This document shows positions 1-64,000 of a DNA stretch of 64,000 bases, in pieces (the stretch's first letter is position 1; every line of letters starts with the position of its first letter). The translations under genes were made by a program, and so were the position numbers. Location of the stretch: NCBI GenBank assembly GCA_017444385.1, contig JAFSWQ010000005.1, positions 1-64,000 of the forward strand, given 5' to 3'. A model generated the notes under the pieces. The model was not told where the DNA came from. It saw nothing but the letters and a program-made list of their open reading frames with translations, and did not search any database. This DNA is from Clostridia bacterium (lineage in GTDB: Bacteria; Bacillota; Clostridia; Christensenellales; CAG-1252).

Positions 1-195
1 GGCGCAACAGTTAAGCTTTATGCATATAACGGAAGTAATATTATTGCAGAAGGTAATATGAGTGTTATTGTAACAAATGGCGGAACACAAGTTAATGTAT
101 ATTATCAAGATGGTGCTGAAGTTACCTCTTACGGTTCACAAAATACTTATCCTAAAGCGTTTGGATATTATTGCACTGTTACAAAAATGAACTAA
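1..195 (+). CDS. C-terminal end of a surface or secreted protein (partial)
   Basis: Frame 1 is open from the first base to a TAA at 193-195 and gives 64 residues; the 5' part lies outside the window. The translation is rich in Gly, Asn, Thr, Val and Tyr in alternating patterns, as in a terminal beta-sandwich or repeat domain of a secreted protein. No sorting signal or C-terminal membrane segment follows, so it could be a free or lipid-anchored exoprotein. Codons (aca, ggt, gtt, aat) are more AT-rich than in the genes after 1178, which may mean foreign origin or simply fast surface-gene evolution. The protein family cannot be named from this fragment. Confidence 0.6.
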   Translation, partial: GATVKLYAYNGSNIIAEGNMSVIVTNGGTQVNVYYQDGAEVTSYGSQNTYPKAFGYYCTVTKMN

Positions 196-333
196 ATAAT
201 TTGGTTTTGTTTGTTTGCTGCAAAGCAAAACAAAATAGGAACATTTAGATCAAACAAAACTCGTTTGTCAGGGGTAAAAAACAAAAGCGCGCTCATCCGC
301 TAAATGATGAGCAAAATATGTAAAACTTAATGA

Positions 334-365
334 GGGTTATCAGGCCACGCTTGGTAGCCCTTTTT
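334..365 (+). terminator. Probable rho-independent terminator
   Basis: The arm at 334-343 pairs along its full length with 351-360 (with G-T wobbles) around a 7-nt loop, and five T follow at 361-365. It is the first good terminator after the partial gene ending at 195. A smaller 7-bp hairpin lies just upstream (291-297 with 306-312). Confidence 0.5.
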
Positions 366-445
366 CTATTACCGATAGCTTGTAATCGTAACGATAATCA
401 AGTTTTTCTAAAGGCAATAATAGAACCGAAAAATCGTTGATTTTA

Positions 446-528
446 CCAAATTGAGCGCAGGACGGTCCTTGTCTATAACGAGAGCGGGGGCTAAAGCCCC
501 TGCGGACAAGTCCCGCCCTGCTCGAATT
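446..528. other. Long imperfect palindrome, possible structured RNA or mobile-element remnant
   Basis: The sequence at 453-473 is nearly complementary to 505-523, with a two-base insertion and a few mismatches, and pairing continues outward into AAATT/AATTT. A nested GGGGCT-AAAG-type hairpin (about 484-501) sits in the middle. Together they would form a branched stem of about 80 nt. No reading frame is associated. It may be a structured RNA, a palindromic interspersed element, or the end of a lost mobile element. Confidence 0.35.
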
Positions 529-555
529 TCACTTTGATTTTGCAAAGATCCAACT

Positions 556-623
556 ACTTGTAAAAGACGGGCGAACGTCGCTAACCCGCTTGACGTTTCG
601 CCCTTTTTTCTTTTTACAAGTTT
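556..623. terminator. Long two-part hairpin, terminator-like in both directions
   Basis: The inner stem pairs GGGCGAACGTC (569-579) with 592-603 (one bulged T) and is followed by six T. An outer stem pairs ACTTGTAAAAGA (556-567) with the T-rich stretch ending ACAAGT at 623. The A-run and T-run on the two sides would allow termination on either strand. Confidence 0.45.
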
Positions 624-830
624 AGTTGCATTTCCTTAATTTTTCTATTACGTCGGCACTGACTATTCCTATCTCTTCGCCGTAATCATAACAAGTAAAA
701 TTGTCGTTTATACATATTCCATTTCGTTCTCGTCAAACGGACATATAAGAGTTTCGTCTGTTATGTCAGTAATATTGTTTTATTATATCCTTTTCTAAAA
801 ATGATATTAATACATCGTTTTCATTTTTTG
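622..830 (-). pseudogene. Decayed reading frame of unknown family
   Basis: Read leftward, three stretches that look like real coding sequence lie in different frames: one containing ISFLEKDII (about 810-770), one containing TDETLICPFDENE (about 770-715), and one containing YDYGEEIGIVSADVIEKL that ends at a TAA at 622-624. The frames are separated by stops and small shifts and there is no intact start. The residue mix (acidic, aromatic, well-formed helices) differs from random translation, so I read it as a broken gene for a small cytosolic protein. The family is not recognised. It sits between the long hairpins and an inverted repeat in a region without intact genes. Confidence 0.35.
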
Positions 831-908
831 CATATGGTATGTAGCGATGGTAGAAAAGGAAATAAAAACGGCGAAAAAACGTTCGTCTATTCTAAGGGCT
901 GGGGCACC

Positions 909-943
909 AAAGAACAAGTGTACAAAACGTACACTTGTTCTTT
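909..943. repeat. 15-bp perfect inverted repeat
   Basis: The arm AAAGAACAAGTGTAC (909-923) is an exact reverse complement of 929-943, with a 5-nt AAAAC loop. It is preceded by a GGGGCACC run. Two overlapping short frames (801-1010 and 847-1122) pass through it, but its symmetry points to a palindromic element rather than coding sequence. The stretch 944-1177 holds a short tandem repeat and nothing else I can identify. Confidence 0.6.
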
Positions 944-950
944 ATATAAT

Positions 951-978
951 CAGAAAACAAAAATCAGAAAACAAAAAT
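951..978. repeat. Tandem 14-bp repeat, two copies
   Basis: CAGAAAACAAAAAT occurs twice head to tail (951-964 and 965-978), directly after the inverted repeat. It looks like slippage-type duplication in non-coding DNA. Confidence 0.6.
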
Positions 979-1177
979 CGGACTCAAACGAGGTCATTTT
1001 TATTGGATAAACATTCAAGTTGCGAGTATTCTATGCGGTTGATTGAATGCTTCTTCAAACATGCTATAGTGCGCGAAGTAGATATCTATCGCAGATATAA
1101 TAATGGCTTCAAAAAACAATGACAAACCTATATAACAGTCACTATTCGATCAAATACAGCATTAGTATTTATTATAA

Positions 1178-3772
1178 TCATGATTTCTTCACCCTACCGT
1201 GATAGAAAGCGTTGGCAAGGTTGGTGATTGAGAAAAAGACCTTGAACTTGGCTTTGCAGGTTTTGATAAAGGAAGCGCGGGACGTACTTGCGACGGAGCG
1301 GATAGTCAAAGTGTAGTCCATATTATCGCTCATTTGATTATCATAGGGGATATTTCGACTATGTTTTAGGTCGCTCAATATTATTGTGTCATTCGAATTC
1401 GTCTTTTCGCTTAATGTCGAAGAATAAGTTTCAGTAGCGCTTTCTCGCGTGGTATTAATTTTTTGATAAACGGTTTTGCTTTCACCGGGCAAAAGATCGA
1501 AGAAGTTGTCCGAAAAGGGCAAGGTCGACTCGTTTTCGAGCGCGACGAGGCGCTGATAGTTTGGGGACGAGATTGTTATCTCGCGTAGATTTCCCGTTAT
1601 TGTTTCGCTGACGGTAAAGTCGGGTTTGGGCAGTTTGAGTTTCTTTTCTGGGTAGAAAAGATGCGTCTTTTGGGTAAGTCTAACGCCGTTTCGGTATAAT
1701 CTCACCGCCACCCCGCCTTTTTTTCGATCTACGTCGAAAGAGAATTCACCGACGAAGAGGTTTTCGAGCGGTTTTACCGTAAGGGGTATTCTTTCGACTT
1801 TCAAAATCGAGTAAAAATCGAAAGTAACGAATTCTATTTCGACGGTTTGTTCGTCGAGTAAATCGTTAAGAATATAGATCTTCAGTTTATCTTTTTCGTC
1901 TTCTATGGAAAGTGTAAGCGGATCGTTAAACTCTTTCGCCTTATATTGTAAGGCTTTGTAAACGCCCAAATAGTCTATGCTCGACCAAGAGCAAGTTTGC
2001 CAGCAGTCGTTGAATTGCCAATACATCGCGCCGTTGCACCGACCTTTATTTCGTCGCCAATGCTCGGTAGCGTCCGCGATACATTCTTGTTGCGTTACTT
2101 GCGATAAGTAAACGAGCTCTTCTATCTTGTCGCTCAACTTAAATCGCGAGGCGATATAGTAGAGCATTTTATCGTTCCCGTTTTTGCATTTTTGGTGAGA
2201 TTTTTGCGTTTCGCTTGAAAGCGGGTATTCTTCGGGCGTAGCATAAGAGCGTATCGCCTGCATAGAAGGCAAACTCTCGAAGCCGAATTCACTGCAAAAA
2301 CGCGTCATTCGTTTTCTATAATGCTTCATCGGTTGCAAGCCGTGCCAAACGCCCCAAAGGTGAGTGTCGCCAACGTGATCGGCACCCACGTCTTGATTGT
2401 GAGAAGAGCCTATCGGCGAACCTTGCGTATATGGCGTAACGTCGTCGAATAACGCTATTTGTTTGGGTAATACCTTATAGAAAAAAGTCTCAGTCCAGTC
2501 AACGTACTTTTTCATCGTTACCCAAGCCATGTGCATATCTTCTATTTCGTTATTGCCGCACCATAGAGCAAGAGAGGGGTGTGAAGAAATGCGTTTGACG
2601 TTGTATTCCACCTCTTTCAAAACGTTTTCCAAAAAGTCGGTTTCAAAGAACGGGTACGCTTGACAGGCGAACGCAAAGTCTTGCCAAACGAGAATACCTC
2701 TTTCGTCGCACGCGGAAAGCAACTCTTCGCTTGCGTAGTAGCCGCCGCCCCAGATGCGCAACATATTGAAGTTTGAAAATTCTGCTGCGTCGAGAAGCGC
2801 GGATAGTTTATCCTTTGTAAAACGCGTTATAAACGAGTCGGGTGGAACGTAATTCGCGCCTTTTACGAAAATCGGAACGCCGTTTAAAACGAATTGGAAA
2901 TTGTAACCGTACTCGTCCTTTTCGCGATTTAATTCGATAGTGCGTAGCCCGATCTTTTTTGTTTTCAGCTCTTCGCAGTCCTCGTCGTTTCGCCTTGCGG
3001 TTACTACGTATAACGGTTGTTTTGCTTTTTGAGATAATTCTTTCGTCCACCATAGCTCAGGGTCGTTCACTTCAAATTCCGCATTTTCGCCTTTTATTAC
3101 GAGCGTTCTTCCATCGGGGTGCGTTAGGACGATTTCCTCGGCGTTTTCAGCGATAGCGGTTATCTTAAAGGCGTTTACGGTCTTCTTCGCTTTTACGGTA
3201 AGCTCGCCGAGTTTTACGTTTGACAGTTCGATAAAAATATCACCGCTTATTCCCACGGGCGTCAAAACGGGACCCCAGTCCCACCCGAAATGACATTGCG
3301 GTTTTCTTATATGGACTATTCCGTTTTGTCCGTTCGAGTTTATCGGCGTAGGAATGATTTTACGTTTCTCTTCGACGTATTTTTTAGGCGAGAAAAAGGT
3401 GATTTCAAGGATGTTTTCGCCCTCTCTCGCTTTATCGTTCAATGAGAATCGGTATTCTCTATGGCAGTTTTCGGCGTTCCCTATTACTTCGCCGTTAAGT
3501 TTTAATTCGCAAATCGTATCAAGCTGAACGCATACCAATTCCAAATCGGCGTATTCGAGATCGGCTTTACTCAAAAGGAAGGTCTTTCTATATACGTAAT
3601 CTTTTTCGTGTACCCATTGCGCGGTTTTCTCGTTCGTTGAAAGAAAAGGATCGGGAATAATTCCGTTCCTCATTAAATCTAAAAATTGGCACCCAGGTAC
3701 AAGCGCGTCGTAATAGTTGTTTTCGTCGGTCGCTTTAAACGACCATTTCCCTACGAGGGATAATCTCTTCAT
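1178..3772 (-). CDS. Beta-mannosidase, glycoside hydrolase family 2
   Basis: An 864-residue protein with the GH2 layout: N-terminal jelly-roll sugar-binding domain (about 1-180, with the family stretch HFGWDWGP near 161-168), an immunoglobulin-like domain (about 190-280) and a TIM barrel from about 300. WCGNNE at 404-409 supplies the acid/base Glu409 and SEFGFES at 494-500 the nucleophile Glu495. The family releases terminal beta-linked mannose. No signal peptide is visible, so it probably acts in the cytoplasm on imported manno-oligosaccharides or N-glycan fragments. It is divergent from a GPH-type sugar symporter that may supply its substrate. A TTGACT-17-TAAAAT promoter precedes it. Beta-mannosidase is favoured over other GH2 activities by the whole-length pattern. 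Confidence 0.87.
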   Translation of the reverse strand: MKRLSLVGKWSFKATDENNYYDALVPGCQFLDLMRNGIIPDPFLSTNEKTAQWVHEKDYVYRKTFLLSKADLEYADLELVCVQLDTICELKLNGEVIGNAENCHREYRFSLNDKAREGENILEITFFSPKKYVEEKRKIIPTPINSNGQNGIVHIRKPQCHFGWDWGPVLTPVGISGDIFIELSNVKLGELTVKAKKTVNAFKITAIAENAEEIVLTHPDGRTLVIKGENAEFEVNDPELWWTKELSQKAKQPLYVVTARRNDEDCEELKTKKIGLRTIELNREKDEYGYNFQFVLNGVPIFVKGANYVPPDSFITRFTKDKLSALLDAAEFSNFNMLRIWGGGYYASEELLSACDERGILVWQDFAFACQAYPFFETDFLENVLKEVEYNVKRISSHPSLALWCGNNEIEDMHMAWVTMKKYVDWTETFFYKVLPKQIALFDDVTPYTQGSPIGSSHNQDVGADHVGDTHLWGVWHGLQPMKHYRKRMTRFCSEFGFESLPSMQAIRSYATPEEYPLSSETQKSHQKCKNGNDKMLYYIASRFKLSDKIEELVYLSQVTQQECIADATEHWRRNKGRCNGAMYWQFNDCWQTCSWSSIDYLGVYKALQYKAKEFNDPLTLSIEDEKDKLKIYILNDLLDEQTVEIEFVTFDFYSILKVERIPLTVKPLENLFVGEFSFDVDRKKGGVAVRLYRNGVRLTQKTHLFYPEKKLKLPKPDFTVSETITGNLREITISSPNYQRLVALENESTLPFSDNFFDLLPGESKTVYQKINTTRESATETYSSTLSEKTNSNDTIILSDLKHSRNIPYDNQMSDNMDYTLTIRSVASTSRASFIKTCKAKFKVFFSITNLANAFYHGRVKKS

Positions 3773-3801
3773 CTTTTCCTTCCTATCGCTTGATACCTAT
3801 T

Positions 3802-3830
3802 ATTTTAACGGAAGAGAAGCGAATAGTCAA
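3802..3830 (-). promoter_or_regulatory. Promoter of the beta-mannosidase gene
   Basis: On the minus strand TTGACT (3830-3825), a 17-bp spacer and TAAAAT (3807-3802) stand about 30 bp before the start codon. The ribosome binding site is AGGAAGGAAAAG. Confidence 0.6.
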
Positions 3831-3893
3831 TAGGTAATCAAAACGCGTGTTTTATTATATACGAATACTTATAAAGGAATTTGCGTATTTCTA

Positions 3894-3923
3894 TTTACCG
3901 ATTAGGCTTTATTATGCTATTAT
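3894..3923 (+). promoter_or_regulatory. Candidate promoter of the GPH symporter gene
   Basis: TTTACC (3894-3899), an 18-bp spacer and TATTAT (3918-3923) lie upstream of a GCGAGGGA ribosome binding site and the GTG start at 3953. The -35 match is modest. Confidence 0.4.
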
Positions 3924-3952
3924 TTATTATATCGTAGTCAGCGAGGGAACGA

Positions 3953-6127
3953 GTGAACGTTTTCAAAAAAGGCGTAAGCAAGCTAAAAGATATCAAGACC
4001 TTCTGGAATGAACCTAAAAAAGGCAATTATATGCCTTACAAGGAGATTTTCGCTTACTCGGTCGGCGGTTTCGGCGCATATTCGATATTTATGGTGGCGC
4101 AAACCCTGTTGCTTTCCACTACGAACGTAATAATCGGCAATACCATAGGCATACAACCTATGCATATCTACGTTATGTATTTGCTGTCCGTAGTGCTTAA
4201 CATTCCGCTAACCATGCTTCGCGCGAATATGGTGGACAACGTTCGCTACAGGGGCGGCAAGTATCGCCCGTACCTCTTGAGAATGGGCGTTCCCACCGTG
4301 CTGATATCCGTCTTGTTCGTGTTCACACCATACGGCAGCGTGGCTTATATTTGGCGTTGCATACTCATTTTTATATACAATTTCGGCTTACAGTTCTTTT
4401 ATAACTTCTTTTATGACGCTTACGAGAATTTGATATACGTTCTTTCCCCGAATTCTCAAGAGCGTACCAACGTTACGGCTATAAAAAGCATAATCTATTC
4501 TTTTTCGCCTACAGTGATAAACTTCGTGATACCTTTGGTCGCGGGTAAGGTCGCGGGCGGCAATATTTACGACCTTACCGTTTACAGATGCCTCTTCCCG
4601 ATTATCTCGGTTTTCGGCGTCGCTTTGATAATCCTCGTCTACGCCAAAACGCAAGAGAAGATAATCGTGGCGAAGTCGCAACCTATGAAGGTCAAGTTTA
4701 TGGACGCCCTGCGCGAGGTCGCCAAAAACAAGTATTTTTGGATAATCTCTCTTGCGGGTTGGTTGGGATTTCTCGAAACCTGTACGTTTATCGTTTTGCA
4801 ATGGCTGTATAACTACGCTCACCTTTGCACCCCCGAGCAGTATTCGCTAATAACGGTTTTCAAAGGAACTGCGTATTTCTTCGGCATGGTCATAGCGCCT
4901 TTCGCTATCAAGAAGTGGGGCAAGAAAAAGGTACTTATAGCGACTAATATTTTCAACGTACTGTTTTTGGCTTTGGTGTATCCATTGATGCACTCGATAT
5001 GGACGGTATTGATGTGTATGTATTTCAACTCGATAGCGGATTCGTTTATAATCATTTTAACTCCTGCGATTCAAGCGGATATAAGGGACTATCAACAATA
5101 CAAGAGCGGCGAAAGAATAGACGGTATGTTCGGCGCGGTTGCGCTTATCGGCTCTTTCGTTACTATGGCAACGAGTTCGGTATTGCCCGCCGTTTACGAG
5201 AAATACGGCATTTATCAAGGTAACGGCTACGAAAATATGTACGACGTCTTGTACGATCTACCCACCCTTTATCGGCTCGTCGGCGTTTTGGTAATATTGT
5301 CCGCTGTGGGCGCAGCGTTGAACGCAATACCTTATTTCTTTTACGACCTTACCGAAACCAAGCAAAAAGCTATCGTCAAAATACTAAAAATACGCGCGAT
5401 GTTCGAGGACTACGGAAACGGCGTTCTGAAAGACGAAGATATGAAGGGAACTATGCTTTTGATCAAGGAAGCCAAAGAGTCGATAGCGGGCGGTAAAGAG
5501 GATATCAAAGCGTTAAAGGCGCAAAAGGCTGACAAAAAGACGATAAAAGCCGCGGAATTAAAAAACGAGGAATACGAGGAATCCTTGATGGTAATGGAAG
5601 AGATGGAACGGTTTACCAGAGAGGATTCCATTGCTCGGCTCGAATGGGCGAAGCGTATAGTTGCAAACGGTCTGCAAGGGATACCGTATATCGACGAAAG
5701 CGAGGTGGAAAGGGCGAAAGCTATGCCGAAAGATACCGCGATGGAAAAGGCTAAAAGGAAAGCCTCTATAGAGGACGCTAAACTCGGCGTAAGAAGCAAA
5801 CTTGCCGCGAATAAGTATTATCCCGACGGGAAAATCGAATTCGACAAAAAGGCGTACGACGATTTGTACGACGAGTATAACTTGGTAATGGAAGAGAAAG
5901 CTAAACTTTTAAAGGAAAAAGGTTCTAAAGAAGATATCGAATGGATTAAAATCAAGCAAAAGGAAATAACCGTGATAATGAAAAAAGCGAACGAAGAACG
6001 CGAGCGTTATTTGCAGGCTACCGCGGTATTCGCCGCCGCAGAAAAATACGTGCGTTGGGCGGAAAACTACGCTCGTTTCGGCGAAATACGCGAGAAGTAT
6101 TCCGCGTTGTCGGTGGATGCGTCTTAA
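3953..6127 (+). CDS. GPH-family sugar:cation symporter with long cytoplasmic tail
   Basis: A 724-residue protein. Residues 30-465 form about 12 hydrophobic segments with the layout of the glycoside-pentoside-hexuronide (MelB-like) branch of the major facilitator superfamily, including a basic loop near 93-108. Residues 466-724 are hydrophilic, rich in Lys, Glu and Ala and strongly helical or coiled-coil, and are absent from ordinary members of about 450-500 residues. The GTG start is chosen because GCGAGGGA precedes it at good spacing; a later ATG at 4031 has no such site. The divergent GH2 beta-mannosidase suggests a mannoside or related oligosaccharide as substrate, which is inference. The tail could bind a regulator or enzyme; no known domain is recognised in it. 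Confidence 0.8.
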   Translation: MNVFKKGVSKLKDIKTFWNEPKKGNYMPYKEIFAYSVGGFGAYSIFMVAQTLLLSTTNVIIGNTIGIQPMHIYVMYLLSVVLNIPLTMLRANMVDNVRYRGGKYRPYLLRMGVPTVLISVLFVFTPYGSVAYIWRCILIFIYNFGLQFFYNFFYDAYENLIYVLSPNSQERTNVTAIKSIIYSFSPTVINFVIPLVAGKVAGGNIYDLTVYRCLFPIISVFGVALIILVYAKTQEKIIVAKSQPMKVKFMDALREVAKNKYFWIISLAGWLGFLETCTFIVLQWLYNYAHLCTPEQYSLITVFKGTAYFFGMVIAPFAIKKWGKKKVLIATNIFNVLFLALVYPLMHSIWTVLMCMYFNSIADSFIIILTPAIQADIRDYQQYKSGERIDGMFGAVALIGSFVTMATSSVLPAVYEKYGIYQGNGYENMYDVLYDLPTLYRLVGVLVILSAVGAALNAIPYFFYDLTETKQKAIVKILKIRAMFEDYGNGVLKDEDMKGTMLLIKEAKESIAGGKEDIKALKAQKADKKTIKAAELKNEEYEESLMVMEEMERFTREDSIARLEWAKRIVANGLQGIPYIDESEVERAKAMPKDTAMEKAKRKASIEDAKLGVRSKLAANKYYPDGKIEFDKKAYDDLYDEYNLVMEEKAKLLKEKGSKEDIEWIKIKQKEITVIMKKANEERERYLQATAVFAAAEKYVRWAENYARFGEIREKYSALSVDAS

Positions 6128-6166
6128 CGCTTTTTTTGTTTCGCCCATAATCGACGGATAGTTTCG

Positions 6167-6195
6167 TTGCTAAAAGCCGTTCGATATGATATAAT
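6167..6195 (+). promoter_or_regulatory. Promoter of the M18 aminopeptidase gene
   Basis: TTGCTA (6167-6172), a 17-bp spacer and a consensus TATAAT (6190-6195). The start codon follows a GGAGG site about 20 bp further on. Confidence 0.6.
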
Positions 6196-6224
6196 ATAGA
6201 AAAATAAAAGACGGAGGTCTTAAA

Positions 6225-7586
6225 ATGGAACTTAAATACAAAAGAACTAACGTTTACAAAGTAGCCGATGAAAACGAGATAAAAGCGATTGTCGATTATT
6301 CGGAAGGCTATAAAAAATTTCTCGACAAGAGCAAAACCGAAAGAGAGACCGTTTCCACCACCGTTGAAATGGCGGAAAAAGCGGGTTACAAGCCTTACGT
6401 TTTAGGCGCTAAAGTCAAAGCGGGCGATAAACTTTATTATAACAATCGCGGCAAAGCGTTGTTCTTAATTAAGGTAGGTAGCGAAAACCTCGAAGAAAAC
6501 GGAATAAGAATACTCGTCGCCCACGTGGACAGTCCGAGACTTGATCTTAAACAAGTACCCTTGTTTGAAAAAGCGGATATCGCTTACCTTAAAACCCACT
6601 ATTACGGCGGTATTAAAAAATATCAATGGTTGACCATTCCTTTGGCTCTTCACGGCGTCGTGATGCTTGCGGACGGAAGTAAGGTAAACGTCAAAATAGG
6701 CGATGAACCCGGCGATCCTTATTTCTATATTACCGATCTACTTCCTCACTTGGCTCAGGATCAAGCGTCGCAAACGGTATCCAAAGCGTTTAACGCGGAA
6801 AACCTAAATATTATCATAGCGGGTTCGCCTTTGCGCGACGACGAAGACGACGCGGTTAAAACGCACGCTTTGAAGCTTCTCAACGAGAAGTACGGCATTA
6901 CCGAGGAAGACTTTTTGAGCGCGGAAATAGAGGCGGTCCCCGCGATTAACAGCAACGACGTAGGTCTTGATAGATCCTTTATCGGCGGTTACGGTCACGA
7001 CGACAGAGTTTGCGCTTATCCCGAAATAACCGCGACTTTGAATACCGAAACCACTCAAACCGTTTTGACTATTTTAGCGGATAAGGAAGAAATAGGCAGC
7101 GAAGGCAATACGGGTATGCAATGTATTTTAATAAAGGATATAATCGACGAATTGAGCGTCGCAATGAAAGCCGATCCGATAAGAGTACGCGCTGCGTCCA
7201 AGTGCTTGTCCGCCGACGTTACCACCGCTTACGACCCCAACTTCGCTAACGTCTTCGAAGAGAACAACGTAGCCTATGCCGGTCACGGCGTTGCGATGAA
7301 TAAATTCACCGGCGCGAGAGGTAAGTCGGGTTCGAATGACGCTTCCGCGGAATATATCGGCTTCTTACGTCAAGCGTTCGCAAAAGACGGCGTTATTTGG
7401 CAAACGGGCGAATTGGGCAAGGTAGATATCGGCGGTGGCGGTACTGTAGCAAAATTCTTGGCTAATTACAATATCGACACGGTGGACTTGGGCGTTCCCG
7501 TCCTTTCCATGCACGCGCCCTACGAACTTATTCACAAAGCCGACGTTTACTCGGCACATAAGGCTTTTGCGGCGTTTATAAAATAA
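6225..7586 (+). CDS. M18 family aminopeptidase
   Basis: A 453-residue zinc aminopeptidase of family M18 (aspartyl aminopeptidase type), a cytoplasmic enzyme that trims N-terminal residues from peptides. The metal-site stretch AHVDSPRLD lies at 99-107 (His100, Asp102), the catalytic Glu pair is in DKEEIGSEGN, and a later conserved stretch GYGHDDRVCAYP is present. Length is normal for the family. GACGGAGG precedes the ATG. It is a single-gene unit with its own promoter and a shared bidirectional terminator at 7641-7670. Substrate preference within M18 cannot be set from sequence. Confidence 0.88.
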   Translation: MELKYKRTNVYKVADENEIKAIVDYSEGYKKFLDKSKTERETVSTTVEMAEKAGYKPYVLGAKVKAGDKLYYNNRGKALFLIKVGSENLEENGIRILVAHVDSPRLDLKQVPLFEKADIAYLKTHYYGGIKKYQWLTIPLALHGVVMLADGSKVNVKIGDEPGDPYFYITDLLPHLAQDQASQTVSKAFNAENLNIIIAGSPLRDDEDDAVKTHALKLLNEKYGITEEDFLSAEIEAVPAINSNDVGLDRSFIGGYGHDDRVCAYPEITATLNTETTQTVLTILADKEEIGSEGNTGMQCILIKDIIDELSVAMKADPIRVRAASKCLSADVTTAYDPNFANVFEENNVAYAGHGVAMNKFTGARGKSGSNDASAEYIGFLRQAFAKDGVIWQTGELGKVDIGGGGTVAKFLANYNIDTVDLGVPVLSMHAPYELIHKADVYSAHKAFAAFIK

Positions 7587-7640
7587 GATAGAATCTTTGA
7601 TTATTGTAAGTATTTTCGCTAATACATATGATTGCAAACG

Positions 7641-7670
7641 AAACGGGGCGCTCGACCGAACGCCCCGTTT
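7641..7670. terminator. Bidirectional terminator between convergent genes
   Basis: AAACGGGGCG (7641-7650) pairs perfectly with CGCCCCGTTT (7661-7670) around a 10-nt loop. T and A runs on the two sides serve the aminopeptidase gene and the leftward peroxidase gene. Confidence 0.8.
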
Positions 7671-7720
7671 TATCGTTTAGATTATCGTGATTAATTGCTT
7701 TATTGCAAGCGGTATATCTA

Positions 7721-8263
7721 TTAAAGAATATCCTCGACCGCTTTTTTAACGTCGTCCATAGCGACGGTAGGCTCGAAACGCGCTACGACTTCGCCTTTTC
7801 TATCGATGAGGAATTTGGTAAAATTCCATTTGATATAAGCTTTGTCGCCGTATTTTTTGTTGTTTAACGCCGAGAACTTATTGAGGAAAGCGTTCTTTAG
7901 ACCTTTACCAAAACCCTCGAAAGGTTTTTGGGTGGCAAGGTAAGCGAATAGAGGACTTGCCGTCTCGCCGTTTACGTCTATCTTCGAGAATTGCGGGAAC
8001 TCGGTACCGAACTTCATTTTGCAAAACGCGTGTATTTCCTCGTCGTCGCCGGGGGCTTGATCCGCAAATTGATTGCAGGGGAAGTCGAGTATCTCGAAAC
8101 CCTTATCCTTGAATTCCTTATACATCGCTTCCAAAGGGTCGTAATGAGGGGTAAACCCGCAACCCGTCGCCGTGTTTACGATGAGAAGAACCTTGCCCGA
8201 ATAGTCGGATAAAGAAACTTCGTTACCTTGTCTATCTTTTACCGTAAAATCATATACGCTCAT
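7721..8263 (-). CDS. Glutathione peroxidase family (thiol peroxidase)
   Basis: A 180-residue member of the glutathione peroxidase family, a thioredoxin-fold enzyme that reduces hydrogen and lipid peroxides. The peroxidatic residue is Cys35 in NTATGCGFTPHY, so this is the Cys, not the selenocysteine, form. The Gln of the catalytic triad is in DFPCNQFADQAPG and the Trp in IKWNFTKFLID. Bacterial Cys-type members generally use thioredoxin rather than glutathione. It is the last gene of a leftward set, 15 bp after a ferredoxin:thioredoxin-reductase-like gene, which suggests where its electrons come from. The bsaA/gpo name is used for this family, but orthology is not shown here. Confidence 0.9.
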   Translation of the reverse strand: MSVYDFTVKDRQGNEVSLSDYSGKVLLIVNTATGCGFTPHYDPLEAMYKEFKDKGFEILDFPCNQFADQAPGDDEEIHAFCKMKFGTEFPQFSKIDVNGETASPLFAYLATQKPFEGFGKGLKNAFLNKFSALNNKKYGDKAYIKWNFTKFLIDRKGEVVARFEPTVAMDDVKKAVEDIL

Positions 8264-8278
8264 AGTTCACCTCGCTAA

Positions 8279-8476
8279 TCAGTCTTTGGTTTTGTAATAG
8301 AGCATACAGTGGCAATAACCCTCGAACTCGGGGTCGGCTATCTGGTCGCGGAACTCTTTGCACATACATTTTGTGTCGGGAGTATGCTCTCTGCGGCAAG
8401 GGCAGTATCCGCCGTTTGCTTTCATAGCGTCTCTTAAACCCTGCACAACTTCTTTGTTTTCGTTTAATTTGATCAT
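8279..8476 (-). CDS. Short ferredoxin:thioredoxin reductase catalytic-subunit-like protein
   Basis: A 65-residue protein with six Cys in three pairs: CPC (25-27), CMC (37-39) and CHC (55-57). The CPC and CHC pairs and the C-terminal GYCHC are the signature of the ferredoxin:thioredoxin reductase beta subunit, in which four Cys bind a 4Fe-4S cluster and two form the redox disulphide. It is shorter than plant and cyanobacterial subunits (about 110 residues), as are many anaerobe homologues. It lies between a lipoprotein hydrolase gene (17 bp upstream) and the glutathione peroxidase gene (15 bp downstream), so it probably passes electrons from ferredoxin to thioredoxin or directly to the peroxidase. 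Confidence 0.75.
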   Translation of the reverse strand: MIKLNENKEVVQGLRDAMKANGGYCPCRREHTPDTKCMCKEFRDQIADPEFEGYCHCMLYYKTKD

Positions 8477-8493
8477 TCTTTCACCTCATTTTT

Positions 8494-10131
8494 TTATTTT
8501 TTCACCGCGAGGAAGTCGGATATGTTGCACGCGCCGTTTGCGGTTACGGTCGCTTTTTGGTCGGCGTAATTCAAGCTGTGGATCTCTACCGTGTAGGCCT
8601 TATTCTTTTCCACTTCGAATTCGTAGTAGCCGTTTTTGGTTTCCGTGGTTTTCAAAGTTTTACCGTTTGCGTCTTTTAGTTCAACGGTGACGCCGTTCAA
8701 ACGAGAGCTTGCGCCGTCGTCCGTTTTGCCGTTGGCGTTTACGTCCGCGTAGACGAATCCAGCGATCTTGCTGTAATCTTCGGTAAACCAGGAATAGGTC
8801 ATATAGAGTTTATCTTCTTCTTCCATCTCTTCGCCCATTTCTACCAAACCCCAGTTGATGCTGTCCTCGTCGTAATAGGTGTGCGAGATAGTCCATTCGC
8901 TAAAATTATTGAAATCTTCGCCGTTAGTGTTCGCGTCAAGGTGCATCCCTCTCTGCGCGACGTCGAGACTTGCGGGCGCGAATTTGCCGTATAAGGGGTT
9001 GCCGAATTCGTCGGTGTAGACGTCTAAAGCGCCCACCATTATCTCGCCCGACTTGTATTTGTAAACGTCGTAGGTCTTATTCTCTCTATATACGGTAAGA
9101 GTAAAGTCTTCCGCAACGCTATGCTTTCTCGCGCCGACGTCGTAAAGCCCCGAGAGTTGTTTGTCTATTTGTGTGACGTCTTCGAGTTCGACGTACATAA
9201 CCTTTCTTTCAACTTCTTTCGTGTATGCGATAGTGGAACTACCGTCGTCGCTTCCCGTCATATTCATATACTTGGCAAGTTCTACCAAAGGAGAGGTGCG
9301 GAGTAATTCTATCGCGACGTTGTTTTCAGCGTCGTAATCGAATATTGCGCCCGCAGCGCCTACCGAACTACCCGTGAATTTTTGACCGAACCACTTGCAG
9401 TTAAACTCTACGTTTAAAGTATCGTAGTAAGGATCGATAAGCATGAATTTTTCGGGATAGATACGAGGATTAAGACGACCTTCGTTAAGGTATTTAGTCA
9501 TAAGCCCCGACATTGCGGTAGTAAGTTGACCGCCGTAGGAGTGCCCCGTCATTATTATAGGCTTGGAATAGCCGGGGTAATTCTTGAAGAAATCGCAGTA
9601 TCTCGCAAGATAGAGCTCGGGTACGGTGCAATCGAATTTATCGCTCGTGTAAAGGTCCTTATCGTTGGTGGTGTAGCAGTCGATATTTTCCCAAATACAT
9701 TTGCCTATTTTAATTATACCGAGGCTGTTGCCCGACAAACAACCCCTAAGGAAACTCAATACGTTATAGCCTTTTTCGTATATGCCTTCGGGTTCTCTCG
9801 CGTGGAGATCGGGTCCTAAACCGTGCGCAAACAAAAACGTGGGTTTATCGGGGTCGAAGCAGCAATCTTCGTCGGCTGCTTCCCAACCCGTTCCGTTGTA
9901 TATTTTAAGTCTTACTTTGCTAACGTCGAAATCGGGATCCACCGCGTAATCGGTTATGGTCGGCTCGTTATACTCCGCCTTTTCTTCGGCGATGGTGAGA
10001 GCGTTTTTGTAAACGGGGGTCTCGGTTTTCGTTTGGTTTTCGTCCGTTTTATTCGTATCCGCGCCTGCGCAAGCGGCAAATAAAACTGTCATAAGAGTTG
10101 CTATCAAAACGACGGCTATAAATTTTTTCAT
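8494..10131 (-). CDS. Lipoprotein with alpha/beta hydrolase and SdrD B-like domains
   Basis: A 545-residue surface lipoprotein. A signal peptide with lipobox LFAAC ends at Cys21, followed by a Thr/Lys/Glu-rich linker. The region from about 90 to 350 looks like an alpha/beta hydrolase: a strand followed by AHGLG, and the nucleophile elbow GHSYGG (196-201, Ser198). The C-terminal 90 residues (SKIAGFVYADVNANGKTDDG onward) resemble the SdrD B/Cna B beta-sandwich found in Gram-positive surface proteins. The substrate is unknown; a lipase or esterase acting outside the cell is reasonable. It is the first gene of a leftward three-gene set with the redox genes, an odd partnership. Confidence 0.72.
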   Translation of the reverse strand: MKKFIAVVLIATLMTVLFAACAGADTNKTDENQTKTETPVYKNALTIAEEKAEYNEPTITDYAVDPDFDVSKVRLKIYNGTGWEAADEDCCFDPDKPTFLFAHGLGPDLHAREPEGIYEKGYNVLSFLRGCLSGNSLGIIKIGKCIWENIDCYTTNDKDLYTSDKFDCTVPELYLARYCDFFKNYPGYSKPIIMTGHSYGGQLTTAMSGLMTKYLNEGRLNPRIYPEKFMLIDPYYDTLNVEFNCKWFGQKFTGSSVGAAGAIFDYDAENNVAIELLRTSPLVELAKYMNMTGSDDGSSTIAYTKEVERKVMYVELEDVTQIDKQLSGLYDVGARKHSVAEDFTLTVYRENKTYDVYKYKSGEIMVGALDVYTDEFGNPLYGKFAPASLDVAQRGMHLDANTNGEDFNNFSEWTISHTYYDEDSINWGLVEMGEEMEEEDKLYMTYSWFTEDYSKIAGFVYADVNANGKTDDGASSRLNGVTVELKDANGKTLKTTETKNGYYEFEVEKNKAYTVEIHSLNYADQKATVTANGACNISDFLAVKK

Positions 10132-10169
10132 TTCGTTGACCTCTTTTTATAATGATTTTAATATGTAAT

Positions 10170-10198
10170 ATATTAACATTAATAGACGTTTTCGTCAA
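10170..10198 (-). promoter_or_regulatory. Promoter of the lipoprotein hydrolase-peroxidase set
   Basis: On the minus strand TTGACG (10198-10193), a 17-bp spacer and TAATAT (10175-10170). The rest of the 378-bp intergenic stretch 10132-10509 holds the opposite promoter and leader of oadA and no gene I can support. Confidence 0.6.
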
Positions 10199-10411
10199 GG
10201 GGGTATTTTGAATTTTACGTCAATTTTTGTCGTGAAACGCGAGATAAAACGCTCGTTAATAACGCTTTAGTTTTCTATTATCGTTCATATTTGAACGCGT
10301 ATTTATCCATTCCTGCCGCCTTCTCGCATCATCTTCCCTAGTTTCGCTTTGAAATAGAAGGAATATAATGAAAAGTGTAGCAAAAGTACTAATATCCTTT
10401 TCTAAAAACGA

Positions 10412-10440
10412 TTGCATTTTTGACAAAAGTTTGATATAAT
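10412..10440 (+). promoter_or_regulatory. Promoter of the oxaloacetate decarboxylase operon
   Basis: TTGCAT (10412-10417), a 17-bp spacer and consensus TATAAT (10435-10440). The leader downstream is about 65 nt and holds two small hairpins. Confidence 0.65.
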
Positions 10441-10483
10441 GGTAATCGGTGAAATTTGCGATATATTTTAAGTATATCGGTAT

Positions 10484-10503
10484 GGGGCTTTGCCCCAAAG
10501 GAG
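10484..10503 (+). promoter_or_regulatory. Leader hairpin directly before the oadA ribosome binding site
   Basis: GGGGC (10484-10488), loop TTT and GCCCC (10492-10496) are followed at once by AAAGGAG (10497-10503), the ribosome binding site for the ATG at 10510. Another AT stem (GATATA/TATATC, about 10460-10478) precedes it. The GC stem could stabilise the transcript or tune access to the binding site. Confidence 0.45.
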
Positions 10504-10509
10504 ATAAAA

Positions 10510-11919
10510 ATGGCAGAAGAAATCAGTAAGAAGACTCAAAAGGTCGGGTTTACCGAAACCGTTTTGAGAGACGCTAACCAATCCCTCATAGCCACCAGAC
10601 TTCCTTTTGAAAAGTTCGAAGGTATCTTGACGACTATGGACAAAGCGGGTTACTATTCGGTAGAGTGTTGGGGCGGCGCGACTTTCGACAGTTGTTTGCG
10701 CTATTTGAACGAGGATCCTTGGGAAAGATTGCGTAAAATCAAAAAAGCAATGCCCAATACCAAATTACAAATGTTATTGCGCGGTCAAAACGTTTTGGGT
10801 TACAAGCACTATCCCGACGATTTCGTTAAGACTTTCGTGGATAGAAGTATCGCGAACGGTATCGATATCATTCGTATATTCGACGCTTTAAACGACTTAC
10901 GCAATATACAGGTTGCCGTGGAACAAACCGTCAAGTCGGGCGGTATCGCTTCGGGCGCGATCTCTTATACTCAAAGCCCCGTTCACAGTCTCGAAGGTTT
11001 TGCTAAAATTTCCGTCGAAATGAAGAAGATGGGCGTTAAGTCCATTTGCATTAAGGATATGGCGGGCGTTATGAGCCCCAAGGAAGCGTACGATCTCGTT
11101 TCAGCCATCAAAGATAAAGTCGATCTTCCCATCGTACTTCACACCCATTGCACCACAGGGCTTGCGTATATGACCGTTCTCAAAGCGGTGGAAGCGGGCG
11201 CCGAAGTCATAGACACCGCCACCAGTTGCTTCTCGGGCGGCACCTCTCAACCAGCAACCGAGACGTTGGCGTTTGCCCTTTCTCAAATGGGTTACGGCGT
11301 AGATCTCGATACAAAAGTCATCAAACAAGTCAACGATTTCTTTAAACCCGTTAAAGAAGAATACGTCAAGAGCGGCTTATTGGTACCCAAGGTATTAAGC
11401 ACGGATACCGACGCTTTGAATTATAAGATTCCCGGCGGTATGCTCAGCAATCTTATCGCGCAATTAAAAGCGCAAAACGCTATGGATAAATTTGAGGAAG
11501 TTTTGCTCGAAACCCCGCGAGTTCGCGAGGATCTCGGCTATCCCCCTCTCGTTACTCCTATGAGTCAAATGGTAGGCGTTCAAGCGGTCACCAACGTTTT
11601 GCAAGGCGAGAGATACAAGATAATCGGTAAAGAAGTAAAAGCCTATTTGCGCGGCGAATACGGCAAAGCCCCCGGCGAAGTCAACGCCGAACTCAAAGCG
11701 AAAGCCTTGGGCGACGAAAAAGAGATTACGTGTAGATTTGCGGATACTTTGGAGCCCGCTATCGACAGCGCAAAAGCCGAACTCGGCGATAGAGCCGAAA
11801 GTATCGAGGACGTTTTGAGCTACATCGCGTTCCCTCAACAAGCCGAAGCGTATTTCGAGGCTCGTGAAGAAGCGAGAAGCAAACGCGTTAAATATACTGT
11901 CACCAAATGCGAGGATTGA
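10510..11919 (+). CDS. oadA: Oxaloacetate decarboxylase alpha subunit (carboxyltransferase)
   Basis: A 469-residue carboxyltransferase with the TIM-barrel stretch TETVLRDANQSLIATR near the N-terminus, typical of OadA and of the matching part of pyruvate carboxylase (PycB). It moves the carboxyl group from oxaloacetate to biotin. The biotin domain usually fused at its C-terminus is absent and is encoded separately two genes later. The ATG at 10510 is chosen because AAAGGAG precedes it; an upstream in-frame TTG at 10456 lies in the leader without a binding site. The full set oadA-oadG-carrier-oadB follows, so the product is most likely part of a sodium-pumping membrane decarboxylase. Confidence 0.92.
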   Translation: MAEEISKKTQKVGFTETVLRDANQSLIATRLPFEKFEGILTTMDKAGYYSVECWGGATFDSCLRYLNEDPWERLRKIKKAMPNTKLQMLLRGQNVLGYKHYPDDFVKTFVDRSIANGIDIIRIFDALNDLRNIQVAVEQTVKSGGIASGAISYTQSPVHSLEGFAKISVEMKKMGVKSICIKDMAGVMSPKEAYDLVSAIKDKVDLPIVLHTHCTTGLAYMTVLKAVEAGAEVIDTATSCFSGGTSQPATETLAFALSQMGYGVDLDTKVIKQVNDFFKPVKEEYVKSGLLVPKVLSTDTDALNYKIPGGMLSNLIAQLKAQNAMDKFEEVLLETPRVREDLGYPPLVTPMSQMVGVQAVTNVLQGERYKIIGKEVKAYLRGEYGKAPGEVNAELKAKALGDEKEITCRFADTLEPAIDSAKAELGDRAESIEDVLSYIAFPQQAEAYFEAREEARSKRVKYTVTKCED

Positions 11920-11921
11920 TT

Positions 11922-12680
11922 ATGAAGAGAAATTTTATCATCGTTCTCGCCGTGCTCGTTTTGGCGTTTACCGCTTTGGCTCTCTGCGGCTGTTCGGGTA
12001 AAGAAGTCGCCGACGCCAACGGCGTGTATGCGAACGTAAAAATAAGCGGCGGCGCCGCGACGGTCGAAGTATTGAAAGCCGAAAACGGAAAGTTTGTTTT
12101 GGATACGTTCAAAGTTGCGGACGCAAGCGACGCGAACACTTTGACTGCTGAAATAATCGAGGCTTATAAAACGCTTGGCTCTTATGATAAAGCCGAATCG
12201 TTAGAGAGCAAAAAGGGCGATTATCGCTATACCGACAACGCTTTCATTCCAAAGAGATTGTCCCTTGACTATGAAAACGGCAACAACGAATTCTGCTATC
12301 TCAAAAGCGAGACCGCTTTCGAGTTGAGCCCCACCGTTCCCACCGTTTTATTGTACTGTTTGCTCGGTTTCGCGGTGACCTTGTTCGTTTTGGCGTTCTT
12401 GATGCTCGTTATTAAGCTTTTGAGTCTTGCCGCGGATAAGATACAAGCGGCGGCTGACAAAAAGAAGAAAGCCAAAGAAGAAACCAAAGGCGAAGTTGAA
12501 AAGAAAGAAGAAGCCCCCGTTTACGCAAAAGGCTCGGCGGGTGAAATCAAGCTCGTGGGCGTTAGCGAACGCGACGCGGCTATGATAATGGCTATAATCG
12601 CCGATCAAACGGGCGCGCCCATAAACACTTTAAGATTTATTTCCATTACCGATATTACCGACGCGGAGGTAGAAAAATGA
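11922..12680 (+). CDS. oadG: OadG-like gamma subunit with N-terminal lipoprotein region
   Basis: A 252-residue protein. It begins with a lipoprotein-type signal (lipobox LCGC, Cys24), followed by a hydrophilic extracytoplasmic stretch to about 138, one membrane helix (140-168), a Lys/Glu-rich linker (175-198) and a C-terminal domain (205-252) like the cytoplasmic end of OadG. Classical OadG subunits are about 80-120 residues and lack the outer part. The subunit anchors the complex and assists its assembly. An upstream in-frame ATG at 11907 overlaps oadA; 11922 is preferred because it gives a clean signal peptide. Its stop overlaps the start of the biotin carrier gene by 4 nt. The gamma assignment rests largely on position. 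Confidence 0.75.
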   Translation: MKRNFIIVLAVLVLAFTALALCGCSGKEVADANGVYANVKISGGAATVEVLKAENGKFVLDTFKVADASDANTLTAEIIEAYKTLGSYDKAESLESKKGDYRYTDNAFIPKRLSLDYENGNNEFCYLKSETAFELSPTVPTVLLYCLLGFAVTLFVLAFLMLVIKLLSLAADKIQAAADKKKKAKEETKGEVEKKEEAPVYAKGSAGEIKLVGVSERDAAMIMAIIADQTGAPINTLRFISITDITDAEVEK

Positions 12681-13060
12681 AATATAAGATAACATTAAAC
12701 AATAGAGTATATGAAGTAGTAGTCGAGCAAGGCGAAGCGATGCTCGAAAAAGAATACGAAGCGGTTGCTCCCCAAGCCCCCGCGGTACAATCTGCGCCTC
12801 AAGCGGTTGTCGCCGCCGCCCCCGCCGCTCCTCAAACCGTAAGCGGCGGAGAAGGTTTTCCTTCACCCTTACCCGGAACGATTATCGCCGTCAAGTGCGA
12901 AGTTGGCAAGTCCTACAAAGCTGGTTCGGTCTTGTTTATAGTGGAAAGTATGAAGATGGAAAACGAAGTCACCTTGGGTAAGGATGCGACCATCGTTTCC
13001 ATCAGCGTTACCAAAGGTCAATCCGTACAATCCGGTACCATTCTTTGCGTAATCAAATAA
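12677..13060 (+). CDS. Biotin carrier protein of the decarboxylase
   Basis: A 127-residue biotin acceptor. Residues 1-20 are a short beta-rich start, 28-55 a flexible Ala/Pro linker and 60-127 the biotinyl-lipoyl domain with ESMKMENE at 90-97; Lys93 is the residue biotinylated in this family. It shuttles carboxy-biotin between the alpha subunit (10510-11919) and the membrane beta subunit (13071-14240). The start overlaps the previous stop by 4 nt (ATGA), so translation is coupled. Ala/Pro linkers like this one are typical of mobile swinging-arm domains. Confidence 0.92.
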   Translation: MKYKITLNNRVYEVVVEQGEAMLEKEYEAVAPQAPAVQSAPQAVVAAAPAAPQTVSGGEGFPSPLPGTIIAVKCEVGKSYKAGSVLFIVESMKMENEVTLGKDATIVSISVTKGQSVQSGTILCVIK

Positions 13061-13070
13061 GGAGTAAACT

Positions 13071-14240
13071 ATGGATATCGGTCAAATTTTCGTCAATTTA
13101 TGGCAATCGACAGGGCTTATCCAAGTAGATTGGCGACAAATATTAATGTTGCTTATCGGCTGCGTTCTTATGTATTTGGCTATCGTCAAAAAGTTCGAGC
13201 CGCTTCTTCTCGTCGGTATCGCTTTCGGTATGATCCTGACTAATCTTCCGGGCGTAACGTTGTTTACCCCCGAGGTATGGCAAACGTCGGGTAAAGTTGA
13301 TTACCTCGCCGTTTTGCAGAGCGGAAGGCTATTGGACATCTTCTACATAGGCGTTAAGACGGGCGTGTTCCCTTGCTTGATTTTTATGGGCGTAGGCGCT
13401 ATGACCGATTTCGGTCCTATGCTCGCAAACCCCAAGAGCCTTATTTTGGGCGCTGCGGCGCAGTTAGGTATTTTCGTAGCGTTGTTGGTCGCCATCGCGA
13501 TAGGTTTCAGCGGGTCTCAAGCCGCGAGTATCGCGATTATCGGTGGAGCTGACGGCCCCACAGCGATCTATCTCACCAAGGAATTGGCGCCCGAACTTTT
13601 GGGACCTATCGCCATCGCTGCTTATTCCTATATGGCGTTGATACCTATGATACAACCCCCTATAATGCGCGCTTTGACCACCGAAAAAGAGCGTACTATA
13701 AAAATGGAGCAATCGCGTAACGTCACCAAAATAGAGAAGATAATATTCCCCATTTTGGTAACCGTCATAACCGCGATAATTCTTCCTTCGGTCGCGCCTT
13801 TACTCGGTTGTTTGATGTTTGGTAATCTCTTAAAAGAGTGCGGAGTTACGGGTAGATTGTCGGATACCGCTCAAAACGCTTTGATGAACATCGTTACCTT
13901 GTTCTTGGGCGTTTCGGTAGGCGCTACCGCACATTATGCTACCTTCCTTAAAATTCAAACTCTCGAGATTATCTTCTTAGGTCTCTTCGCGTTCTGCGTA
14001 GCGACCGTGGGCGGTGTGTTGTTCGGGAAACTTCTGTGCAAGATAACCAAGGGCAAGATTAATCCCCTTATCGGCTCGGCTGGCGTTTCCGCGGTTCCTA
14101 TGGCGGCGAGAGTCGCTCACTTGGAAGGTAAACGCGCCAATCCCGACAACTATCTTCTTATGCACGCTATGGGGCCTAACGTAGCGGGCGTTATAGGTAG
14201 CGCGGTCGCCGCGGGCTTCTTGCTTGCGGTCTTCGGTTGA
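13071..14240 (+). CDS. oadB: Sodium-pumping oxaloacetate decarboxylase beta subunit
   Basis: A 389-residue integral membrane protein with about 9-11 hydrophobic segments and the family motif GGADGPTAIYLT at 158-169. It decarboxylates carboxy-biotin and couples this to sodium export. Closely related subunits (MmdB, GcdB) serve methylmalonyl-CoA and glutaconyl-CoA decarboxylases; the OadA-type alpha subunit in the same operon points to oxaloacetate or pyruvate chemistry. GGAG precedes the start at good spacing. A strong terminator at 14256-14290 closes the operon. Confidence 0.93.
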   Translation: MDIGQIFVNLWQSTGLIQVDWRQILMLLIGCVLMYLAIVKKFEPLLLVGIAFGMILTNLPGVTLFTPEVWQTSGKVDYLAVLQSGRLLDIFYIGVKTGVFPCLIFMGVGAMTDFGPMLANPKSLILGAAAQLGIFVALLVAIAIGFSGSQAASIAIIGGADGPTAIYLTKELAPELLGPIAIAAYSYMALIPMIQPPIMRALTTEKERTIKMEQSRNVTKIEKIIFPILVTVITAIILPSVAPLLGCLMFGNLLKECGVTGRLSDTAQNALMNIVTLFLGVSVGATAHYATFLKIQTLEIIFLGLFAFCVATVGGVLFGKLLCKITKGKINPLIGSAGVSAVPMAARVAHLEGKRANPDNYLLMHAMGPNVAGVIGSAVAAGFLLAVFG

Positions 14241-14255
14241 TAAATAACTCGTTTT

Positions 14256-14290
14256 AAGACGCTTCCCTTTCGAAAAGGGGGCGTCTTTTT
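14256..14290 (+). terminator. Terminator of the oxaloacetate decarboxylase operon
   Basis: AAGACGC (14256-14262) pairs with GCGTCTT (14281-14287), an inner CCCTTT/AAAGGG stem extends it, and a T run follows. Confidence 0.85.
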
Positions 14291-14363
14291 TCTTTTTTTG
14301 GACCGTTTTTGACAAAACGGTTCTATTTTTGGTTAAATTATATTTATAAAAAAATATTGCATA

Positions 14364-14392
14364 TTGACAAATGCGCGCGGAAGTAGTAAAAT
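14364..14392 (+). promoter_or_regulatory. Promoter of the giant lipoprotein-folD run
   Basis: Consensus TTGACA (14364-14369), a 17-bp spacer and TAAAAT (14387-14392). Confidence 0.65.
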
Positions 14393-14426
14393 GTTATATG
14401 TATTATTATATATAATTACTGATGTT

Positions 14427-14449
14427 GCGGTCGCAAGACTGCTCGGAGG
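14427..14449 (+). promoter_or_regulatory. GNRA-loop hairpin next to the giant lipoprotein start
   Basis: GCGGTC (14427-14432), a GCAA tetraloop and GACTGC (14437-14442) form a 6-bp stem with one G-T pair. It ends two bases before the GGAGG ribosome binding site (14445-14449) of the ATG at 14455. The position mirrors the oadA leader hairpin. Confidence 0.45.
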
Positions 14450-14454
14450 CAAAT

Positions 14455-17400
14455 ATGAGATCTAAATACATTGTGAGAATCATCGTCGCGCTTTTAGTCG
14501 TATGCTTATCATTAGCCGTATTCACGGGTTGTAAGAAAACTACCGGCGAGGTACAAAAAGGCGGTGTGAATAGCGAAAACGTTTCGAGCGCGGTGTTCGC
14601 GGTTTTCCAATCGCTTAAAAACAACCGCACCATTACGGGCGCGGACGTTATTTACGTGGGCTTCGACGGTTCTATTGAAGAGAAAGAAGGCAACGAGCCT
14701 ACGCCCGCTACTTTGTTCAGTTTCGACGCGAAGATACACGTCGGCGAGGATGAAGAGGGCGTTGGCAAAAGCACTCTCGCTTTCAAAGTCAAGAAAGACA
14801 CCACGAACGTTTCTCTCTTCGAGGCGTATTGGAAGGGCGGTAATCTCTATTTGAACTATGCTCCCGTTTTTCCGAGAGTGGCTATCGGCGGTTTCGATCT
14901 CGAAGGTATCACTCAAAAACTCGTTCGCAGTTCTAACAGCACGAGCGGCAAATGGCGTACTACCGTCGATTTGCTTCCCACGTTTGCGGAGCACGTTCTT
15001 TCCGACTGCACCAAGAGAATAGACGGAAGTAAACGCACCTATAAATTCAAAGTCGACTTTTCCAAATTGTCGGGCGCTTTGGACGTGGTTTTGTCCTCCG
15101 CCGATATCGGGGTGACTCGTCAAAACGTTCTCGACATTTTCGGGGTTACCCAACAATCACTTAACGAAATGGAAGCGAACTACGTTTCCACCTTGGAAGT
15201 TATCACCACCGTTTCTGGCGACGTCGAGACCTTTGAAAAAGCGACCTTGACTTCGGTATCCGAAACTTCGTCTAAAACCTTCGTCCTGAATTCCTTCAAA
15301 GCGGACGCGGTTACCGACGTAAATCAAAACGATTATCCCGTCAACTTGGCGGATAACCTCGATTCTTATAAACCTTACGATTTCAAAAATCTTTCCTTGT
15401 CGGGCGTGGCAAGTTTGAATCTGTCTTCGGTCAACACTACCGCGACCGTCGCTAACAAACCTTTAAACGTTGCGACTCAAATGGCTTCGTTCGAATGTAT
15501 GTACGACTTCGTTTCCAAAAACACTGCCGACGGATTCAAAGCCCATTTGAACCTTTCGAGCGGTAACGAGGATGAAAAGTCCTTCTCCGCGTACTACGAC
15601 GGCGATCTATACGTCGACGCGTCCTCGTTCATCGGCGATAATCCGTTCGTTAAATTCGACGGGGATTTTGTCGAAGGCGCTTTGAAAGCGATGGAAATAT
15701 TGCTCGATCCCCGCGAACTTGACAGCAAAGAGACGCTTTACTTGTTGGCGAACCTTTTTGCGAGCCGCAAAGAGAACAAAGGCGTGGTGAGTTACGTTAT
15801 AAGCAAAGATATGCTCGACCTCATGTTTGAGAAAGCGGGTTATGATCCCGTATTCGATTATAATTCGATAAAGATCGATCTTAATCTTGAAGCGGGTACG
15901 TTCAAAGGCGTCGACGTCACCTTGTCTATGAAAGGCGCGAACGTTAAACTTTCTGCAAGTTATCCCAAGATAGGTTACGACGTTCAACTCGTCGAGCCAG
16001 AATGGATAAGCGATTGCGTGGATTTCAACGCTCAATCCATCGTTACGCCGATAGTCGAAGGCGAGATCAACACGAATATTCCCAACGTAAGCAATACTCA
16101 ACTCGTTGAATCTCTCGTTTACAGTATATCCGGCGAGAAAGTGGAACTCGAAGGCAATATCAAAAACTTCAAGTTAATGGCGAATTACACCGCGAAAGGT
16201 AAATTATCCGTCTTCGAAATAGAATTCACTGACGCTAACGGGAACGCGGTTTGCACTTTATTCTATAATTACGCGGAACCCGACACCTTCTACGTTATCG
16301 AGCCCGTACGCAACGGGGTAGCGAGAGTTTCCTCTTTGAAAATGCTATCCGAATCGAGATTCGGCGAATTCGCGCATACTATCAACGGCAACGTTGCGGT
16401 AGATCAAAATCCCGCAGCCTTTACGTTGGGCAACACTCAAAAAGGCTTTATCATAGAAGCGAATTCCGAGGCGTTGAACGTTATATTGAGAACAGTTAAA
16501 TCTGTTTTCACTGACGCGCGTAACCTATCTGTTCCCCTCGAATTGGGGCTTGATAACATGGTCTTGACCTTGCAAGACGGCGCGAGCTTAAGATCTTGGT
16601 ACGGCAATAACCGATTTATCGACTTAAAGATTAACGACGTATCTTTGAAATACGAGGATCTTGCCGTCGCAACGAGACAAACCTCTTCGCACGGCGATAG
16701 GGTGGTATCGGTATATCAAAACAACGATATGCCCGATACTATAAAGATAACGTTGGGCAAAGGCTCTCTCGCTCGTTCCTTCAACGTGGCGGTAGAGGAC
16801 TTCGGCGGCTGGCAATACGAAGACCTCCCCGATTTTGACGAAACAGATGGCGTTCAGGAAATAGTCGCCTACGTCCGCGTGTTCGGTCAAAAGATCAACG
16901 ACGTTATAAAGGTCGATTACACCAAATCCGAAAACGTCGAGGTTTCTTATAACCGAAACGGTCCGGATTTTGAGACTCTCGAAGAAGGCGAGGATAAGAA
17001 CGACCTATATAGAAGTTATTTGCGTGAGAACGACGGAAAACAAGCTTTCGTATTCCCTCGCTACAATAGCGAAGTAGATCCCATCGCGTTGATAATCAAC
17101 AAGTATAATCTCGCTATAGTTTCCAACGTGCAAAAAGAGGTTATATGGATGAATCGTAACGTCGAACTAAACGAAAAATCGTTCACCAATCAAGGCGATG
17201 AAACCCAAGACGCGTTTACCTTGAACCCCGTTATCACCGACTTCTTCGGAAATAAGGTTAAACTCGACGCTACTTACAGGCTCGTACTCGAAGGCGCGAG
17301 CGTAAGAGATATTAAGAATGGGGATAACTTCTTGACAATTTACGCGTACGGCAACGCCGATCCCCTATCGCCCGCGACCTATCTCGCAGCGAATACCGAG

Positions 17401-20400
17401 TTCACTTTGATTGGAGAAGACGGTGTTATCGTAATCAATGGTCTTGAGTGGGATATCTCTTCCATCAAGTACAAGAATATGGAAGGCGCGACCGTTTCCA
17501 ATATCGTGGAAATGCTCAAAAACAACTTCTACAAACTCAGCGGTCAATACACAATTTCCGTTAAATTCAAAACCTCTTTACACACCGAAGTCAAGAAGGA
17601 CGCGACCATTACCGTTAAGCCGAGAGTAGTTGAAAAGGTTGCTTTGAACGACCTTTCGGCTGGCGTTGTGGAATTCATCCCCAACGAAAACAGGAAGGCG
17701 GGGGAAGCGTTCGGTTTGCTCATTCTCGATCCTATCGTCATAGACTCCATTCACAGCGAAATGGCTTTCGCAAAATCTATGACCTGTTTCTTTACCGACG
17801 TCGCGGCGGATAGCTCGCGTATCAATACAATTAAGTGGCAAACCCCCGACTTCACCGGAGTAAAAATAAGCGCGGAAAGCGATATTAAAGGCACTATTTC
17901 CGCTATCATCGGCAACGCGGTGGGAGGTTTACAATCCATCGATATCGACTATATATTCCTCAACTATCCCGTTAGCAAGGTTGCGCTCACTTCCGACGGC
18001 GTCGTCGTTGCCGAGAAAGACTACGCTACGACCTTATCCTTTGAATTGTTATCTCAAAATCCTTACGGCTTCGTTTATCCCGAGGACGTGACCTTGACTT
18101 ACGGCACTTTCTCTTGCAGTTATAATGGCGTTGCTATTCGCAATTATCCAGCGGGAAGCAAAGTAATAGAGGGCGTGAATTGGAATTTAGCGGGCTTCGA
18201 TTTCGATACTATATGGCAAAAAGATTCCACCGTCGAATACACGGGCGAATCCAAAACTACTGATCTTACCATATCTTTGAAGTTGTCCTTCCTCACCAAG
18301 ATATTGGAAAAGGACGTTTGGTCGTTCATCGACGAAAACGGTGAAGAGTATCTCGATCCTTCCTTACCCGTCGCCACTCCTCAAACCTATGCGGCGGATG
18401 AAAACGGTAGTTATTATCGCATAGACGGCGTTTACGTTTATTCGGACAAAAAACTCGAAGGTACGGCCTATTCCATCGTCGACGGCGTGACGAGTTCGGT
18501 TTACTATAAGAAACCCAACGAAAAAGACGTTAAGCGTCTTATCATCGATCCCACTTCCACCGACTACCTGTGTTACGATAGCTATCCCGCTCGCGTAAGA
18601 GTCACTTTCCGTGACGGACAAACGCAGGATCTTGACGCGGTATGGGATATTTCGGCGCTCGCCGCTGCAACAGACGTATCTCAAAAAGGTTTCTTCGGTT
18701 CGGTAGGTCTCTATATCGCAGGAAGTCAAAAAGTGGCGGACGTATCCCTTTGGATAGCGGCTGAAAAACCCGATAACTACTATATCAAACCTGCCTTCAT
18801 CGGCAACGAACTCGACGTTGCAAACAGCAGTAATCACTTGTATTCGTCCATATTCGCCTTGGGCGCGGATGGAAAACTCGTTGTCAAAGATCTCCGCCAA
18901 ATGAAGACTTTGCACGATCTCGTTTGCGATTGCGACGATGAAAAATGTTTAGGTCGCATTTACTTCGACTATTCGGATAAGAACGTTGAAAGCGACTATT
19001 TCAAGATCACCGAATGGGTTGGGCTTGAAAAGATATCCGCGCTTTACGCGGCAGAGATCGCTAAGGGCACCGCCCTCGAAGACGTAGGCGGCGACGTTAC
19101 TCTTATCGCTAAAGTGGACGACACCGAATGTATTATCACGTTGACGATAGAAAAAGGCGTTATGTCCAATATGCAGTTGAGCGGTTTGTCTCATTCGTCT
19201 TCGTCTATTTACGGCGGAAATATGGGTTCGTATTCTATGACGGCGGAGGGATTGAATCTCACCATAGATCCCTATCTCGCAAGTCCTTTGGATGGGAAAC
19301 AATACCCCACCACTTTGGACTTCTCGCATAAGGGCGTAGATATGCAGGCGATCATCAGCCGTTGGGATCTTTCCGCTTTCGAGGGCGTAGATCTCTATAA
19401 CGGAGCTACCGCAGTGGTTTACGCATACGTAGACGCGCCTTACGAAATAGACGTGGTGATACCCGTCAACGTGACCTTGATATCGAGAAAGATAGAGAGG
19501 GTTTACGTAGACGGAAGCGACGTCAAACGTATTTACGTAGACGGTTATTCGTCGACGGCGTTCGGTAGCAACGTTCAAACCGAAAACGGAAGGATCTTCG
19601 CTTATAAGAGCGTAGCCGTCAAATTCGTAGGTGACGACGATCTCTATCCGTTGAGTTTGAAATACGATATAACCGATTATGCTATGAATTACGGTGGCGG
19701 TCTCATCGCTTCTAACGTCACGGTTTACGTGGGTAGCCAAGCGGGCGGATATCAAGCCGTGGGCGGCTATTCGATTTATAACGTGCAGAATACCTTGTTA
19801 TCGCTGACTTGTGAAGACGAAAGAGTAGCTTCCGTCGACGGCGGCGTGGTCTATACCGAAACGATAGAGGGACGTACGTTCCGTTCGTTCGGTTCGACCG
19901 ACGAAGAAAACGCAGCTTGGGAAGCGCTTACCGTTTTGGTGACCTCGCTGAAAGCCGAAGTTGGCTATTACGTAGACGAACTCGGCAACAAGGTGTCTCA
20001 AGTTCTTACCGCTCGCGAGTACGTAGCGGGAAGAGAAGGCTTGGTCTATTCTTGGAGTAGGAAGAACGTTAACGGCAAGAATTACCTCTACTTCAACTTG
20101 TGGTATCAAAGCGCGACTCTCGGCGATAAGACGGGTCCCGTTCAAACGATATGCACTTATAATGAGAAGTACGTTACTTTGACGGGCGAAGCGTTCAGCC
20201 TTGCTTCCATCGAAAACGCCGACATTACCTATTCCGAGGGTTATAAGCTCCGCGATTTGTTCGCGACCTATTCCATAATCAACACCAACGCGTTCACTTT
20301 CGACGAACTCGTCATAGTCGTTACAGGTTCGGACGGCAAGAAATACGGGCTTGAAGACCTGCTTGTCGCCGACGATTATACCGTAGAAATAAGCGTTGAC

Positions 20401-20724
20401 AACGATAGATACGTTGGTTCTGTCGTCACGTCATTCACTATTAAACCCATAGCGATTTCCAATATGGTTATAACCTTGAACAACAGGACGCTTTCCAAAG
20501 CGGTAATGGACGCCAAGACCATTCGCTCGGTTTACGGCAATTCAGTCAATATGTTCGCCGTTTGCGACGAGGGTATTGAGATCGAAATAACCTTCTTGCG
20601 AGACGGAGAGCCTGCGGCGCCCGTCGAGATAGGCGAATATATCGTCAAATTTACCCCCGTTGATAAGAACTACTGCAACTCTTTGGGCGACTTCACTTTG
20701 ATAATCGAAGCGGTGGACGAATGA
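14455..20724 (+). CDS. Giant 2089-residue lipoprotein of unknown function
   Basis: The N-terminus is a lipoprotein signal ending FTGC (Cys26); the rest is extracytoplasmic with no further membrane segment. The first 600 residues or so alternate beta strands and Asp/Ser-rich turns. Later stretches look like chains of bacterial Ig-like domains, with repeated modules of the type 'strand, WDIS, strand' (for example GLEWDISSIKYKN, WDISALAA, RWDLSAF). The final 250 residues resemble MBG-type surface sandwiches. The ATG at 14455 follows GGAGG; an upstream in-frame TTG at 14422 lies inside the leader hairpin region. The stop overlaps the start of folD. It may be an adhesin, a scaffold or a cell-wall organising protein; the family is not recognised. 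Confidence 0.85.
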   Translation: MRSKYIVRIIVALLVVCLSLAVFTGCKKTTGEVQKGGVNSENVSSAVFAVFQSLKNNRTITGADVIYVGFDGSIEEKEGNEPTPATLFSFDAKIHVGEDEEGVGKSTLAFKVKKDTTNVSLFEAYWKGGNLYLNYAPVFPRVAIGGFDLEGITQKLVRSSNSTSGKWRTTVDLLPTFAEHVLSDCTKRIDGSKRTYKFKVDFSKLSGALDVVLSSADIGVTRQNVLDIFGVTQQSLNEMEANYVSTLEVITTVSGDVETFEKATLTSVSETSSKTFVLNSFKADAVTDVNQNDYPVNLADNLDSYKPYDFKNLSLSGVASLNLSSVNTTATVANKPLNVATQMASFECMYDFVSKNTADGFKAHLNLSSGNEDEKSFSAYYDGDLYVDASSFIGDNPFVKFDGDFVEGALKAMEILLDPRELDSKETLYLLANLFASRKENKGVVSYVISKDMLDLMFEKAGYDPVFDYNSIKIDLNLEAGTFKGVDVTLSMKGANVKLSASYPKIGYDVQLVEPEWISDCVDFNAQSIVTPIVEGEINTNIPNVSNTQLVESLVYSISGEKVELEGNIKNFKLMANYTAKGKLSVFEIEFTDANGNAVCTLFYNYAEPDTFYVIEPVRNGVARVSSLKMLSESRFGEFAHTINGNVAVDQNPAAFTLGNTQKGFIIEANSEALNVILRTVKSVFTDARNLSVPLELGLDNMVLTLQDGASLRSWYGNNRFIDLKINDVSLKYEDLAVATRQTSSHGDRVVSVYQNNDMPDTIKITLGKGSLARSFNVAVEDFGGWQYEDLPDFDETDGVQEIVAYVRVFGQKINDVIKVDYTKSENVEVSYNRNGPDFETLEEGEDKNDLYRSYLRENDGKQAFVFPRYNSEVDPIALIINKYNLAIVSNVQKEVIWMNRNVELNEKSFTNQGDETQDAFTLNPVITDFFGNKVKLDATYRLVLEGASVRDIKNGDNFLTIYAYGNADPLSPATYLAANTEFTLIGEDGVIVINGLEWDISSIKYKNMEGATVSNIVEMLKNNFYKLSGQYTISVKFKTSLHTEVKKDATITVKPRVVEKVALNDLSAGVVEFIPNENRKAGEAFGLLILDPIVIDSIHSEMAFAKSMTCFFTDVAADSSRINTIKWQTPDFTGVKISAESDIKGTISAIIGNAVGGLQSIDIDYIFLNYPVSKVALTSDGVVVAEKDYATTLSFELLSQNPYGFVYPEDVTLTYGTFSCSYNGVAIRNYPAGSKVIEGVNWNLAGFDFDTIWQKDSTVEYTGESKTTDLTISLKLSFLTKILEKDVWSFIDENGEEYLDPSLPVATPQTYAADENGSYYRIDGVYVYSDKKLEGTAYSIVDGVTSSVYYKKPNEKDVKRLIIDPTSTDYLCYDSYPARVRVTFRDGQTQDLDAVWDISALAAATDVSQKGFFGSVGLYIAGSQKVADVSLWIAAEKPDNYYIKPAFIGNELDVANSSNHLYSSIFALGADGKLVVKDLRQMKTLHDLVCDCDDEKCLGRIYFDYSDKNVESDYFKITEWVGLEKISALYAAEIAKGTALEDVGGDVTLIAKVDDTECIITLTIEKGVMSNMQLSGLSHSSSSIYGGNMGSYSMTAEGLNLTIDPYLASPLDGKQYPTTLDFSHKGVDMQAIISRWDLSAFEGVDLYNGATAVVYAYVDAPYEIDVVIPVNVTLISRKIERVYVDGSDVKRIYVDGYSSTAFGSNVQTENGRIFAYKSVAVKFVGDDDLYPLSLKYDITDYAMNYGGGLIASNVTVYVGSQAGGYQAVGGYSIYNVQNTLLSLTCEDERVASVDGGVVYTETIEGRTFRSFGSTDEENAAWEALTVLVTSLKAEVGYYVDELGNKVSQVLTAREYVAGREGLVYSWSRKNVNGKNYLYFNLWYQSATLGDKTGPVQTICTYNEKYVTLTGEAFSLASIENADITYSEGYKLRDLFATYSIINTNAFTFDELVIVVTGSDGKKYGLEDLLVADDYTVEISVDNDRYVGSVVTSFTIKPIAISNMVITLNNRTLSKAVMDAKTIRSVYGNSVNMFAVCDEGIEIEITFLRDGEPAAPVEIGEYIVKFTPVDKNYCNSLGDFTLIIEAVDE

Positions 20725-21557
20725 TGATACTCGACGGAAAAGCGACTGCAAAAAAGATAAGAGAAGGGCTAAAAGACGAGATAGCGACTATAGGTGAGAA
20801 GATATCGTTAGCCGTTATCCTCGTCGGTAACGATCCCGCAAGCGAGATATACGTCGCAAATAAAATAAAGGCGTGTCGTGAAGTGGGTATAGAGAGCATA
20901 CTTAAACGTATGCCCGCGACTGCAACCGAAGACGAGATTAAAGAGGCGGTCAAAACGCTCAACGAAGACGACTCGGTGGACGGAATCCTCGTCCAGTTGC
21001 CTTTGCCAAAAGGTGTGGATAGCGACGCGGTAGTAAATACCGTCGTACACGAAAAAGACGTGGACGGATTGACCTACTACTTACAAGGATTGCTCGCGTA
21101 CGGCGTCGAACCTTGGGCGGCTTGCACCCCTTCGGGCATTATAAAACTGTTTGACGAATACGCCGTCGAGTTAGAGGGCAAAAGGGCGGTAGTTATCGGA
21201 CGATCCGAGCTATGCGGTAAACCTTTGGCGGCGCTACTTACCGAGAGAAACGCGACGGTGACTTTGTGCCACAGTAAAACGGTCGATCTCAAATCGATAA
21301 CGTTGGAAGCGGACGTCGTGGCGGTTTGCGTCGGCAAACCTAAATTTCTCACCGCGGATATGGTAAAAGAAGGCGCGATCGTGGTAGACGTCGGCGTTCA
21401 TCGCCTTGACGGCGGTATCGTCGGCGACGTAGATCCCGAAACGTTCGGAAAGTGTTCCTATTATACCCCTGTCCCCGGAGGCGTAGGACCTATGACGATA
21501 GCGACTTTACTCGTAAATACTTTGGCGGCTCATAAGAAGCGCTTGAATAAAAAATGA
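20721..21557 (+). CDS. folD: Methylenetetrahydrofolate dehydrogenase/cyclohydrolase
   Basis: A 278-residue FolD. It interconverts 5,10-methylene-, 5,10-methenyl- and 10-formyl-tetrahydrofolate in the cytoplasm. Seen are the active-site stretch ASEIYVANKIKACREVG, the conserved DGILVQLPLP, the cofactor-binding VIGRSELCGKP and the C-terminal PVPGGVGPMTIA. Length is typical. The start (ATGATG at 20721/20724) overlaps the end of the giant lipoprotein gene, so it is cotranscribed with a functionally unrelated gene. A NUDIX gene overlaps its stop by 4 nt. Confidence 0.95.
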   Translation: MMILDGKATAKKIREGLKDEIATIGEKISLAVILVGNDPASEIYVANKIKACREVGIESILKRMPATATEDEIKEAVKTLNEDDSVDGILVQLPLPKGVDSDAVVNTVVHEKDVDGLTYYLQGLLAYGVEPWAACTPSGIIKLFDEYAVELEGKRAVVIGRSELCGKPLAALLTERNATVTLCHSKTVDLKSITLEADVVAVCVGKPKFLTADMVKEGAIVVDVGVHRLDGGIVGDVDPETFGKCSYYTPVPGGVGPMTIATLLVNTLAAHKKRLNKK

Positions 21558-22108
21558 AACTCGAAGAAAAAACCTTAAATTCTACGTTGATACATAAAGG
21601 TCGTATAACCGAGTATTACGACGACGTCGTTTTGCTTCCCGACGGAAAGACGGCTAACCGCGAATACGTTTCCCACCGTGGCGGCGCGGCGATTCTTGCG
21701 TTGGACGAAGAAGATAACGTCTACTTGGTACGGCAATTCAGGTATCCTTATAGAGAAGAGATACTCGAAATACCCGCCGGCAAACTCGAAAAGGGCGAGA
21801 TCCCCGTCGAATGCGCAAAAAGAGAATTGACCGAAGAGACGGGAAGAGAGTGCAAAGAGATAATCGAATACGGCGTTTTCTATCCCACGCCCGGATATTC
21901 TAACGAAAAGTTGTATATCTTCCGCGCCATAGTCGGGAAAGACGTGGGAATGCGCTTGGACGATACCGAGTTTATCGATCTCGTAAAAACGCCCTTGAAA
22001 AACGCTTACGAAATGGTCTTGAACGGCGAGATACGCGACGGAAAGACCGCATATGCGATAATGAGATATTACGCCGAAAAACTCGACGAAAAATATAAAA
22101 AGAGGTGA
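21554..22108 (+). CDS. NUDIX hydrolase, ADP-ribose pyrophosphatase type
   Basis: A 184-residue protein of the ADP-ribose pyrophosphatase subgroup. The NUDIX box is intact: GKLEKGEIPVECAKRELTEE, followed by TG. The N-terminal beta domain with HRGGAAILAL and the region PTPGYSNEKLYIF after the box match the NudF/YqkG pattern. It would hydrolyse ADP-ribose to AMP and ribose 5-phosphate. Its start overlaps the folD stop by 4 nt and the esterase gene begins 6 nt after its stop, so the three are one transcript. Confidence 0.87.
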   Translation: MKLEEKTLNSTLIHKGRITEYYDDVVLLPDGKTANREYVSHRGGAAILALDEEDNVYLVRQFRYPYREEILEIPAGKLEKGEIPVECAKRELTEETGRECKEIIEYGVFYPTPGYSNEKLYIFRAIVGKDVGMRLDDTEFIDLVKTPLKNAYEMVLNGEIRDGKTAYAIMRYYAEKLDEKYKKR

Positions 22109-22114
22109 ATAAAG

Positions 22115-23128
22115 ATGTCTTTGGCTACAAACGTGTTTTTTGCAATAGATTACTTTTTCGATCCATTTCAAAACCCAAAGAAAAAGACCGAACAAAACAA
22201 AGAGAAGGTCGCGTGCGCTCACAATATCGTTTATAACGAAGAGTATCCCGACGCTTGTTTGCTTGATACCTACGTAGTACCGCGCAAGGACGGCTCGAAG
22301 TATCCCGTGATAATCGAGATCCACGGCGGCGGATTCGTGGCTGGCGATAAGAAATACCGCGCCTGTCTTTCCGCTTGGTTCGCCGTTCATACCGGCGCGT
22401 TCGTTATGAACTTGAATTACGGATTGGCGCCCAAATATTCCTTCCCCTATCCCGTTAAACAATTGGCGGCGGTGTTCGACTGGATATACGCGAACGCCGA
22501 GGAGTTGAATTTAGACCTCGATAATATAGCGGTAACGGGCGATTCCGCAGGCGGCTATTATTCTTCTTACCTCGCCGCGCTTTCGTCTAACGAAAAACTG
22601 CAAGAGTATTTCGAAATAACTCCAAAAGTCAAGATAAAAGCCGCGGTTTTGAATTGCGGTTTGTACGATATCAAAAAAGCTTTGGAAAACAAAAATATTC
22701 GTCTTATTGCAGACAGCATTTGTTTCAGTTTTGCGGGAATAAAACTCAAAAACCTTGAAGATTACGAGTATTTGGACGTAATGTCGCCCATCGACTATTT
22801 AACGCCCGCGTTCCCCTCGAGTTACGTTATCTACGCGAAGAAGGATATCTTCTGTAAAGGGCAAGGCGAAGAGCTGTTGAAAAGGTTGGAAGAAGACGGG
22901 GTGAAAACCGAAAGATTTGCTTCCACAAGTGTTTTCGATAATCACACTTTCTCTTTGACGTGGCGTTCGAAAGCCGCAAAGAAAGCGAATATGAAAATAT
23001 TGACTTTCCTTAACGCAGAGTTCTACGGCGAAGACGTCCCAGATTTTTCCAAATACTATTCCGACTTTTTGGCGGATGAAGGCGGGGTTAAAACCGATAC
23101 TTCCCCCGAAGAGGAAAAACCCGAATAA
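22115..23128 (+). CDS. Alpha/beta hydrolase, hormone-sensitive-lipase-like esterase
   Basis: A 337-residue cytoplasmic esterase or lipase of the alpha/beta hydrolase fold-3 group. HGGG at 70-73 forms the oxyanion hole, GDSAGG at 142-147 holds nucleophile Ser144, and the His is probably in VFDNHTFSL. The last 30 residues are acidic and Pro-rich and look disordered. No signal peptide is seen, though the first 18 residues are rather hydrophobic. It is the last gene of the folD run, followed by a terminator. The substrate is unknown; short acyl esters or deacetylation of imported sugars are possible. Confidence 0.82.
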   Translation: MSLATNVFFAIDYFFDPFQNPKKKTEQNKEKVACAHNIVYNEEYPDACLLDTYVVPRKDGSKYPVIIEIHGGGFVAGDKKYRACLSAWFAVHTGAFVMNLNYGLAPKYSFPYPVKQLAAVFDWIYANAEELNLDLDNIAVTGDSAGGYYSSYLAALSSNEKLQEYFEITPKVKIKAAVLNCGLYDIKKALENKNIRLIADSICFSFAGIKLKNLEDYEYLDVMSPIDYLTPAFPSSYVIYAKKDIFCKGQGEELLKRLEEDGVKTERFASTSVFDNHTFSLTWRSKAAKKANMKILTFLNAEFYGEDVPDFSKYYSDFLADEGGVKTDTSPEEEKPE

Positions 23129-23195
23129 CACCCTTTTATAAGTGTCGAGCGGTTCGCTTTCTAATAGAGCGAAAACGAAACTTACTATTTCATCG

Positions 23196-23257
23196 GACTG
23201 TGAAAATCGTAGTTATTTAATGAATTACGTAAAACGATTTTTCGCAGTCTTTTTTTG
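23196..23257 (+). terminator. Terminator after the esterase gene
   Basis: GACTGTGAAAATCGT (23196-23210) pairs with the segment ending GCAGTC at 23249 (one bulge and a G-T pair) around a loop of about 20 nt, followed by a run of seven or more T. Confidence 0.7.
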
Positions 23258-23331
23258 TCACCTATCGATTATTCTTTGCGTAATATGAAGTAGGGATACG
23301 TCCCGTTTACGAAGAATTATCGGAGGTACAT

Positions 23332-23505
23332 ATGAATTTATTCGGAGACAATAACAATTTATGGCTGATCGTATTGCTTTGCTGCTGCGGTAGCAACTGT
23401 TTATGCGATATCCTTCCTTTGCTTCTCATCTTGGAATGCTGCGGCTCTTGCGGCGGTAACAATATGGGTTGCGGTCAAAAGTTCGGCGGTTGCGGCTGCA
23501 AGTAA
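23332..23505 (+). CDS. Small cysteine-rich hydrophobic protein, 57 residues
   Basis: ATG at 23332 follows a strong CGGAGG site, and the frame is open to TAA at 23503-23505. The 57 residues include 11 Cys (17-19, 23, 25, 36, 37, 40, 47, 54, 56) and many Gly. A hydrophobic N-terminal half (WLIVLLCCCG, then ILPLLLILECC) is followed by a Gly/Cys tail ending GGCGCK. Two hairpins, one a terminator, follow directly, so it is a one-gene transcript. Similar short Cys/Gly-rich peptides are annotated in Clostridia as 'chorion class high-cysteine' proteins with no known function. It might sit in the membrane, bind metal or form disulphides. Confidence 0.75.
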   Translation: MNLFGDNNNLWLIVLLCCCGSNCLCDILPLLLILECCGSCGGNNMGCGQKFGGCGCK

Positions 23506-23516
23506 TATCCGTTTAT

Positions 23517-23582
23517 CTTACGCGTTTCGCGTAAGCAAGATACCTGCCGTTAAGAAACTTCGGTCTCTTAACGGCCTTTTTT
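23517..23582 (+). terminator. Hairpin plus terminator after the Cys-rich gene
   Basis: CTTACGCG (23517-23524), TTT and CGCGTAAG (23528-23535) form a perfect 8-bp hairpin. Eleven bases later GCCGTTAAGA (23546-23555) pairs with TCTTAACGGC (23566-23575) and is followed by T at 23577-23582. Confidence 0.8.
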
Positions 23583-23613
23583 GTTCCAGAAAGGATAAAT
23601 AGCTATTTTAATA

Positions 23614-23643
23614 TTGAATTATAGTAATAAAGTATAGTATAAT
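23614..23643 (+). promoter_or_regulatory. Candidate promoter before the 296-residue unknown gene
   Basis: TTGAAT (23614-23619), an 18-bp spacer and TATAAT (23638-23643). The area is very AT-rich, so chance matches are possible. Confidence 0.45.
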
Positions 23644-23702
23644 ATTATATTATAAAAGAATTCGGCGAATCGATTTCGCGAGAGTTTAGTAGAGGTGATA
23701 CT

Positions 23703-24593
23703 ATGCCCATCAAAATCATTAGAGACGTGGATCAAAGAGCGTGCGGGGGGACTAAAGAAACATTGAATACAGACGCGCCTAAAACCATAAAATCCAAAGA
23801 AATGATAATGTTCGACGTTTCGTCGGCGCTTGGTCAAATTATTAATAAAAAGTATAATTATCAGCGTATTTCCGCCTTTGCCGCGCCCGCGAAAAAAGGA
23901 ACGTTTATCGTTTTTAAATTGGAAGAAGGGGATCGCTATGATACGCAAGTTCGCCAAAATATCGAATATATAAAAGCCGATATTTTCTCCGCTCTCGTCG
24001 AGTTGGTGGAAAAGTATGATATCGTAAAGGGAAACGGCAGCCATTCTCACACCTACGGCTTGCCCGAGGACTTCGGCGGATATATCGAGATTCTTTACGG
24101 CGGCGGGGAAGCGATTTCTATCTCAAACAATCAGTCGCCCGTACTCTCAATAGAACAAGCCCTTGCGATAGCGGAAGCGTTCGAAGCCTCGTTGAAAAAA
24201 CGCAGAGTGAGCTTACCTAAGTTTGAAGATCTCGTAAAAATCATATACGACGAGAAAAGAAAAGACGGAGGTTTTACCCATCGCGAGCTTGCGATTTTAC
24301 CCGACGGAACGGGACGTTGCGCCGAACAGGCGAAATACGAGGGTACGCCCGTGTACGAGAAAGAGTACGTTATCGCAAAAGAGAAAATCGACGGTATAAA
24401 ACGCAATATAGAAGGACGCAAAATGTTCGCTTGGGGCGACCTGCCGCAAAGTAGGATAAACGTGTTTCGCAAGGACGAAACGTTGAAATTCGTTTTTTCT
24501 AACGGCGACGAAATAATCGTACCCGAAGACCGCGAGCTTCCTCTCGAAACCAAAGAAGGTTTTTTCAACGTCTACTTCGCTATGTTAAAGTAA
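23703..24593 (+). CDS. Conserved-looking protein of unknown function, 296 residues
   Basis: AGAGGTG precedes the ATG at good spacing and the codon use matches the neighbours, so the gene is real. The product is soluble, with no signal peptide or membrane segment. An N-terminal part (about 30-155) reads as a mixed alpha/beta fold; the C-terminal part (about 160-296) holds a helix-rich stretch followed by beta strands and a 'GFFNVYFAML' end. Two His around GSHSHTYG (about 111-118) could bind metal. I do not recognise the family. It stands alone ahead of a gene starting 36 bp later. Confidence 0.7.
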   Translation: MPIKIIRDVDQRACGGTKETLNTDAPKTIKSKEMIMFDVSSALGQIINKKYNYQRISAFAAPAKKGTFIVFKLEEGDRYDTQVRQNIEYIKADIFSALVELVEKYDIVKGNGSHSHTYGLPEDFGGYIEILYGGGEAISISNNQSPVLSIEQALAIAEAFEASLKKRRVSLPKFEDLVKIIYDEKRKDGGFTHRELAILPDGTGRCAEQAKYEGTPVYEKEYVIAKEKIDGIKRNIEGRKMFAWGDLPQSRINVFRKDETLKFVFSNGDEIIVPEDRELPLETKEGFFNVYFAMLK

Positions 24594-24629
24594 GAGTATT
24601 TAATCTTTGATTTGATAATTATTTGCTAA

Positions 24630-24929
24630 ATGAAAAGAGTCAAAATAACTGTGATGAAAACGGCGAATTACGCCGACTTACAAGAGGAATACGAAAACGA
24701 ATTGGAAATCCCCTGTTCGTTAAAGACGGGCGATAGTTTTATAGTGGAAGATTTAACTTGCCCCGTGTCTTTTTGCGGTAGCGCGTGGGCGACGCTGTTT
24801 CCTTTCGTTAAGGCGCTTCTTCTTGGCGGCGAAGACTTTTACGACGGTTGGATGAAGAATAAAAAATCGGCGATGCTATCCTGTAACGACGGCTTTCGCC
24901 CCGTAACTTTCTTGCTGGAATTATTATGA
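24630..24929 (+). CDS. TIGR04076-type small protein
   Basis: A 99-residue protein matching the pattern of the TIGR04076 family: N-terminal VKITVMK, a central LTCPVSFCGSAWATLFP, then LLLGGEDFYDGW and a C-terminal SCNDGFRPVTF. The family is widespread in anaerobes and its function is unknown; conserved Cys suggest a redox or metal role. There is no good ribosome binding site before the ATG, so translation may be weak or coupled. Its stop overlaps the next start by 4 nt (ATGA). Confidence 0.75.
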   Translation: MKRVKITVMKTANYADLQEEYENELEIPCSLKTGDSFIVEDLTCPVSFCGSAWATLFPFVKALLLGGEDFYDGWMKNKKSAMLSCNDGFRPVTFLLELL

Positions 24930-25429
24930 GCGACGTGGAATGTAAACTCGTTAAAGCCGAAGATTACTTGGCGATAAAAGAGATATGGGAAGACTTCAAT
25001 AAATCCCCGTACGCTCGCTTCGATCGACCTCATTCGACCGATGAAGAGATTGTAAAAGCGATGATAGCGAAATGGGCGGAAAAACAGTCGAAAGGCGGTT
25101 TTTCATTCGCCGTTTGGACGGAAGGTAAAATGATAGGCTTTATAAACTTCGTCTATCGCGGTGTATTTTGGGAAACGTCGTATTGCTTCCACTCGGCGTA
25201 TCAAGGGCAAGGACTCGCAAAAAAGGCGATGGAAAAGCTAAAAGGTTTTATTTTATTGTACAATAAGAAAGTGATAGCGCGTACCGCTGTCGACAATCTT
25301 CCCTCTGTAGCGTTTCTATCTGCGGTCGGTTTTGAAAAGATCGGCGAAGAAAAGGTAAGTTTTTATAACGACGAAAGCGGCGCCCCGATATACTTTATCG
25401 GCGGCATATACGAGTTGAAGGAGAGGTAA
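24926..25429 (+). CDS. GNAT-family N-acetyltransferase
   Basis: A 167-residue acetyltransferase of the GNAT fold. The order fits: helices 1-2 with FNKSPYARFDRPH, central strands with GFINFVYRG, and the acetyl-CoA loop YQGQGLAKKAME, then a C-terminal SVAFLSAVGFEKIGEE. The acceptor is unknown. It overlaps the previous gene by 4 nt and lies 2 nt before the aldolase gene, so the three are cotranscribed. Confidence 0.85.
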   Translation: MSDVECKLVKAEDYLAIKEIWEDFNKSPYARFDRPHSTDEEIVKAMIAKWAEKQSKGGFSFAVWTEGKMIGFINFVYRGVFWETSYCFHSAYQGQGLAKKAMEKLKGFILLYNKKVIARTAVDNLPSVAFLSAVGFEKIGEEKVSFYNDESGAPIYFIGGIYELKER

Positions 25430-25431
25430 TT

Positions 25432-26439
25432 ATGTTTAGAAACGATTATTCGGTATTGGCGGATAAAAGCGTTTTATCGACGCTTATCGAGAATTATGAA
25501 GAGGAAAACGTCGGCTATGGGGTTGATCCTCACAGTGAAAACGCCGCGCGTTTGATACGCGATTTCTTCGGTTTGAAAGACGCGGCTGTATTTTTTCTCG
25601 CGGGCGGTACGGTCGCGAATATGACCGTATTATCCTATTTATTGCGTCCTTACGAGGCGGTGATATCTTGCGATACCGCCCATATAAACGTGCATGAAAC
25701 CGGCGCGGTAGAAGCGAGCGGTCATAAGATATTGACCGCGAAAAACGTAGACGGGAAACTTACCCCCGACGGTATAAAAGAGATACTATCCGTTCATCTT
25801 GACGAACACTCGGTAAAACCCTCAGTAGTCTATATATCCTTCGCGACCGAAACGGGCAGCGTTTACTCTAAAAAAGAATTACGCGATATAAGAAAGACTT
25901 GCGACGAGTACGGTTTGAAACTGTTTATCGACGGCGCGAGGCTGGCTGTCGGCTTGGTTTCTTCGGACGTAACGCCTCTTGTTTTAGGCGAAGTCGCCGA
26001 CGTTTTTTACGCGGGCGGTACGAAAAACGGCGCGATAATGGGGGAAGCGGTGGTATTCAAAGACGCTTTTCTCGCAAGGGATTTTCGCTATCATATCAAA
26101 AATAGAGGAGCGATGCTCGCAAAGGGTTTTGCGGTAGGTATTCAATTCGAGGCTTTGTTTACGAATGGTCTTTATCTTCGCCTTGCCGAAAACGCGCGCG
26201 ATACGGCTATTCGTTTAAGAGAGGGTTTATCGGCTTTGGGGTATAATTGCGAGAATTCCAACACGAATCAGCAGTTTTTCTATTTTGACTGCGACTTTGC
26301 AGATACTCTTTCCGAAAGATACGGTTGCGAAAGATGGCGTGATTTGGGCGATAGAGTTTTGTTGCGATTCGTTACGACATTCTCGACAACCGCAGCCGAC
26401 GTGGACGAATTGATAGAATTCGTACGCAAAAACGGTTGA
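25432..26439 (+). CDS. Low-specificity L-threonine aldolase
   Basis: A 335-residue pyridoxal-phosphate enzyme of fold type I, threonine aldolase/beta-eliminating lyase group. It splits L-threonine or L-allo-threonine to glycine and acetaldehyde. The PLP lysine is Lys198 in GGTKNG and the ring-nitrogen Asp is Asp167 in FIDGARL; GGTVANM (58-64) contacts the cofactor phosphate. GGAGAGG precedes the start. Length is normal. The ltaE name fits by family only. Confidence 0.87.
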   Translation: MFRNDYSVLADKSVLSTLIENYEEENVGYGVDPHSENAARLIRDFFGLKDAAVFFLAGGTVANMTVLSYLLRPYEAVISCDTAHINVHETGAVEASGHKILTAKNVDGKLTPDGIKEILSVHLDEHSVKPSVVYISFATETGSVYSKKELRDIRKTCDEYGLKLFIDGARLAVGLVSSDVTPLVLGEVADVFYAGGTKNGAIMGEAVVFKDAFLARDFRYHIKNRGAMLAKGFAVGIQFEALFTNGLYLRLAENARDTAIRLREGLSALGYNCENSNTNQQFFYFDCDFADTLSERYGCERWRDLGDRVLLRFVTTFSTTAADVDELIEFVRKNG

Positions 26440-26454
26440 TATTCATATTCCCTA

Positions 26455-26484
26455 TTGACTTTATTTACTAAAATAAGTTATTAT
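26455..26484 (+). promoter_or_regulatory. Promoter of the second GPH transporter gene
   Basis: TTGACT (26455-26460), an 18-bp spacer and TATTAT (26479-26484), with an AAGGGAGA ribosome binding site further on. Confidence 0.55.
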
Positions 26485-26517
26485 ATTAAATATTAAATAT
26501 CTACAAGGGAGAACTCT

Positions 26518-28107
26518 ATGGGCGACGCTAATAAGAACGCTAAAATACTCTCCACGAAATCCGCTATCATATACGGTATCGGAATAATGGGTGTTCAACT
26601 GTTGATAGGTTACGTCAACGGTTTTCAAACTGAATTTTATAACAAAATGTATTCGTCGTTCGACTCGAATATTTTTTATGCGGCTGCGATAATCATTTTG
26701 GCGGGTAAGCTTATCAGTTGTTTCGCCGATCCGATAATAGGAACGATAATAGACCGTAGCCATCTGAAAGGTGGCAAAATGCGTCCGTGGGTGCTGTATA
26801 GCGCGTTCCCGATAGCCGTTTTTACGACTATGATGTTCATTTACATTCCGTTTTCCAATTTGGGGCAGACGATCGGTAAAATAGTTATGTATATCTATAT
26901 AACCATTACAACCGTCTTCTGGAACGTGGCTATGACTTTCGCGGATATCCCCTCGCAGGGAATGTTATCATTGCTTACGCCCAACGAAAACGAGAGAAAC
27001 GGCGCGGCGGGTATCAGCAATACCTTGCGTTCGGTAGGCTTGGGTATCCCCTCTTTATTCGTGACCCTCGTAATGCTCGTAATGAGCGCGATAAAAGAGC
27101 GCGACGATACCGACCCCGAGTACATAAGAAAGTATTTCCTTATAACCGCCCTCGTTATATGCGTGCTTGGTACCGCGTTGTATTTGCTTATCTACTTCTG
27201 CAACCGTGAAAAAGTGCAGAGCGTAGCGAATAAAACGGTTACAATGAAAGAAATGTTTAAGGAGTTGAAACACAATAAGCTCATCTTTATCGTGTTCATA
27301 TCCTATATATTAGGTTCTACTCGTACGATAGGTCTTGCGGTTGCGTTGCAAACTGGCGGCGCTATCGTCGGAAAGGTATATATCCCCGTGCTTTCCGAAG
27401 TGTTTGCGGGCGGCGGTCTTCTCGATCCTACGTCGAACGCGGGATGGATATTGGGCGTTACTTCCGCCGTAACTTGTATGTTGAGCGTTGTCGCCGCGCC
27501 GTTTATCAATAAAAAATGGGGCGAAAAGAAGACCTTCCTCGTCTTCGCGATATACGGCTTCATCGTTTGTATGATATTCTTCATTTTCTACGTATGTCTT
27601 CCCGAAGGTCATACCTTGCGTACCGGTCTTCCCGCTTTGATAATGATATGGGTAATGAACGTATTCGCAGGGCTTTTGTTTGGACCTCACGGCTACTTAC
27701 CTATGGTAATGACCGCCGATATAATAGATTATACCGAGTGGAAGACGGGGGAAAGAAAAGAGGGTGTGGACTTTGCGATACTCTCTATGTCTTTCAAATT
27801 GAGCCACGCGTTCGGCGTTGCCTCGGGTATCTTCTTCGTAGCGATCTCGGGTTATACTCACGCGGCGTTCGTTGCGGGTGAGATAACCGTGAAAATGCAA
27901 AATATCCTCTTCTTCTCATATATGGCGTTGCAGGGAATAGGTTGCTTGTTGAGTATGATCCCCGTATTCTGGTATAAGATCGATTTCAAAGTTAAGAAGC
28001 AAATGCAGACCGCTCTTGCAGTTCGTAGAAAACTTCGCGCGGAAGGCGCGGACGAAGAGACCATCGCTCAAGCCGAAGCCGAAGCCCTCGCCGCTTTGGA
28101 ACAATGA
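26518..28107 (+). CDS. GPH-family (MelB-like) sugar:cation symporter
   Basis: A 529-residue membrane protein with about 12 hydrophobic segments. CFADPIIGTIIDRSHLKGGK (around 69-88) is the family's first-loop signature with cation-binding Asp residues, and DIIDYTEWKTGERKEG marks the typical later loop. A short hydrophilic, Ala/Glu-rich tail of about 40 residues ends the protein. The substrate is not predictable; no glycosidase is adjacent. It is a single-gene unit with its own promoter and a terminator at 28234-28264. Confidence 0.87.
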   Translation: MGDANKNAKILSTKSAIIYGIGIMGVQLLIGYVNGFQTEFYNKMYSSFDSNIFYAAAIIILAGKLISCFADPIIGTIIDRSHLKGGKMRPWVLYSAFPIAVFTTMMFIYIPFSNLGQTIGKIVMYIYITITTVFWNVAMTFADIPSQGMLSLLTPNENERNGAAGISNTLRSVGLGIPSLFVTLVMLVMSAIKERDDTDPEYIRKYFLITALVICVLGTALYLLIYFCNREKVQSVANKTVTMKEMFKELKHNKLIFIVFISYILGSTRTIGLAVALQTGGAIVGKVYIPVLSEVFAGGGLLDPTSNAGWILGVTSAVTCMLSVVAAPFINKKWGEKKTFLVFAIYGFIVCMIFFIFYVCLPEGHTLRTGLPALIMIWVMNVFAGLLFGPHGYLPMVMTADIIDYTEWKTGERKEGVDFAILSMSFKLSHAFGVASGIFFVAISGYTHAAFVAGEITVKMQNILFFSYMALQGIGCLLSMIPVFWYKIDFKVKKQMQTALAVRRKLRAEGADEETIAQAEAEALAALEQ

Positions 28108-28233
28108 GCGAAAAACTCAAAGTATTACGATTTGTAGTTGTTTCTATTTGTTTAGATAAAAGTATATATTATAAGAAACGATAGGTAACTATCGAACGTC
28201 TTGAAATACTACACGACAAACTGTCGTATAATA

Positions 28234-28264
28234 AAAACGCTTCCCGACATGAGAAGCGTTTTTT
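28234..28264. terminator. Bidirectional terminator between convergent genes
   Basis: AAAACGCTTC (28234-28243) pairs with GAAGCGTTTT (28253-28262) around a 9-nt loop. A second small hairpin (CGACA/TGTCG) lies at about 28214-28226. Confidence 0.8.
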
Positions 28265-28284
28265 ATGTTATTCGTTAATTAAGC

Positions 28285-29205
28285 CTATTTTGCGAAATCC
28301 AATACGTCGGCGACTACGTTGTCGAACGTGTCGCTTTCGTTAAGTATTTCGTGACGAGCGTTGGGATAAAGTTTGATATCAACGTTTATTCCGCGACCTT
28401 TGAACTTATCGTAAACCTCTTGAACGCCCTTGCCGTAATTGCCTACGGGGTCGTCCGCGCCCGCTATGAGTAAAATGGGGAGAGTGTCGGGCGTAGCCGC
28501 GAAGCACTCTTTTGAATTCGCAAACTTCAACGCGCCGAACAAACCTTTATAACCGTTAAGGGTGAAGAGATAGCCGCAATCTTCGTCCGCTATGTAAGCG
28601 TCAACGATATCGTTGTCTTTCGTCAACCAATCGAAATTGGTGCGTCCCTCGAACTTTTTGTTGTAGGAGCCGAAAGCGATGCCGTCTATCATTTTACTGA
28701 GGTGCTTTTCGCCTTTGAAAGCGGCGATGCAATTACATAGACCGATACCTATCCCTGCGCCGGGATTTGCGCCCGCGGTGCCGCAAGCAATCAATTTGTC
28801 TATCTTTTTGTTGTATTCGGGAGTCCCCGCAAAACATCTTACGACGAACGATCCCATACTGTGCCCGAATAAAACGTAGGGAAGAGAGGGATATTCCTTT
28901 TTTGCGATATCGTTCAAAGCCGCCACGTCGGAAACGAGCGTCTTATAGCCGCCTTCGCCGAAATAGCCTTTGACGCATTTATCGGAAACGCTCTTACCGT
29001 GTCCTAAATGATCGTGGGTGAAAACCACGAAACCGTTTGCGGTCAAAACGTCGATGAATTTTTCGTAGCGTTCGAAGTGTTCCGCCATACCGTGGACGAT
29101 TTGGAAAATGCCTTTTGGGGCGTCGGCGGGAACGTATTTAGCCGCGTGTATATCGGCAAGACCCGATACCGAGGGAAAACTAAACTCTGTTTTGGTATAA
29201 TTCAT
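28285..29205 (-). CDS. Alpha/beta hydrolase, monoacylglycerol-lipase-like
   Basis: A 306-residue cytoplasmic hydrolase of the serine aminopeptidase S33/monoacylglycerol lipase group. VHGMAEH near 37-43 is the oxyanion region, GHSMGS at 114-119 holds nucleophile Ser116, the Asp is in GADDPVG and the His in NARHEI. GGAGG precedes the ATG. It is a single leftward gene. A paralogue at 57448-58392 keeps the fold but has lost the serine. The substrate is probably a lipid ester or lysophospholipid, by family. Confidence 0.86.
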   Translation of the reverse strand: MNYTKTEFSFPSVSGLADIHAAKYVPADAPKGIFQIVHGMAEHFERYEKFIDVLTANGFVVFTHDHLGHGKSVSDKCVKGYFGEGGYKTLVSDVAALNDIAKKEYPSLPYVLFGHSMGSFVVRCFAGTPEYNKKIDKLIACGTAGANPGAGIGIGLCNCIAAFKGEKHLSKMIDGIAFGSYNKKFEGRTNFDWLTKDNDIVDAYIADEDCGYLFTLNGYKGLFGALKFANSKECFAATPDTLPILLIAGADDPVGNYGKGVQEVYDKFKGRGINVDIKLYPNARHEILNESDTFDNVVADVLDFAK

Positions 29206-29344
29206 ATACGACCTCCATATTTATCGCTATATTATAAATTTAACATATTTCAATTATTTTTACAATACCGAAAATTAAAAAATATCAAAATAATCTCGTT
29301 TATAGCAGCGATTGAATAATAACCATTCATTCATATTATATCGT

Positions 29345-29373
29345 TTGACGAATTAGGCGGGTTTTGATATAAT
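29345..29373 (+). promoter_or_regulatory. Promoter of the sufC-sufB run
   Basis: TTGACG (29345-29350), a 17-bp spacer and consensus TATAAT (29368-29373). Confidence 0.65.
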
Positions 29374-29416
29374 TAGTAAGGTTATTCCAAATAACGAAAA
29401 GGATAGAATTGCACGT

Positions 29417-30139
29417 ATGTTAAGTATTAAAGATTTGTGCGTTTCCGCGGGTTCAAAAAGCGGTGTCGTCGAAATATTAAGGGGCGTCGATCTTGACGTT
29501 TCCGATAACGAGTTTATAGTCGTGACCGGTCCTAACGGGGGCGGTAAAACCACCCTTGCGAAAGCGATAATGGGTATTATGCCCGCCGAAAAAGGCAGTA
29601 TCGTTTACAACGGAACTGATATAACGAATATGAGTATAACCGACCGTGCGCGTCTCGGCGTGAGCTTTGGTTTCCAACAGCCGCCTCGTTTTAAAGGGCT
29701 TACCGTCAACGATCTTATCACTTTGTCGGCAGGCAGAAAACTACCCCATAACGAGACCTGTTCGCTTTTGAATACCGTAGGTCTTTGCGCCAAGGATTAC
29801 CTCGGCAGAGAGGTAGGCTCGGATCTTAGCGGCGGCGAGATAAAGAGAATAGAAATAGCGACCGTCCTCGCCCGCAATTCCTCTTTAATGATTTTCGACG
29901 AACCCGAAGCGGGTATAGATATATGGAGTTTTACCAAGTTGACCGAGACTTTCGGCGCGATAAGAGGTAAATCGACTATTATCATAATTTCCCACCAAGA
30001 GCGTATTATAAATATGGCGGATAGAGTAGTGCTTATCAAAAACGGCGTTATAGACGGCGTGGGCACTCCTCAAGAGTTGATGCCTAAAATTATAGGGACC
30101 ACCGTTTACACTTGCAACGTTTTATCGAAGAAGAATTGA
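29417..30139 (+). CDS. sufC: SufC-type ATPase of iron-sulphur cluster assembly
   Basis: A 240-residue ABC ATPase. Walker A is GPNGGGKT (38-45), the signature LSGGE is at 137-141, and Walker B plus Glu is LMIFDEPEAGID (157-168). The 'DEPEAGID' stretch resembles the SufC 'DEIDSGLDIDAL' region more than transporter ATPases, and the next gene is a SufB/SufD-like protein. Together they would form the SufBC scaffold that builds Fe-S clusters in the cytoplasm. No sufS, sufU or second sufB/D gene is adjacent, so this matches the two-gene minimal (SMS-like) type known from anaerobes and archaea. Confidence 0.82.
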   Translation: MLSIKDLCVSAGSKSGVVEILRGVDLDVSDNEFIVVTGPNGGGKTTLAKAIMGIMPAEKGSIVYNGTDITNMSITDRARLGVSFGFQQPPRFKGLTVNDLITLSAGRKLPHNETCSLLNTVGLCAKDYLGREVGSDLSGGEIKRIEIATVLARNSSLMIFDEPEAGIDIWSFTKLTETFGAIRGKSTIIIISHQERIINMADRVVLIKNGVIDGVGTPQELMPKIIGTTVYTCNVLSKKN

Positions 30140-30141
30140 GT

Positions 30142-31056
30142 ATGGAAAAGATAGATTTTGAATTATTAGAACAAATAGCCGATCTACACAAGATACCCGA
30201 GGGCGCGTATAATATCCGTAAAAACGGCGCGAGCGAGGGAAGAAACAGCACCGAAAGTATTTCCATTACGACCTCGGAAAAAGGCGGCTTGAAAATCGAG
30301 ATCAAAGACGGCACTAAAAACCAAAGCGTTCATATCCCCGTTATCATCTCAAAAAGCGGACTTAAAGAGATGGTGTACAATGATTTTTACGTCGGCGAAG
30401 ATTGCGACGTGCTTATAGTTGCTGGTTGCGGCATTTCCAACTGCGGCAAAGAGGACAGCCGACATGACGGCGTGCATACATTCTATATAGGCAAGAATTC
30501 CAAAGTCAAATACGTAGAGAAGCATTACGGAACAGGCGACGGCGAAGGCGGCAGAGTCATGAACCCCAAAACCGTGGTTTATTTGGAAGAAGGCGCGAAA
30601 ATAGAAATGGATACCACGCAAATAAGAGGTATCGACGATACTATAAGAGAGACCGTGATACACCAAAAGAAAGACAGTGAAAGCCTTATTACCGAAAGAT
30701 TATTGACTCACGACAAGCAAAGAGCGGAGTCCAAAATGAACGTGTATCTCGAAGGCAATAATTCAAGAGCGAGAATAATTTCCCGTTCGGTCGCAAAAGG
30801 CGGTTCCCGTCAGGTGTTCTATCCCTGTATGACCGGTAAAAGCAGTTGTTTCGGGCACGTTCAATGCGATTCTATAATAATGGACGAAGCGGTGATTTCT
30901 TCCATTCCCGCCATTAGCGCCGAGAACGTCAATGCGCAACTCGTTCACGAAGCGGCTATCGGTAAGATAGCGGGCGAACAAATATTGAAGCTTCAAACCT
31001 TCGGGCTCACCGCCGAGGAAGCCGAAGAGCAAATACTGAAAGGATTTTTGAAGTAA
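30142..31056 (+). CDS. SufB/SufD-like scaffold protein
   Basis: A 304-residue protein with the right-handed beta-helix pattern of SufB/SufD and the C-terminal family stretch VHEAAIGKIAGEQILKLQTF. It is shorter than SufB (about 460 residues), as in the minimal two-gene systems where one such protein serves as both B and D. Cys and His in the core (GCGISNCGK, KHYGTGDGEGG) may hold the nascent cluster. The ATG at 30142, two bases after the sufC stop, is preferred to an in-frame TTG at 30112 inside sufC. Its stop overlaps the next start by one base. Confidence 0.83.
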   Translation: MEKIDFELLEQIADLHKIPEGAYNIRKNGASEGRNSTESISITTSEKGGLKIEIKDGTKNQSVHIPVIISKSGLKEMVYNDFYVGEDCDVLIVAGCGISNCGKEDSRHDGVHTFYIGKNSKVKYVEKHYGTGDGEGGRVMNPKTVVYLEEGAKIEMDTTQIRGIDDTIRETVIHQKKDSESLITERLLTHDKQRAESKMNVYLEGNNSRARIISRSVAKGGSRQVFYPCMTGKSSCFGHVQCDSIIMDEAVISSIPAISAENVNAQLVHEAAIGKIAGEQILKLQTFGLTAEEAEEQILKGFLK

Positions 31057-31919
31057 TGTACGAAGATCAAAATGAACGGATATTCGAACTTTTGGCTGGG
31101 TTTTTAACCTTTAAAGCCGATAGTGTTACCGCGGAAGAGGTAAAGTCTCTAACCGAGGATTTCGGCGTTGACGAAAGAACGGCGGTCGCTTTGATAGCCG
31201 CGGCGGAGATGGGGCTCGACGTTGCGGACGACGAAAAAGACGCCGCGTTATTCAAGTCCTATTTCCCGAAAATGTTGAAAAAACTGACCGTCGACGATTA
31301 CAAAAACGACGAATACTTAAAGAGGATACCGTTCACACCTTGTAAGAATAAGGATTGGGAAATAAATCTTGGAAAATTCAAACCCTACGAACTTTTCGTG
31401 AGAGATGAACCAGTTTTTTACGACGACGGAAGAGTGATCCCTCAAATAGGCTATTTTGCCGAGGAGTACGCTTTCCCTCAAATATTACAAGGCGGTAGGG
31501 AATGGATGATGATAAATCCCGACGAAGTTGACACTCAAAAGCCCTATATAGAAAGGGCTCACGGCAAAGTGCTTACGTTCGGTTTGGGACTCGGTTATTT
31601 CGCTTTTCAATGCCTTCTTAAAGACGCCGTTACGTCGGTTACCGTAGTAGAGTTGGACGAGAACGTGATAAACTTATTCGATCGTTATATTCGTCCTTAT
31701 TTTCCCGATAACAAGCCGTTTAGAGTGATACGCGCGGACGCGTTCGAGTATGCGGAAAAGGAACTCGGAAAGGAAAAATACGACTATATCTTCACGGATA
31801 TTTGGCACGATCCCGCCGACGGAAAGGATCTGTATCTTAGAATGAAAGAATGTGAAAAGTATTCGCCCTCGTCCGAGTTTACCTATTGGATAGAGAAGAC
31901 CATAAAACTGTATATTTAA
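31056..31919 (+). CDS. SAM-dependent methyltransferase or spermidine-synthase-like protein
   Basis: A 287-residue protein whose start shares the A of the previous stop (TAATG), so translation is coupled to the SufB-like gene. The N-terminal 100 residues are helical and not recognised. From about 165 it has a Rossmann methyltransferase core: KVLTFGLGLGYFAF (motif I), VTVVELDENVINLF (motif II) and DYIFTDIWHD (motif IV-like). This order resembles spermidine synthase-like folds. The substrate is unknown. The coupling may reflect a radical or Fe-S related role, or just operon economy. Confidence 0.65.
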   Translation: MYEDQNERIFELLAGFLTFKADSVTAEEVKSLTEDFGVDERTAVALIAAAEMGLDVADDEKDAALFKSYFPKMLKKLTVDDYKNDEYLKRIPFTPCKNKDWEINLGKFKPYELFVRDEPVFYDDGRVIPQIGYFAEEYAFPQILQGGREWMMINPDEVDTQKPYIERAHGKVLTFGLGLGYFAFQCLLKDAVTSVTVVELDENVINLFDRYIRPYFPDNKPFRVIRADAFEYAEKELGKEKYDYIFTDIWHDPADGKDLYLRMKECEKYSPSSEFTYWIEKTIKLYI

Positions 31920-31999
31920 TATTAGAGATCATATTTTGAAAGATAGCCTTGAAAGTGATAAACGGTCAAGGATTTTTTGCATTTTTTAATAATATCATA

Positions 32000-32029
32000 T
32001 TGACTTGAATATTATAGAAAATATATAAT
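32000..32029 (+). promoter_or_regulatory. Promoter of the oxidoreductase pair
   Basis: TTGACT (32000-32005), an 18-bp spacer and TATAAT (32024-32029). Paired direct repeats follow in the leader. Confidence 0.55.
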
Positions 32030-32036
32030 TAAAATA

Positions 32037-32080
32037 TACGCGCGGATAATTACGTATCTAACTTTTTTACGCGCGATAAT
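32037..32080. repeat. Direct repeats in the leader, possible operator
   Basis: TACGCGCGGATAAT (32037-32050) and TACGCGCGATAAT (32068-32080) repeat with a centre spacing of about 31 bp, near three helical turns. They lie just after the -10 element and before the AAGGAG of the oxidoreductase gene, where a bound repressor would block transcription. Confidence 0.4.
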
Positions 32081-32094
32081 AAGGAGCGGACAAT

Positions 32095-33609
32095 ATGGAA
32101 AACGAATACGACGTAATAGTAGTCGGCGCGGGCAACGGCGGGTTGGTAACCGCTGCGACGACGGCGAAAGCGGGGTTGAAAACCTTGGTTTTGGAGAAAC
32201 ATAATTTGCCCGGCGGTTGCGCTACGAGTTTTATAAGAGGACGGTTTGAGTTCGAGCCATCTTTGCATGAATTGTCGAATTTGGGCACCGAAGAAAAGCC
32301 CATGGAAATATATAATATCTTATCGGGGTTAGGCGTTAAGATCGATTGGCAATACGAGTCCAACGTTTTTAGAGCCATTTTACGCGGTGAAAACGGTTAC
32401 GACGTTACCATTCCCAGCGATAAGAAAGGTTTTATCGACGCGATAGATAAGGCGGCTCAAGGCTCGAGAGAGAGCTTAGAGAATATGTTCGCGCTCATCG
32501 ACGTTTTGAAGGACGCGATGGCGTATATTGACGCTAACGGCGGTAAAATAAATCCCGTCGCCTTGTATCTTAAATTTCCCGATTTCGTTCGTTGCGCCGG
32601 GCACTCGGTAGACGACGTACTGACGGCGTTGAAAATGCCCGAAAAAGCTAAACAAATAATCGGTACTTATTGGAGTTATTTAGGCGTACCCACCGACGAA
32701 TTGAACGCAATGCACTTCTTGCTTATGCTCGACGGCTATATAAGCGCTCGCCCCGCTATGCCGTTAAAGAGAGCGCATCAAATATCAGTTTCTTTGGCTC
32801 AAATAATAATGGATAACGGCGGCGTGATAAAGTATAATACCCCCGTTACCGAATTCCTTTACGACGCCGGCGGCGCGTGCTACGGAGTTATCGCGGACGG
32901 AAAAGAATATCGCGCAAAGAAAATCGTTGCGAATATTATTCCCAACGCGGTTTTCGGTATGTCCAAAGGCAACGTACCAAAGTACGAAACCAAGTTATGT
33001 AACGCGAGGACTTTCGGTATATCCATTCTCACGGTGTATATAGGTCTCGATTGTACCGCCGAAGAATTGGGCATAAAAGACTATACGATATTCGTTTATA
33101 ATACGCCGGATACGAGAGCGCAAAACGAAAACCGTAAAGATCTCAGTTTGTATATCGTGAACTGTCTTAACACAGTTATTCCCGATTGTACGCCCGAGGG
33201 TACTTCGACGTTGTTCTTTGCAATTCCCGTTTACGGCGACGATATTCCCGACGACCTCGAACCTCAAGATTACAAGAAGTATAAAAACGAAATCGCGAAA
33301 AAGTATATAGAAGATTTCGAGAGGGTTTTGGGCGTTTCAATATTACCTCATATCGAAGAAATATCCATCGCGACCCCCGTAACGTTCGCAAGATATTTAG
33401 GCACGCCCGGCGGCACAATCTACGGTTATTATTGCGCCGATTGGGATAGCGTTATCATGCGTACGATGAATAGCGAAAAGGATCATACTATCGAGAATCT
33501 TTACTTCGTCGGCGGCCACGCCGAACGCGGCGACGGTTTTTCAAGCGCCTATCTTTCGGGCGACGAAGTAGGCAGGAAAATAATCAAATTATTGGGGGAG
33601 GAAGAATAA
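32095..33609 (+). CDS. FAD-dependent oxidoreductase, phytoene-desaturase/CrtISO-like
   Basis: A 504-residue flavoprotein. The N-terminal dinucleotide fold VIVVGAGNGGLVTAA (8-22) and the following LEKHNLPGGCATSF are the signature of the CrtI/carotenoid isomerase and related amine-oxidase-like group; a C-terminal NLYFVGGHAERGDGFSSAYLSG closes the FAD site. No other carotenoid gene is present, so the substrate is probably not a carotenoid. The next gene, starting two bases after the stop, is an electron-transfer reductase that most likely serves this enzyme. AAGGAG precedes the ATG. Confidence 0.78.
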   Translation: MENEYDVIVVGAGNGGLVTAATTAKAGLKTLVLEKHNLPGGCATSFIRGRFEFEPSLHELSNLGTEEKPMEIYNILSGLGVKIDWQYESNVFRAILRGENGYDVTIPSDKKGFIDAIDKAAQGSRESLENMFALIDVLKDAMAYIDANGGKINPVALYLKFPDFVRCAGHSVDDVLTALKMPEKAKQIIGTYWSYLGVPTDELNAMHFLLMLDGYISARPAMPLKRAHQISVSLAQIIMDNGGVIKYNTPVTEFLYDAGGACYGVIADGKEYRAKKIVANIIPNAVFGMSKGNVPKYETKLCNARTFGISILTVYIGLDCTAEELGIKDYTIFVYNTPDTRAQNENRKDLSLYIVNCLNTVIPDCTPEGTSTLFFAIPVYGDDIPDDLEPQDYKKYKNEIAKKYIEDFERVLGVSILPHIEEISIATPVTFARYLGTPGGTIYGYYCADWDSVIMRTMNSEKDHTIENLYFVGGHAERGDGFSSAYLSGDEVGRKIIKLLGEEE

Positions 33610-33610
33610 T

Positions 33611-34819
33611 ATGTCAAAGAGCAAGATCAAATCGCTTAACCCGATGAAAATAGTATCCGTAATAGCGAATAGAACGTCTAAAATCAAGAATTCTTCCGAA
33701 GAACCCATACCCGCGTTATCTTCGTACAAAGCAAATCAACTCGCCGCGGCTCTTCACCCCGAAAGACAATACCTTAAAGTCGCAAAGGTTACCCCTCGCG
33801 GCGAAGACGTAAAGACTTTTACGCTTATCGCGAACAACGTGAAAGGAACGTCTTCCCTCGCCTATTTCAGCGCAGGGCAATACTTATCCGTTTATTTGAA
33901 CGTGGACGGTATGCCTTTGACTCGGCCATATTCGCTTTCCTCTTCGCCAAAAAAATCGTTGGAAGGGAAGTACGAATTGACGATAAAGAAGGTAGGCGGC
34001 GGTTTGGCTTCTCAATATATCCTCGATAATTGGGAAGTGGGTACCGAGGTGGAAGTCAGCGCACCGTTAGGCGTATTTACTTACGAGCCTTTAAGGGACG
34101 CCAAGACCGTTGTAGGTATCGCGGGAGGAAGCGGTATCACTCCCTTTTTATCCCTTGCCAACGCTATAGCGGACGGCGACGAAGATTGCAACCTCGTTTT
34201 ATTGTACGGTAGTCGTACCGTAAAAGATATCCTCTTCAAAGAAGAATTCGACGAATTGGCTTTGAGAACGGATAAATTCAAGGTAGTTCACGTTTTATCC
34301 AACGAAGAAGCCGAGGGCTACGAGCATGGCTTTATCACCGCCGAGTTAATAAAAAAATACGCGCCGAAAGGCGAGTATTCCATATTCCTTTGCGGACCTC
34401 AAGCGATGTACAACTTTGCGGATAAAGAGATAGCGACGCTTAACCTTAAAAGGAAGTTCGTCCGTCACGAAGTATTCGGCGAATACCGCGATCCCGCTAA
34501 AAACGAGGATTATCCCGAGTCCGCAGTAGGCGCAAAATTCAAGCTTACGGTAACCGTAGACGGCGAAACTTATACGTTGACCGCTAACGCGAACGATACT
34601 TTGTTGAATACTTTGGAACATAACGGCGTTGCGGCGCCCGCCGAATGCAGGAGCGGCATTTGCGGTTGGTGCAGATCTCGCCTTGTTTCGGGCAAAGTAT
34701 ATATACCCAAGTCGGTTGACGGTAGACGTATGGCGGATAAAGACTTCGGTTACGTCCACCTTTGTTCTACGTTCCCTCTTTCCGACGTAACGATAGACGT
34801 ACCGAAAGCGAAGCCTTGA
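33611..34819 (+). CDS. Ferredoxin reductase-type protein with 2Fe-2S domain
   Basis: A 402-residue protein with three modules: FAD-binding barrel (about 55-160, RPYS at 105-108), NAD(P)-binding domain (about 163-290, GGSGITPF and LCGPQAMY) and a C-terminal plant-type 2Fe-2S ferredoxin (about 310-395). The cluster Cys are Cys346, Cys351, Cys354 and Cys385. The layout matches the reductase parts of oxygenases and NqrF-like proteins. A basic 40-residue N-terminal extension might bind the partner. It would move electrons between NAD(P)H and the FAD enzyme encoded just upstream. Confidence 0.85.
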   Translation: MSKSKIKSLNPMKIVSVIANRTSKIKNSSEEPIPALSSYKANQLAAALHPERQYLKVAKVTPRGEDVKTFTLIANNVKGTSSLAYFSAGQYLSVYLNVDGMPLTRPYSLSSSPKKSLEGKYELTIKKVGGGLASQYILDNWEVGTEVEVSAPLGVFTYEPLRDAKTVVGIAGGSGITPFLSLANAIADGDEDCNLVLLYGSRTVKDILFKEEFDELALRTDKFKVVHVLSNEEAEGYEHGFITAELIKKYAPKGEYSIFLCGPQAMYNFADKEIATLNLKRKFVRHEVFGEYRDPAKNEDYPESAVGAKFKLTVTVDGETYTLTANANDTLLNTLEHNGVAAPAECRSGICGWCRSRLVSGKVYIPKSVDGRRMADKDFGYVHLCSTFPLSDVTIDVPKAKP

Positions 34820-34938
34820 TCATAATTAGTTTTGAACTACGGATTTGATACTAACGCGAAGAAAACGTTTTGTAAGGCATTTTTAGCCGCGACTTATCGC
34901 GTGCCGAAGTATCCCGAGCAAAGTATTCTAAAATTCAT

Positions 34939-34964
34939 AAAAACGCCTCTTGCGAGGCGTTTTT
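34939..34964. terminator. Bidirectional terminator between convergent genes
   Basis: AAAAACGCCTC (34939-34949), a TTGC loop and GAGGCGTTTTT (34954-34964) form a perfect stem with A and T tails. It overlaps the last codon of the leftward rlmA gene. Confidence 0.82.
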
Positions 34965-35745
34965 ATTCTTCCTTTTTCATTACTCTTATCGAAAAAGCCA
35001 ATGTCGTGGGTATTTCTTTATCGAGTACGTTTTCTATCAGTTCTTTAGGGGTTTTATAAAAGTATGGAGTCATAGTTATTACGCTTTTTAACAACTCGCC
35101 CGAAAGAACAACGGTTGAAGTAACTATCTTGCTGTTTACAGCCTTGAAACGCGGTATTTCCTTGTCGGGCGGATTGTAGTAGGGCTCGGGATAGACCGCT
35201 TCTTTTAATTCGTATAGGTGTTCTTTCGCGGGAGTTACTTTTATGAGTAACCCTTCTTTTTTCAATACCCTTTCCGCGTCTTGATATAATGGCGCAAAAC
35301 AGTTTATAAGTACGTCCACGCTTTCGTCAGGTAGCGGAATGCTCGCCGCGCTTGCCACGGCGTAAACCCCTTTTTTACCGCTTGCCGCCGCTATCGCGTC
35401 TTTTGAAACGTCCAACCCTATCGTTGTTTCCGCAAAATCTGCCAAAACGTCGGTAAGGCTTCCTTCCCCACAACCGAGGTCGAGCAATGTCTTGGGGTAA
35501 AGAGGCTTGACGATCTCTTTCAAAGCGGCGTATAAAGAGGAATAATAACCGCTTTCGAGCGCGGTTTTTCTCGCGGCTATCATAACCTTATTATCACCGG
35601 GGCTTTTCGTTTTCTTTTGGTTGCTTGTCAAAAGATTTACGTATCCTTTTCTTGCGATATCGAATACGTGCTTTCCGCAGGTCAACGATCCGTTATCTTT
35701 GTTTAACGGTTTCTTACAAACAGGGCAAATAAAAACGGCGTTCAT
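34963..35745 (-). CDS. rlmA: 23S rRNA (guanine-N1)-methyltransferase RlmA family
   Basis: A 260-residue protein with the RlmA layout: an N-terminal zinc finger (Cys7, Cys10, Cys23, His26) followed by GYVNLL and then a SAM-binding Rossmann domain with LLDLGCGEGSLT near 91-102. The family methylates G745 or G748 of 23S rRNA. Both parts are intact and the length is normal. It follows the DUF4097-type lipoprotein gene by one base on the minus strand, so the two are cotranscribed. Which of the two guanines is modified cannot be told from sequence. Confidence 0.82.
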   Translation of the reverse strand: MNAVFICPVCKKPLNKDNGSLTCGKHVFDIARKGYVNLLTSNQKKTKSPGDNKVMIAARKTALESGYYSSLYAALKEIVKPLYPKTLLDLGCGEGSLTDVLADFAETTIGLDVSKDAIAAASGKKGVYAVASAASIPLPDESVDVLINCFAPLYQDAERVLKKEGLLIKVTPAKEHLYELKEAVYPEPYYNPPDKEIPRFKAVNSKIVTSTVVLSGELLKSVITMTPYFYKTPKELIENVLDKEIPTTLAFSIRVMKKEE

Positions 35746-35746
35746 T

Positions 35747-36607
35747 TTAGGGCGTCACTATGCCGACGTTTCCATCGACGAGATTAATTGTGATTTCAGA
35801 GGTTATTCCGTCACCCGAAAAATAGACGTATTTCCCGCTTTCGTCCTTTCGCGCCCCGTTAGCGTTTATTTCGCCGTCTATGACTTTCGCCGTAAGAGAG
35901 TAACCGCCTACCTTGTCGCTCAAACCTATCATAACGTTTCCCGACGCGCCGTTTATCGTAACCTCTTTTGCGGTGAGGTCGGCAAAGGTAACGTTTCCGT
36001 CCGCAAATTCGATTTTAGCGTTATCCGTTTTTAACGATAAAGCGGATAGACTGCCTTCCGCAGATTGGCTCTTGAATCGTAAGAAATTAGCGTCGGTTAT
36101 TCTTATATCGCCGCTCGCGTTTTTAATGAAAAGATCTTCGCCGCTTGCGTGTTTTAACGTTACGTTTCCGTCCGCAGTCAAGCATTCGAGTCTTTTAGCG
36201 CTGACGATATCGCAAGAAATATCGCCGTCCGTAACGCCTAACGTCAATTCGTCGAGGACGAGAGAGACGGGTAGAGTTAAAGTGAGATTTTTAGTAATTT
36301 TGCCTATTTTCGCATTCGATTTCGCATAATAAACGTTCAAAACCCCGTTTTCGAGTTTGTATTGCATTTTCTCGTTTGACGATTCTTCGTCTATCTTAAC
36401 TTCTTCGCCCTCCGTCAAAACTATCACGTCGCCTGATATCCAAACGACGTTTATTTTTTTAACGTCCGTAGCGTTAAAAGACGCGTTACCCTCTAAATAC
36501 CCCGTACCGTCGTACTCGGTCATTCGTGAGTTGTCCCCGCAAGCAAAAAGCAGTGTAGAACATATTAAAGCCAATATCAATAACAATAGCAAGCATAGTT
36601 TTTTCAT
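35747..36607 (-). CDS. DUF4097-type beta-helical lipoprotein
   Basis: A 286-residue protein. A signal peptide ends with lipobox LFAC (Cys23). The rest is a ladder of short beta strands with repeating 'DGDI', 'ADGNV', 'ASGDI' and 'ASGNV' turns, as in the DUF4097 putative adhesin fold. It would be displayed on the outer face of the membrane. Function is unknown; in other Gram-positives relatives sit with envelope-stress genes. It is the first gene of a two-gene leftward unit with rlmA, which has an unrelated job. Confidence 0.75.
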   Translation of the reverse strand: MKKLCLLLLLILALICSTLLFACGDNSRMTEYDGTGYLEGNASFNATDVKKINVVWISGDVIVLTEGEEVKIDEESSNEKMQYKLENGVLNVYYAKSNAKIGKITKNLTLTLPVSLVLDELTLGVTDGDISCDIVSAKRLECLTADGNVTLKHASGEDLFIKNASGDIRITDANFLRFKSQSAEGSLSALSLKTDNAKIEFADGNVTFADLTAKEVTINGASGNVMIGLSDKVGGYSLTAKVIDGEINANGARKDESGKYVYFSGDGITSEITINLVDGNVGIVTP

Positions 36608-36667
36608 CGTTTACCTCGTAATATCTATAAAAAATATATCACTTCGTGAAGGTTATGTCAAGGTCGC

Positions 36668-36696
36668 TTGTATTTTTTCGGCTTATATGATATTAT
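36668..36696 (+). promoter_or_regulatory. Promoter of the 260-residue membrane protein gene
   Basis: TTGTAT (36668-36673), a 17-bp spacer and TATTAT (36691-36696). An in-frame upstream start at 36668 coincides with the -35 element, which supports the later ATG at 36716. Confidence 0.55.
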
Positions 36697-36715
36697 AATA
36701 TTAAAGGAGCTTGTT

Positions 36716-37498
36716 ATGGAAAATCTATTGGCTATTAGCTCGAATTCTATTGTTCATCTCGTTTTGTTCGGTATCATCGTCGCCTTGCTCTTGGCGGTGA
36801 TTATCTCTTACGCGTTGTGGAAAAAAGGCAAACTGAACGCGAAAGGCAACTTCTTCTATAAACTTGACGGGGCGATTAGTCAGCTTGTACCGATGTGGAA
36901 AGCGAAGTTTATAACCAATTCAAACGCTAAAGAAAAAGTTCTCTTTTGGTTGGTAACGATATTCGGATTGATAGACGCCTCGCTTACGCTGGTTTCGTCG
37001 ATACTCGTTCACGAGTTCAGCATAAGTTTTATGTTTTCGTTATTATTCGTGCTTCTTATCGTTTTGCTTATAGTGACGGATTATAAATTGACGCCGAAAT
37101 ATCCTTACTATTACGACTACAATCCCTCGCTTTTGATGTACGCGGTAATAAGCCTCGTTTTCGGCTTCGTGAACTTCGTTCAAGCGGTATCCGTTTGGTA
37201 TTGGCTCTCGTTTTTGCTGGGTTTCCTCTCGTTTGCGGGCGTGATATTGTTGTATGGAATGATAGTTTTAAGACGGTTTTTCAAACGTGAATTCAAGCCC
37301 CTCGATCTTCTCGTTTATATAGGCGGCGCGGTGTTGTCGGCTCTCGAAGCGGTTTATTTCGCGTTATACGGCGTTCACGGTAGCATTTTCGGCATAATCG
37401 CTTCCGCGGTTTCCTTCGTATATGCCGTGCTGGTGATAGCGATCATACTATACGTTTACGATAAATATGAGTTCGCAAAGAAACTGTTTAAAAAATAA
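36716..37498 (+). CDS. Multi-spanning membrane protein of unknown function
   Basis: A 260-residue integral membrane protein with about seven or eight hydrophobic segments, short Lys-rich loops and a Lys-rich C-terminus. AAAGGAG precedes the ATG at 36716. It has no recognisable motif, conserved charged residue in a helix or partner gene. It is flanked by its own promoter and a terminator. It may be a small permease or a membrane-domain protein of a broad uncharacterised group. Confidence 0.7.
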   Translation: MENLLAISSNSIVHLVLFGIIVALLLAVIISYALWKKGKLNAKGNFFYKLDGAISQLVPMWKAKFITNSNAKEKVLFWLVTIFGLIDASLTLVSSILVHEFSISFMFSLLFVLLIVLLIVTDYKLTPKYPYYYDYNPSLLMYAVISLVFGFVNFVQAVSVWYWLSFLLGFLSFAGVILLYGMIVLRRFFKREFKPLDLLVYIGGAVLSALEAVYFALYGVHGSIFGIIASAVSFVYAVLVIAIILYVYDKYEFAKKLFKK

Positions 37499-37528
37499 TA
37501 ATAAACGTCGAAATAACGCTTGTTCCTA

Positions 37529-37557
37529 ACGCCTGTTTCCCGACGGGCGTTTTTTTT
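37529..37557 (+). terminator. Terminator after the membrane protein gene
   Basis: ACGCCTG (37529-37535) pairs with CGGGCGT (37544-37550, one G-T pair) around an 8-nt loop; a run of seven T follows. Confidence 0.75.
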
Positions 37558-37629
37558 GTTTCGTTCTTTAAAAGCGAGCCTCGTAAAAAATGGTTGTATT
37601 CTTAAAACGTTTGAATGACTCTAAAATCG

Positions 37630-38535
37630 TTAAAACACGAACCACTCGAATACGCTAATAACGTAACCCGTAATCAAACCTGTAGCGAAGAGGATCGCGG
37701 TAACAATAAGGTTGCGTTTTACGTCCTTGACGTTTTTGTACAATACGAAGAGTCCAAGTCCCGCGTTTACGCACAAACCGCCAACGCATGCGCCGAAAGG
37801 AATACCGCCCAATAGGTAGAGTTCGGAAATAATGACCGAAGACGCGCAGTTGGGGATAAAGCCGACGATTACGCTGAACAAAGGCGCTAAAAACTTGTTA
37901 TATTCCAAAAAAGCAATGACTTTATCTTCCCCGACGTAGTAGAGAAGTATTCCGAAAAGGAAGTTTATAACGAAAACGTAAGCGAATATCTTCAAGGAAT
38001 GAAGAAGGGGATGGATGAAGTTCTGCATAAACTTGCCGTGATCTTCTTCGCCCTCTATGTCGTGCCCGCAGCAACCTTTGTGATGAGTTTCTTCACAATG
38101 GCAGTCGTCTTCGTGGTCGTGTATCTCTTTTATCTTCTTATGATAGACGAAATCGACGAGATACGCAACCAAAAGTCCTACGCTAAACTTGATACCGAGC
38201 AATGGAAGCACCATTAGTATCTTCTTTGGATCTTCCACGTTTCCCAAGAAAATGGGCAAAGCTTCGTCGCTCGTAGCAATGAATACGCCGAGGAGCGTAC
38301 CTATTGTTATATGCTTTTTGTTGAAAAGGTCGGCGGCTACGACCGAAAAACCGCATTGAGGAATAAGCCCGAAGGTTACGCCTAAAACGGGCGACCACTT
38401 ATGGCTATGCTCGAACGCTCTCGCGAGCTTGGTTTCGAAAAAGGAAAAGATAACGTACAACACCAGTACGAAACCGAATATTATCGCGCTATCTTTTAAC
38501 GAATCCAAGAAAACTTCGAGCACTTGTTCGTCCAT
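37630..38535 (-). CDS. 10-TM metal exporter-like permease with His/Cys-rich loop
   Basis: A 301-residue membrane protein with two similar halves, each with a Pro-Xaa-Cys motif in a membrane segment (GLIPQCGFS near 56-64 and GFIPNCASS near 225-233). This is the pattern of the ArsP_2/'putative manganese transporter' group related to YcgR/DUF318 permeases. The central cytoplasmic loop (about 137-166) holds about eight His and five Cys, suited to metal binding. The start is set at 38535: an earlier in-frame ATG at 38577 lies inside the spacer of a consensus promoter, so it cannot be in the transcript. It is divergent from two CobW-type GTPase genes, which suggests metal export or metal-regulated transport. 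Confidence 0.78.
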   Translation of the reverse strand: MDEQVLEVFLDSLKDSAIIFGFVLVLYVIFSFFETKLARAFEHSHKWSPVLGVTFGLIPQCGFSVVAADLFNKKHITIGTLLGVFIATSDEALPIFLGNVEDPKKILMVLPLLGIKFSVGLLVAYLVDFVYHKKIKEIHDHEDDCHCEETHHKGCCGHDIEGEEDHGKFMQNFIHPLLHSLKIFAYVFVINFLFGILLYYVGEDKVIAFLEYNKFLAPLFSVIVGFIPNCASSVIISELYLLGGIPFGACVGGLCVNAGLGLFVLYKNVKDVKRNLIVTAILFATGLITGYVISVFEWFVF

Positions 38536-38556
38536 CCTTAGTTTTAGATTATAGAA

Positions 38557-38585
38557 AGTATATAAGAATATGCGCAAAATGTCAA
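38557..38585 (-). promoter_or_regulatory. Promoter of the metal permease gene
   Basis: On the minus strand consensus TTGACA (38585-38580), a 17-bp spacer and TATACT (38562-38557). It decides the start of the permease gene at 38535. Confidence 0.7.
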
Positions 38586-38599
38586 ACTAAATAATAAGA

Positions 38600-38614
38600 A
38601 AATAATAATTATCG
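38600..38614. promoter_or_regulatory. Fur/Zur-like 7-1-7 palindrome
   Basis: AAATAATAATTATCG matches the Fur-family pattern TGATAAT-N-ATTATCA at 11 of 14 positions. It lies between the divergent promoters of the permease and the CobW genes, about 15 bp upstream of the permease -35. Placement and neighbours suit a Zur- or Fur-type operator, but the area is AT-rich and a chance match is possible. Confidence 0.4.
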
Positions 38615-38646
38615 AAAATAGAAAGTGCTAACCCCCTCAAAACGAT

Positions 38647-38675
38647 TTTACAAAGCGTAAAAAAAGAGTTATAAT
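38647..38675 (+). promoter_or_regulatory. Promoter of the CobW GTPase pair
   Basis: TTTACA (38647-38652), a 17-bp spacer and consensus TATAAT (38670-38675). The ribosome binding site is AAAGGAGA. Confidence 0.6.
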
Positions 38676-38720
38676 AGCGTAGAAAATAAAGGGAACCAAT
38701 CGTTCCGAAAGGAGATATAA

Positions 38721-39977
38721 ATGGTTAAAGTAGACGTAATTTCCGGTTTTTTGGGAGCGGGTAAAACCACTTTGATCAAAAAATTATTCGAATCGCGTAT
38801 CGCGAAAGAGCAGACCGTCATTATAGAAAACGAATTTGGCAAGGTAGGTATCGACAGCAGTTTTCTTAAAGGATCCGGCGTGCAAATAAGAGAGATAAAC
38901 AGCGGTTGCATATGTTGTTCTCTCGTGGGTAACTTCGAGGACTCTATGAAAGAGGTCGTTGAAAAGTTCAATCCCGACAGAGTTATAATCGAGCCTTCGG
39001 GCGTAGGCAAATTGTCCGACGTGATAAGGGCGATTGAGAGAGTGGGCGAACCTTTGGAATTAAATATCGTTTGCACCGTAGTTGACGGGACGAGATGCCG
39101 TATGTACGTCAAGAATTACGGCGAATTCTATATCGACCAAATAAAAGAAGCCTTCACTGTTTTAGTCAGTAAGACCGACAAAATGACGCAAAGCAAGATA
39201 GACGAAGCGGTCGCGCAGATTAGGGCGTACAACGAAGATTGTACGATAATGACCACCCCCACGTCCGCGCTTACGGGCGACAAGGTGCTTGACGCGCTGG
39301 AAGAGGGCAAGGATGATTTAAAGGCGTTTATCGAGAAACTTCAAGCCGAACACGAAGAGGCTGCTCATCATCACCATCATCACGACGATGACGAAGACGA
39401 GGACGAGCACGATCACCACTGTTGTCACCATCATCACCATGATGACGACGATGACGACGAGGATCATGACCATTGCTGTCATCACCATCATGACGATGAA
39501 GAAGAAGACGAAGATCACGACCATCATTGCCACCATCACCATCACGACGAAGACGATGACGAACACGATCATTGCTGTCATCATCATGACGATGACGACG
39601 AAGATGAAGATCACGACCAACATTGTCACCATCACCATCACGACGAAGACGATGACGAACACGATCATTGTTGCCATCATCACCATCACGGTCACGATGC
39701 GGACGAAGTGTTCGAGAGTTGGGGCGCAAACACCAATTACGCTTACTCGGAAAGTGAACTCAAAGAGATACTCGAAAAACTTTCCACCGAAGAATTCGGC
39801 GTTATTTTACGCGCGAAAGGCGTTGTAAAAGCTTCCGATAAAGAAGAATGGTATCACTTCGACCTCGTTTACGGCGATTACGAGATAAGAACGGGCGAGG
39901 CTGACGTGGTAGGCAAGATATGCGTAATAGGTTCTAAGTTCGACAAAGACGCGATAATCGCGCTTTTTAATAAATAA
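38721..39977 (+). CDS. CobW/G3E-family metal-chaperone GTPase with giant His/Asp/Cys array
   Basis: A 418-residue protein. The G3E GTPase domain (1-210) has the P-loop GFLGAGKT (9-16), the metal-binding CxCC in SGCICCSL (61-68), EPSG and the guanine-specificity SKTD. A 110-residue array of His, Asp, Glu and Cys (216-325) is followed by a CobW C-terminal domain (about 335-418). The family loads zinc, nickel or cobalt into client proteins at the expense of GTP; zinc is most common. His-rich stretches are usual in the family, but usually of 10-30 residues. The gene is followed 3 bp later by a second CobW-like gene and is divergent from a metal permease. Confidence 0.88.
   Translation: MVKVDVISGFLGAGKTTLIKKLFESRIAKEQTVIIENEFGKVGIDSSFLKGSGVQIREINSGCICCSLVGNFEDSMKEVVEKFNPDRVIIEPSGVGKLSDVIRAIERVGEPLELNIVCTVVDGTRCRMYVKNYGEFYIDQIKEAFTVLVSKTDKMTQSKIDEAVAQIRAYNEDCTIMTTPTSALTGDKVLDALEEGKDDLKAFIEKLQAEHEEAAHHHHHHDDDEDEDEHDHHCCHHHHHDDDDDDEDHDHCCHHHHDDEEEDEDHDHHCHHHHHDEDDDEHDHCCHHHDDDDEDEDHDQHCHHHHHDEDDDEHDHCCHHHHHGHDADEVFESWGANTNYAYSESELKEILEKLSTEEFGVILRAKGVVKASDKEEWYHFDLVYGDYEIRTGEADVVGKICVIGSKFDKDAIIALFNK
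39366..39695 (+). repeat. His/Asp/Glu/Cys-coding repeat array inside the CobW gene
   Basis: Six to seven units of 15-18 residues follow the pattern H3-5, [DE]5-8, HDHCC or HDHHC. Two 44-bp segments (39531-39574 and 39627-39670) are identical with a 96-bp period (32 codons), and similarity extends upstream. The reading frame is kept, so the array expanded recently in steps of whole codons. Confidence 0.85.
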
Positions 39978-39980
39978 GCT

Positions 39981-40913
39981 ATGAATAGAGTAGTACCGGT
40001 AATAATTGTCAACGGCTTGCTCGAAGCGGGCAAAACGCACTTTTTGAACGAAGCGATAGATCAGGAGACTTTTATCGACGCTTCCGCAAAGGGCGTCATT
40101 CTTCAATGCGAAGAGGGGCTCGAAGAATACGACGAAAGCGTTTTGAAGAGAAATCATCTTACGGTGATTAGCTTCGATAATGAAAGCGATTTTACTGAAA
40201 GTAAGCTTAAAGAGATCGTAACGAAATACGATCCCGACGTGGTCTATATCGAACATAACGCTATGTGGACTAAGTTCGAGTTGCCCGATTGGATGGAAGT
40301 TAATCAAACGCTAACGGTGATAGACGCTTCTACTTTCAGAGTGTTTTTGAACAATATGCGCCAAAAGATCGTTGATATTCTTACCCCGTCCGAAGTTGTG
40401 ATAATGTATAATTGCGACGATCAAAAGGAAGTATCCGCGTTGAAACGCAATATAATGGTTATAAACCGCAACTTGAATTTCTTGTTGTTCGATTCGAACG
40501 GCAGGCCTGTATCTCTTGAAGACGATCTTCCTTATAAACTCTGCGACGAGATAACCTTGAAAGACGACGATTACGCGGTATTCTACTTCGAAATGAACGA
40601 GTATCCCGAGCGATATTTCAATAAATACGTCACGTTCTTAGCGAAGATCAACTTGGAAAAGAAACTTCCCAAGGGTTTCTTCTTAGCTTCGAGATTATGT
40701 ATGACTTGTTGCGTAAACGACATCCAACCCTTATTTACGATTTGCGACAATCGCTCTGCGAAAGTTGCGGTAAAGGATGACAGTTGGGGAATAATTCGCG
40801 GGCAAATCAAATACAATCAAGATCCCGAGGGTAGACCTATACCTTATCTTGAATTGGCTTCTGTCACACCCGCTTCCGCCCCAGAAAACGAAGTTCTCGG
40901 TCTGCAACAATAA
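39981..40913 (+). CDS. CobW-like P-loop protein fused to a YcgQ/TIGR03943-like Cys region
   Basis: A 310-residue protein. Residues 1-170 follow the CobW GTPase layout (P-loop GLLEAGKT, 12-19; YIEHNAMW in place of EPSG) but lack the CxCC. The C-terminal region (about 195-295) contains SRLCMTCCVNDIQPL (Cys240, Cys243, Cys244) and a 'DDSWGIIRGQI' strand, close to the 'TCCVADA' stretch of YcgQ/TIGR03943 proteins, partners of YcgR-type permeases. In Bacillus such genes and a CobW protein respond to zinc through Zur. It starts 3 bp after the first CobW gene and faces a permease across the intergenic region. The metal and the client are unknown. Confidence 0.7.
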   Translation: MNRVVPVIIVNGLLEAGKTHFLNEAIDQETFIDASAKGVILQCEEGLEEYDESVLKRNHLTVISFDNESDFTESKLKEIVTKYDPDVVYIEHNAMWTKFELPDWMEVNQTLTVIDASTFRVFLNNMRQKIVDILTPSEVVIMYNCDDQKEVSALKRNIMVINRNLNFLLFDSNGRPVSLEDDLPYKLCDEITLKDDDYAVFYFEMNEYPERYFNKYVTFLAKINLEKKLPKGFFLASRLCMTCCVNDIQPLFTICDNRSAKVAVKDDSWGIIRGQIKYNQDPEGRPIPYLELASVTPASAPENEVLGLQQ

Positions 40914-40946
40914 ACCTTAAACATTCTATATTATATCGTTAAACGC

Positions 40947-41023
40947 GCGCCATTAGCCCAGTTGGATAGAGTGACAGACTCCGACTCTGTAGGTCAACAG
41001 TTCGAATCTGTTATGGCGCACCA
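40947..41023 (+). tRNA. tRNA-Arg (anticodon CCG)
   Basis: The acceptor arms GCGCCAT (40947-40953) and ATGGCGC (41013-41019) pair fully. The anticodon stem ACAGA/TCTGT encloses the loop CTCCGAC with anticodon CCG at 40981-40983, reading CGG. The T stem AACAG/CTGTT with loop TTCGAAT is intact, and CCA is encoded at 41021-41023. The D stem is weak: GCCC faces GAGT, giving a G-T pair at 10-25 and a C-A mismatch at 12-23. A terminator follows. Confidence 0.93.
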
Positions 41024-41030
41024 GAAAAGA

Positions 41031-41067
41031 AACCTCTTTTCTCTACCACGACAAAAGGGGTTTTTTT
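41031..41067 (+). terminator. Terminator after tRNA-Arg
   Basis: AACCTCTTTT (41031-41040) pairs with AAAAGGGGTT (41053-41062, one T-G pair) around a 12-nt loop; T at 41061-41067. Confidence 0.75.
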
Positions 41068-41116
41068 CTTTTTACAACTTACAACGTTGGCAAACGAAAT
41101 GGTTTTGTTAAAATAA

Positions 41117-41145
41117 TTGTATTTAGGCTGTCGATTTGATATAAT
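41117..41145 (+). promoter_or_regulatory. Promoter of the second NUDIX gene
   Basis: TTGTAT (41117-41122), a 17-bp spacer and TATAAT (41140-41145). The reading frame is open back through the -35, so codons before about 41152 cannot be translated from this promoter. Confidence 0.55.
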
Positions 41146-41173
41146 GAAAGGAAGACAAGGAAACAGATTGATT

Positions 41174-41665
41174 ATGGAATACGATTGCGGGTTTACAACG
41201 GATAATAAATGGTTTAGATTTAGGGCGGCGGCAATCATCGTTGAGGATGGATACGTTTTATTCGCGGGGAATGAAACCGCGGATTATTACTATTCGATAG
41301 GCGGCGCCGTTCATATGGGTGAGAGCGCGGAAGAAGCCGTAAAAAGGGAGGCTTTCGAGGAAACGGGGGTACGGTATGAAGTCGACAAATTAGCAGTTAT
41401 TCACGAGAATTTCTTTTACGAAAAAATCAAGGGAATGCCAGAAGTACACGATTGCCACGAAATAGCCTTTTACTTTCTCATGAAACCGAGAGGTACGAGA
41501 GAATTGAAAAGCAATAGTTATACTTTAGGCGTTAAAGAGAATATGTATTGGCTACCCGTCGCGGAATTAGATAAGTATAGAGCTTATCCCTCGTTTATGA
41601 AAGAGTATCTTGAAACCTCGCATAACGGTATTGAACATATTATAACCGACGAAAGAGATAAATAG
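41174..41665 (+). CDS. NUDIX hydrolase
   Basis: A 163-residue protein with an intact NUDIX box (GAVHMGESAEEAVKREAFEE, then TG) inside a normal NUDIX fold. The substrate group is not clear; the C-terminal part with WLPVAELDKYRAYPSF is common in MutT-like hydrolases of unknown role. The frame extends upstream to 41117, but the promoter there rules this out. ATG 41174 is chosen; a TTG at 41168 is better spaced from AAGGA (41157-41161) and is a real alternative. Single gene. Confidence 0.75.
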   Translation: MEYDCGFTTDNKWFRFRAAAIIVEDGYVLFAGNETADYYYSIGGAVHMGESAEEAVKREAFEETGVRYEVDKLAVIHENFFYEKIKGMPEVHDCHEIAFYFLMKPRGTRELKSNSYTLGVKENMYWLPVAELDKYRAYPSFMKEYLETSHNGIEHIITDERDK

Positions 41666-41713
41666 ATTATGCCTCTCTCAATTAGAGCAATTGATACTAC
41701 CTCTTTTTTAGGG

Positions 41714-41773
41714 GATTCCTCGACGTTCTTAGAAATAACGTACTACTCTCGTCACGTTGAGCGAAGTCGAATC
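41714..41773. repeat. REP-like palindromic repeat remnant
   Basis: The stretch contains TTGAGCGAAGTCGAATC (41757-41773) and, in inverted orientation, GATTCCTCGAC (41714-41724). Sequences with the core GAGCGAAGTCGAA recur between genes in many bacterial genomes as short interspersed palindromes. It fills much of the 192-bp gap between the NUDIX and flavodoxin genes. Only one copy is seen in this window. Confidence 0.35.
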
Positions 41774-41812
41774 ATCTTTACCGCTCTATATCCTTAAACG
41801 AATTTGAAGCGT

Positions 41813-41842
41813 TTTACTGTTTGAATTGTAAAAAATTATAAT
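41813..41842 (+). promoter_or_regulatory. Candidate promoter of the flavodoxin-like gene
   Basis: TTTACT (41813-41818), an 18-bp spacer and TATAAT (41837-41842). An AAAAAGGA ribosome binding site follows. Confidence 0.5.
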
Positions 41843-41857
41843 AAAAAAGGAAAATAT

Positions 41858-42391
41858 ATGAAAAAAGTAGTTATTATCAGTACGAGTTTGAGAAGCGGAA
41901 GCAATTCCGAAGCGATAGCCGAAGCGGTCGCAAAAGGCGCAAGAGAAGCGGGAAACGACGTTACCGTAATTTCTTTGAAGAACAAAAATTTAGCGTTTTG
42001 CAAAGGCTGTATGGCGTGCCAAAAGTTAGGTAAGTGCGTAATTAAAGACGACGCAAACGATATTACCGACGCTATTTGTTCGTCCGACGTGGTAGTTTGG
42101 GCGACTCCTATATACTATTATTCGGTAAGCGGAAGTATGAAAACTATGATAGATAGGGCGAATTCGCTTTATACTCGCGACTACAAATTCCGCGAGGTTT
42201 ATCTTGTCGCTACCGCCGCGGACGACGCGGAAAACGCCGTAGACGGCGCGAAAAAGTGCGTTCAAGGTTGGATAGATTGCCTTGAAAAAGTTGAGTCCTT
42301 CAAGACCTTTTTCGCGGGCGGAATAGAGAACTCAAATAGCGTTCCTACGGATATTCTTAACGAAGCCTGCGACCTCGGGAATGGCATTTGA
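41858..42391 (+). CDS. NADPH-dependent FMN reductase / iron-sulphur flavoprotein-like
   Basis: A 177-residue flavodoxin-fold protein. The N-terminal ISTSLRSGSNSEAIA binds the FMN phosphate, ATPIYYYSVSGSMKTMIDR is the conserved FMN-contact stretch, and the Cys set CKGCMACQKLGKC (about 48-60) is the cluster-type Cys motif seen in iron-sulphur flavoproteins. It may therefore carry a 4Fe-4S cluster or only a flavin. The last 11 bases overlap the next gene. The C-terminus is shorter than in some homologues but no frame break is evident. Confidence 0.83.
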   Translation: MKKVVIISTSLRSGSNSEAIAEAVAKGAREAGNDVTVISLKNKNLAFCKGCMACQKLGKCVIKDDANDITDAICSSDVVVWATPIYYYSVSGSMKTMIDRANSLYTRDYKFREVYLVATAADDAENAVDGAKKCVQGWIDCLEKVESFKTFFAGGIENSNSVPTDILNEACDLGNGI

Positions 42392-43592
42392 ATATATAAA
42401 TATCAATATTAAAACGCTTAAAATGGATACGCGTATCGTTCTCGACGAACTAAAAAAGCCGAGTATAAAAAGACTATTACCCGCGCTGATCTCCCTTTCT
42501 GTCAGCGTGATTTTTCTCATCATTTTATTGATATTGAGAACGAATTCCGCCGTTTGCGAGAGTATAACGCGGAACGTGACTTTGAAAATGAACGCTTGGG
42601 CGGGGGCTTCCTCGGGGAAGGTCTCTTTCTCGGTTTTCGAGACGTTTTTGATAGTAGCCGTTGCACTTCTTATCCTTTTCGTGATTAGAATTATCGCCTT
42701 ACTTGCGACGAAACGAGGGTTTTTCGCATTGCGTACCCTTATTGTTTTGTTTTCGTTGGCTACTCTTTTCGGGTGCTATTACTTGTTTACCGCTGGTTTC
42801 GCCTATAATCGCGCGCTTTTACCTATCTATTGCGAAGAAAATCCCGATTACTACGAATTCTACGAAGCAGTAAAGTATTTCAAAAATGATTACGACGTGC
42901 TTTCGGAAAAGTTCGCTCGCGATGAAAACGGCTCGGTGATATCGCCGTACACCCTTGACGAACTCGGCGAGATATTTAGAAAAGAGTATTCGCGCATACT
43001 CGGCGAAGAGGTTTTTTCTTTCGATTGCAAACCTCTTAAATTGTTGTCGGGTTATTTCACCAAAACCGGTATTACGGGCATCACCTTTACGCCTACCGGC
43101 GACTGCGGCTTGAACGTCTATCAACCGCCTAGCGAATTGACGGGGACGGCTGCGCACGAGGCGGCGCATTCTTTGGGTATCATGAGAGAACGCGACGCAA
43201 ACGTGATTTCCTGTTATCTGCTTATATCTTCGGATGACGACTATTTGCGTTATTGCGGTTACTATAATTACTACGGCTATCTTCTAAACGCTCTTGCCTT
43301 AAACTATGAAAAGAACGAATACGCCGCAGTGTATCCTTCTTATCTTGTTCTTAAAGAAGCCGACTATCAAGCGAAGTTTTGGGCTTCTCAAAAGTCGTTT
43401 TTGGACGAAGTCGGGGATTTTTTCAATTCTTTGTATCTTAAAATGTCGGGTGTTAAAGAAGGAACCGCAAATTACTATTCGCACACGATTTCGGGGGACG
43501 AGTACGTTCAAGGGGACAGGACTTTCGTTAAAGTGGAATACAACGAATTTCAAAGAGCGTTTTTAAGAGTGTATTACGATTCTTTGGAATAG
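42381..43592 (+). CDS. DUF3810-type membrane protein with HExxH motif
   Basis: A 403-residue protein. Three hydrophobic segments (about 33-52, 85-112 and 118-140) are followed by an outer or soluble domain with AAHEAAHSLG, an HExxH zinc-metallopeptidase motif. The pattern of N-terminal membrane helices followed by HExxH and a Tyr-rich stretch fits the DUF3810 group, whose function is unknown. The ATG at 42381 overlaps the flavodoxin gene by 11 bases and has only a weak binding site; an ATG at 42423 is possible. It could be a membrane-bound protease. The terminator is weak or absent. Confidence 0.72.
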   Translation: MAFEYININIKTLKMDTRIVLDELKKPSIKRLLPALISLSVSVIFLIILLILRTNSAVCESITRNVTLKMNAWAGASSGKVSFSVFETFLIVAVALLILFVIRIIALLATKRGFFALRTLIVLFSLATLFGCYYLFTAGFAYNRALLPIYCEENPDYYEFYEAVKYFKNDYDVLSEKFARDENGSVISPYTLDELGEIFRKEYSRILGEEVFSFDCKPLKLLSGYFTKTGITGITFTPTGDCGLNVYQPPSELTGTAAHEAAHSLGIMRERDANVISCYLLISSDDDYLRYCGYYNYYGYLLNALALNYEKNEYAAVYPSYLVLKEADYQAKFWASQKSFLDEVGDFFNSLYLKMSGVKEGTANYYSHTISGDEYVQGDRTFVKVEYNEFQRAFLRVYYDSLE

Positions 43593-43660
43593 TTTTTTAT
43601 TTAATCTTTCCTTTTTGCTTACTTTTTTGACAGCGAAAGGGATTTTTTTTGTTTTTTAGA

Positions 43661-43689
43661 TTGAAAATATAATATATATGTAGTATAAT
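43661..43689 (+). promoter_or_regulatory. Promoter of the ppa-holA-cdaA-hflX run
   Basis: TTGAAA (43661-43666), a 17-bp spacer and consensus TATAAT (43684-43689). No strong terminator is seen from here to 57384. Confidence 0.6.
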
Positions 43690-43738
43690 TGAAAATGATT
43701 TTAATGACTCGACCTATAGGTCGATAAGAGAGGTTAAT

Positions 43739-44275
43739 ATGAATATTTGGAAAGATATCGATCCTACGAGAATTATGCCCAACGATTTTATTGCCGTCAT
43801 AGAGATATCCAAGGGTATGAAGAATAAGTACGAATTGGATAAAGATACGGGTATGCTCATTCTCGACAGAGTTCTTTACACGTCCACCCATTATCCCTCG
43901 AATTACGGTTTCATTCCTTTGACCTACGCGGACGATAAGGACCCCTTGGACGTTTTAGTGCTTTGCAGCGAGAATATAGCGCCTTGCGCTCTCGTTCGCT
44001 GTTATCCTATCGGCGTTATGGGTATGACTGACGAAGGTTCTTTCGACTATAAGATAATCGCCATTCCTTACGGCGATCCTACTTTCAATAGCTATCGCAA
44101 TATCGAGGACATTCCACATCATATCACCGACGAAATCAAGCACTTCTTTAACGTCTATAAAACTTTGGAACACAAGAATACCACGGTTTTGGAAGTTATG
44201 GGTAGAGAACGCGCTCTCGAAATAATTACCGATTCCATAAGGATGTTCAGAGAAAAATTCGGCGTTAATCTATGA
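43739..44275 (+). CDS. ppa: Inorganic pyrophosphatase (family I, soluble)
   Basis: A 178-residue cytoplasmic enzyme hydrolysing pyrophosphate to phosphate. Seen are the family features YELDKDTG, YPSNYGFIP and the metal-binding DDKDPLDVLVL with its three Asp. Length is standard. AGAGG precedes the ATG. It is the first gene of a long run; its stop overlaps the next start by 4 nt (ATGA), which couples translation to the DNA polymerase delta gene. Confidence 0.93.
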   Translation: MNIWKDIDPTRIMPNDFIAVIEISKGMKNKYELDKDTGMLILDRVLYTSTHYPSNYGFIPLTYADDKDPLDVLVLCSENIAPCALVRCYPIGVMGMTDEGSFDYKIIAIPYGDPTFNSYRNIEDIPHHITDEIKHFFNVYKTLEHKNTTVLEVMGRERALEIITDSIRMFREKFGVNL

Positions 44276-45207
44276 GGTACGGGGAATTCGTCTCTTTATC
44301 GCTACCCGACGTTCCGCCTTGCCTGTACGTCGTTGGGGATCGCTACTTTATAAGGAGAGTCATAGCTTCTTTGACTTCCAAAGTGGACGACTTCGACAAA
44401 ACCCTCGTTTCTCCGCCGTCTACCGTGACGGACGGGCTTGACAAAGCCGAAAGCTTTCCGCTTTTGAGCGAGAAGAGAGTGGTCGTGTTACGTGAATTTT
44501 CCCGCCTTTCGGACGTTGACAAAGGCTATCTCGAAAAGTACGCCGCCGATCCCACTCCCACCACCGTGTTCGTTTTGGTGGGCGAAACGTTTAAGTCGGT
44601 CAAAGGCTACGAGCTTGTAGATTGCAATGTTTCGGATCGAGCCGTCGTAAAGGAAGCGATCGTATTTGAGATGAAAAACCTCGGTTGCTTCGTCACTCCC
44701 GCCGCGATAAACCTTTTGATGGATTATTGCGACGAAGATATGGGAAAAATAACTTCCGAGTGCGTGAAACTTTCCTCTTACGTGGGGAAGGGCGGAACGG
44801 TAGACGTTCCCGACGTGGAAGTATGCGTTACCCCCGACGTGTCGTATAAGATATATCAACTCGGCGACCTCGTTTCAAACGGCAAATATGCCGAAACTTA
44901 CGAGCTTGTCGCAAAATTGGGCGTAGAGCCCACAACGCTACTTGCGACGCTGACCAAGTACTATCGCAACGTATTTTACGCAAAGATATACAAGGGCGAC
45001 AGCGCCGACCTGGCGAATTATTTAAAAATAAAACCCTATCCGCTTTCGCTTGCCGCTAAGACCGCGAAAAACTATTCCGCAGTAGCCTTATTGAACTTAT
45101 TGAAGCTTCTTTACGAATTGGAATACAAGATCAAGTCGGGCGTTACTTCGGGGGAAGAGGCGATGGAATTGGCTATAGCCGAAGCGATAGAAAGGAGAAA
45201 ACGTTGA
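44272..45207 (+). CDS. holA: DNA polymerase III delta subunit
   Basis: A 311-residue protein following the HolA pattern: an N-terminal AAA-like domain (YVVGDRYFIRRVI, then FPLLSEKRVVVLREF and the threonine-rich TTVFVLVGE), a middle lid domain (CFVTPAAINLLMDYCDEDMGKITSECVKLS) and a C-terminal collar (YELEYKIKSGVTSGEEAMELAI). It is part of the clamp loader that opens the sliding clamp. Length is slightly below the usual 330-340. It overlaps the genes on both sides by 4 nt. Confidence 0.85.
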   Translation: MRYGEFVSLSLPDVPPCLYVVGDRYFIRRVIASLTSKVDDFDKTLVSPPSTVTDGLDKAESFPLLSEKRVVVLREFSRLSDVDKGYLEKYAADPTPTTVFVLVGETFKSVKGYELVDCNVSDRAVVKEAIVFEMKNLGCFVTPAAINLLMDYCDEDMGKITSECVKLSSYVGKGGTVDVPDVEVCVTPDVSYKIYQLGDLVSNGKYAETYELVAKLGVEPTTLLATLTKYYRNVFYAKIYKGDSADLANYLKIKPYPLSLAAKTAKNYSAVALLNLLKLLYELEYKIKSGVTSGEEAMELAIAEAIERRKR

Positions 45208-45791
45208 ACGTAACCGATTATAAAGTGAAATACTCGGAATTCGTCCGAAAGATAGCGAGAGCCCTGCCTTTGTGGGCGTGGATGATTATCGCTATCGTTA
45301 CGGGATCCTGCCGCAACTTGTTTATAGCCGAAATGACTTTTAACAGTTTGGGCAATCTTTTCGCGGCGAATATCGCGTCTTTTGTCGTGATGCTTATTTT
45401 GATGGGCGTCGCCTACGGATTGCTCGCAAGAGTGGCGGCTCGTATCGTCTATTCTTTCGGCTCGCGTATATACTTCAAAAATACCGCGTTCGTACCCGAC
45501 TACAATTTAAGAAGGTTGCCAATGGGCTATAACGAATTCTGCGCGGTCTTTATGTTTTTGACTTCGGTATATAACGTCTTCGCAGTGGCGTTCAATTTGC
45601 TTATGTACGTCGCGCCTACCGCGTATTATCTTTGGGTGTTCCTCTCGAACTTGTTTCTGATAGCGTCCTTCGTGGCGGGTTGGTTCGTGATTCGCGGAGC
45701 CGCGGAAGATTGGCAGGTCAAGAGATTGTTTATCGCTCTCGGTATTCCCGCAAGCCTCATAATGATAATTTGCGTTTTAGGAGGTGTGTGA
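45204..45791 (+). CDS. Small membrane protein of unknown function
   Basis: A 195-residue protein with about five hydrophobic segments and a short N-terminal cytoplasmic stretch. No motif is recognised. Its start overlaps holA by 4 nt and its stop shares a base with the next start (TGATG), so it is tightly coupled to the peptidase-like gene. The two may form a membrane unit. Confidence 0.75.
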   Translation: MNVTDYKVKYSEFVRKIARALPLWAWMIIAIVTGSCRNLFIAEMTFNSLGNLFAANIASFVVMLILMGVAYGLLARVAARIVYSFGSRIYFKNTAFVPDYNLRRLPMGYNEFCAVFMFLTSVYNVFAVAFNLLMYVAPTAYYLWVFLSNLFLIASFVAGWFVIRGAAEDWQVKRLFIALGIPASLIMIICVLGGV

Positions 45792-47200
45792 TGAAAAAGG
45801 TTTTGATATTTACGCTTATCGTTTTCATCGTAGCCTTCACGTTTTCACCCGCGTTGACCGTCGGGGCGGAAGAGGTTTCCTTGAAAGACGCTTATTCGAT
45901 TTTCGAAGATTACGCGTCTAAATTCCCCGATAGAACGGCGGGAAGCACGGGCGAGACTAACGCCGCTTCGTATATAGCCGAGGCGCTTTCTTCGATAAAG
46001 ACTTCGAGCGGTAGCGCTTACGTCGGCGTTAAAGGCGGTAGCGCAGTAGAAAACTATATCGAGGTTTTTTCCGCCACCATACCCGATCCTACGGTTTCGG
46101 GCGGTGTACGCGATATTATTTCGCGCAACGTGATAGCCTATAAACGCAGCAAAACCGCAAACGCTAAACTGTTGGTGATTAGTTGCGAATACGGCAACGC
46201 CTATTCCTTGAAGGACGGTTACGGCGACGAATACAAGAGCGAAGGCGCGTACGAATTCGCTACTTCGGTAGCCGCGCTATTATCCATCGCCTATCAATTG
46301 AGAAATACCGAATTGAGTTTCGACGTGGCTTTCACGTTTTTCGGCGCGGGTTGCTACGAAAGTTCGGGCGTTAAAGAATTCTTGAAAACCAACGAGCAAA
46401 CTCTATTAGGGAATATAGATCTTTACGCTGTCGGCGGCGGCAAAGACCTCAACGTTTACTACGACGAAATAGCTACCAAACACGGCAAGTATATAGACGC
46501 TCGTATCGCAAAATTCGGCTACGATATAAAGTCCGCTCCTTTCGACAAGAAATACTTCTCGCTTGATTCGGACGCTTTTGCTTTGAGGCACGTCGGGCTT
46601 TCTTCGTCGAACTACTTCTTCTTGAAAGAGGGTGTTCCCAGCGTGGAATTGTTCGGCTACGACTGGCAGTCTTTCGGTAACTCTACCATTCTCGGTACTT
46701 CGTCGGATACGCTGTCGTATATGAATGCTAATTACGACCATAAGACCGTAAGCGAGAGACTTATTCTCGTTCGTGACTTTGTCGTGGGTACTGTGGCGAC
46801 CGACGGCGAGCTTGCGGAGGCGTTCGGTTCTTATAAAGGCGGTTACGGCGGTTTGACTCGTCGCTCGACCTATTGGGTATTTACGGGCGTGGCTCTTGGC
46901 GTAATAGTATTGCTCGTAGTTGCGGGCGGATTATACTATTCGAAGAAGACGATGACTTCTAACGTTCCTTCGTTTACCGTTAAACCCGATATTGTAGAAA
47001 AGCCCGATAGAGACGACGTTTACGATTTTCTCGACGGCGAAGAATCTACTGACGATTCGCCTACAAACGACGGTTCTTCCGAAAACGAGCCGACCGATAA
47101 CGATTACTTCGGATCGGAAAGCGTGGCTCAAAATGAAGAAGAATCGAAAGAAAAAGAAAATAATAGTCGCGATGACGACGATATATTTGGAGAATTATAA
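45791..47200 (+). CDS. Membrane-anchored M28 peptidase-like protein, probably inactive
   Basis: A 469-residue protein: a signal peptide (1-26), an ectodomain (about 27-350) with the alternating strand and helix order of M28 aminopeptidases (GSTGETNAASYIAEAL, LLVISCEYGNAY, DVAFTFFGAGCYESSGVKEFL, GVPSVELFGYDW), one membrane helix (about 361-383) and an acidic, Asp/Glu/Ser-rich cytoplasmic tail of 85 residues. The zinc ligands expected in the family are not seen: the usual His-Asp of the first metal site is replaced by SCEYGNAY, and the EE pair by GAGCYES. I infer a pseudoenzyme, perhaps a sensor. An in-frame upstream extension to 45632 overlaps the previous gene and is rejected in favour of the ATG with a signal peptide. 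cdaA starts 2 bases after the stop. Confidence 0.7.
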   Translation: MKKVLIFTLIVFIVAFTFSPALTVGAEEVSLKDAYSIFEDYASKFPDRTAGSTGETNAASYIAEALSSIKTSSGSAYVGVKGGSAVENYIEVFSATIPDPTVSGGVRDIISRNVIAYKRSKTANAKLLVISCEYGNAYSLKDGYGDEYKSEGAYEFATSVAALLSIAYQLRNTELSFDVAFTFFGAGCYESSGVKEFLKTNEQTLLGNIDLYAVGGGKDLNVYYDEIATKHGKYIDARIAKFGYDIKSAPFDKKYFSLDSDAFALRHVGLSSSNYFFLKEGVPSVELFGYDWQSFGNSTILGTSSDTLSYMNANYDHKTVSERLILVRDFVVGTVATDGELAEAFGSYKGGYGGLTRRSTYWVFTGVALGVIVLLVVAGGLYYSKKTMTSNVPSFTVKPDIVEKPDRDDVYDFLDGEESTDDSPTNDGSSENEPTDNDYFGSESVAQNEEESKEKENNSRDDDDIFGEL

Positions 47201-47202
47201 AA

Positions 47203-48036
47203 ATGGAAGCGCTTAAGAATTATTTGGAAACTGCAAATTGGACTTTGATCTTCGACGCGGCGATATTCCTCGCCGTTATGATAGCGATGATCGTGTTTTT
47301 GGCGAAGAAACACAACTATAAACTTATCGCGTTCGGTATCGTGTACGTGTTGCTTTTCGCCGCTTTGGAAGTGGTTGTCTTCGCGTCGGACGGTCAATAC
47401 CTGCGTATCGGCGCGTTTATCGCAAGGTACTTTACGGTATTTTTGATAGTCGCGTTTTGTATAGTTTATCAAACCGATTTAAGAACCTCGTTTTTGCGTA
47501 ACGCAAATAGAAAGGACTCGAAATACGTTACTCACGGCGACAGCGAGGACGATCTTATCGAATCCGCTAACGAGATAGTCAAGGCGGTACAAGCCCTCTC
47601 TAAATCGGATACGGGCGCTTTGATACTCGTTTGCCCCGGTAGCGTGCCCAGCTCCATCGTTGACACGGGTACCCGTTTGAATTGCTTGGTATCCTGCTCT
47701 GTATTGCAAAGTATCTTCAATACGAAAGCGCCTTTGCACGACGGCGCTGTAATAATCAAAAACAATACCATCATAGCAGCCGGTTGTTTCTTGCCGCTTA
47801 CCTCGCGTACCGACCTCGATAAGACTTTGGGTACTCGTCACCGCGCCGCTATCGGCGTTACCGAGTGCGCGGACGTTATGGCTATAGTCGTCAGCGAAGA
47901 GTCGGGTATCGTATCCGTCGCAAAGAAAGATCCTAATAATTCATTTAGAAGGTTTATCACCAGTGAGAAACTTCTCGACGAATTGTCGGGCGTTTACGGC
48001 ATCTCGGTTTTGTCGAAATTGCACAACAGAAAATAA
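47203..48036 (+). CDS. cdaA: Diadenylate cyclase CdaA
   Basis: A 277-residue membrane-bound diadenylate cyclase that makes cyclic di-AMP from two ATP. Three N-terminal membrane helices (about 14-34, 40-60 and 71-90) precede the DisA_N domain, with the catalytic DGA (180-182) and RHRAAIG (212-218) motifs intact. Cyclic di-AMP controls potassium and osmolyte uptake and cell-wall turnover in Gram-positives. The usual partners cdaR and glmM are not adjacent; instead the upstream gene encodes a membrane pseudo-peptidase. The next gene begins 2 bases downstream. Confidence 0.93.
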   Translation: MEALKNYLETANWTLIFDAAIFLAVMIAMIVFLAKKHNYKLIAFGIVYVLLFAALEVVVFASDGQYLRIGAFIARYFTVFLIVAFCIVYQTDLRTSFLRNANRKDSKYVTHGDSEDDLIESANEIVKAVQALSKSDTGALILVCPGSVPSSIVDTGTRLNCLVSCSVLQSIFNTKAPLHDGAVIIKNNTIIAAGCFLPLTSRTDLDKTLGTRHRAAIGVTECADVMAIVVSEESGIVSVAKKDPNNSFRRFITSEKLLDELSGVYGISVLSKLHNRK

Positions 48037-48038
48037 CT

Positions 48039-49238
48039 ATGAAACCCGTAAGAAGCCCGAAATTATTGCTGCCTAACGAGAACGTAGATCCTTCGAAATG
48101 GTCGGTCGTCGCTTGCGATCAATTCACTTCCGAACCCGAATATTGGGCGGAACTTCGCGAGTTCATAGGCGATTCGCCGTCTACTCTCGACCTTATTTAT
48201 CCCGAGGCGTACATAGGTAAAAGCGATTTTGAAAGCGAGGTCGACTGCATTTGCCGCAAGATGAAAGAGTATTGCGAAAAAGGCTTGTTCGTCTCTCACG
48301 ACGGTTACGTTTTGTGTAAGCGGACTATGTCGAACGGTAAAGTCCGCACGGGACTTATCGCGGAGATAGACCTCGAAGCCTACGATCCTTTCGGCTCGTT
48401 GCAAATACGCGCGACCGAAAAAACGGTAAGGGAAAGGCTTCCATTGCGTATGCGCATAAGACGGGACGCCGTTATGGAATTACCGCATATACTTATATTG
48501 CTCGACGATCCGGATAAGAAAGTTATAGAGGTTTTAAGCGATAAGAGAAAAGCGAAGTTGTATTCCTTCCCTCTCAATATGAACGGCGGATATCTCGAAG
48601 GGTACGCTTTGGATACCGATGACGTAGATAGAGCGTTCGCGTCTTTGGAATCTTCGAGAGAGGGGCGTTCCTCTTTCTATCTCGCCGTAGGCGACGGGAA
48701 TCACTCTTTGGCGGCGGCGAGAGAGTGCTGGCTCGCTATAAAAGATAAACTCGGCGAAGAAGAAAAATCTACGCACCCCGCGCGCTTCGCATTAGTGGAA
48801 ATAGTGAACTTATTCGAGGACTCTCTTTCTTTCGAACCTATTCATCGAGTAGTTACAGGCGTAGGTGAAGAATTCGTGAAGAACTTCCCGTCGGACGACG
48901 AGGGAAGGGAAATAACCCTTTTCGTTCGCGGCGAGAAAAAGGCGGTAAAACTCAAAGGGACGTCCCCCGAGATAATAGCGCGTATTCAAAACTATCTCGA
49001 CGCCTATATCGCTTCACACGACGGGGCGAAACAAGACTATATACACGGATATGAAAATCTACTTCGCGTTTCCCGTGAGGGCGTTGGTATTTTAATGCCC
49101 GCGATAGAAAAAGAGACGATGTTCTCTTACATCGAAAAAAACGGCGTGCTTACCCGTAAAGCGTTTTCAATGGGCGAAGCGGTCGATAAAAGATATTATT
49201 ATGAAAGCAGGTTCATAACGCCTGCGACGGAGGAATAA
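48039..49238 (+). CDS. DUF1015 family protein
   Basis: A 399-residue soluble protein. N-terminal VRSPKLLLPNENVDPSKW and the central FYLAVGDGNHSLAAARE are the hallmarks of DUF1015, a family of unknown function often found beside amino-acid genes. The gene lies 2 bp after cdaA and its stop overlaps the aspartate kinase start by one base. The coupling to an amino-acid kinase gene is its only functional clue. Confidence 0.83.
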   Translation: MKPVRSPKLLLPNENVDPSKWSVVACDQFTSEPEYWAELREFIGDSPSTLDLIYPEAYIGKSDFESEVDCICRKMKEYCEKGLFVSHDGYVLCKRTMSNGKVRTGLIAEIDLEAYDPFGSLQIRATEKTVRERLPLRMRIRRDAVMELPHILILLDDPDKKVIEVLSDKRKAKLYSFPLNMNGGYLEGYALDTDDVDRAFASLESSREGRSSFYLAVGDGNHSLAAARECWLAIKDKLGEEEKSTHPARFALVEIVNLFEDSLSFEPIHRVVTGVGEEFVKNFPSDDEGREITLFVRGEKKAVKLKGTSPEIIARIQNYLDAYIASHDGAKQDYIHGYENLLRVSREGVGILMPAIEKETMFSYIEKNGVLTRKAFSMGEAVDKRYYYESRFITPATEE

Positions 49239-50539
49239 TGAAAGTTTGTAAATTCGGCGGCACTTCTATGGCGAGTGCCGAAAGCATCAGAAAAGTAGCC
49301 GACATAATCAACGCGGACGCCGAAAGACGTTTCGTCGTAGTTTCCGCACCCGGTAAACGCGACTCAAACGATATCAAGATAACCGACAGTTTATACGCGA
49401 GTTTCGCGATGAAAAACGCCGAAGACAGTTATCAACTCTTCGACGCCGTGGTAAACAGATATCTCGACCTCGTTAAAGAACTCGAAATAGATATCGATAT
49501 TATGTCCACCATAAACGTATATCGCGCCAAACTTACCACGAGCGACAGGGCGGACTCGATAGTCGCTATGGGCGAACACCTTTCGGCTATGATATTGGCG
49601 AGCGTTTTGAAGTGGGACTTCGTTGACGCAAGACAGTTGATAAAATTCGATACGAAAGGCAACTTCAATTCGGAATACACCAACGACATTTGCGGCAAAG
49701 TGTTGTCTAAATACGACCACGCCGTTATTCCCGGTTTTTACGGGCAATCCCCCTCGGGTAGAACCAAAGTTTTCTCTCGCGGCGGCAGCGATATAACGGG
49801 CGCGATAGTCGCCCGCGCGATGGGCGCGGATATATACGAAAACTGGACTGACGTTTCGGGTTGTTTCGTAGCCGATCCTCGCGTAGTCAAAAATCCCAAA
49901 GTCATAAGATATATGTCGTATAGCGAGCTTCGCGAATTGAGCTATATGGGCGCGAGCGTATTGCATCCTGATAGCGTATTCCCCGTAAGAATCGCAAAGA
50001 TCCCCATCAATATCCGTAACACGTTCTCGCCCGAAGACGCGGGTACGATGATAGTCGATAAAGTTACCGAACACGATAGACTCGTCACCGGTATCGCGGG
50101 TAAGAAGAACTTCACGAGTATCTTGGTAGAAAAGGACAAGATGAACAGCGAAGTCGGCTTTACTCGTCGTTTACTCTCGGTTCTCGAACAATATGATATC
50201 AGTTTCGAGCATCTTCCTTCGGGTATCGACACCATGACCGTCGTTATCAGCGACAGCGAGATAAAAGGTCGTATCGACGACGTGGTAAAGGATATAAGAG
50301 AAGCGGTTGGCCCCGATTACATAGAGGTTCAGGATAATTTGGCGCTTATCGCGACCGTCGGTCACGGTATGAGTTACAAGCCGGGTACCGCGGCGAGATT
50401 GTTTAGCGCGTTGTCCCGTTACGGTATCAATATCCGTATGATAGACCAAGGCAGTTCGGAAATGAACATAATCCTCGCGGTAAGAAACGAGGACTTTGAT
50501 AGAACGGTCAACGCCATTTACGAGGAATTTATAAATTAA
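49238..50539 (+). CDS. lysC: Aspartate kinase
   Basis: A 433-residue enzyme phosphorylating L-aspartate, the first step to lysine, threonine and methionine. KFGGTSMA (5-12) is the kinase signature and FSRGGSDITGA binds ATP. Two ACT domains occupy the last 130 residues and bind feedback inhibitors, probably lysine or threonine. The length fits a monofunctional enzyme without homoserine dehydrogenase. The start overlaps the DUF1015 stop by one base. No lysine riboswitch is seen, and the gene is inside a run, so control is probably allosteric. Confidence 0.92.
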   Translation: MKVCKFGGTSMASAESIRKVADIINADAERRFVVVSAPGKRDSNDIKITDSLYASFAMKNAEDSYQLFDAVVNRYLDLVKELEIDIDIMSTINVYRAKLTTSDRADSIVAMGEHLSAMILASVLKWDFVDARQLIKFDTKGNFNSEYTNDICGKVLSKYDHAVIPGFYGQSPSGRTKVFSRGGSDITGAIVARAMGADIYENWTDVSGCFVADPRVVKNPKVIRYMSYSELRELSYMGASVLHPDSVFPVRIAKIPINIRNTFSPEDAGTMIVDKVTEHDRLVTGIAGKKNFTSILVEKDKMNSEVGFTRRLLSVLEQYDISFEHLPSGIDTMTVVISDSEIKGRIDDVVKDIREAVGPDYIEVQDNLALIATVGHGMSYKPGTAARLFSALSRYGINIRMIDQGSSEMNIILAVRNEDFDRTVNAIYEEFIN

Positions 50540-50540
50540 T

Positions 50541-52118
50541 ATGATATACGGCAACGTCGAAGGAATAAAACGCAATACTCTCGATAGGTTACGAGATTTA
50601 GAAGGCGATTACGATAGGACTTTTTTTATAGATAGGGAAGCGCTGAACGTAGTCGTGGATATCTCCTCGAAGATAAACAGGGAGATAAGCGTTTTTATTT
50701 CCCGCGGCGGCAGATTATTGGCTATAGGCATAGGTAGCAACGCGACCGTACCATTGGCGGACGTCAGCAAGAAAAGGGGTAATAAAAAACTAAACGGCGT
50801 TAGGGTCATACATACCCACCCCGGCGGCAATTATCACCTTTCGGACGTGGATATATCCGCGTTGAAGATAAACCGCTACGATTGTATGTCCGCGATAGGC
50901 GTTAAAGAGGGTAGAGTCACCGGTTTGTCGGCGGCTTATCTTGCGAAAAGCGGAGTAAACGTAATTAATTTTGCGGGGGAAAACTTCGACGACGGTAAAC
51001 TACTCGACGCGATAATCGCTTCCGAACAGGAAAGCAAAAAGGAAAGCGGGGAAGAAACCGTCAATAATCGCGCGATTTTAGTGCACGTTTCGCAGGACGC
51101 GGACGCCGAGACCTCTCTCGAAGAATTGGCGTCTTTGGCTCGGACTATGGGTTACGACCCCGTTTATCGTCTTATCCAAAAACGCGAGAAAGCCGACTCG
51201 GTCACCTACGTCGGTAGCGGAAAGGTGGAAGAGATCGCGCTCATTTGCCAAGTGGAAGACGTTAAAACCGTTATATGCGACCACGGCCTTAACGGCATAC
51301 AATTTAAGAATTTATCCGACGCGTTGGGCTTGCGAATATTGGACAGAAGCACCCTTATCCTCGATATTTTCGACCGTCACGCCACGACCAACGAGGGCAA
51401 ATTGCAGGTCGAACTCGCGAGATTATCCTACGAGCTGCCTATGCTCGTCGGTCAAAACGTCGGTATGAGCCGTCAAAGAGGCGGCTTGTATGCTATGGGC
51501 GGTAGCGGCGAAAGTAAATTGGAAACCGATAGGCGTGTGATAAGGAAGCGCATCGCAGATTTGAAAGAAAAACTCGAAGTAGTGGAAAGAAACCGCGATT
51601 CCCGTCGCGAACAGAGAAGAAGAAACGGCGTTAAAAACGTATCCATAGTCGGATACACCAACGCGGGGAAAAGTACTTTGATGAACTATATCACCAAGGC
51701 GGGCGTCCTCGAAGAAGATAAGCTGTTCGCCACTCTCGATTCGGTGAGCCGTAGCGTTTGGGACGACGGTAAGCAATACCTGTTGACCGATACGGTAGGT
51801 TTTATCAAACGGTTGCCCCACGAATTTATTAGGGCGTTCAAGTCCACTTTGGACGAGGCGAGGTACGCAGACTTACTGCTTGTCGTGGTTGACGTAACGA
51901 GCCCCAAACTACTCGACGAATACGACGTGGTTTGCGGCGTTTTGAAAGACGTGGGCGCCGACGGCATACCGAGGATAGTCGTATATAACAAGTGCGACGG
52001 CTTCGATTACGGTAAGGTGCTTTTGCCACAAGTGATGGGTAGCGTTTACATATCCGCCAAAACGGGCGAAGGCGTGGACGAACTCAAGAAAAAAATAAAA
52101 GAGATCCTATTTCAATAG
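50541..52118 (+). CDS. hflX: GTPase HflX with N-terminal JAMM-like domain
   Basis: A 525-residue protein. Residues about 175-340 form the HflX N-terminal domain and helical linker (VTYVGSGKVEEI, QVELARLSYELP, GGSGESKLETDRR), followed by the G domain with P-loop GYTNAGKST (371-379), DTVGFI and NKCD. HflX splits ribosomes, especially stalled or heat-damaged ones. The first 170 residues are extra compared with E. coli HflX and contain Glu48 and HTHP (91-94), Ser101 and Asp104. This spacing equals the JAMM/MPN+ metalloprotease motif HxHP-x6-SxxD. It is not known whether it is active. The gene starts 2 bp after lysC and ends 20 bp before a GH31 gene. Confidence 0.87.
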   Translation: MIYGNVEGIKRNTLDRLRDLEGDYDRTFFIDREALNVVVDISSKINREISVFISRGGRLLAIGIGSNATVPLADVSKKRGNKKLNGVRVIHTHPGGNYHLSDVDISALKINRYDCMSAIGVKEGRVTGLSAAYLAKSGVNVINFAGENFDDGKLLDAIIASEQESKKESGEETVNNRAILVHVSQDADAETSLEELASLARTMGYDPVYRLIQKREKADSVTYVGSGKVEEIALICQVEDVKTVICDHGLNGIQFKNLSDALGLRILDRSTLILDIFDRHATTNEGKLQVELARLSYELPMLVGQNVGMSRQRGGLYAMGGSGESKLETDRRVIRKRIADLKEKLEVVERNRDSRREQRRRNGVKNVSIVGYTNAGKSTLMNYITKAGVLEEDKLFATLDSVSRSVWDDGKQYLLTDTVGFIKRLPHEFIRAFKSTLDEARYADLLLVVVDVTSPKLLDEYDVVCGVLKDVGADGIPRIVVYNKCDGFDYGKVLLPQVMGSVYISAKTGEGVDELKKKIKEILFQ

Positions 52119-52138
52119 GGATCGGAAAGGAGATACTT

Positions 52139-54487
52139 ATGGATAGATACCTTCTCGACGTAAAATCGAAAACCAACGCGGCGCAGATAGTGACCTTCGG
52201 AAAGATCCGCGTCAGCGTGATAACCCCCCGACTTATAAGAGTGGAAAAGGGAATATTCCGCGACGAGCCCACTCAAAAAGTTTGGTACAGAGATTTTTGC
52301 AAGACAGAATACACCGTTGACAAAAGAAACGGAAAACTAATTGTAAAAACCAACGAAGTTTCTTTCGAGATAAGCGCCGAAGGAAAGGTCGTAGTTATTC
52401 TCGGCGATAAGAGGATATCCAACTTCAAAAAAGGTAACCTTAAAGGCACTGCGAGAACTCTCGACAACGTCGTGGGATCAATACCCTTGAAAGACGGCGT
52501 GGTTTCCCGCTTGGGCGTTACGATGATGGACGACAGCCGCGGCTTGTCTATCGTCGACGGCGAGATACAACCTTTGCAGAAAGGGATAAACGACAAGTAT
52601 TACTTCGCGTACGGCGAGGATTATCGTCGCGCGTTAAGAGATTTTTACTCATTATGCGGTCAAGCGCCTTTGATACCCAAGTATTCATTGGGCAACTGGT
52701 GGAGCAGGTATAAAGCCTACACGCAGGACGAGTATGTTTCTTTGATGAAAGAGTTTATCAAGAGGAAGATCCCCGTCACCGTCGCCACGATAGATATGGA
52801 TTGGCACTGGGTTGACGTGGTAAAGAGATTCGGCGAGGACGCGAAGAGCCACGGCGATATAGGGTTGCCGTACAAAATATTCTCGGCCTTGATGCCGGGT
52901 TGGACGGGTTATACCTGGAATACCGAACTTTTCCCCGATTACAAGGGAATGCTTGCTTGGTTAAAAGAAAACGGTTTCCACGTTACTTTGAACGTACACC
53001 CCGCTCAAGGCGTGAGATATTACGAAAAGCAATACGAAGAGATGTGCTATCGTTTGGGTTTAGAACCCAAGCTTCGCGAGCAAATACTTTTCGACCTTTC
53101 CAATCCCGAATTCATAAAAGCTTATTTCGACGTGCTACATAAACCCTACGAAAAAGAGGGCGTTGATTTTTGGTGGATAGATTGGCAACAAGGTAAGAAG
53201 AATAAGGTAGAAGGGCTGGATCCCCTTTGGGCATTGAACCACTATCATTATCTCGATTCCGCAAGAGACGGTAAGCGTCCGTTGATATTATCCCGTTACG
53301 CCGAAGCGGGTAGCCACCGTTATCCGTTAGGGTTTTCGGGCGACACGTTTATCACTTGGTCTGCTTTGCGTTTCCAACCCTATTTTACCGCAACGGCGGG
53401 CAATATCGGTTATACTTGGTGGAGCCACGATATAGGCGGGCATCAAAGAGGGAAAAAGGACGATGAATTATATATCCGTTGGATACAACTCGGCGTATTC
53501 AGCCCCATAAACAGATTGCACAGCTCGGTCAACGAATTCACGGGTAAAGAGCCGTGGAAATCTTCCAAGCAGGCGGAAAATATCGCGGTGTCTTTCTTGA
53601 GATTAAGACAAAAACTCATTCCCTTCCTTTATTCGGCGGCGTATAGAACGCATAAGAAGGGCATAGCCATTTGCGAGCCTTTATATTACAAATACAAAAA
53701 TAAAGAGGCGTACGAGTACGCGAACGAATACGTTTTCGGTCACGCGTTGCTTTGCGCGCCCATTACCGAGCCTACCTCAAAAAGAACTAAACTTGCGAGC
53801 GTGAAGGTATGGTTGCCCGAAGACGCGAGATATACCGATATTTTCACGGGCGAAATATACAAGGGCGGCGGCGAGGTCGTTATGTACAGGGATCTCGAAT
53901 CCTTCCCGTGTTTGGCGAAAGAGGGCACTATGATACCTCTTTACGCGGACGACGAAAGCAACTCATTGGGCTTGGATAAACCTCTTGAAATATGGGTTTA
54001 TAGAGGTACGGGCGTGTACTCTCTCTACGAAGACGAAGGCGAAAACCTTGATTTCGAGAAGGGCGAATACTCGGTCACTAAATTGTCGATAAACGAGAGC
54101 GCGACGGGTTATTCGTTCGAGTACAAAGAAAATGAAGACGGCGAACTCGAATTGCCCAAACGCAAGATAACCGTCGTATTCAAAGACGTTTTATCCGCCG
54201 ACGTAAAGGTAAACGGAAAGAGCGTTACGAGCGAGCGCGACGACCTCGTAGCCGTCACGTTCGAGGGCGGTAACGCCGTAGTTACGTTAGAAAACTGTAA
54301 ATATTTGGAAAATCGCCCCAAAAAGGAATTGATGATAGACCGAGTGAGCAGATATCAAACCGCTACCACTGCGAAATTGTTTAAATTCCTGCCCTACGTC
54401 AAGGGTAAAGGTAAACTTCATTGCGTAAAGAAATGTGAAAAAGGTCCTTTGAAAGAGTTGGACGCGCTGTATTACGGCGATAAATAA
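52139..54487 (+). CDS. Glycoside hydrolase family 31 (alpha-glucosidase type)
   Basis: A 782-residue cytoplasmic enzyme with the GH31 plan: an N-terminal beta sandwich (about 1-160), a TIM barrel (about 175-520) and C-terminal beta domains. Nucleophile Asp348 is in WWIDWQQG, acid/base Asp402 in FSGDTF, and TIDMDWHW (217-224) is the family's substrate-binding stretch. Family activities include alpha-glucosidase, alpha-xylosidase and sulfoquinovosidase; the WIDWQQG form is common in alpha-glucosidases. There is no signal peptide. GGAAAGGAGA precedes the ATG, a strong binding site. Confidence 0.87.
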   Translation: MDRYLLDVKSKTNAAQIVTFGKIRVSVITPRLIRVEKGIFRDEPTQKVWYRDFCKTEYTVDKRNGKLIVKTNEVSFEISAEGKVVVILGDKRISNFKKGNLKGTARTLDNVVGSIPLKDGVVSRLGVTMMDDSRGLSIVDGEIQPLQKGINDKYYFAYGEDYRRALRDFYSLCGQAPLIPKYSLGNWWSRYKAYTQDEYVSLMKEFIKRKIPVTVATIDMDWHWVDVVKRFGEDAKSHGDIGLPYKIFSALMPGWTGYTWNTELFPDYKGMLAWLKENGFHVTLNVHPAQGVRYYEKQYEEMCYRLGLEPKLREQILFDLSNPEFIKAYFDVLHKPYEKEGVDFWWIDWQQGKKNKVEGLDPLWALNHYHYLDSARDGKRPLILSRYAEAGSHRYPLGFSGDTFITWSALRFQPYFTATAGNIGYTWWSHDIGGHQRGKKDDELYIRWIQLGVFSPINRLHSSVNEFTGKEPWKSSKQAENIAVSFLRLRQKLIPFLYSAAYRTHKKGIAICEPLYYKYKNKEAYEYANEYVFGHALLCAPITEPTSKRTKLASVKVWLPEDARYTDIFTGEIYKGGGEVVMYRDLESFPCLAKEGTMIPLYADDESNSLGLDKPLEIWVYRGTGVYSLYEDEGENLDFEKGEYSVTKLSINESATGYSFEYKENEDGELELPKRKITVVFKDVLSADVKVNGKSVTSERDDLVAVTFEGGNAVVTLENCKYLENRPKKELMIDRVSRYQTATTAKLFKFLPYVKGKGKLHCVKKCEKGPLKELDALYYGDK

Positions 54488-54501
54488 ACGAGAGGTGAAA
54501 T

Positions 54502-55245
54502 ATGTATAAATTCAACGTTGAAAAAGCCGTCGACGATTGCGTCGCTTGGTTGAGAGATTGGTTCGATAAAAATGGCTGTGGTTGTAACGCCGTATTGGGC
54601 ATATCGGGCGGAAAGGACAGTTCGGTCGCCGCCGCGTTATGCGTGAAAGCGTTAGGTAAGGATAGAGTATTCGGCGTTTTGATGCCTCAAGGCGAGCAGC
54701 ACGATATAAATTATTCATACGATCTTTGTAACGAATTGGGTATCGAATATACCGTAGTAAATATAAAAGGCGCGGTTGACGCCATATACGCAGCGATGGA
54801 TAAGAGTATCGAAATAAGTTCGGCTACGAGATTCAACTTGCCCGCAAGAATAAGAATGTCCACCCTTTACGCCGTGTCTCAATCCAAGAACGGCAGGGTA
54901 ATCAACACTTGTAATTTAAGCGAGGATTGGGTAGGTTACAGCACTCGTTACGGGGATTCGGTTGGCGACGTAAGCCCGTTGAGTCACTTCACCGTTACCG
55001 AAGTCAAGGCGATAGGCAGATACTTGGGGCTTTCCGAAAAGTTTATCGTGAAACCTCCCATCGACGGATTGTGCGGCAAGACCGACGAGGATAATCTCGG
55101 CTTTACTTACGATACCCTCGATAAGTATATCCGCGAGGGTATTGAACCCGAAAAAGCGACCAAGGAAAGAATTGACAGAATGCACGTACTCAATCTTTTC
55201 AAATTGAGGATAATGGACTCTTTCCCTTATGAACCCGAGGAATAA
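54502..55245 (+). CDS. nadE: NH3-dependent NAD+ synthetase
   Basis: A 247-residue enzyme that converts nicotinate adenine dinucleotide to NAD+ with ammonia and ATP. The PP-loop SGGKDSS (35-41) is intact, and NTCNLSEDWVGYSTRYGDSVGD is the conserved substrate-binding stretch. There is no glutaminase domain, so free ammonia is the donor. GAGAGGTG precedes the ATG. The tail is short and ends FPYEPEE. The phosphatase gene begins 1 bp after its stop. Confidence 0.92.
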   Translation: MYKFNVEKAVDDCVAWLRDWFDKNGCGCNAVLGISGGKDSSVAAALCVKALGKDRVFGVLMPQGEQHDINYSYDLCNELGIEYTVVNIKGAVDAIYAAMDKSIEISSATRFNLPARIRMSTLYAVSQSKNGRVINTCNLSEDWVGYSTRYGDSVGDVSPLSHFTVTEVKAIGRYLGLSEKFIVKPPIDGLCGKTDEDNLGFTYDTLDKYIREGIEPEKATKERIDRMHVLNLFKLRIMDSFPYEPEE

Positions 55246-55246
55246 A

Positions 55247-55696
55247 GTGTACCGCGTTTGTTTCGTTTGTTTGGGTAATATTTGTCGTAGCCCCATGTGC
55301 GAGAGCATTTTTACCCATCTATTAAAAGAAGAGAATATCTCGACGATAGAAGCGTTTTCGATGGGTACTTCCGCCGAAGAACTCGGCAATCCCGTGTATA
55401 GAGGTACGAGAGAGGTATTGCGTAAGCACGGTATTAAGGTCGTCGATCATTACGCCGACGTTTTAATGCCATCAGACTACGAAGATTACGACCTTTTCGT
55501 TTGTATGGACGAGGGGAACGTTCGCGCGTGTAATCGCATACTCGGTAAGGACGACAAAACCGTAAAGTTGACCTATTTTACGGGTTCGTCTCGCGACGTA
55601 GCCGATCCTTGGTATACGGGTAATTTCGACGTGACCTTCGACGATTGTTATAAAGGCTGCAAAGCCTTATTAGAGTTTATTAAAGAAAGTATTTAG
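55247..55696 (+). CDS. Low-molecular-weight protein tyrosine phosphatase
   Basis: A 149-residue phosphatase. The N-terminal CLGNICRS is the C(x5)RS catalytic loop and DPWYTG carries the general acid Asp. It removes phosphate from tyrosine in proteins; members also act as arsenate reductases, but that group has a different Cys set. The start is set at GTG 55247 because CCGAGGAA precedes it by 4-5 bases. A longer in-frame ATG at 55229 overlaps nadE and has no binding site. No tyrosine kinase gene is near. Confidence 0.85.
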   Translation: MYRVCFVCLGNICRSPMCESIFTHLLKEENISTIEAFSMGTSAEELGNPVYRGTREVLRKHGIKVVDHYADVLMPSDYEDYDLFVCMDEGNVRACNRILGKDDKTVKLTYFTGSSRDVADPWYTGNFDVTFDDCYKGCKALLEFIKESI

Positions 55697-55705
55697 GAGC
55701 ATAGT

Positions 55706-57313
55706 ATGAGACTTAACGTTTACGGCGCCGCGAGAGAAGTTACGGGCAGTTGTTATATGTTGGAAGTGGGCGGTAAGAATATCCTCGTGGACTGCGGAAT
55801 GGTTCAAGGCCCCGATATCTACGAAGAGCAAAAGCTTGCCGTTAGCGCGTCTTCCGTTCACTGTATGCTATTGACTCACGCGCACATAGACCATTCGGGT
55901 CTTATTCCTCTTCTCGTAAGGAACGGGTTTAAGGGTAAAATATATATGACTCGCCCCACGCGGGACCTCGCTTGCCTTATGTTAAAAGACTCGGCGCATA
56001 TACAAGAGTCCGAGGCCGATTGGCGTAATCGCAAAGCAAAGCGAACGGGTGCCGCCCCCTATTCGCCCATTTACAATTCCAACGACGTTTTGGCGGCTAT
56101 AAAACAATTCAAGGCTTGCGATTACGAGACCGAATACGAACTTTTCAAAGGTGTTAGAGTGCGTTTTTACGACGCGGGGCATCTTCTCGGCTCGTCGAGT
56201 ATCTACGTTGAAGCCGAAGAAAACGGCGAAAAACGCAGGATAGTTTTCTCGGGGGATATAGGCAATAAGCATAAACCCATTTTGAGAGATCCCACCTATC
56301 TAACGCAAGCGGATTACGTCCTTACAGAGTCAACCTACGGCGACAGGCGGCACGGCGCGGAATGCGACCACGTCAAAGAACTTGCGGATATCATTCAGCG
56401 TACGTTAGATAGAGGCGGCAACGTGGTAATTCCCAGTTTCGCCGTGGGAAGAATGCAGGAAATGCTCTTTTATTTAAGACAAATAAAGGATAGAAAACTC
56501 ATTTTGGATCATAACGATTTCCCCGTTTACGTCGATAGTCCTTTGGCTGTCGAGGCTACCAAACTATTCAGCAAGAAGTACGATTGCTTCCAAACCGATA
56601 TGTTGGAATATTTTGAAAAAGGGATTAATCCTCTTTCTTTCTCGGGATTGAAACTCGCCGTGAAAGTTGAAGATTCCAAAGCGATAAATAACGATCCTAC
56701 TCCAAAAGTTATTTTGTCGGCGAGCGGAATGTGCGAGGCGGGCAGAATTCGTCACCACCTTAAATATAATCTTTGGAAAAAGGAAAGCTCCGTCGTATTC
56801 GTCGGCTATCAAGTGGAAGGAACGTTAGGACGCGCGTTGCTTGACGGCGCCCGCGAAGTCAATTTGTTCGGCGAGACGGTCATGGTGGAAGCCGAAATTT
56901 GCAAGTTGAACGCTACGAGCTCGCACGCGGACGTCGACGGATTGATGGAATGGATATCCGCGTATTCGCCTAAACCCCGCCGCGTATTCGTCACTCACGG
57001 GGAAGAGTCGGTCGCTAAATCCTATGCGGAAAAACTCGTTAGTGAGTTGGGAATAAACGCCGTCGCGCCAAAGTACAAGTCGACCTGGGATCTTATCAAC
57101 GACCTTTGTATCGACGAAGGATTCGATAAGAAAGAGAAGAAGGAAGAGAAGAGCGAGTACCCCAAGAGCCAAGCGTATAAACGGCTGGAACTTGCGGGCA
57201 AAGAACTCGTCGAGGTCATTAAGGAAAATCAAGGCGGCACCAATTACGACTTGAAGAGATTTGCGGACGAGTTGGAAAAGCTTTGTAAAAGGTGGAAAAG
57301 AGAGGATAACTGA
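55706..57313 (+). CDS. Metallo-beta-lactamase/beta-CASP RNase
   Basis: A 535-residue protein of the metallo-beta-lactamase superfamily. THAHIDHSG (57-65) binds the zinc ions, YDAGHLLGS supplies another His and FSGDIG an Asp. The beta-CASP domain (about 205-345) and the C-terminal RMMBL region with VFVGYQVEGTLGRAL, SSHADVDGL and VFVTHGE make it a CPSF73/YSH1-like RNA-processing enzyme. The last 60 residues are Lys/Glu-rich. AGGAG precedes the ATG. The function is probably RNA cleavage; substrates are unknown. The converging terminator at 57384 closes the run that began with ppa. Confidence 0.87.
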   Translation: MRLNVYGAAREVTGSCYMLEVGGKNILVDCGMVQGPDIYEEQKLAVSASSVHCMLLTHAHIDHSGLIPLLVRNGFKGKIYMTRPTRDLACLMLKDSAHIQESEADWRNRKAKRTGAAPYSPIYNSNDVLAAIKQFKACDYETEYELFKGVRVRFYDAGHLLGSSSIYVEAEENGEKRRIVFSGDIGNKHKPILRDPTYLTQADYVLTESTYGDRRHGAECDHVKELADIIQRTLDRGGNVVIPSFAVGRMQEMLFYLRQIKDRKLILDHNDFPVYVDSPLAVEATKLFSKKYDCFQTDMLEYFEKGINPLSFSGLKLAVKVEDSKAINNDPTPKVILSASGMCEAGRIRHHLKYNLWKKESSVVFVGYQVEGTLGRALLDGAREVNLFGETVMVEAEICKLNATSSHADVDGLMEWISAYSPKPRRVFVTHGEESVAKSYAEKLVSELGINAVAPKYKSTWDLINDLCIDEGFDKKEKKEEKSEYPKSQAYKRLELAGKELVEVIKENQGGTNYDLKRFADELEKLCKRWKREDN

Positions 57314-57383
57314 TTTGTTTCTAAAAAGCGAAAGCACTAAAAACGATAACTTGCCGTCTCCTCGATTTTTGTTTCGGTTAATA

Positions 57384-57424
57384 AAAAACCGTACGACGAA
57401 TTACCTCGAAAGCATACGGTTTTT
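57384..57424. terminator. Bidirectional terminator between convergent genes
   Basis: AAAAACCGTA (57384-57393) pairs with TACGGTTTTT (57415-57424) around a 21-nt loop. It ends the long rightward run and the leftward hydrolase gene. Confidence 0.75.
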
Positions 57425-57447
57425 ATCTAAACAATGAAACGAAACGG

Positions 57448-58392
57448 TCAGTCTTTTACGCCTACCCCGTAGGCGGTAAGACATTTTCTCAAGAACAAAT
57501 AAATATCGGTAAAGACCTCGTCACGGTTGATCTCGTCGACCAAATCGTGGCGGGCTTTTTCGTATAGATTCATATAGACGTATTTATGACGCGTCTTTAT
57601 AAGTTTGGAGTAAATCTTTTTTACGTCCCTGCCAAAACCCGCGACCGAGTCTTCGGTGCCGCCTAAAAGCAAGAAAGGTAAATCGAGAGGGATTTCTTTG
57701 AATTTTTTGTTTACGAAAGTCGTCCAAAAAGAGTTGTTGAAATAGGATTTTTGGAATTCGTAACTCATCACGAATTGCGCGCCGCAAAAAGGATCCCCTA
57801 CGTAACGCTTTATCTCTTCTACGTCGCGGGTAAGGTACGCGTATTTGCGTTTTTCGTGTTCGAAGGGACGAGCCGCTTTTTTATAGACGATGGAATTTAC
57901 GAAGTTTGCGGGGGTGGTAGGCTGGATAAAACCTATTACGGTGGAAGCGATTATGCTCATTAAGAGAGTATGTAGGTTTACCGTATAGTACGCGCCGGAA
58001 AGTATGCAGCCCGCTAAATTTTTGCCGTATTTGCTCGTATAATGCCAAGCGAGTACGGTGCCGTAGCCGAAGCCGAGATACATCAACGGAAGGCGATATT
58101 TGCTCAAAGAGTATTCGGAAAGTTTCGCAAGATCGTCTATCGTATCGTTAAGACAATCGCCGTAAACCTCGCCTCTGTGATCGTAGCCGCCGCAGGTTTT
58201 GCCGAATCCTCTCAAATCGTTGCCTACGACTATAAACCCGTTAGCGTTCAAAAATCTCGCGAGTACGTCGTATCTCGCGCAGTATTCGCCAAGGTCGTGG
58301 ACGATTTGAACTACGCCTATAGGGTTTTTCACGTCTTCCCAAGCGTAGCAATATATGGTTAAAGCCTTATTCTCAAATGAAAATTCGCGCAT
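57448..58392 (-). CDS. Alpha/beta hydrolase-fold protein lacking the catalytic serine
   Basis: A 314-residue relative of the monoacylglycerol-lipase-like hydrolase at 28285-29205. The nucleophile elbow reads GFGYGT (107-112) where GHSMGS is expected, so Ser is replaced by Gly109. The expected Asp (GTEDSV) and His (KARHDL) are still present. The sequence is otherwise intact, with no frame break, so I take it as a functional pseudoenzyme rather than a decayed gene. The start at 58392 is the one consistent with a promoter whose -10 ends 6 nt before it, implying a leaderless mRNA without a ribosome binding site. The reading frame continues to 58533, but that part lies in or upstream of the promoter. 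Confidence 0.75.
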   Translation of the reverse strand: MREFSFENKALTIYCYAWEDVKNPIGVVQIVHDLGEYCARYDVLARFLNANGFIVVGNDLRGFGKTCGGYDHRGEVYGDCLNDTIDDLAKLSEYSLSKYRLPLMYLGFGYGTVLAWHYTSKYGKNLAGCILSGAYYTVNLHTLLMSIIASTVIGFIQPTTPANFVNSIVYKKAARPFEHEKRKYAYLTRDVEEIKRYVGDPFCGAQFVMSYEFQKSYFNNSFWTTFVNKKFKEIPLDLPFLLLGGTEDSVAGFGRDVKKIYSKLIKTRHKYVYMNLYEKARHDLVDEINRDEVFTDIYLFLRKCLTAYGVGVKD

Positions 58393-58398
58393 ATAATT

Positions 58399-58427
58399 AT
58401 TGTACAACAATTTCGGTATGATTACAA
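58399..58427 (-). promoter_or_regulatory. Promoter of the serine-less hydrolase gene
   Basis: On the minus strand TTGTAA (58427-58422), a 17-bp spacer and TACAAT (58404-58399). Transcription from it would begin at about 58392, the start codon itself. Confidence 0.5.
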
Positions 58428-58449
58428 GAATATGGCAATAATTTATTAT
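58422..58449 (+). promoter_or_regulatory. Candidate promoter of murG
   Basis: TTACAA (58422-58427), a 16-bp spacer and TATTAT (58444-58449). The -35 is the complement of the -35 of the divergent gene, so one hexamer may serve both directions. Confidence 0.4.
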
Positions 58450-58477
58450 AACGTATATCAAAATAAAAGGGGGAATT

Positions 58478-59512
58478 ATGAAATACACTATTGCGCTTAC
58501 GGGCGGGGGTACGGCGGGACACGTTACGCCCAATCTCGCGTTATTGCCCGAATTGAAAAAATACTTTGAGGAAATATACTATATCGGCGAGAAAGGCGGC
58601 GTTGAAGAAAAACTCGCAGAGAAAAGCGGTCTCGATTTTTACGGCGTGACCTGCGTTAAGTTTTCAAGAAGCAAACCTTTGCAAAACGTAAAGATACCCA
58701 AACTCTTGAAAGAGGGGGTAGAGGAAGCGACGCGCGTACTGAAACTGATAACCCCGTCGGTGGTCTTCGCGAAGGGCGGTTTCGTTTCTTTGCCCGCGGT
58801 ATTCGCCGCAAGAAAACTCGATATCCCCTACGCTTTGCACGAGAGCGACGCGTCGTTAGGCCTTGCGAATAAGTTGATAAAAGGGAAAGCCGAAAAGATC
58901 TTTACTTCGTTCAAAGGTACTGCGCAAGGGGAAATAGTGACGGGTAACCCAATAAGATCGGAATTATACTTTGGCGACGCTTCCCGCGCCCCATCTTTCC
59001 CGCATAATCGCCCGGTGGTACTGGTAGTAGGCGGCAGTTCTGGCGCTGCTTCCATAAATCAAACGGTGGAAAAGGCGTTGCCCTATCTTAACGAATATAA
59101 CGTCGCGCATATCACGGGTAAAGGGAAAGGGAATAGCGCGAAGGGAATAACTCTCGATAATTATCGCGCGATCGAATTTTCGGATAGAATACAGGATTTG
59201 TACGCTCAGGCGGACGTTGTGGTCACGAGGGCTGGGGCGAACGCCTTATCCGAACTTGTCGCTCTCGGTAAAAGGGTGGTAGCGATACCTTTGCCAAAAG
59301 GCGCGTCGAGAGGAGATCAGTCGGAAAACGCGGAATACTATCGGTTGAAAGGGCTTATCGACGTTTTACCGCAGGAAGAACTGAACGAAGAGACTCTCGT
59401 CGAGCGTATAGAGAGGGCGATGTCCACGCCCGAGAGGACGCCGATAAAGAGTAGAGCCGCAGCAGTAATCACACGCGAATTGTACGAAATAGCCTTGCGA
59501 CAAAAAACCTGA
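58478..59512 (+). CDS. murG: MurG, GlcNAc transferase of peptidoglycan synthesis
   Basis: A 344-residue glycosyltransferase that adds GlcNAc to lipid I, giving lipid II, on the inner face of the membrane. The N-terminal GGGTAGHVTP (9-18), the KGGFVSLPAVFAA stretch, HESDASLGLANK and the UDP-GlcNAc-binding region with TRAGANALSELVALGKR are all present. Length is normal. A GGGGGAATT site precedes the ATG. It lies apart from any mur/fts cluster, divergent from the serine-less hydrolase and ahead of groES. Confidence 0.92.
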   Translation: MKYTIALTGGGTAGHVTPNLALLPELKKYFEEIYYIGEKGGVEEKLAEKSGLDFYGVTCVKFSRSKPLQNVKIPKLLKEGVEEATRVLKLITPSVVFAKGGFVSLPAVFAARKLDIPYALHESDASLGLANKLIKGKAEKIFTSFKGTAQGEIVTGNPIRSELYFGDASRAPSFPHNRPVVLVVGGSSGAASINQTVEKALPYLNEYNVAHITGKGKGNSAKGITLDNYRAIEFSDRIQDLYAQADVVVTRAGANALSELVALGKRVVAIPLPKGASRGDQSENAEYYRLKGLIDVLPQEELNEETLVERIERAMSTPERTPIKSRAAAVITRELYEIALRQKT

Positions 59513-59542
59513 AAAAATCTTTCGTTTACCTCGTTTTTACGG

Positions 59543-59571
59543 TTGACAAAGGGCTTTCCCTGCGTTATAAT
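59543..59571 (+). promoter_or_regulatory. Consensus sigma-A promoter of groES-groEL
   Basis: TTGACA (59543-59548), a 17-bp spacer and TATAAT (59566-59571), both perfect. The CIRCE operator begins 3 bp downstream. Confidence 0.85.
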
Positions 59572-59574
59572 AAA

Positions 59575-59601
59575 TTAGCAGTCTAATGATGAGATTGCTA
59601 A
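59575..59601 (+). promoter_or_regulatory. CIRCE operator (HrcA site)
   Basis: TTAGCAGTC-N9-GATTGCTAA has the 9-9-9 layout of CIRCE (TTAGCACTC-N9-GAGTGCTAA) with one changed base in each arm. It covers the expected transcription start, so HrcA would repress groES-groEL at normal temperature. Confidence 0.9.
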
Positions 59602-59631
59602 TTTGAAAGGAAAAACTTATGGAGGTATTAT

Positions 59632-59913
59632 ATGAAGTACAGACCTTTATTCGATAAAATAATCGTAGAACCCGTTCCCGCGGAAGAGACCACGAAGGGC
59701 GGTTTGATTTTGACGGGCGCGAAAGACGCTCCTCAACTCGGCAAAGTAGTCGCGGTTGGCCCCGGCGGCACGCCCGACGGCAAAGAACTTAAAATGGTCG
59801 TTAAAGAAGGCGACGTCGTAGTGTACGCAAAGTATAAGGGCGTCGAAATCAAGTACGACGGTAAAGATATGCTCGTTTTGTCTTTGGGCGACGTTTTGGC
59901 GGTCGCCGAATAA
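59632..59913 (+). CDS. groES: Co-chaperonin GroES
   Basis: A 93-residue protein of usual length that caps the GroEL ring. The N-terminal RPLFDKIIVEPVPAEETTKGG, the mobile loop (about 17-32) and the PGGTPDGKE turn are typical. GGAGG precedes the ATG. It is 11 bp upstream of groEL under HrcA/CIRCE control. Confidence 0.95.
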   Translation: MKYRPLFDKIIVEPVPAEETTKGGLILTGAKDAPQLGKVVAVGPGGTPDGKELKMVVKEGDVVVYAKYKGVEIKYDGKDMLVLSLGDVLAVAE

Positions 59914-59921
59914 GGAGGTAG

Positions 59922-61550
<1,629 letters not shown>

Positions 61551-61572
61551 TGAACGAATATTGAAATAAAAG

Positions 61573-61610
61573 AAAACGACGCTTCCAAAAATGCGGAAAC
61601 GTCGTTTTTT
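61573..61610 (+). terminator. Terminator of groES-groEL
   Basis: AAAACGACG (61573-61581) pairs with CGTCGTTTT (61600-61608), with a further TTCC/GGAA stem inside and a T run after. A-rich flanks make it usable for the convergent gene as well. Confidence 0.8.
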
Positions 61611-61626
61611 ATAAATGGAATAAAAC

Positions 61627-62151
61627 TTATTGCTCTTCTATCAATTCCAAAATAGGCAATAAGACTCTAAGATGGCGATCGTTCACTATATAATTCAACT
61701 GGTAGTTTAATTCCTTTACCGCGTCTTCTTCATTAAACACGCGTTTAGACGTGCTAAATTCCAAAGTGTAGTTCAAACGATTAGCTATATATGCTTTGTA
61801 AATTTGCCCCGGATCACTGTTGTAGGCGTTAACGAGTTTAAGCGATTCAAAATCGAATTTAATCTTGCCAAAAACTAAACAAGTGGAAACAAAGTTTCCA
61901 CCGATTGCGCAACGAATGTGTAGAGGCGCTACTAATTCGATACTGCGTTTGCCGTATTTCTTCGTCATCCAGTCAGGCGCATGATCGGATATTATTTTTA
62001 AATCGGGAATTATGAAATAAAAACGCAAAACTTCGAGAACGCCTTCATCACCCGTTCCGATGTCAACCGTTTCGTCGTAAATCGGGCTTGCTTCTTTCCA
62101 ATCTTCTTTAATGACGTCGAATACTTTTTTTTCGTCTATGTAAATTTCCAT
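61627..62151 (-). CDS. Hypothetical protein, 174 residues
   Basis: A soluble acidic protein with no signal peptide or membrane segment. Mixed alpha/beta pattern, with a beta-rich centre (VAPLHIRCAIGGNFVSTCLVF) and a helical C-terminus (EEDAVKELNYQLNYIV, LLPILELIEE). No family is recognised. It is a single leftward gene with an ordinary, slightly AT-rich composition and a plausible AAGGAAAAATAAT site before the ATG. Confidence 0.6.
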   Translation of the reverse strand: MEIYIDEKKVFDVIKEDWKEASPIYDETVDIGTGDEGVLEVLRFYFIIPDLKIISDHAPDWMTKKYGKRSIELVAPLHIRCAIGGNFVSTCLVFGKIKFDFESLKLVNAYNSDPGQIYKAYIANRLNYTLEFSTSKRVFNEEDAVKELNYQLNYIVNDRHLRVLLPILELIEEQ

Positions 62152-62272
62152 ATTATTTTTCCTTATTAATGGAATATTTTGATTATATTATATCAGCCTT
62201 TTTTACGATTTCAAGATTATTAAAATAAGAGCATTTGCAAACAGATTATATAATAAGCGGATTTTTGCGGCT

Positions 62273-62671
62273 TTATCCCGCGATAAAACCGTTCGCTTGC
62301 ATTATCGCGACGGTAAGTCCTTCGTCGTTTGTGACGGTAACTTCGTATACGGCGTTGCGTTTACTTCGCGATATTTCAACCGCCTTCGCGTACAGTTTCT
62401 TCCCGACGGCCGCGTTAAGATAGCTAATTGAGGCGAATTGAGTAACGGTCACGGGGTGTAAATGGTTAGCCAAAACAGAGAAGGTAAGGTCGGCTAACGT
62501 AAAAATCATACCGCCTTGCACTTTATCGCCAGCATTTAACGTCATATCGGTTATTTCGGCGGAGCAAACCGCGTACTCGTCGGTAACTTCTTCTATCACT
62601 ACTCCGCAAGCCTCGGCGAAACGATCTCTTGCGAAAAACTCTTTCATTTTATTAACGTTTTCGTTTTCCAT
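62273..62671 (-). CDS. PaaI-like hotdog thioesterase
   Basis: A 132-residue protein of the hotdog fold, acyl-CoA thioesterase 4/PaaI group. The stretch NAGDKVQGGMIFTLADLTFSV is the typical active-site region, with the Asp of LAD in the usual catalytic position. The usual 'H/N..HGG' is changed to VQGG. It would hydrolyse acyl- or aryl-CoA thioesters. The start at 62671 is preferred to 62689 because GAGGT lies 5 bases before it. Single leftward gene. Confidence 0.82.
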   Translation of the reverse strand: MENENVNKMKEFFARDRFAEACGVVIEEVTDEYAVCSAEITDMTLNAGDKVQGGMIFTLADLTFSVLANHLHPVTVTQFASISYLNAAVGKKLYAKAVEISRSKRNAVYEVTVTNDEGLTVAIMQANGFIAG

Positions 62672-62877
62672 AATATACCTCGTTATCATTATATCATTTT
62701 ACCAGTTCTTATTGAAAACGTTTTATCTAAAATTATAGATTTACTAATCATTCTCGCGGCTTGCGCTCGGACGTAACGATGATAAAGCGATGTTTATTTA
62801 TAAGTGGACTTATATTTATTTGAAATTTAGTATATCATATTTAATTAATAATAAAGTCGAAAAAATCTACAAAAGAA

Positions 62878-62906
62878 TTGCAAAAAGAGTTTTGAAATAG
62901 TATAAT
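62878..62906 (+). promoter_or_regulatory. Promoter of the small membrane gene-uvrB pair
   Basis: TTGCAA (62878-62883), a 17-bp spacer and consensus TATAAT (62901-62906). No clear LexA box (CGAAC-N4-GTTCG) is seen next to it. Confidence 0.65.
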
Positions 62907-62926
62907 TGTTATTACGAGGTGAAAGT

Positions 62927-63310
62927 ATGCTGAACAAAAAGGAAACCGTCATAATGCGTGAAATATACAAACGCACTGTCAATAATAACGGAACGTGTAT
63001 TATTCGTCCCGTAGATCTTATGGCGAGCATTCCTTACAGCGTGGATATCAATAAGACCGATCTTCAATCCATTTTAATCGGTTTGGAATACGACGAGTAT
63101 TTTACCATCGAAGAGAAGGACGAAAACGGGGAATACTATTTGCATATCACCTTACAAAAGAAGGGCTTTGCTTTCCAAAGAAGTGAAGAACAAAGAATAA
63201 GAAATCAAAAGAGCAGTATTATTTCGAAGATAGCCTTGACGCTTTTGGGCGTCGTGTTGGCGTTCGTTTTGCGTTGGCTCATTCAATTTATCTTTTCTAA
63301 AGGCGGTTAA
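62927..63310 (+). CDS. Small single-TM protein coupled to uvrB
   Basis: A 127-residue protein. The first 95 residues are soluble, with a winged-helix-like pattern ([32 protein letters not shown]; a beta hairpin [13 protein letters not shown]), followed by a basic stretch and one membrane helix (about 102-121). GAGGTG precedes the ATG at 62927; an upstream in-frame start at 62906 lies in the -10 element. Its TAA shares the A with the uvrB ATG, so the two are translationally coupled. Function is unknown; a DNA- or nucleotide-binding membrane regulator is possible. Confidence 0.7.
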
Positions 63311-64000
63311 TGGAAAAGAAATTCGTTTTGCACAGTTCTTTCCGCGCTTGCGGCGATCAACCCCAAGCGATAGAAAAGCTTGCGGAAGGCGTAAACGACG
63401 GTTTGCGTACGCAGGTGCTTTTGGGCGTTACCGGCAGCGGTAAAACTTTTACCATGGCTAACGTCATAGAAAAGGTTAATCGTCCTACGCTCGTCATAGC
63501 GCATAATAAAACTCTCGCCGCGCAGTTGTGTAACGAATTACGCGAGTTTTTCCCCGAGAACAAGGTGGAATTCTTCGTTTCCTATTACGACTATTATCAA
63601 CCCGAAGCCTATATACCTTCCACCGATACCTATATCGAAAAAGAGTTGGAAATAAACGACGAGATAGATAAACTTCGCCACTCGGCGACCTCTGCGCTTT
63701 GTTCCCGTCACGACACCATAGTCGTCAGTTCGGTATCTTGTATTTACGGTTTGGGCGCGCCCGAAGATTATTATCGAAATTCTTTGCATTTGTGCGAGGA
63801 TCAGGAAATAGATCGCGACGAAGTAATAGATAAGTTATCTTCTATCCAGTACGTTCGGCAGGATATATACTTCCGCCGCGGCGGTATGAGAGTTAGAGGG
63901 GACGTACTAGACGTTTTCCCGATAGGCAACAGCGTAAACTTCGTGAGGATAGAGTTTTTCGGCGATACCATCACGCGCATATCCGAACACGAGGCGGTGA
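63310..64000 (+). CDS. uvrB: UvrB, excinuclease subunit B (cut off by window end)
   Basis: The first 230 residues of UvrB. Walker A GVTGSGKT, the DNA-binding hairpin region [30 protein letters not shown] and RGDVLDVFP are all typical. The full protein is about 660 residues, so about two thirds lies beyond the window. UvrB verifies DNA damage in nucleotide excision repair. The start shares one base with the preceding stop. Confidence 0.95.

Follow-up and report, generated by a model that had tools for sequence, protein, structure and literature searches.

A gene pair of CobW-type GTPases widespread in gut Clostridia, most likely handling a metal, zinc being the likeliest

The window, i.e., the whole stretch of DNA analysed here (64,000 nucleotides of contig JAFSWQ010000005.1 from a Clostridia bacterium), harbors a locus where a gene of an ArsP_2-family permease diverges from those of a CobW-type GTPase (CobW-A) and of a hybrid protein, CobW-B::DUF1980_C (Table 1). 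The original prediction described three adjacent genes: a permease, a CobW GTPase bearing a His array, and a CobW-YcgQ hybrid. All three are real according to the ORF listing, the translation, and the Pfam/NCBIfam profiles, whose scores were compared with curated cut-offs to call the gene families. Since the three genes and the His array were found again in relatives, their presence is beyond chance.

Table 1. Features of the locus in window coordinates
Feature	Position	Strand	Basis
ArsP_2-family permease with His/Cys loop	37630..38535	-	PF11449, NF037962; ORF reaches TTG 38577
Promoter-like site TTGACA-17-TATACT, for permease	38557..38585	-	11/12 consensus matches; consensus match only
Palindrome TTTTACaaagcGTAAAA over -35 box, possible operator	38646..38662	.	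Absent from genus relatives
Promoter-like site TTTACA-17-TATAAT, for GTPase pair	38647..38675	+	11/12 consensus matches; consensus match only
CobW-A, canonical COG0523/G3E GTPase with GCICC, His array, CobW_C	38721..39977	+	Pfam, sequence, tree
GCICC metal motif of CobW-A	38904..38918	+	Sequence
His/Asp/Glu/Cys array of CobW-A, 108 residues, 47 His	39366..39689	+	Composition
CobW-B::DUF1980_C hybrid, operon gene 2, without transmembrane segment	39981..40913	+	Pfam, models, alignment
CobW-B domain of hybrid, G3E fold	39981..40526	+	Pfam, alignment, structure model
DUF1980_C domain of hybrid, OB-type fold	40533..40889	+	PF21537, models, alignment

CobW-A belongs to COG0523/CobW by its scores with cobW (PF02492; 123.5 bits, cut-off 20.7) and CobW_C (PF07683; 38.7 bits, cut-off 22). 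Its G domain with GCICC is followed by the array and then by CobW_C. The array combines the 47 His with 50 Asp/Glu, 10 Cys, and one other residue; its length is variable in relatives (median 83 residues, 38 His), and GCxCC is present in 79 of the 79 proteins at the CobW-A position. The score with the ZigA/ZagA(YciC) subfamily model (NF038288) is 68.7 bits, far below the cut-off of 600, and a sequence search of solved structures with CobW-A returned YjiA as the only match.

The hybrid gene starts 3 bp downstream of the CobW-A gene. Fusion of a YcgQ part to a GTPase, as predicted, is borne out by a single protein exceeding the Pfam cut-offs both for cobW (PF02492; 24.4 bits, cut-off 20.7), in a domain whose predicted model has the G3E fold, and for DUF1980_C (PF21537; 61.9 bits, cut-off 25.9), in the region bearing MTCC. 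With TIGR03943, the model of the YcgQ-type permease subunit, the hybrid scores 62.7 bits, i.e., below the equivalog cut-off of 88.8, and no membrane segment was found in the window protein. In the alignment, CobW-B retains the P-loop and a near-invariant C43; the CxCC metal motif is gone (0/53 hybrids) and the base-recognition motif NKxD is degraded, which makes it uncertain that CobW-B uses GTP. C243, C244, and D247 are invariant across the hybrids and TIGR03943 proteins. A structure search with the DUF1980_C domain returned generic OB folds only, mostly of ssDNA-binding proteins and with weak scores, which was taken to indicate fold and not function; a sequence search of solved structures with the hybrid gave nothing convincing.

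The permease scores above the cut-offs of ArsP_2 (PF11449; 82.6 bits, cut-off 32.5) and NF037962 arsenic_eff (242.1 bits, cut-off 100); the arsenic transport implied by the NF037962 label ("arsenic efflux protein") is putative. Its score with ArsP_1/YcgR (PF03773; 12.9 bits) is below the cut-off of 32.3, and the profile comparison with ArsP_1 was colinear but weak (probability 35). The permease is of the ArsP_2 and not of the YcgR (ArsP_1) type, which corrects the earlier wording. The expected His/Cys loop is indeed present, its central loop being HDHEDDCHCEETHHKGCCGHDIEGEEDHG, but the same trait is seen in unlinked ArsP_2 relatives and is thus characteristic of the family, not of this particular locus. 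Since the listed TTG start (ORF 37630-38577) falls within the near-consensus promoter TTGACA-17-TATACT of the same strand (38585-38557), and relatives of the permease begin near the ATG 38535/GTG 38523 region, the true start is probably one of these two codons.

The single divergent promoter region postulated earlier corresponds to two divergent promoter-like sites in the intergenic region, each with 11/12 matches (consensus match only). The palindrome TTTTACaaagcGTAAAA was rejected as a Zur-type or other shared operator: it is missing from all four genus relatives. Among 42 upstream regions, the only gapped words to stand out were promoter-like. The Rfam search revealed no riboswitch at the locus; 20 related loci had none for a metal or cobalamin either. 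No Fur protein (PF01475) was detected in three near-complete genomes carrying the pair, i.e., G002 (98% complete), G029 (98%), and G033 (99%); hence, Zur is probably not the general regulator of the pair. Fur is present in other genomes with the pair, and the window's own genome is only 54% complete. No sensor was found at the locus either, and the proposed sensing function is not supported.

The pair loci studied were the best 80 of 556 matches and the split-type loci described below (16) were picked from class-search hits; due to this non-random choice, the fractions are not population estimates. Adjacency in relatives had been set beforehand as the refuting test, with a mixed outcome: the CobW-hybrid pair stays adjacent, the permease is rarely so. 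Among the best 80 of 556 relatives, a CobW GTPase lies directly upstream of the hybrid in all but one locus with enough contig; this set revealed no other conserved neighbours of the pair and no ZnuA, ZnuB, or Fur genes near any pair-type locus. What is conserved is a two-gene operon, CobW-A + CobW-B::DUF1980_C, not a three-gene locus. The permease adjoins the pair solely in the window's genus, is missing in the genus member G004, and in most genomes carrying the pair is either lacking or encoded elsewhere, so it was discarded as a core partner and as an integral part of one unit. Its association with the hybrid is loose: NF037962 was above the cut-off in 17/40 genomes with the hybrid vs 15/79 without it, unlinked outside the genus and with relatedness not corrected for. 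ArsP_1 was likewise rejected as a hidden partner (above the cut-off in only 5/40 genomes with the hybrid). Carried by many rumen and human-gut Clostridia, with Coprococcus catus, Ruminococcus flavefaciens, and Vescimonas fastidiosa among the cultured ones, the pair is currently annotated merely as "CobW family GTP-binding protein" and "GTP-binding protein". No description of it was found in the searchable literature (DUF1980 with CobW, COG0523 with COG3689/COG0701, TIGR03943), subscription papers being mostly outside the scope.

Elsewhere in the Clostridia, CobW-B either has an ArsP_1 permease as its fusion partner (e.g., in a 523-aa protein scoring 46.7 bits with cobW and 175.5 bits with ArsP_1) or stands alone; its neighbours there are CobW-A and usually a complete TIGR03943 (YcgQ) gene. 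Through its three arrangements, i.e., with DUF1980_C, with the ArsP_1 permease, or alone beside CobW-A and a permease, CobW-B ties these families into one system, which suggests that a cytosolic metallochaperone is connected to a permease by way of the GTPase. With the same queries, znu and/or Fur-family genes were found beside 8/16 split loci vs 0/80 pair loci (best 80 of 556); one split locus reads znuA-znuC-znuB-fur-CobW-A-(CobW-B::permease)-TIGR03943. In the window's own family, DUF1980_C proteins occur in or beside znuA-znuC-znuB clusters, and in two Butyrivibrio loci a ZigA/YciC-type protein takes the place of the upstream CobW-A (p 7.6e-5 in the AU test against grouping). The linkage of the homologous split form makes zinc the metal with the best support. 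Thus, of the single metal-handling unit envisaged originally, the GTPase genes as one family of linked modules and zinc as the likeliest metal were retained, without the permease and sensing.

In the trees, CobW-B of all three kinds fell on one side of a branch (support 99/96), and CobW-A of both system types grouped together (99/97), apart from ZigA, YciC, YjiA, CobW, and Nha3. For nesting of the pair type in the split type, the AU test gave p 0.033 with CobW-B, for a group named after the tree was seen, and p 0.19 with CobW-A (not rejected). Such nesting is only moderately supported, and the pair looks to be derived from a membrane zinc system.

Most likely, the pair is a metal-handling system, and we consider it rather probable that it operates as a GTP-driven cytosolic zinc-allocation pair, originating from a zinc membrane system and using the His array as a buffer. 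The operon would encode two SIMIBI/G3E GTPases handling a transition metal, likeliest zinc, in the cytosol. CobW-A would bind the metal at GCICC and buffer many ions on its array; CobW-B, with a P-loop but no CxCC, would join it as a nucleotide-dependent heterodimer, and Cys-Cys-x-x-Asp of the OB domain would take up or pass on the metal. The ancestor may have been a zinc-uptake-linked membrane system with CobW-B joined to an ArsP_1 permease and with DUF1980_C, as part of TIGR03943, facing the exterior. On the way to the window type, both permease and membrane anchor would have disappeared, and DUF1980_C would have become attached to the cytosolic GTPase; in the window's genus, an ArsP_2 permease set divergently by the pair would probably carry that metal, or a related one, through the membrane. 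A bolder version, which we regard as possible but still doubtful, is membrane zinc transport made soluble: the GTPase moved from the ArsP_1 permease to the once extracellular OB domain and its partner gained a large His array, yielding a cytosolic device, driven by GTP, that stores zinc and hands it over in gut Clostridia at large, in part of them without Zur. To our knowledge, no mechanism has been established for YcgRQ/DUF1980 or for most COG0523 proteins. If the proposed function is true, soluble proteins can be used to test what GTP does when bacteria allocate zinc, and a gene pair of many rumen and human-gut Clostridia gets a function.

The very long His arrays would fit storage in a metal-excess buffer and export unit, where the array soaks up any excess of zinc (or cadmium, nickel, cobalt) and the ArsP_2 exporter is loaded by the GTPases. 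The efflux label of the permease family, the heavy-metal P-type ATPase genes downstream of the pair in 4/80 loci (best 80 of 556), and a Cu/Zn efflux family among the ArsP_1 relatives (match below the cut-off) point the same way. Still, the split form is linked to ZnuABC uptake genes and most pair genomes lack a linked permease, so we deem this explanation unlikely, if the most serious of the rivals. Less probable again is a maturation chaperone of a specific enzyme for another metal, nickel or cobalt likeliest. HypB and UreG are among the folds nearest to the CobW-B GTPase model, and His arrays are also carried by nickel and cobalt proteins of the G3E family, chaperones included (HypB, CobW; PMC2770081); however, this fold is common to the whole family and does not give the metal, no metalloenzyme gene recurs beside the pair (best 80 of 556 loci), and both the zinc-gene linkage of the split form and the ZigA/YciC-type replacement in Butyrivibrio speak for zinc. 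An arsenic resistance locus, as the permease label with its 242 bits would have it, is highly improbable: a label is an annotation and not a test, conservation extends to the GTPase pair but not to the permease, which is an optional neighbour, arsenic is not favoured by His/Asp arrays, and no ars gene was recognised on reading the ORFs at the locus.

The preferred zinc-allocation pair partially resembles known systems. Bacillus anthracis provides a precedent: there, Zur binds a single intergenic fragment situated between the ArsP_1 permease operon (BAS1632) and yciC (BAS1633) and upstream of each, with two Zur boxes and the same primer pair, swapped, for both genes (PMC6336718). As here, a permease and a CobW-type GTPase have one intergenic region in common; there, however, the permease is ArsP_1 and not ArsP_2, the GTPase is of the YciC type, a GTPase::DUF1980_C fusion is not described, and Zur is present; by contrast, no Fur protein is detectable in several genomes that have the pair of the window type. 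The YcgR/YcgQ systems, e.g., ScfA/ScfB of group A Streptococcus (PMC5584981), have DUF1980_C with the same Cys-Cys-x-x-Asp as the hybrid. In TIGR03943, this domain comes after three membrane segments at the N-terminus and probably lies outside the cell, whereas in the hybrid it is attached to a GTPase without a membrane segment, and the neighbouring permease of the window is from another family. ZagA/YciC and ZigA share GTPase motifs, GCxCC, CobW_C, and a His stretch with CobW-A (PMC2770081); unlike them, CobW-A forms its own clade with split-type orthologues, would work beside a second, degenerate GTPase, and has 47 His in its array vs up to 29 reported in the same source.

All three open reading frames of the metal locus were found at the predicted coordinates. 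The original prediction had read the permease, the His-rich CobW GTPase and the CobW-YcgQ hybrid as one three-gene metal-handling unit; the observation is sound, but the unit is one local form of a more widespread system. Each of the two promoters in the divergent region matches the consensus at 11 of 12 positions and, since the listed TTG of the permease falls within a promoter-like site, a start at ATG 38535 or GTG 38523 is more likely. Only 3 bases separate the first GTPase (CobW-A) from the hybrid, i.e., a second, degenerate CobW-type GTPase (CobW-B) fused to DUF1980_C, the C-terminal domain of YcgQ. The array of CobW-A is a 108-residue run with 107 His, Asp, Glu or Cys residues, and its visibly similar DNA segments (CAT/CAC and GAC/GAT/GAA codon blocks interrupted by Cys codons) may explain its length variation between species.

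Features of the locus, followed by minor features of the same and other genomes
Feature	Location	Strand	Remarks
Permease	37630-38577	minus	ArsP_2 (Pfam), "arsenic efflux" (NCBIfam)
CobW-A	38721-39977		Standard CobW domain, GCICC, array, CobW_C
Array DNA	39366-39689		
Hybrid	39981-40913		CobW domain (weak, above cut-off), DUF1980_C domain
Membrane protein	36668-37498		Convergent with permease; sub-cut-off TMEM128 match (20 bits)
Terminator-like hairpin	37528-37551		Follows the membrane-protein gene
Two more PF02492 genes	G000:C11 61703-63517		L002, L003; near each other, elsewhere in the window's genome
P-type cation ATPase genes	L047 7275-9962; L054 493-3177		Immediately 3' of the hybrid (G003 and G001, both of the window's genus); absent from this site in the window
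CpXC protein	L048 7025-7639		G028; PF14353 (83 bits); overlaps start of array-less CobW-A
Small DUF1980_C proteins	L055 6303-6827; L056 6349-6897; L060 6981-7496		End znuA-znuC-znuB clusters (window's family and order); in two, a CSSGYGCNCG-like insertion replaces the plain Cys-Cys

Members G002, G003 and G005 of the window's genus carry permease, CobW and hybrid side by side; in G004 (93% complete), no permease lies in the 538 bases upstream of the pair, all that the contig holds, and the genome has no NF037962 match. Four other genomes of the order also carry the pair without the permease. Scanning 84,980 species genomes confirmed at least 556 hybrid relatives; in the best 80, nearly all from Clostridia, a same-strand CobW protein or CobW C-terminal end directly precedes the hybrid wherever the contig suffices (those of L075 and L134 are too short), except in Butyrivibrio sp. 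M55 (L081), with no CobW directly upstream. No other recurring neighbour of the pair was found at these 80 loci. Some match occurs in 141 of 391 genomes of the class, about 80 of the matches being full-length hybrids; the annotation of the pair in Vescimonas fastidiosa reads "CobW family GTP-binding protein" for one gene and "GTP-binding protein" for the other.

Other genomes of the class display a split arrangement, where an array-less CobW-A is followed by CobW-B fused to an ArsP_1 permease and then by TIGR03943 (YcgQ). CobW-B is a separate gene at L184 (all four genes present) and at L188 and L190 (CobW-A, CobW-B and permease); the profiles of ArsP_2 and ArsP_1 align colinearly and weakly. 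Arrays with at least eight His residues characterize 73 of 79 pair-type CobW-A proteins (median 38), whereas 12 of 13 split-type proteins lack such a run longer than four residues; therefore, the arrays accompany the arrangement without a fused permease. Two genomes, G226 and G305, seem to possess both arrangements.

Fur-family and/or Znu genes lie beside 8 of 16 split-type loci: the order at L185 is znuA-znuC-znuB-fur-CobW-A-(CobW-B::permease)-TIGR03943, znuA-znuC-znuB precedes L189, znuB-fur occurs at L191, znuC-znuB near L187 and L182, and a divergent fur at L176, L177 and L178. With identical queries, none of the 80 pair loci had a ZnuA, ZnuB or Fur gene nearby, lone ZnuC matches being counted as generic ABC ATPases. 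Small proteins with a DUF1980_C domain are encoded within or next to znuA-znuC-znuB clusters in the family to which the window belongs; G002 possesses such a protein together with a window-type pair.

In a tree of 66 G domains, every kind of CobW-B lies to the same side of a branch supported at 99/96, and the CobW-A proteins from the two arrangements group together (99/97) apart from YjiA, CobW, Nha3, ZigA and YciC. The hybrids form one group (99/96) amid permease-fused CobW-B, as do pair-type CobW-A (98/70) amid split-type CobW-A. This topology suggests that the membrane form came first and the pair form later, a direction likely but not proven, because constraining permease-type CobW-B together, a group picked after the tree was seen, was weakly rejected (AU p 0.033), and constraining split CobW-A together was not (AU p 0.19). 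In Butyrivibrio (L084, L093), the gene upstream of the hybrid encodes a ZigA/YciC-type protein with the P-loop TGYLGSGKT and no His array; its grouping with other pair-type CobW-A was rejected (p 7.6e-5). The same P-loop is seen at L085 (Butyrivibrio).

Across 53 hybrids, G12, G17, K18, E44, G46, E91, N93, N125, C243, C244 and D247 are invariant, residue 43 is Cys in 50, and CxCC occurs in none; the NKxD position mostly reads N-R-C-x, and Y-N-C-D in the window's genus. The hybrid model (pLDDT 93) comprises a G3E-like domain (residues 1-182; HypB Z 13.0, YjiA 11.9) and an OB-like domain (residues 189-298; MCM N-domain Z 10.2 over 95 residues, rmsd 2.6), which, modelled alone (pLDDT 95), weakly matches OB folds. 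By simple hydropathy count, hydrophobic segments are absent from the window hybrid; in the TIGR03943 proteins examined, three such segments precede the domain and charges place it outside, and the small znu-linked proteins have a lipoprotein- or signal-like start. Hence, the Cys-Cys-x-x-Asp domain seems to be in use on both sides of the membrane.

What the analysis shows is the modules and their fusions, the synteny, the trees and the linkage. Since SIMIBI GTPases are often nucleotide-dependent dimers, CobW-A probably pairs with CobW-B as a heterodimer, within which metal would pass between GCICC plus the array and the Cys-Cys-Asp of the OB domain. We infer that this metal is zinc because the split form is linked to zinc genes, DUF1980_C adjoins znu genes, a ZigA/YciC-type protein replaces CobW-A in Butyrivibrio, and the B. 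anthracis permease/yciC locus is bound by Zur (PMC6336718). Zur as the switch in the window's lineage is counted against by the lack of a detectable Fur protein in G002, G029 and G033 (98-99% complete) and of a shared operator upstream of the pair. The zinc response of permease-YcgQ pairs in Bacillus, cited in the original prediction, is borne out in B. anthracis through the binding of Zur (PMC6336718); for B. subtilis ycgRQ, ECF sigma control was reported instead (PMC5584981).
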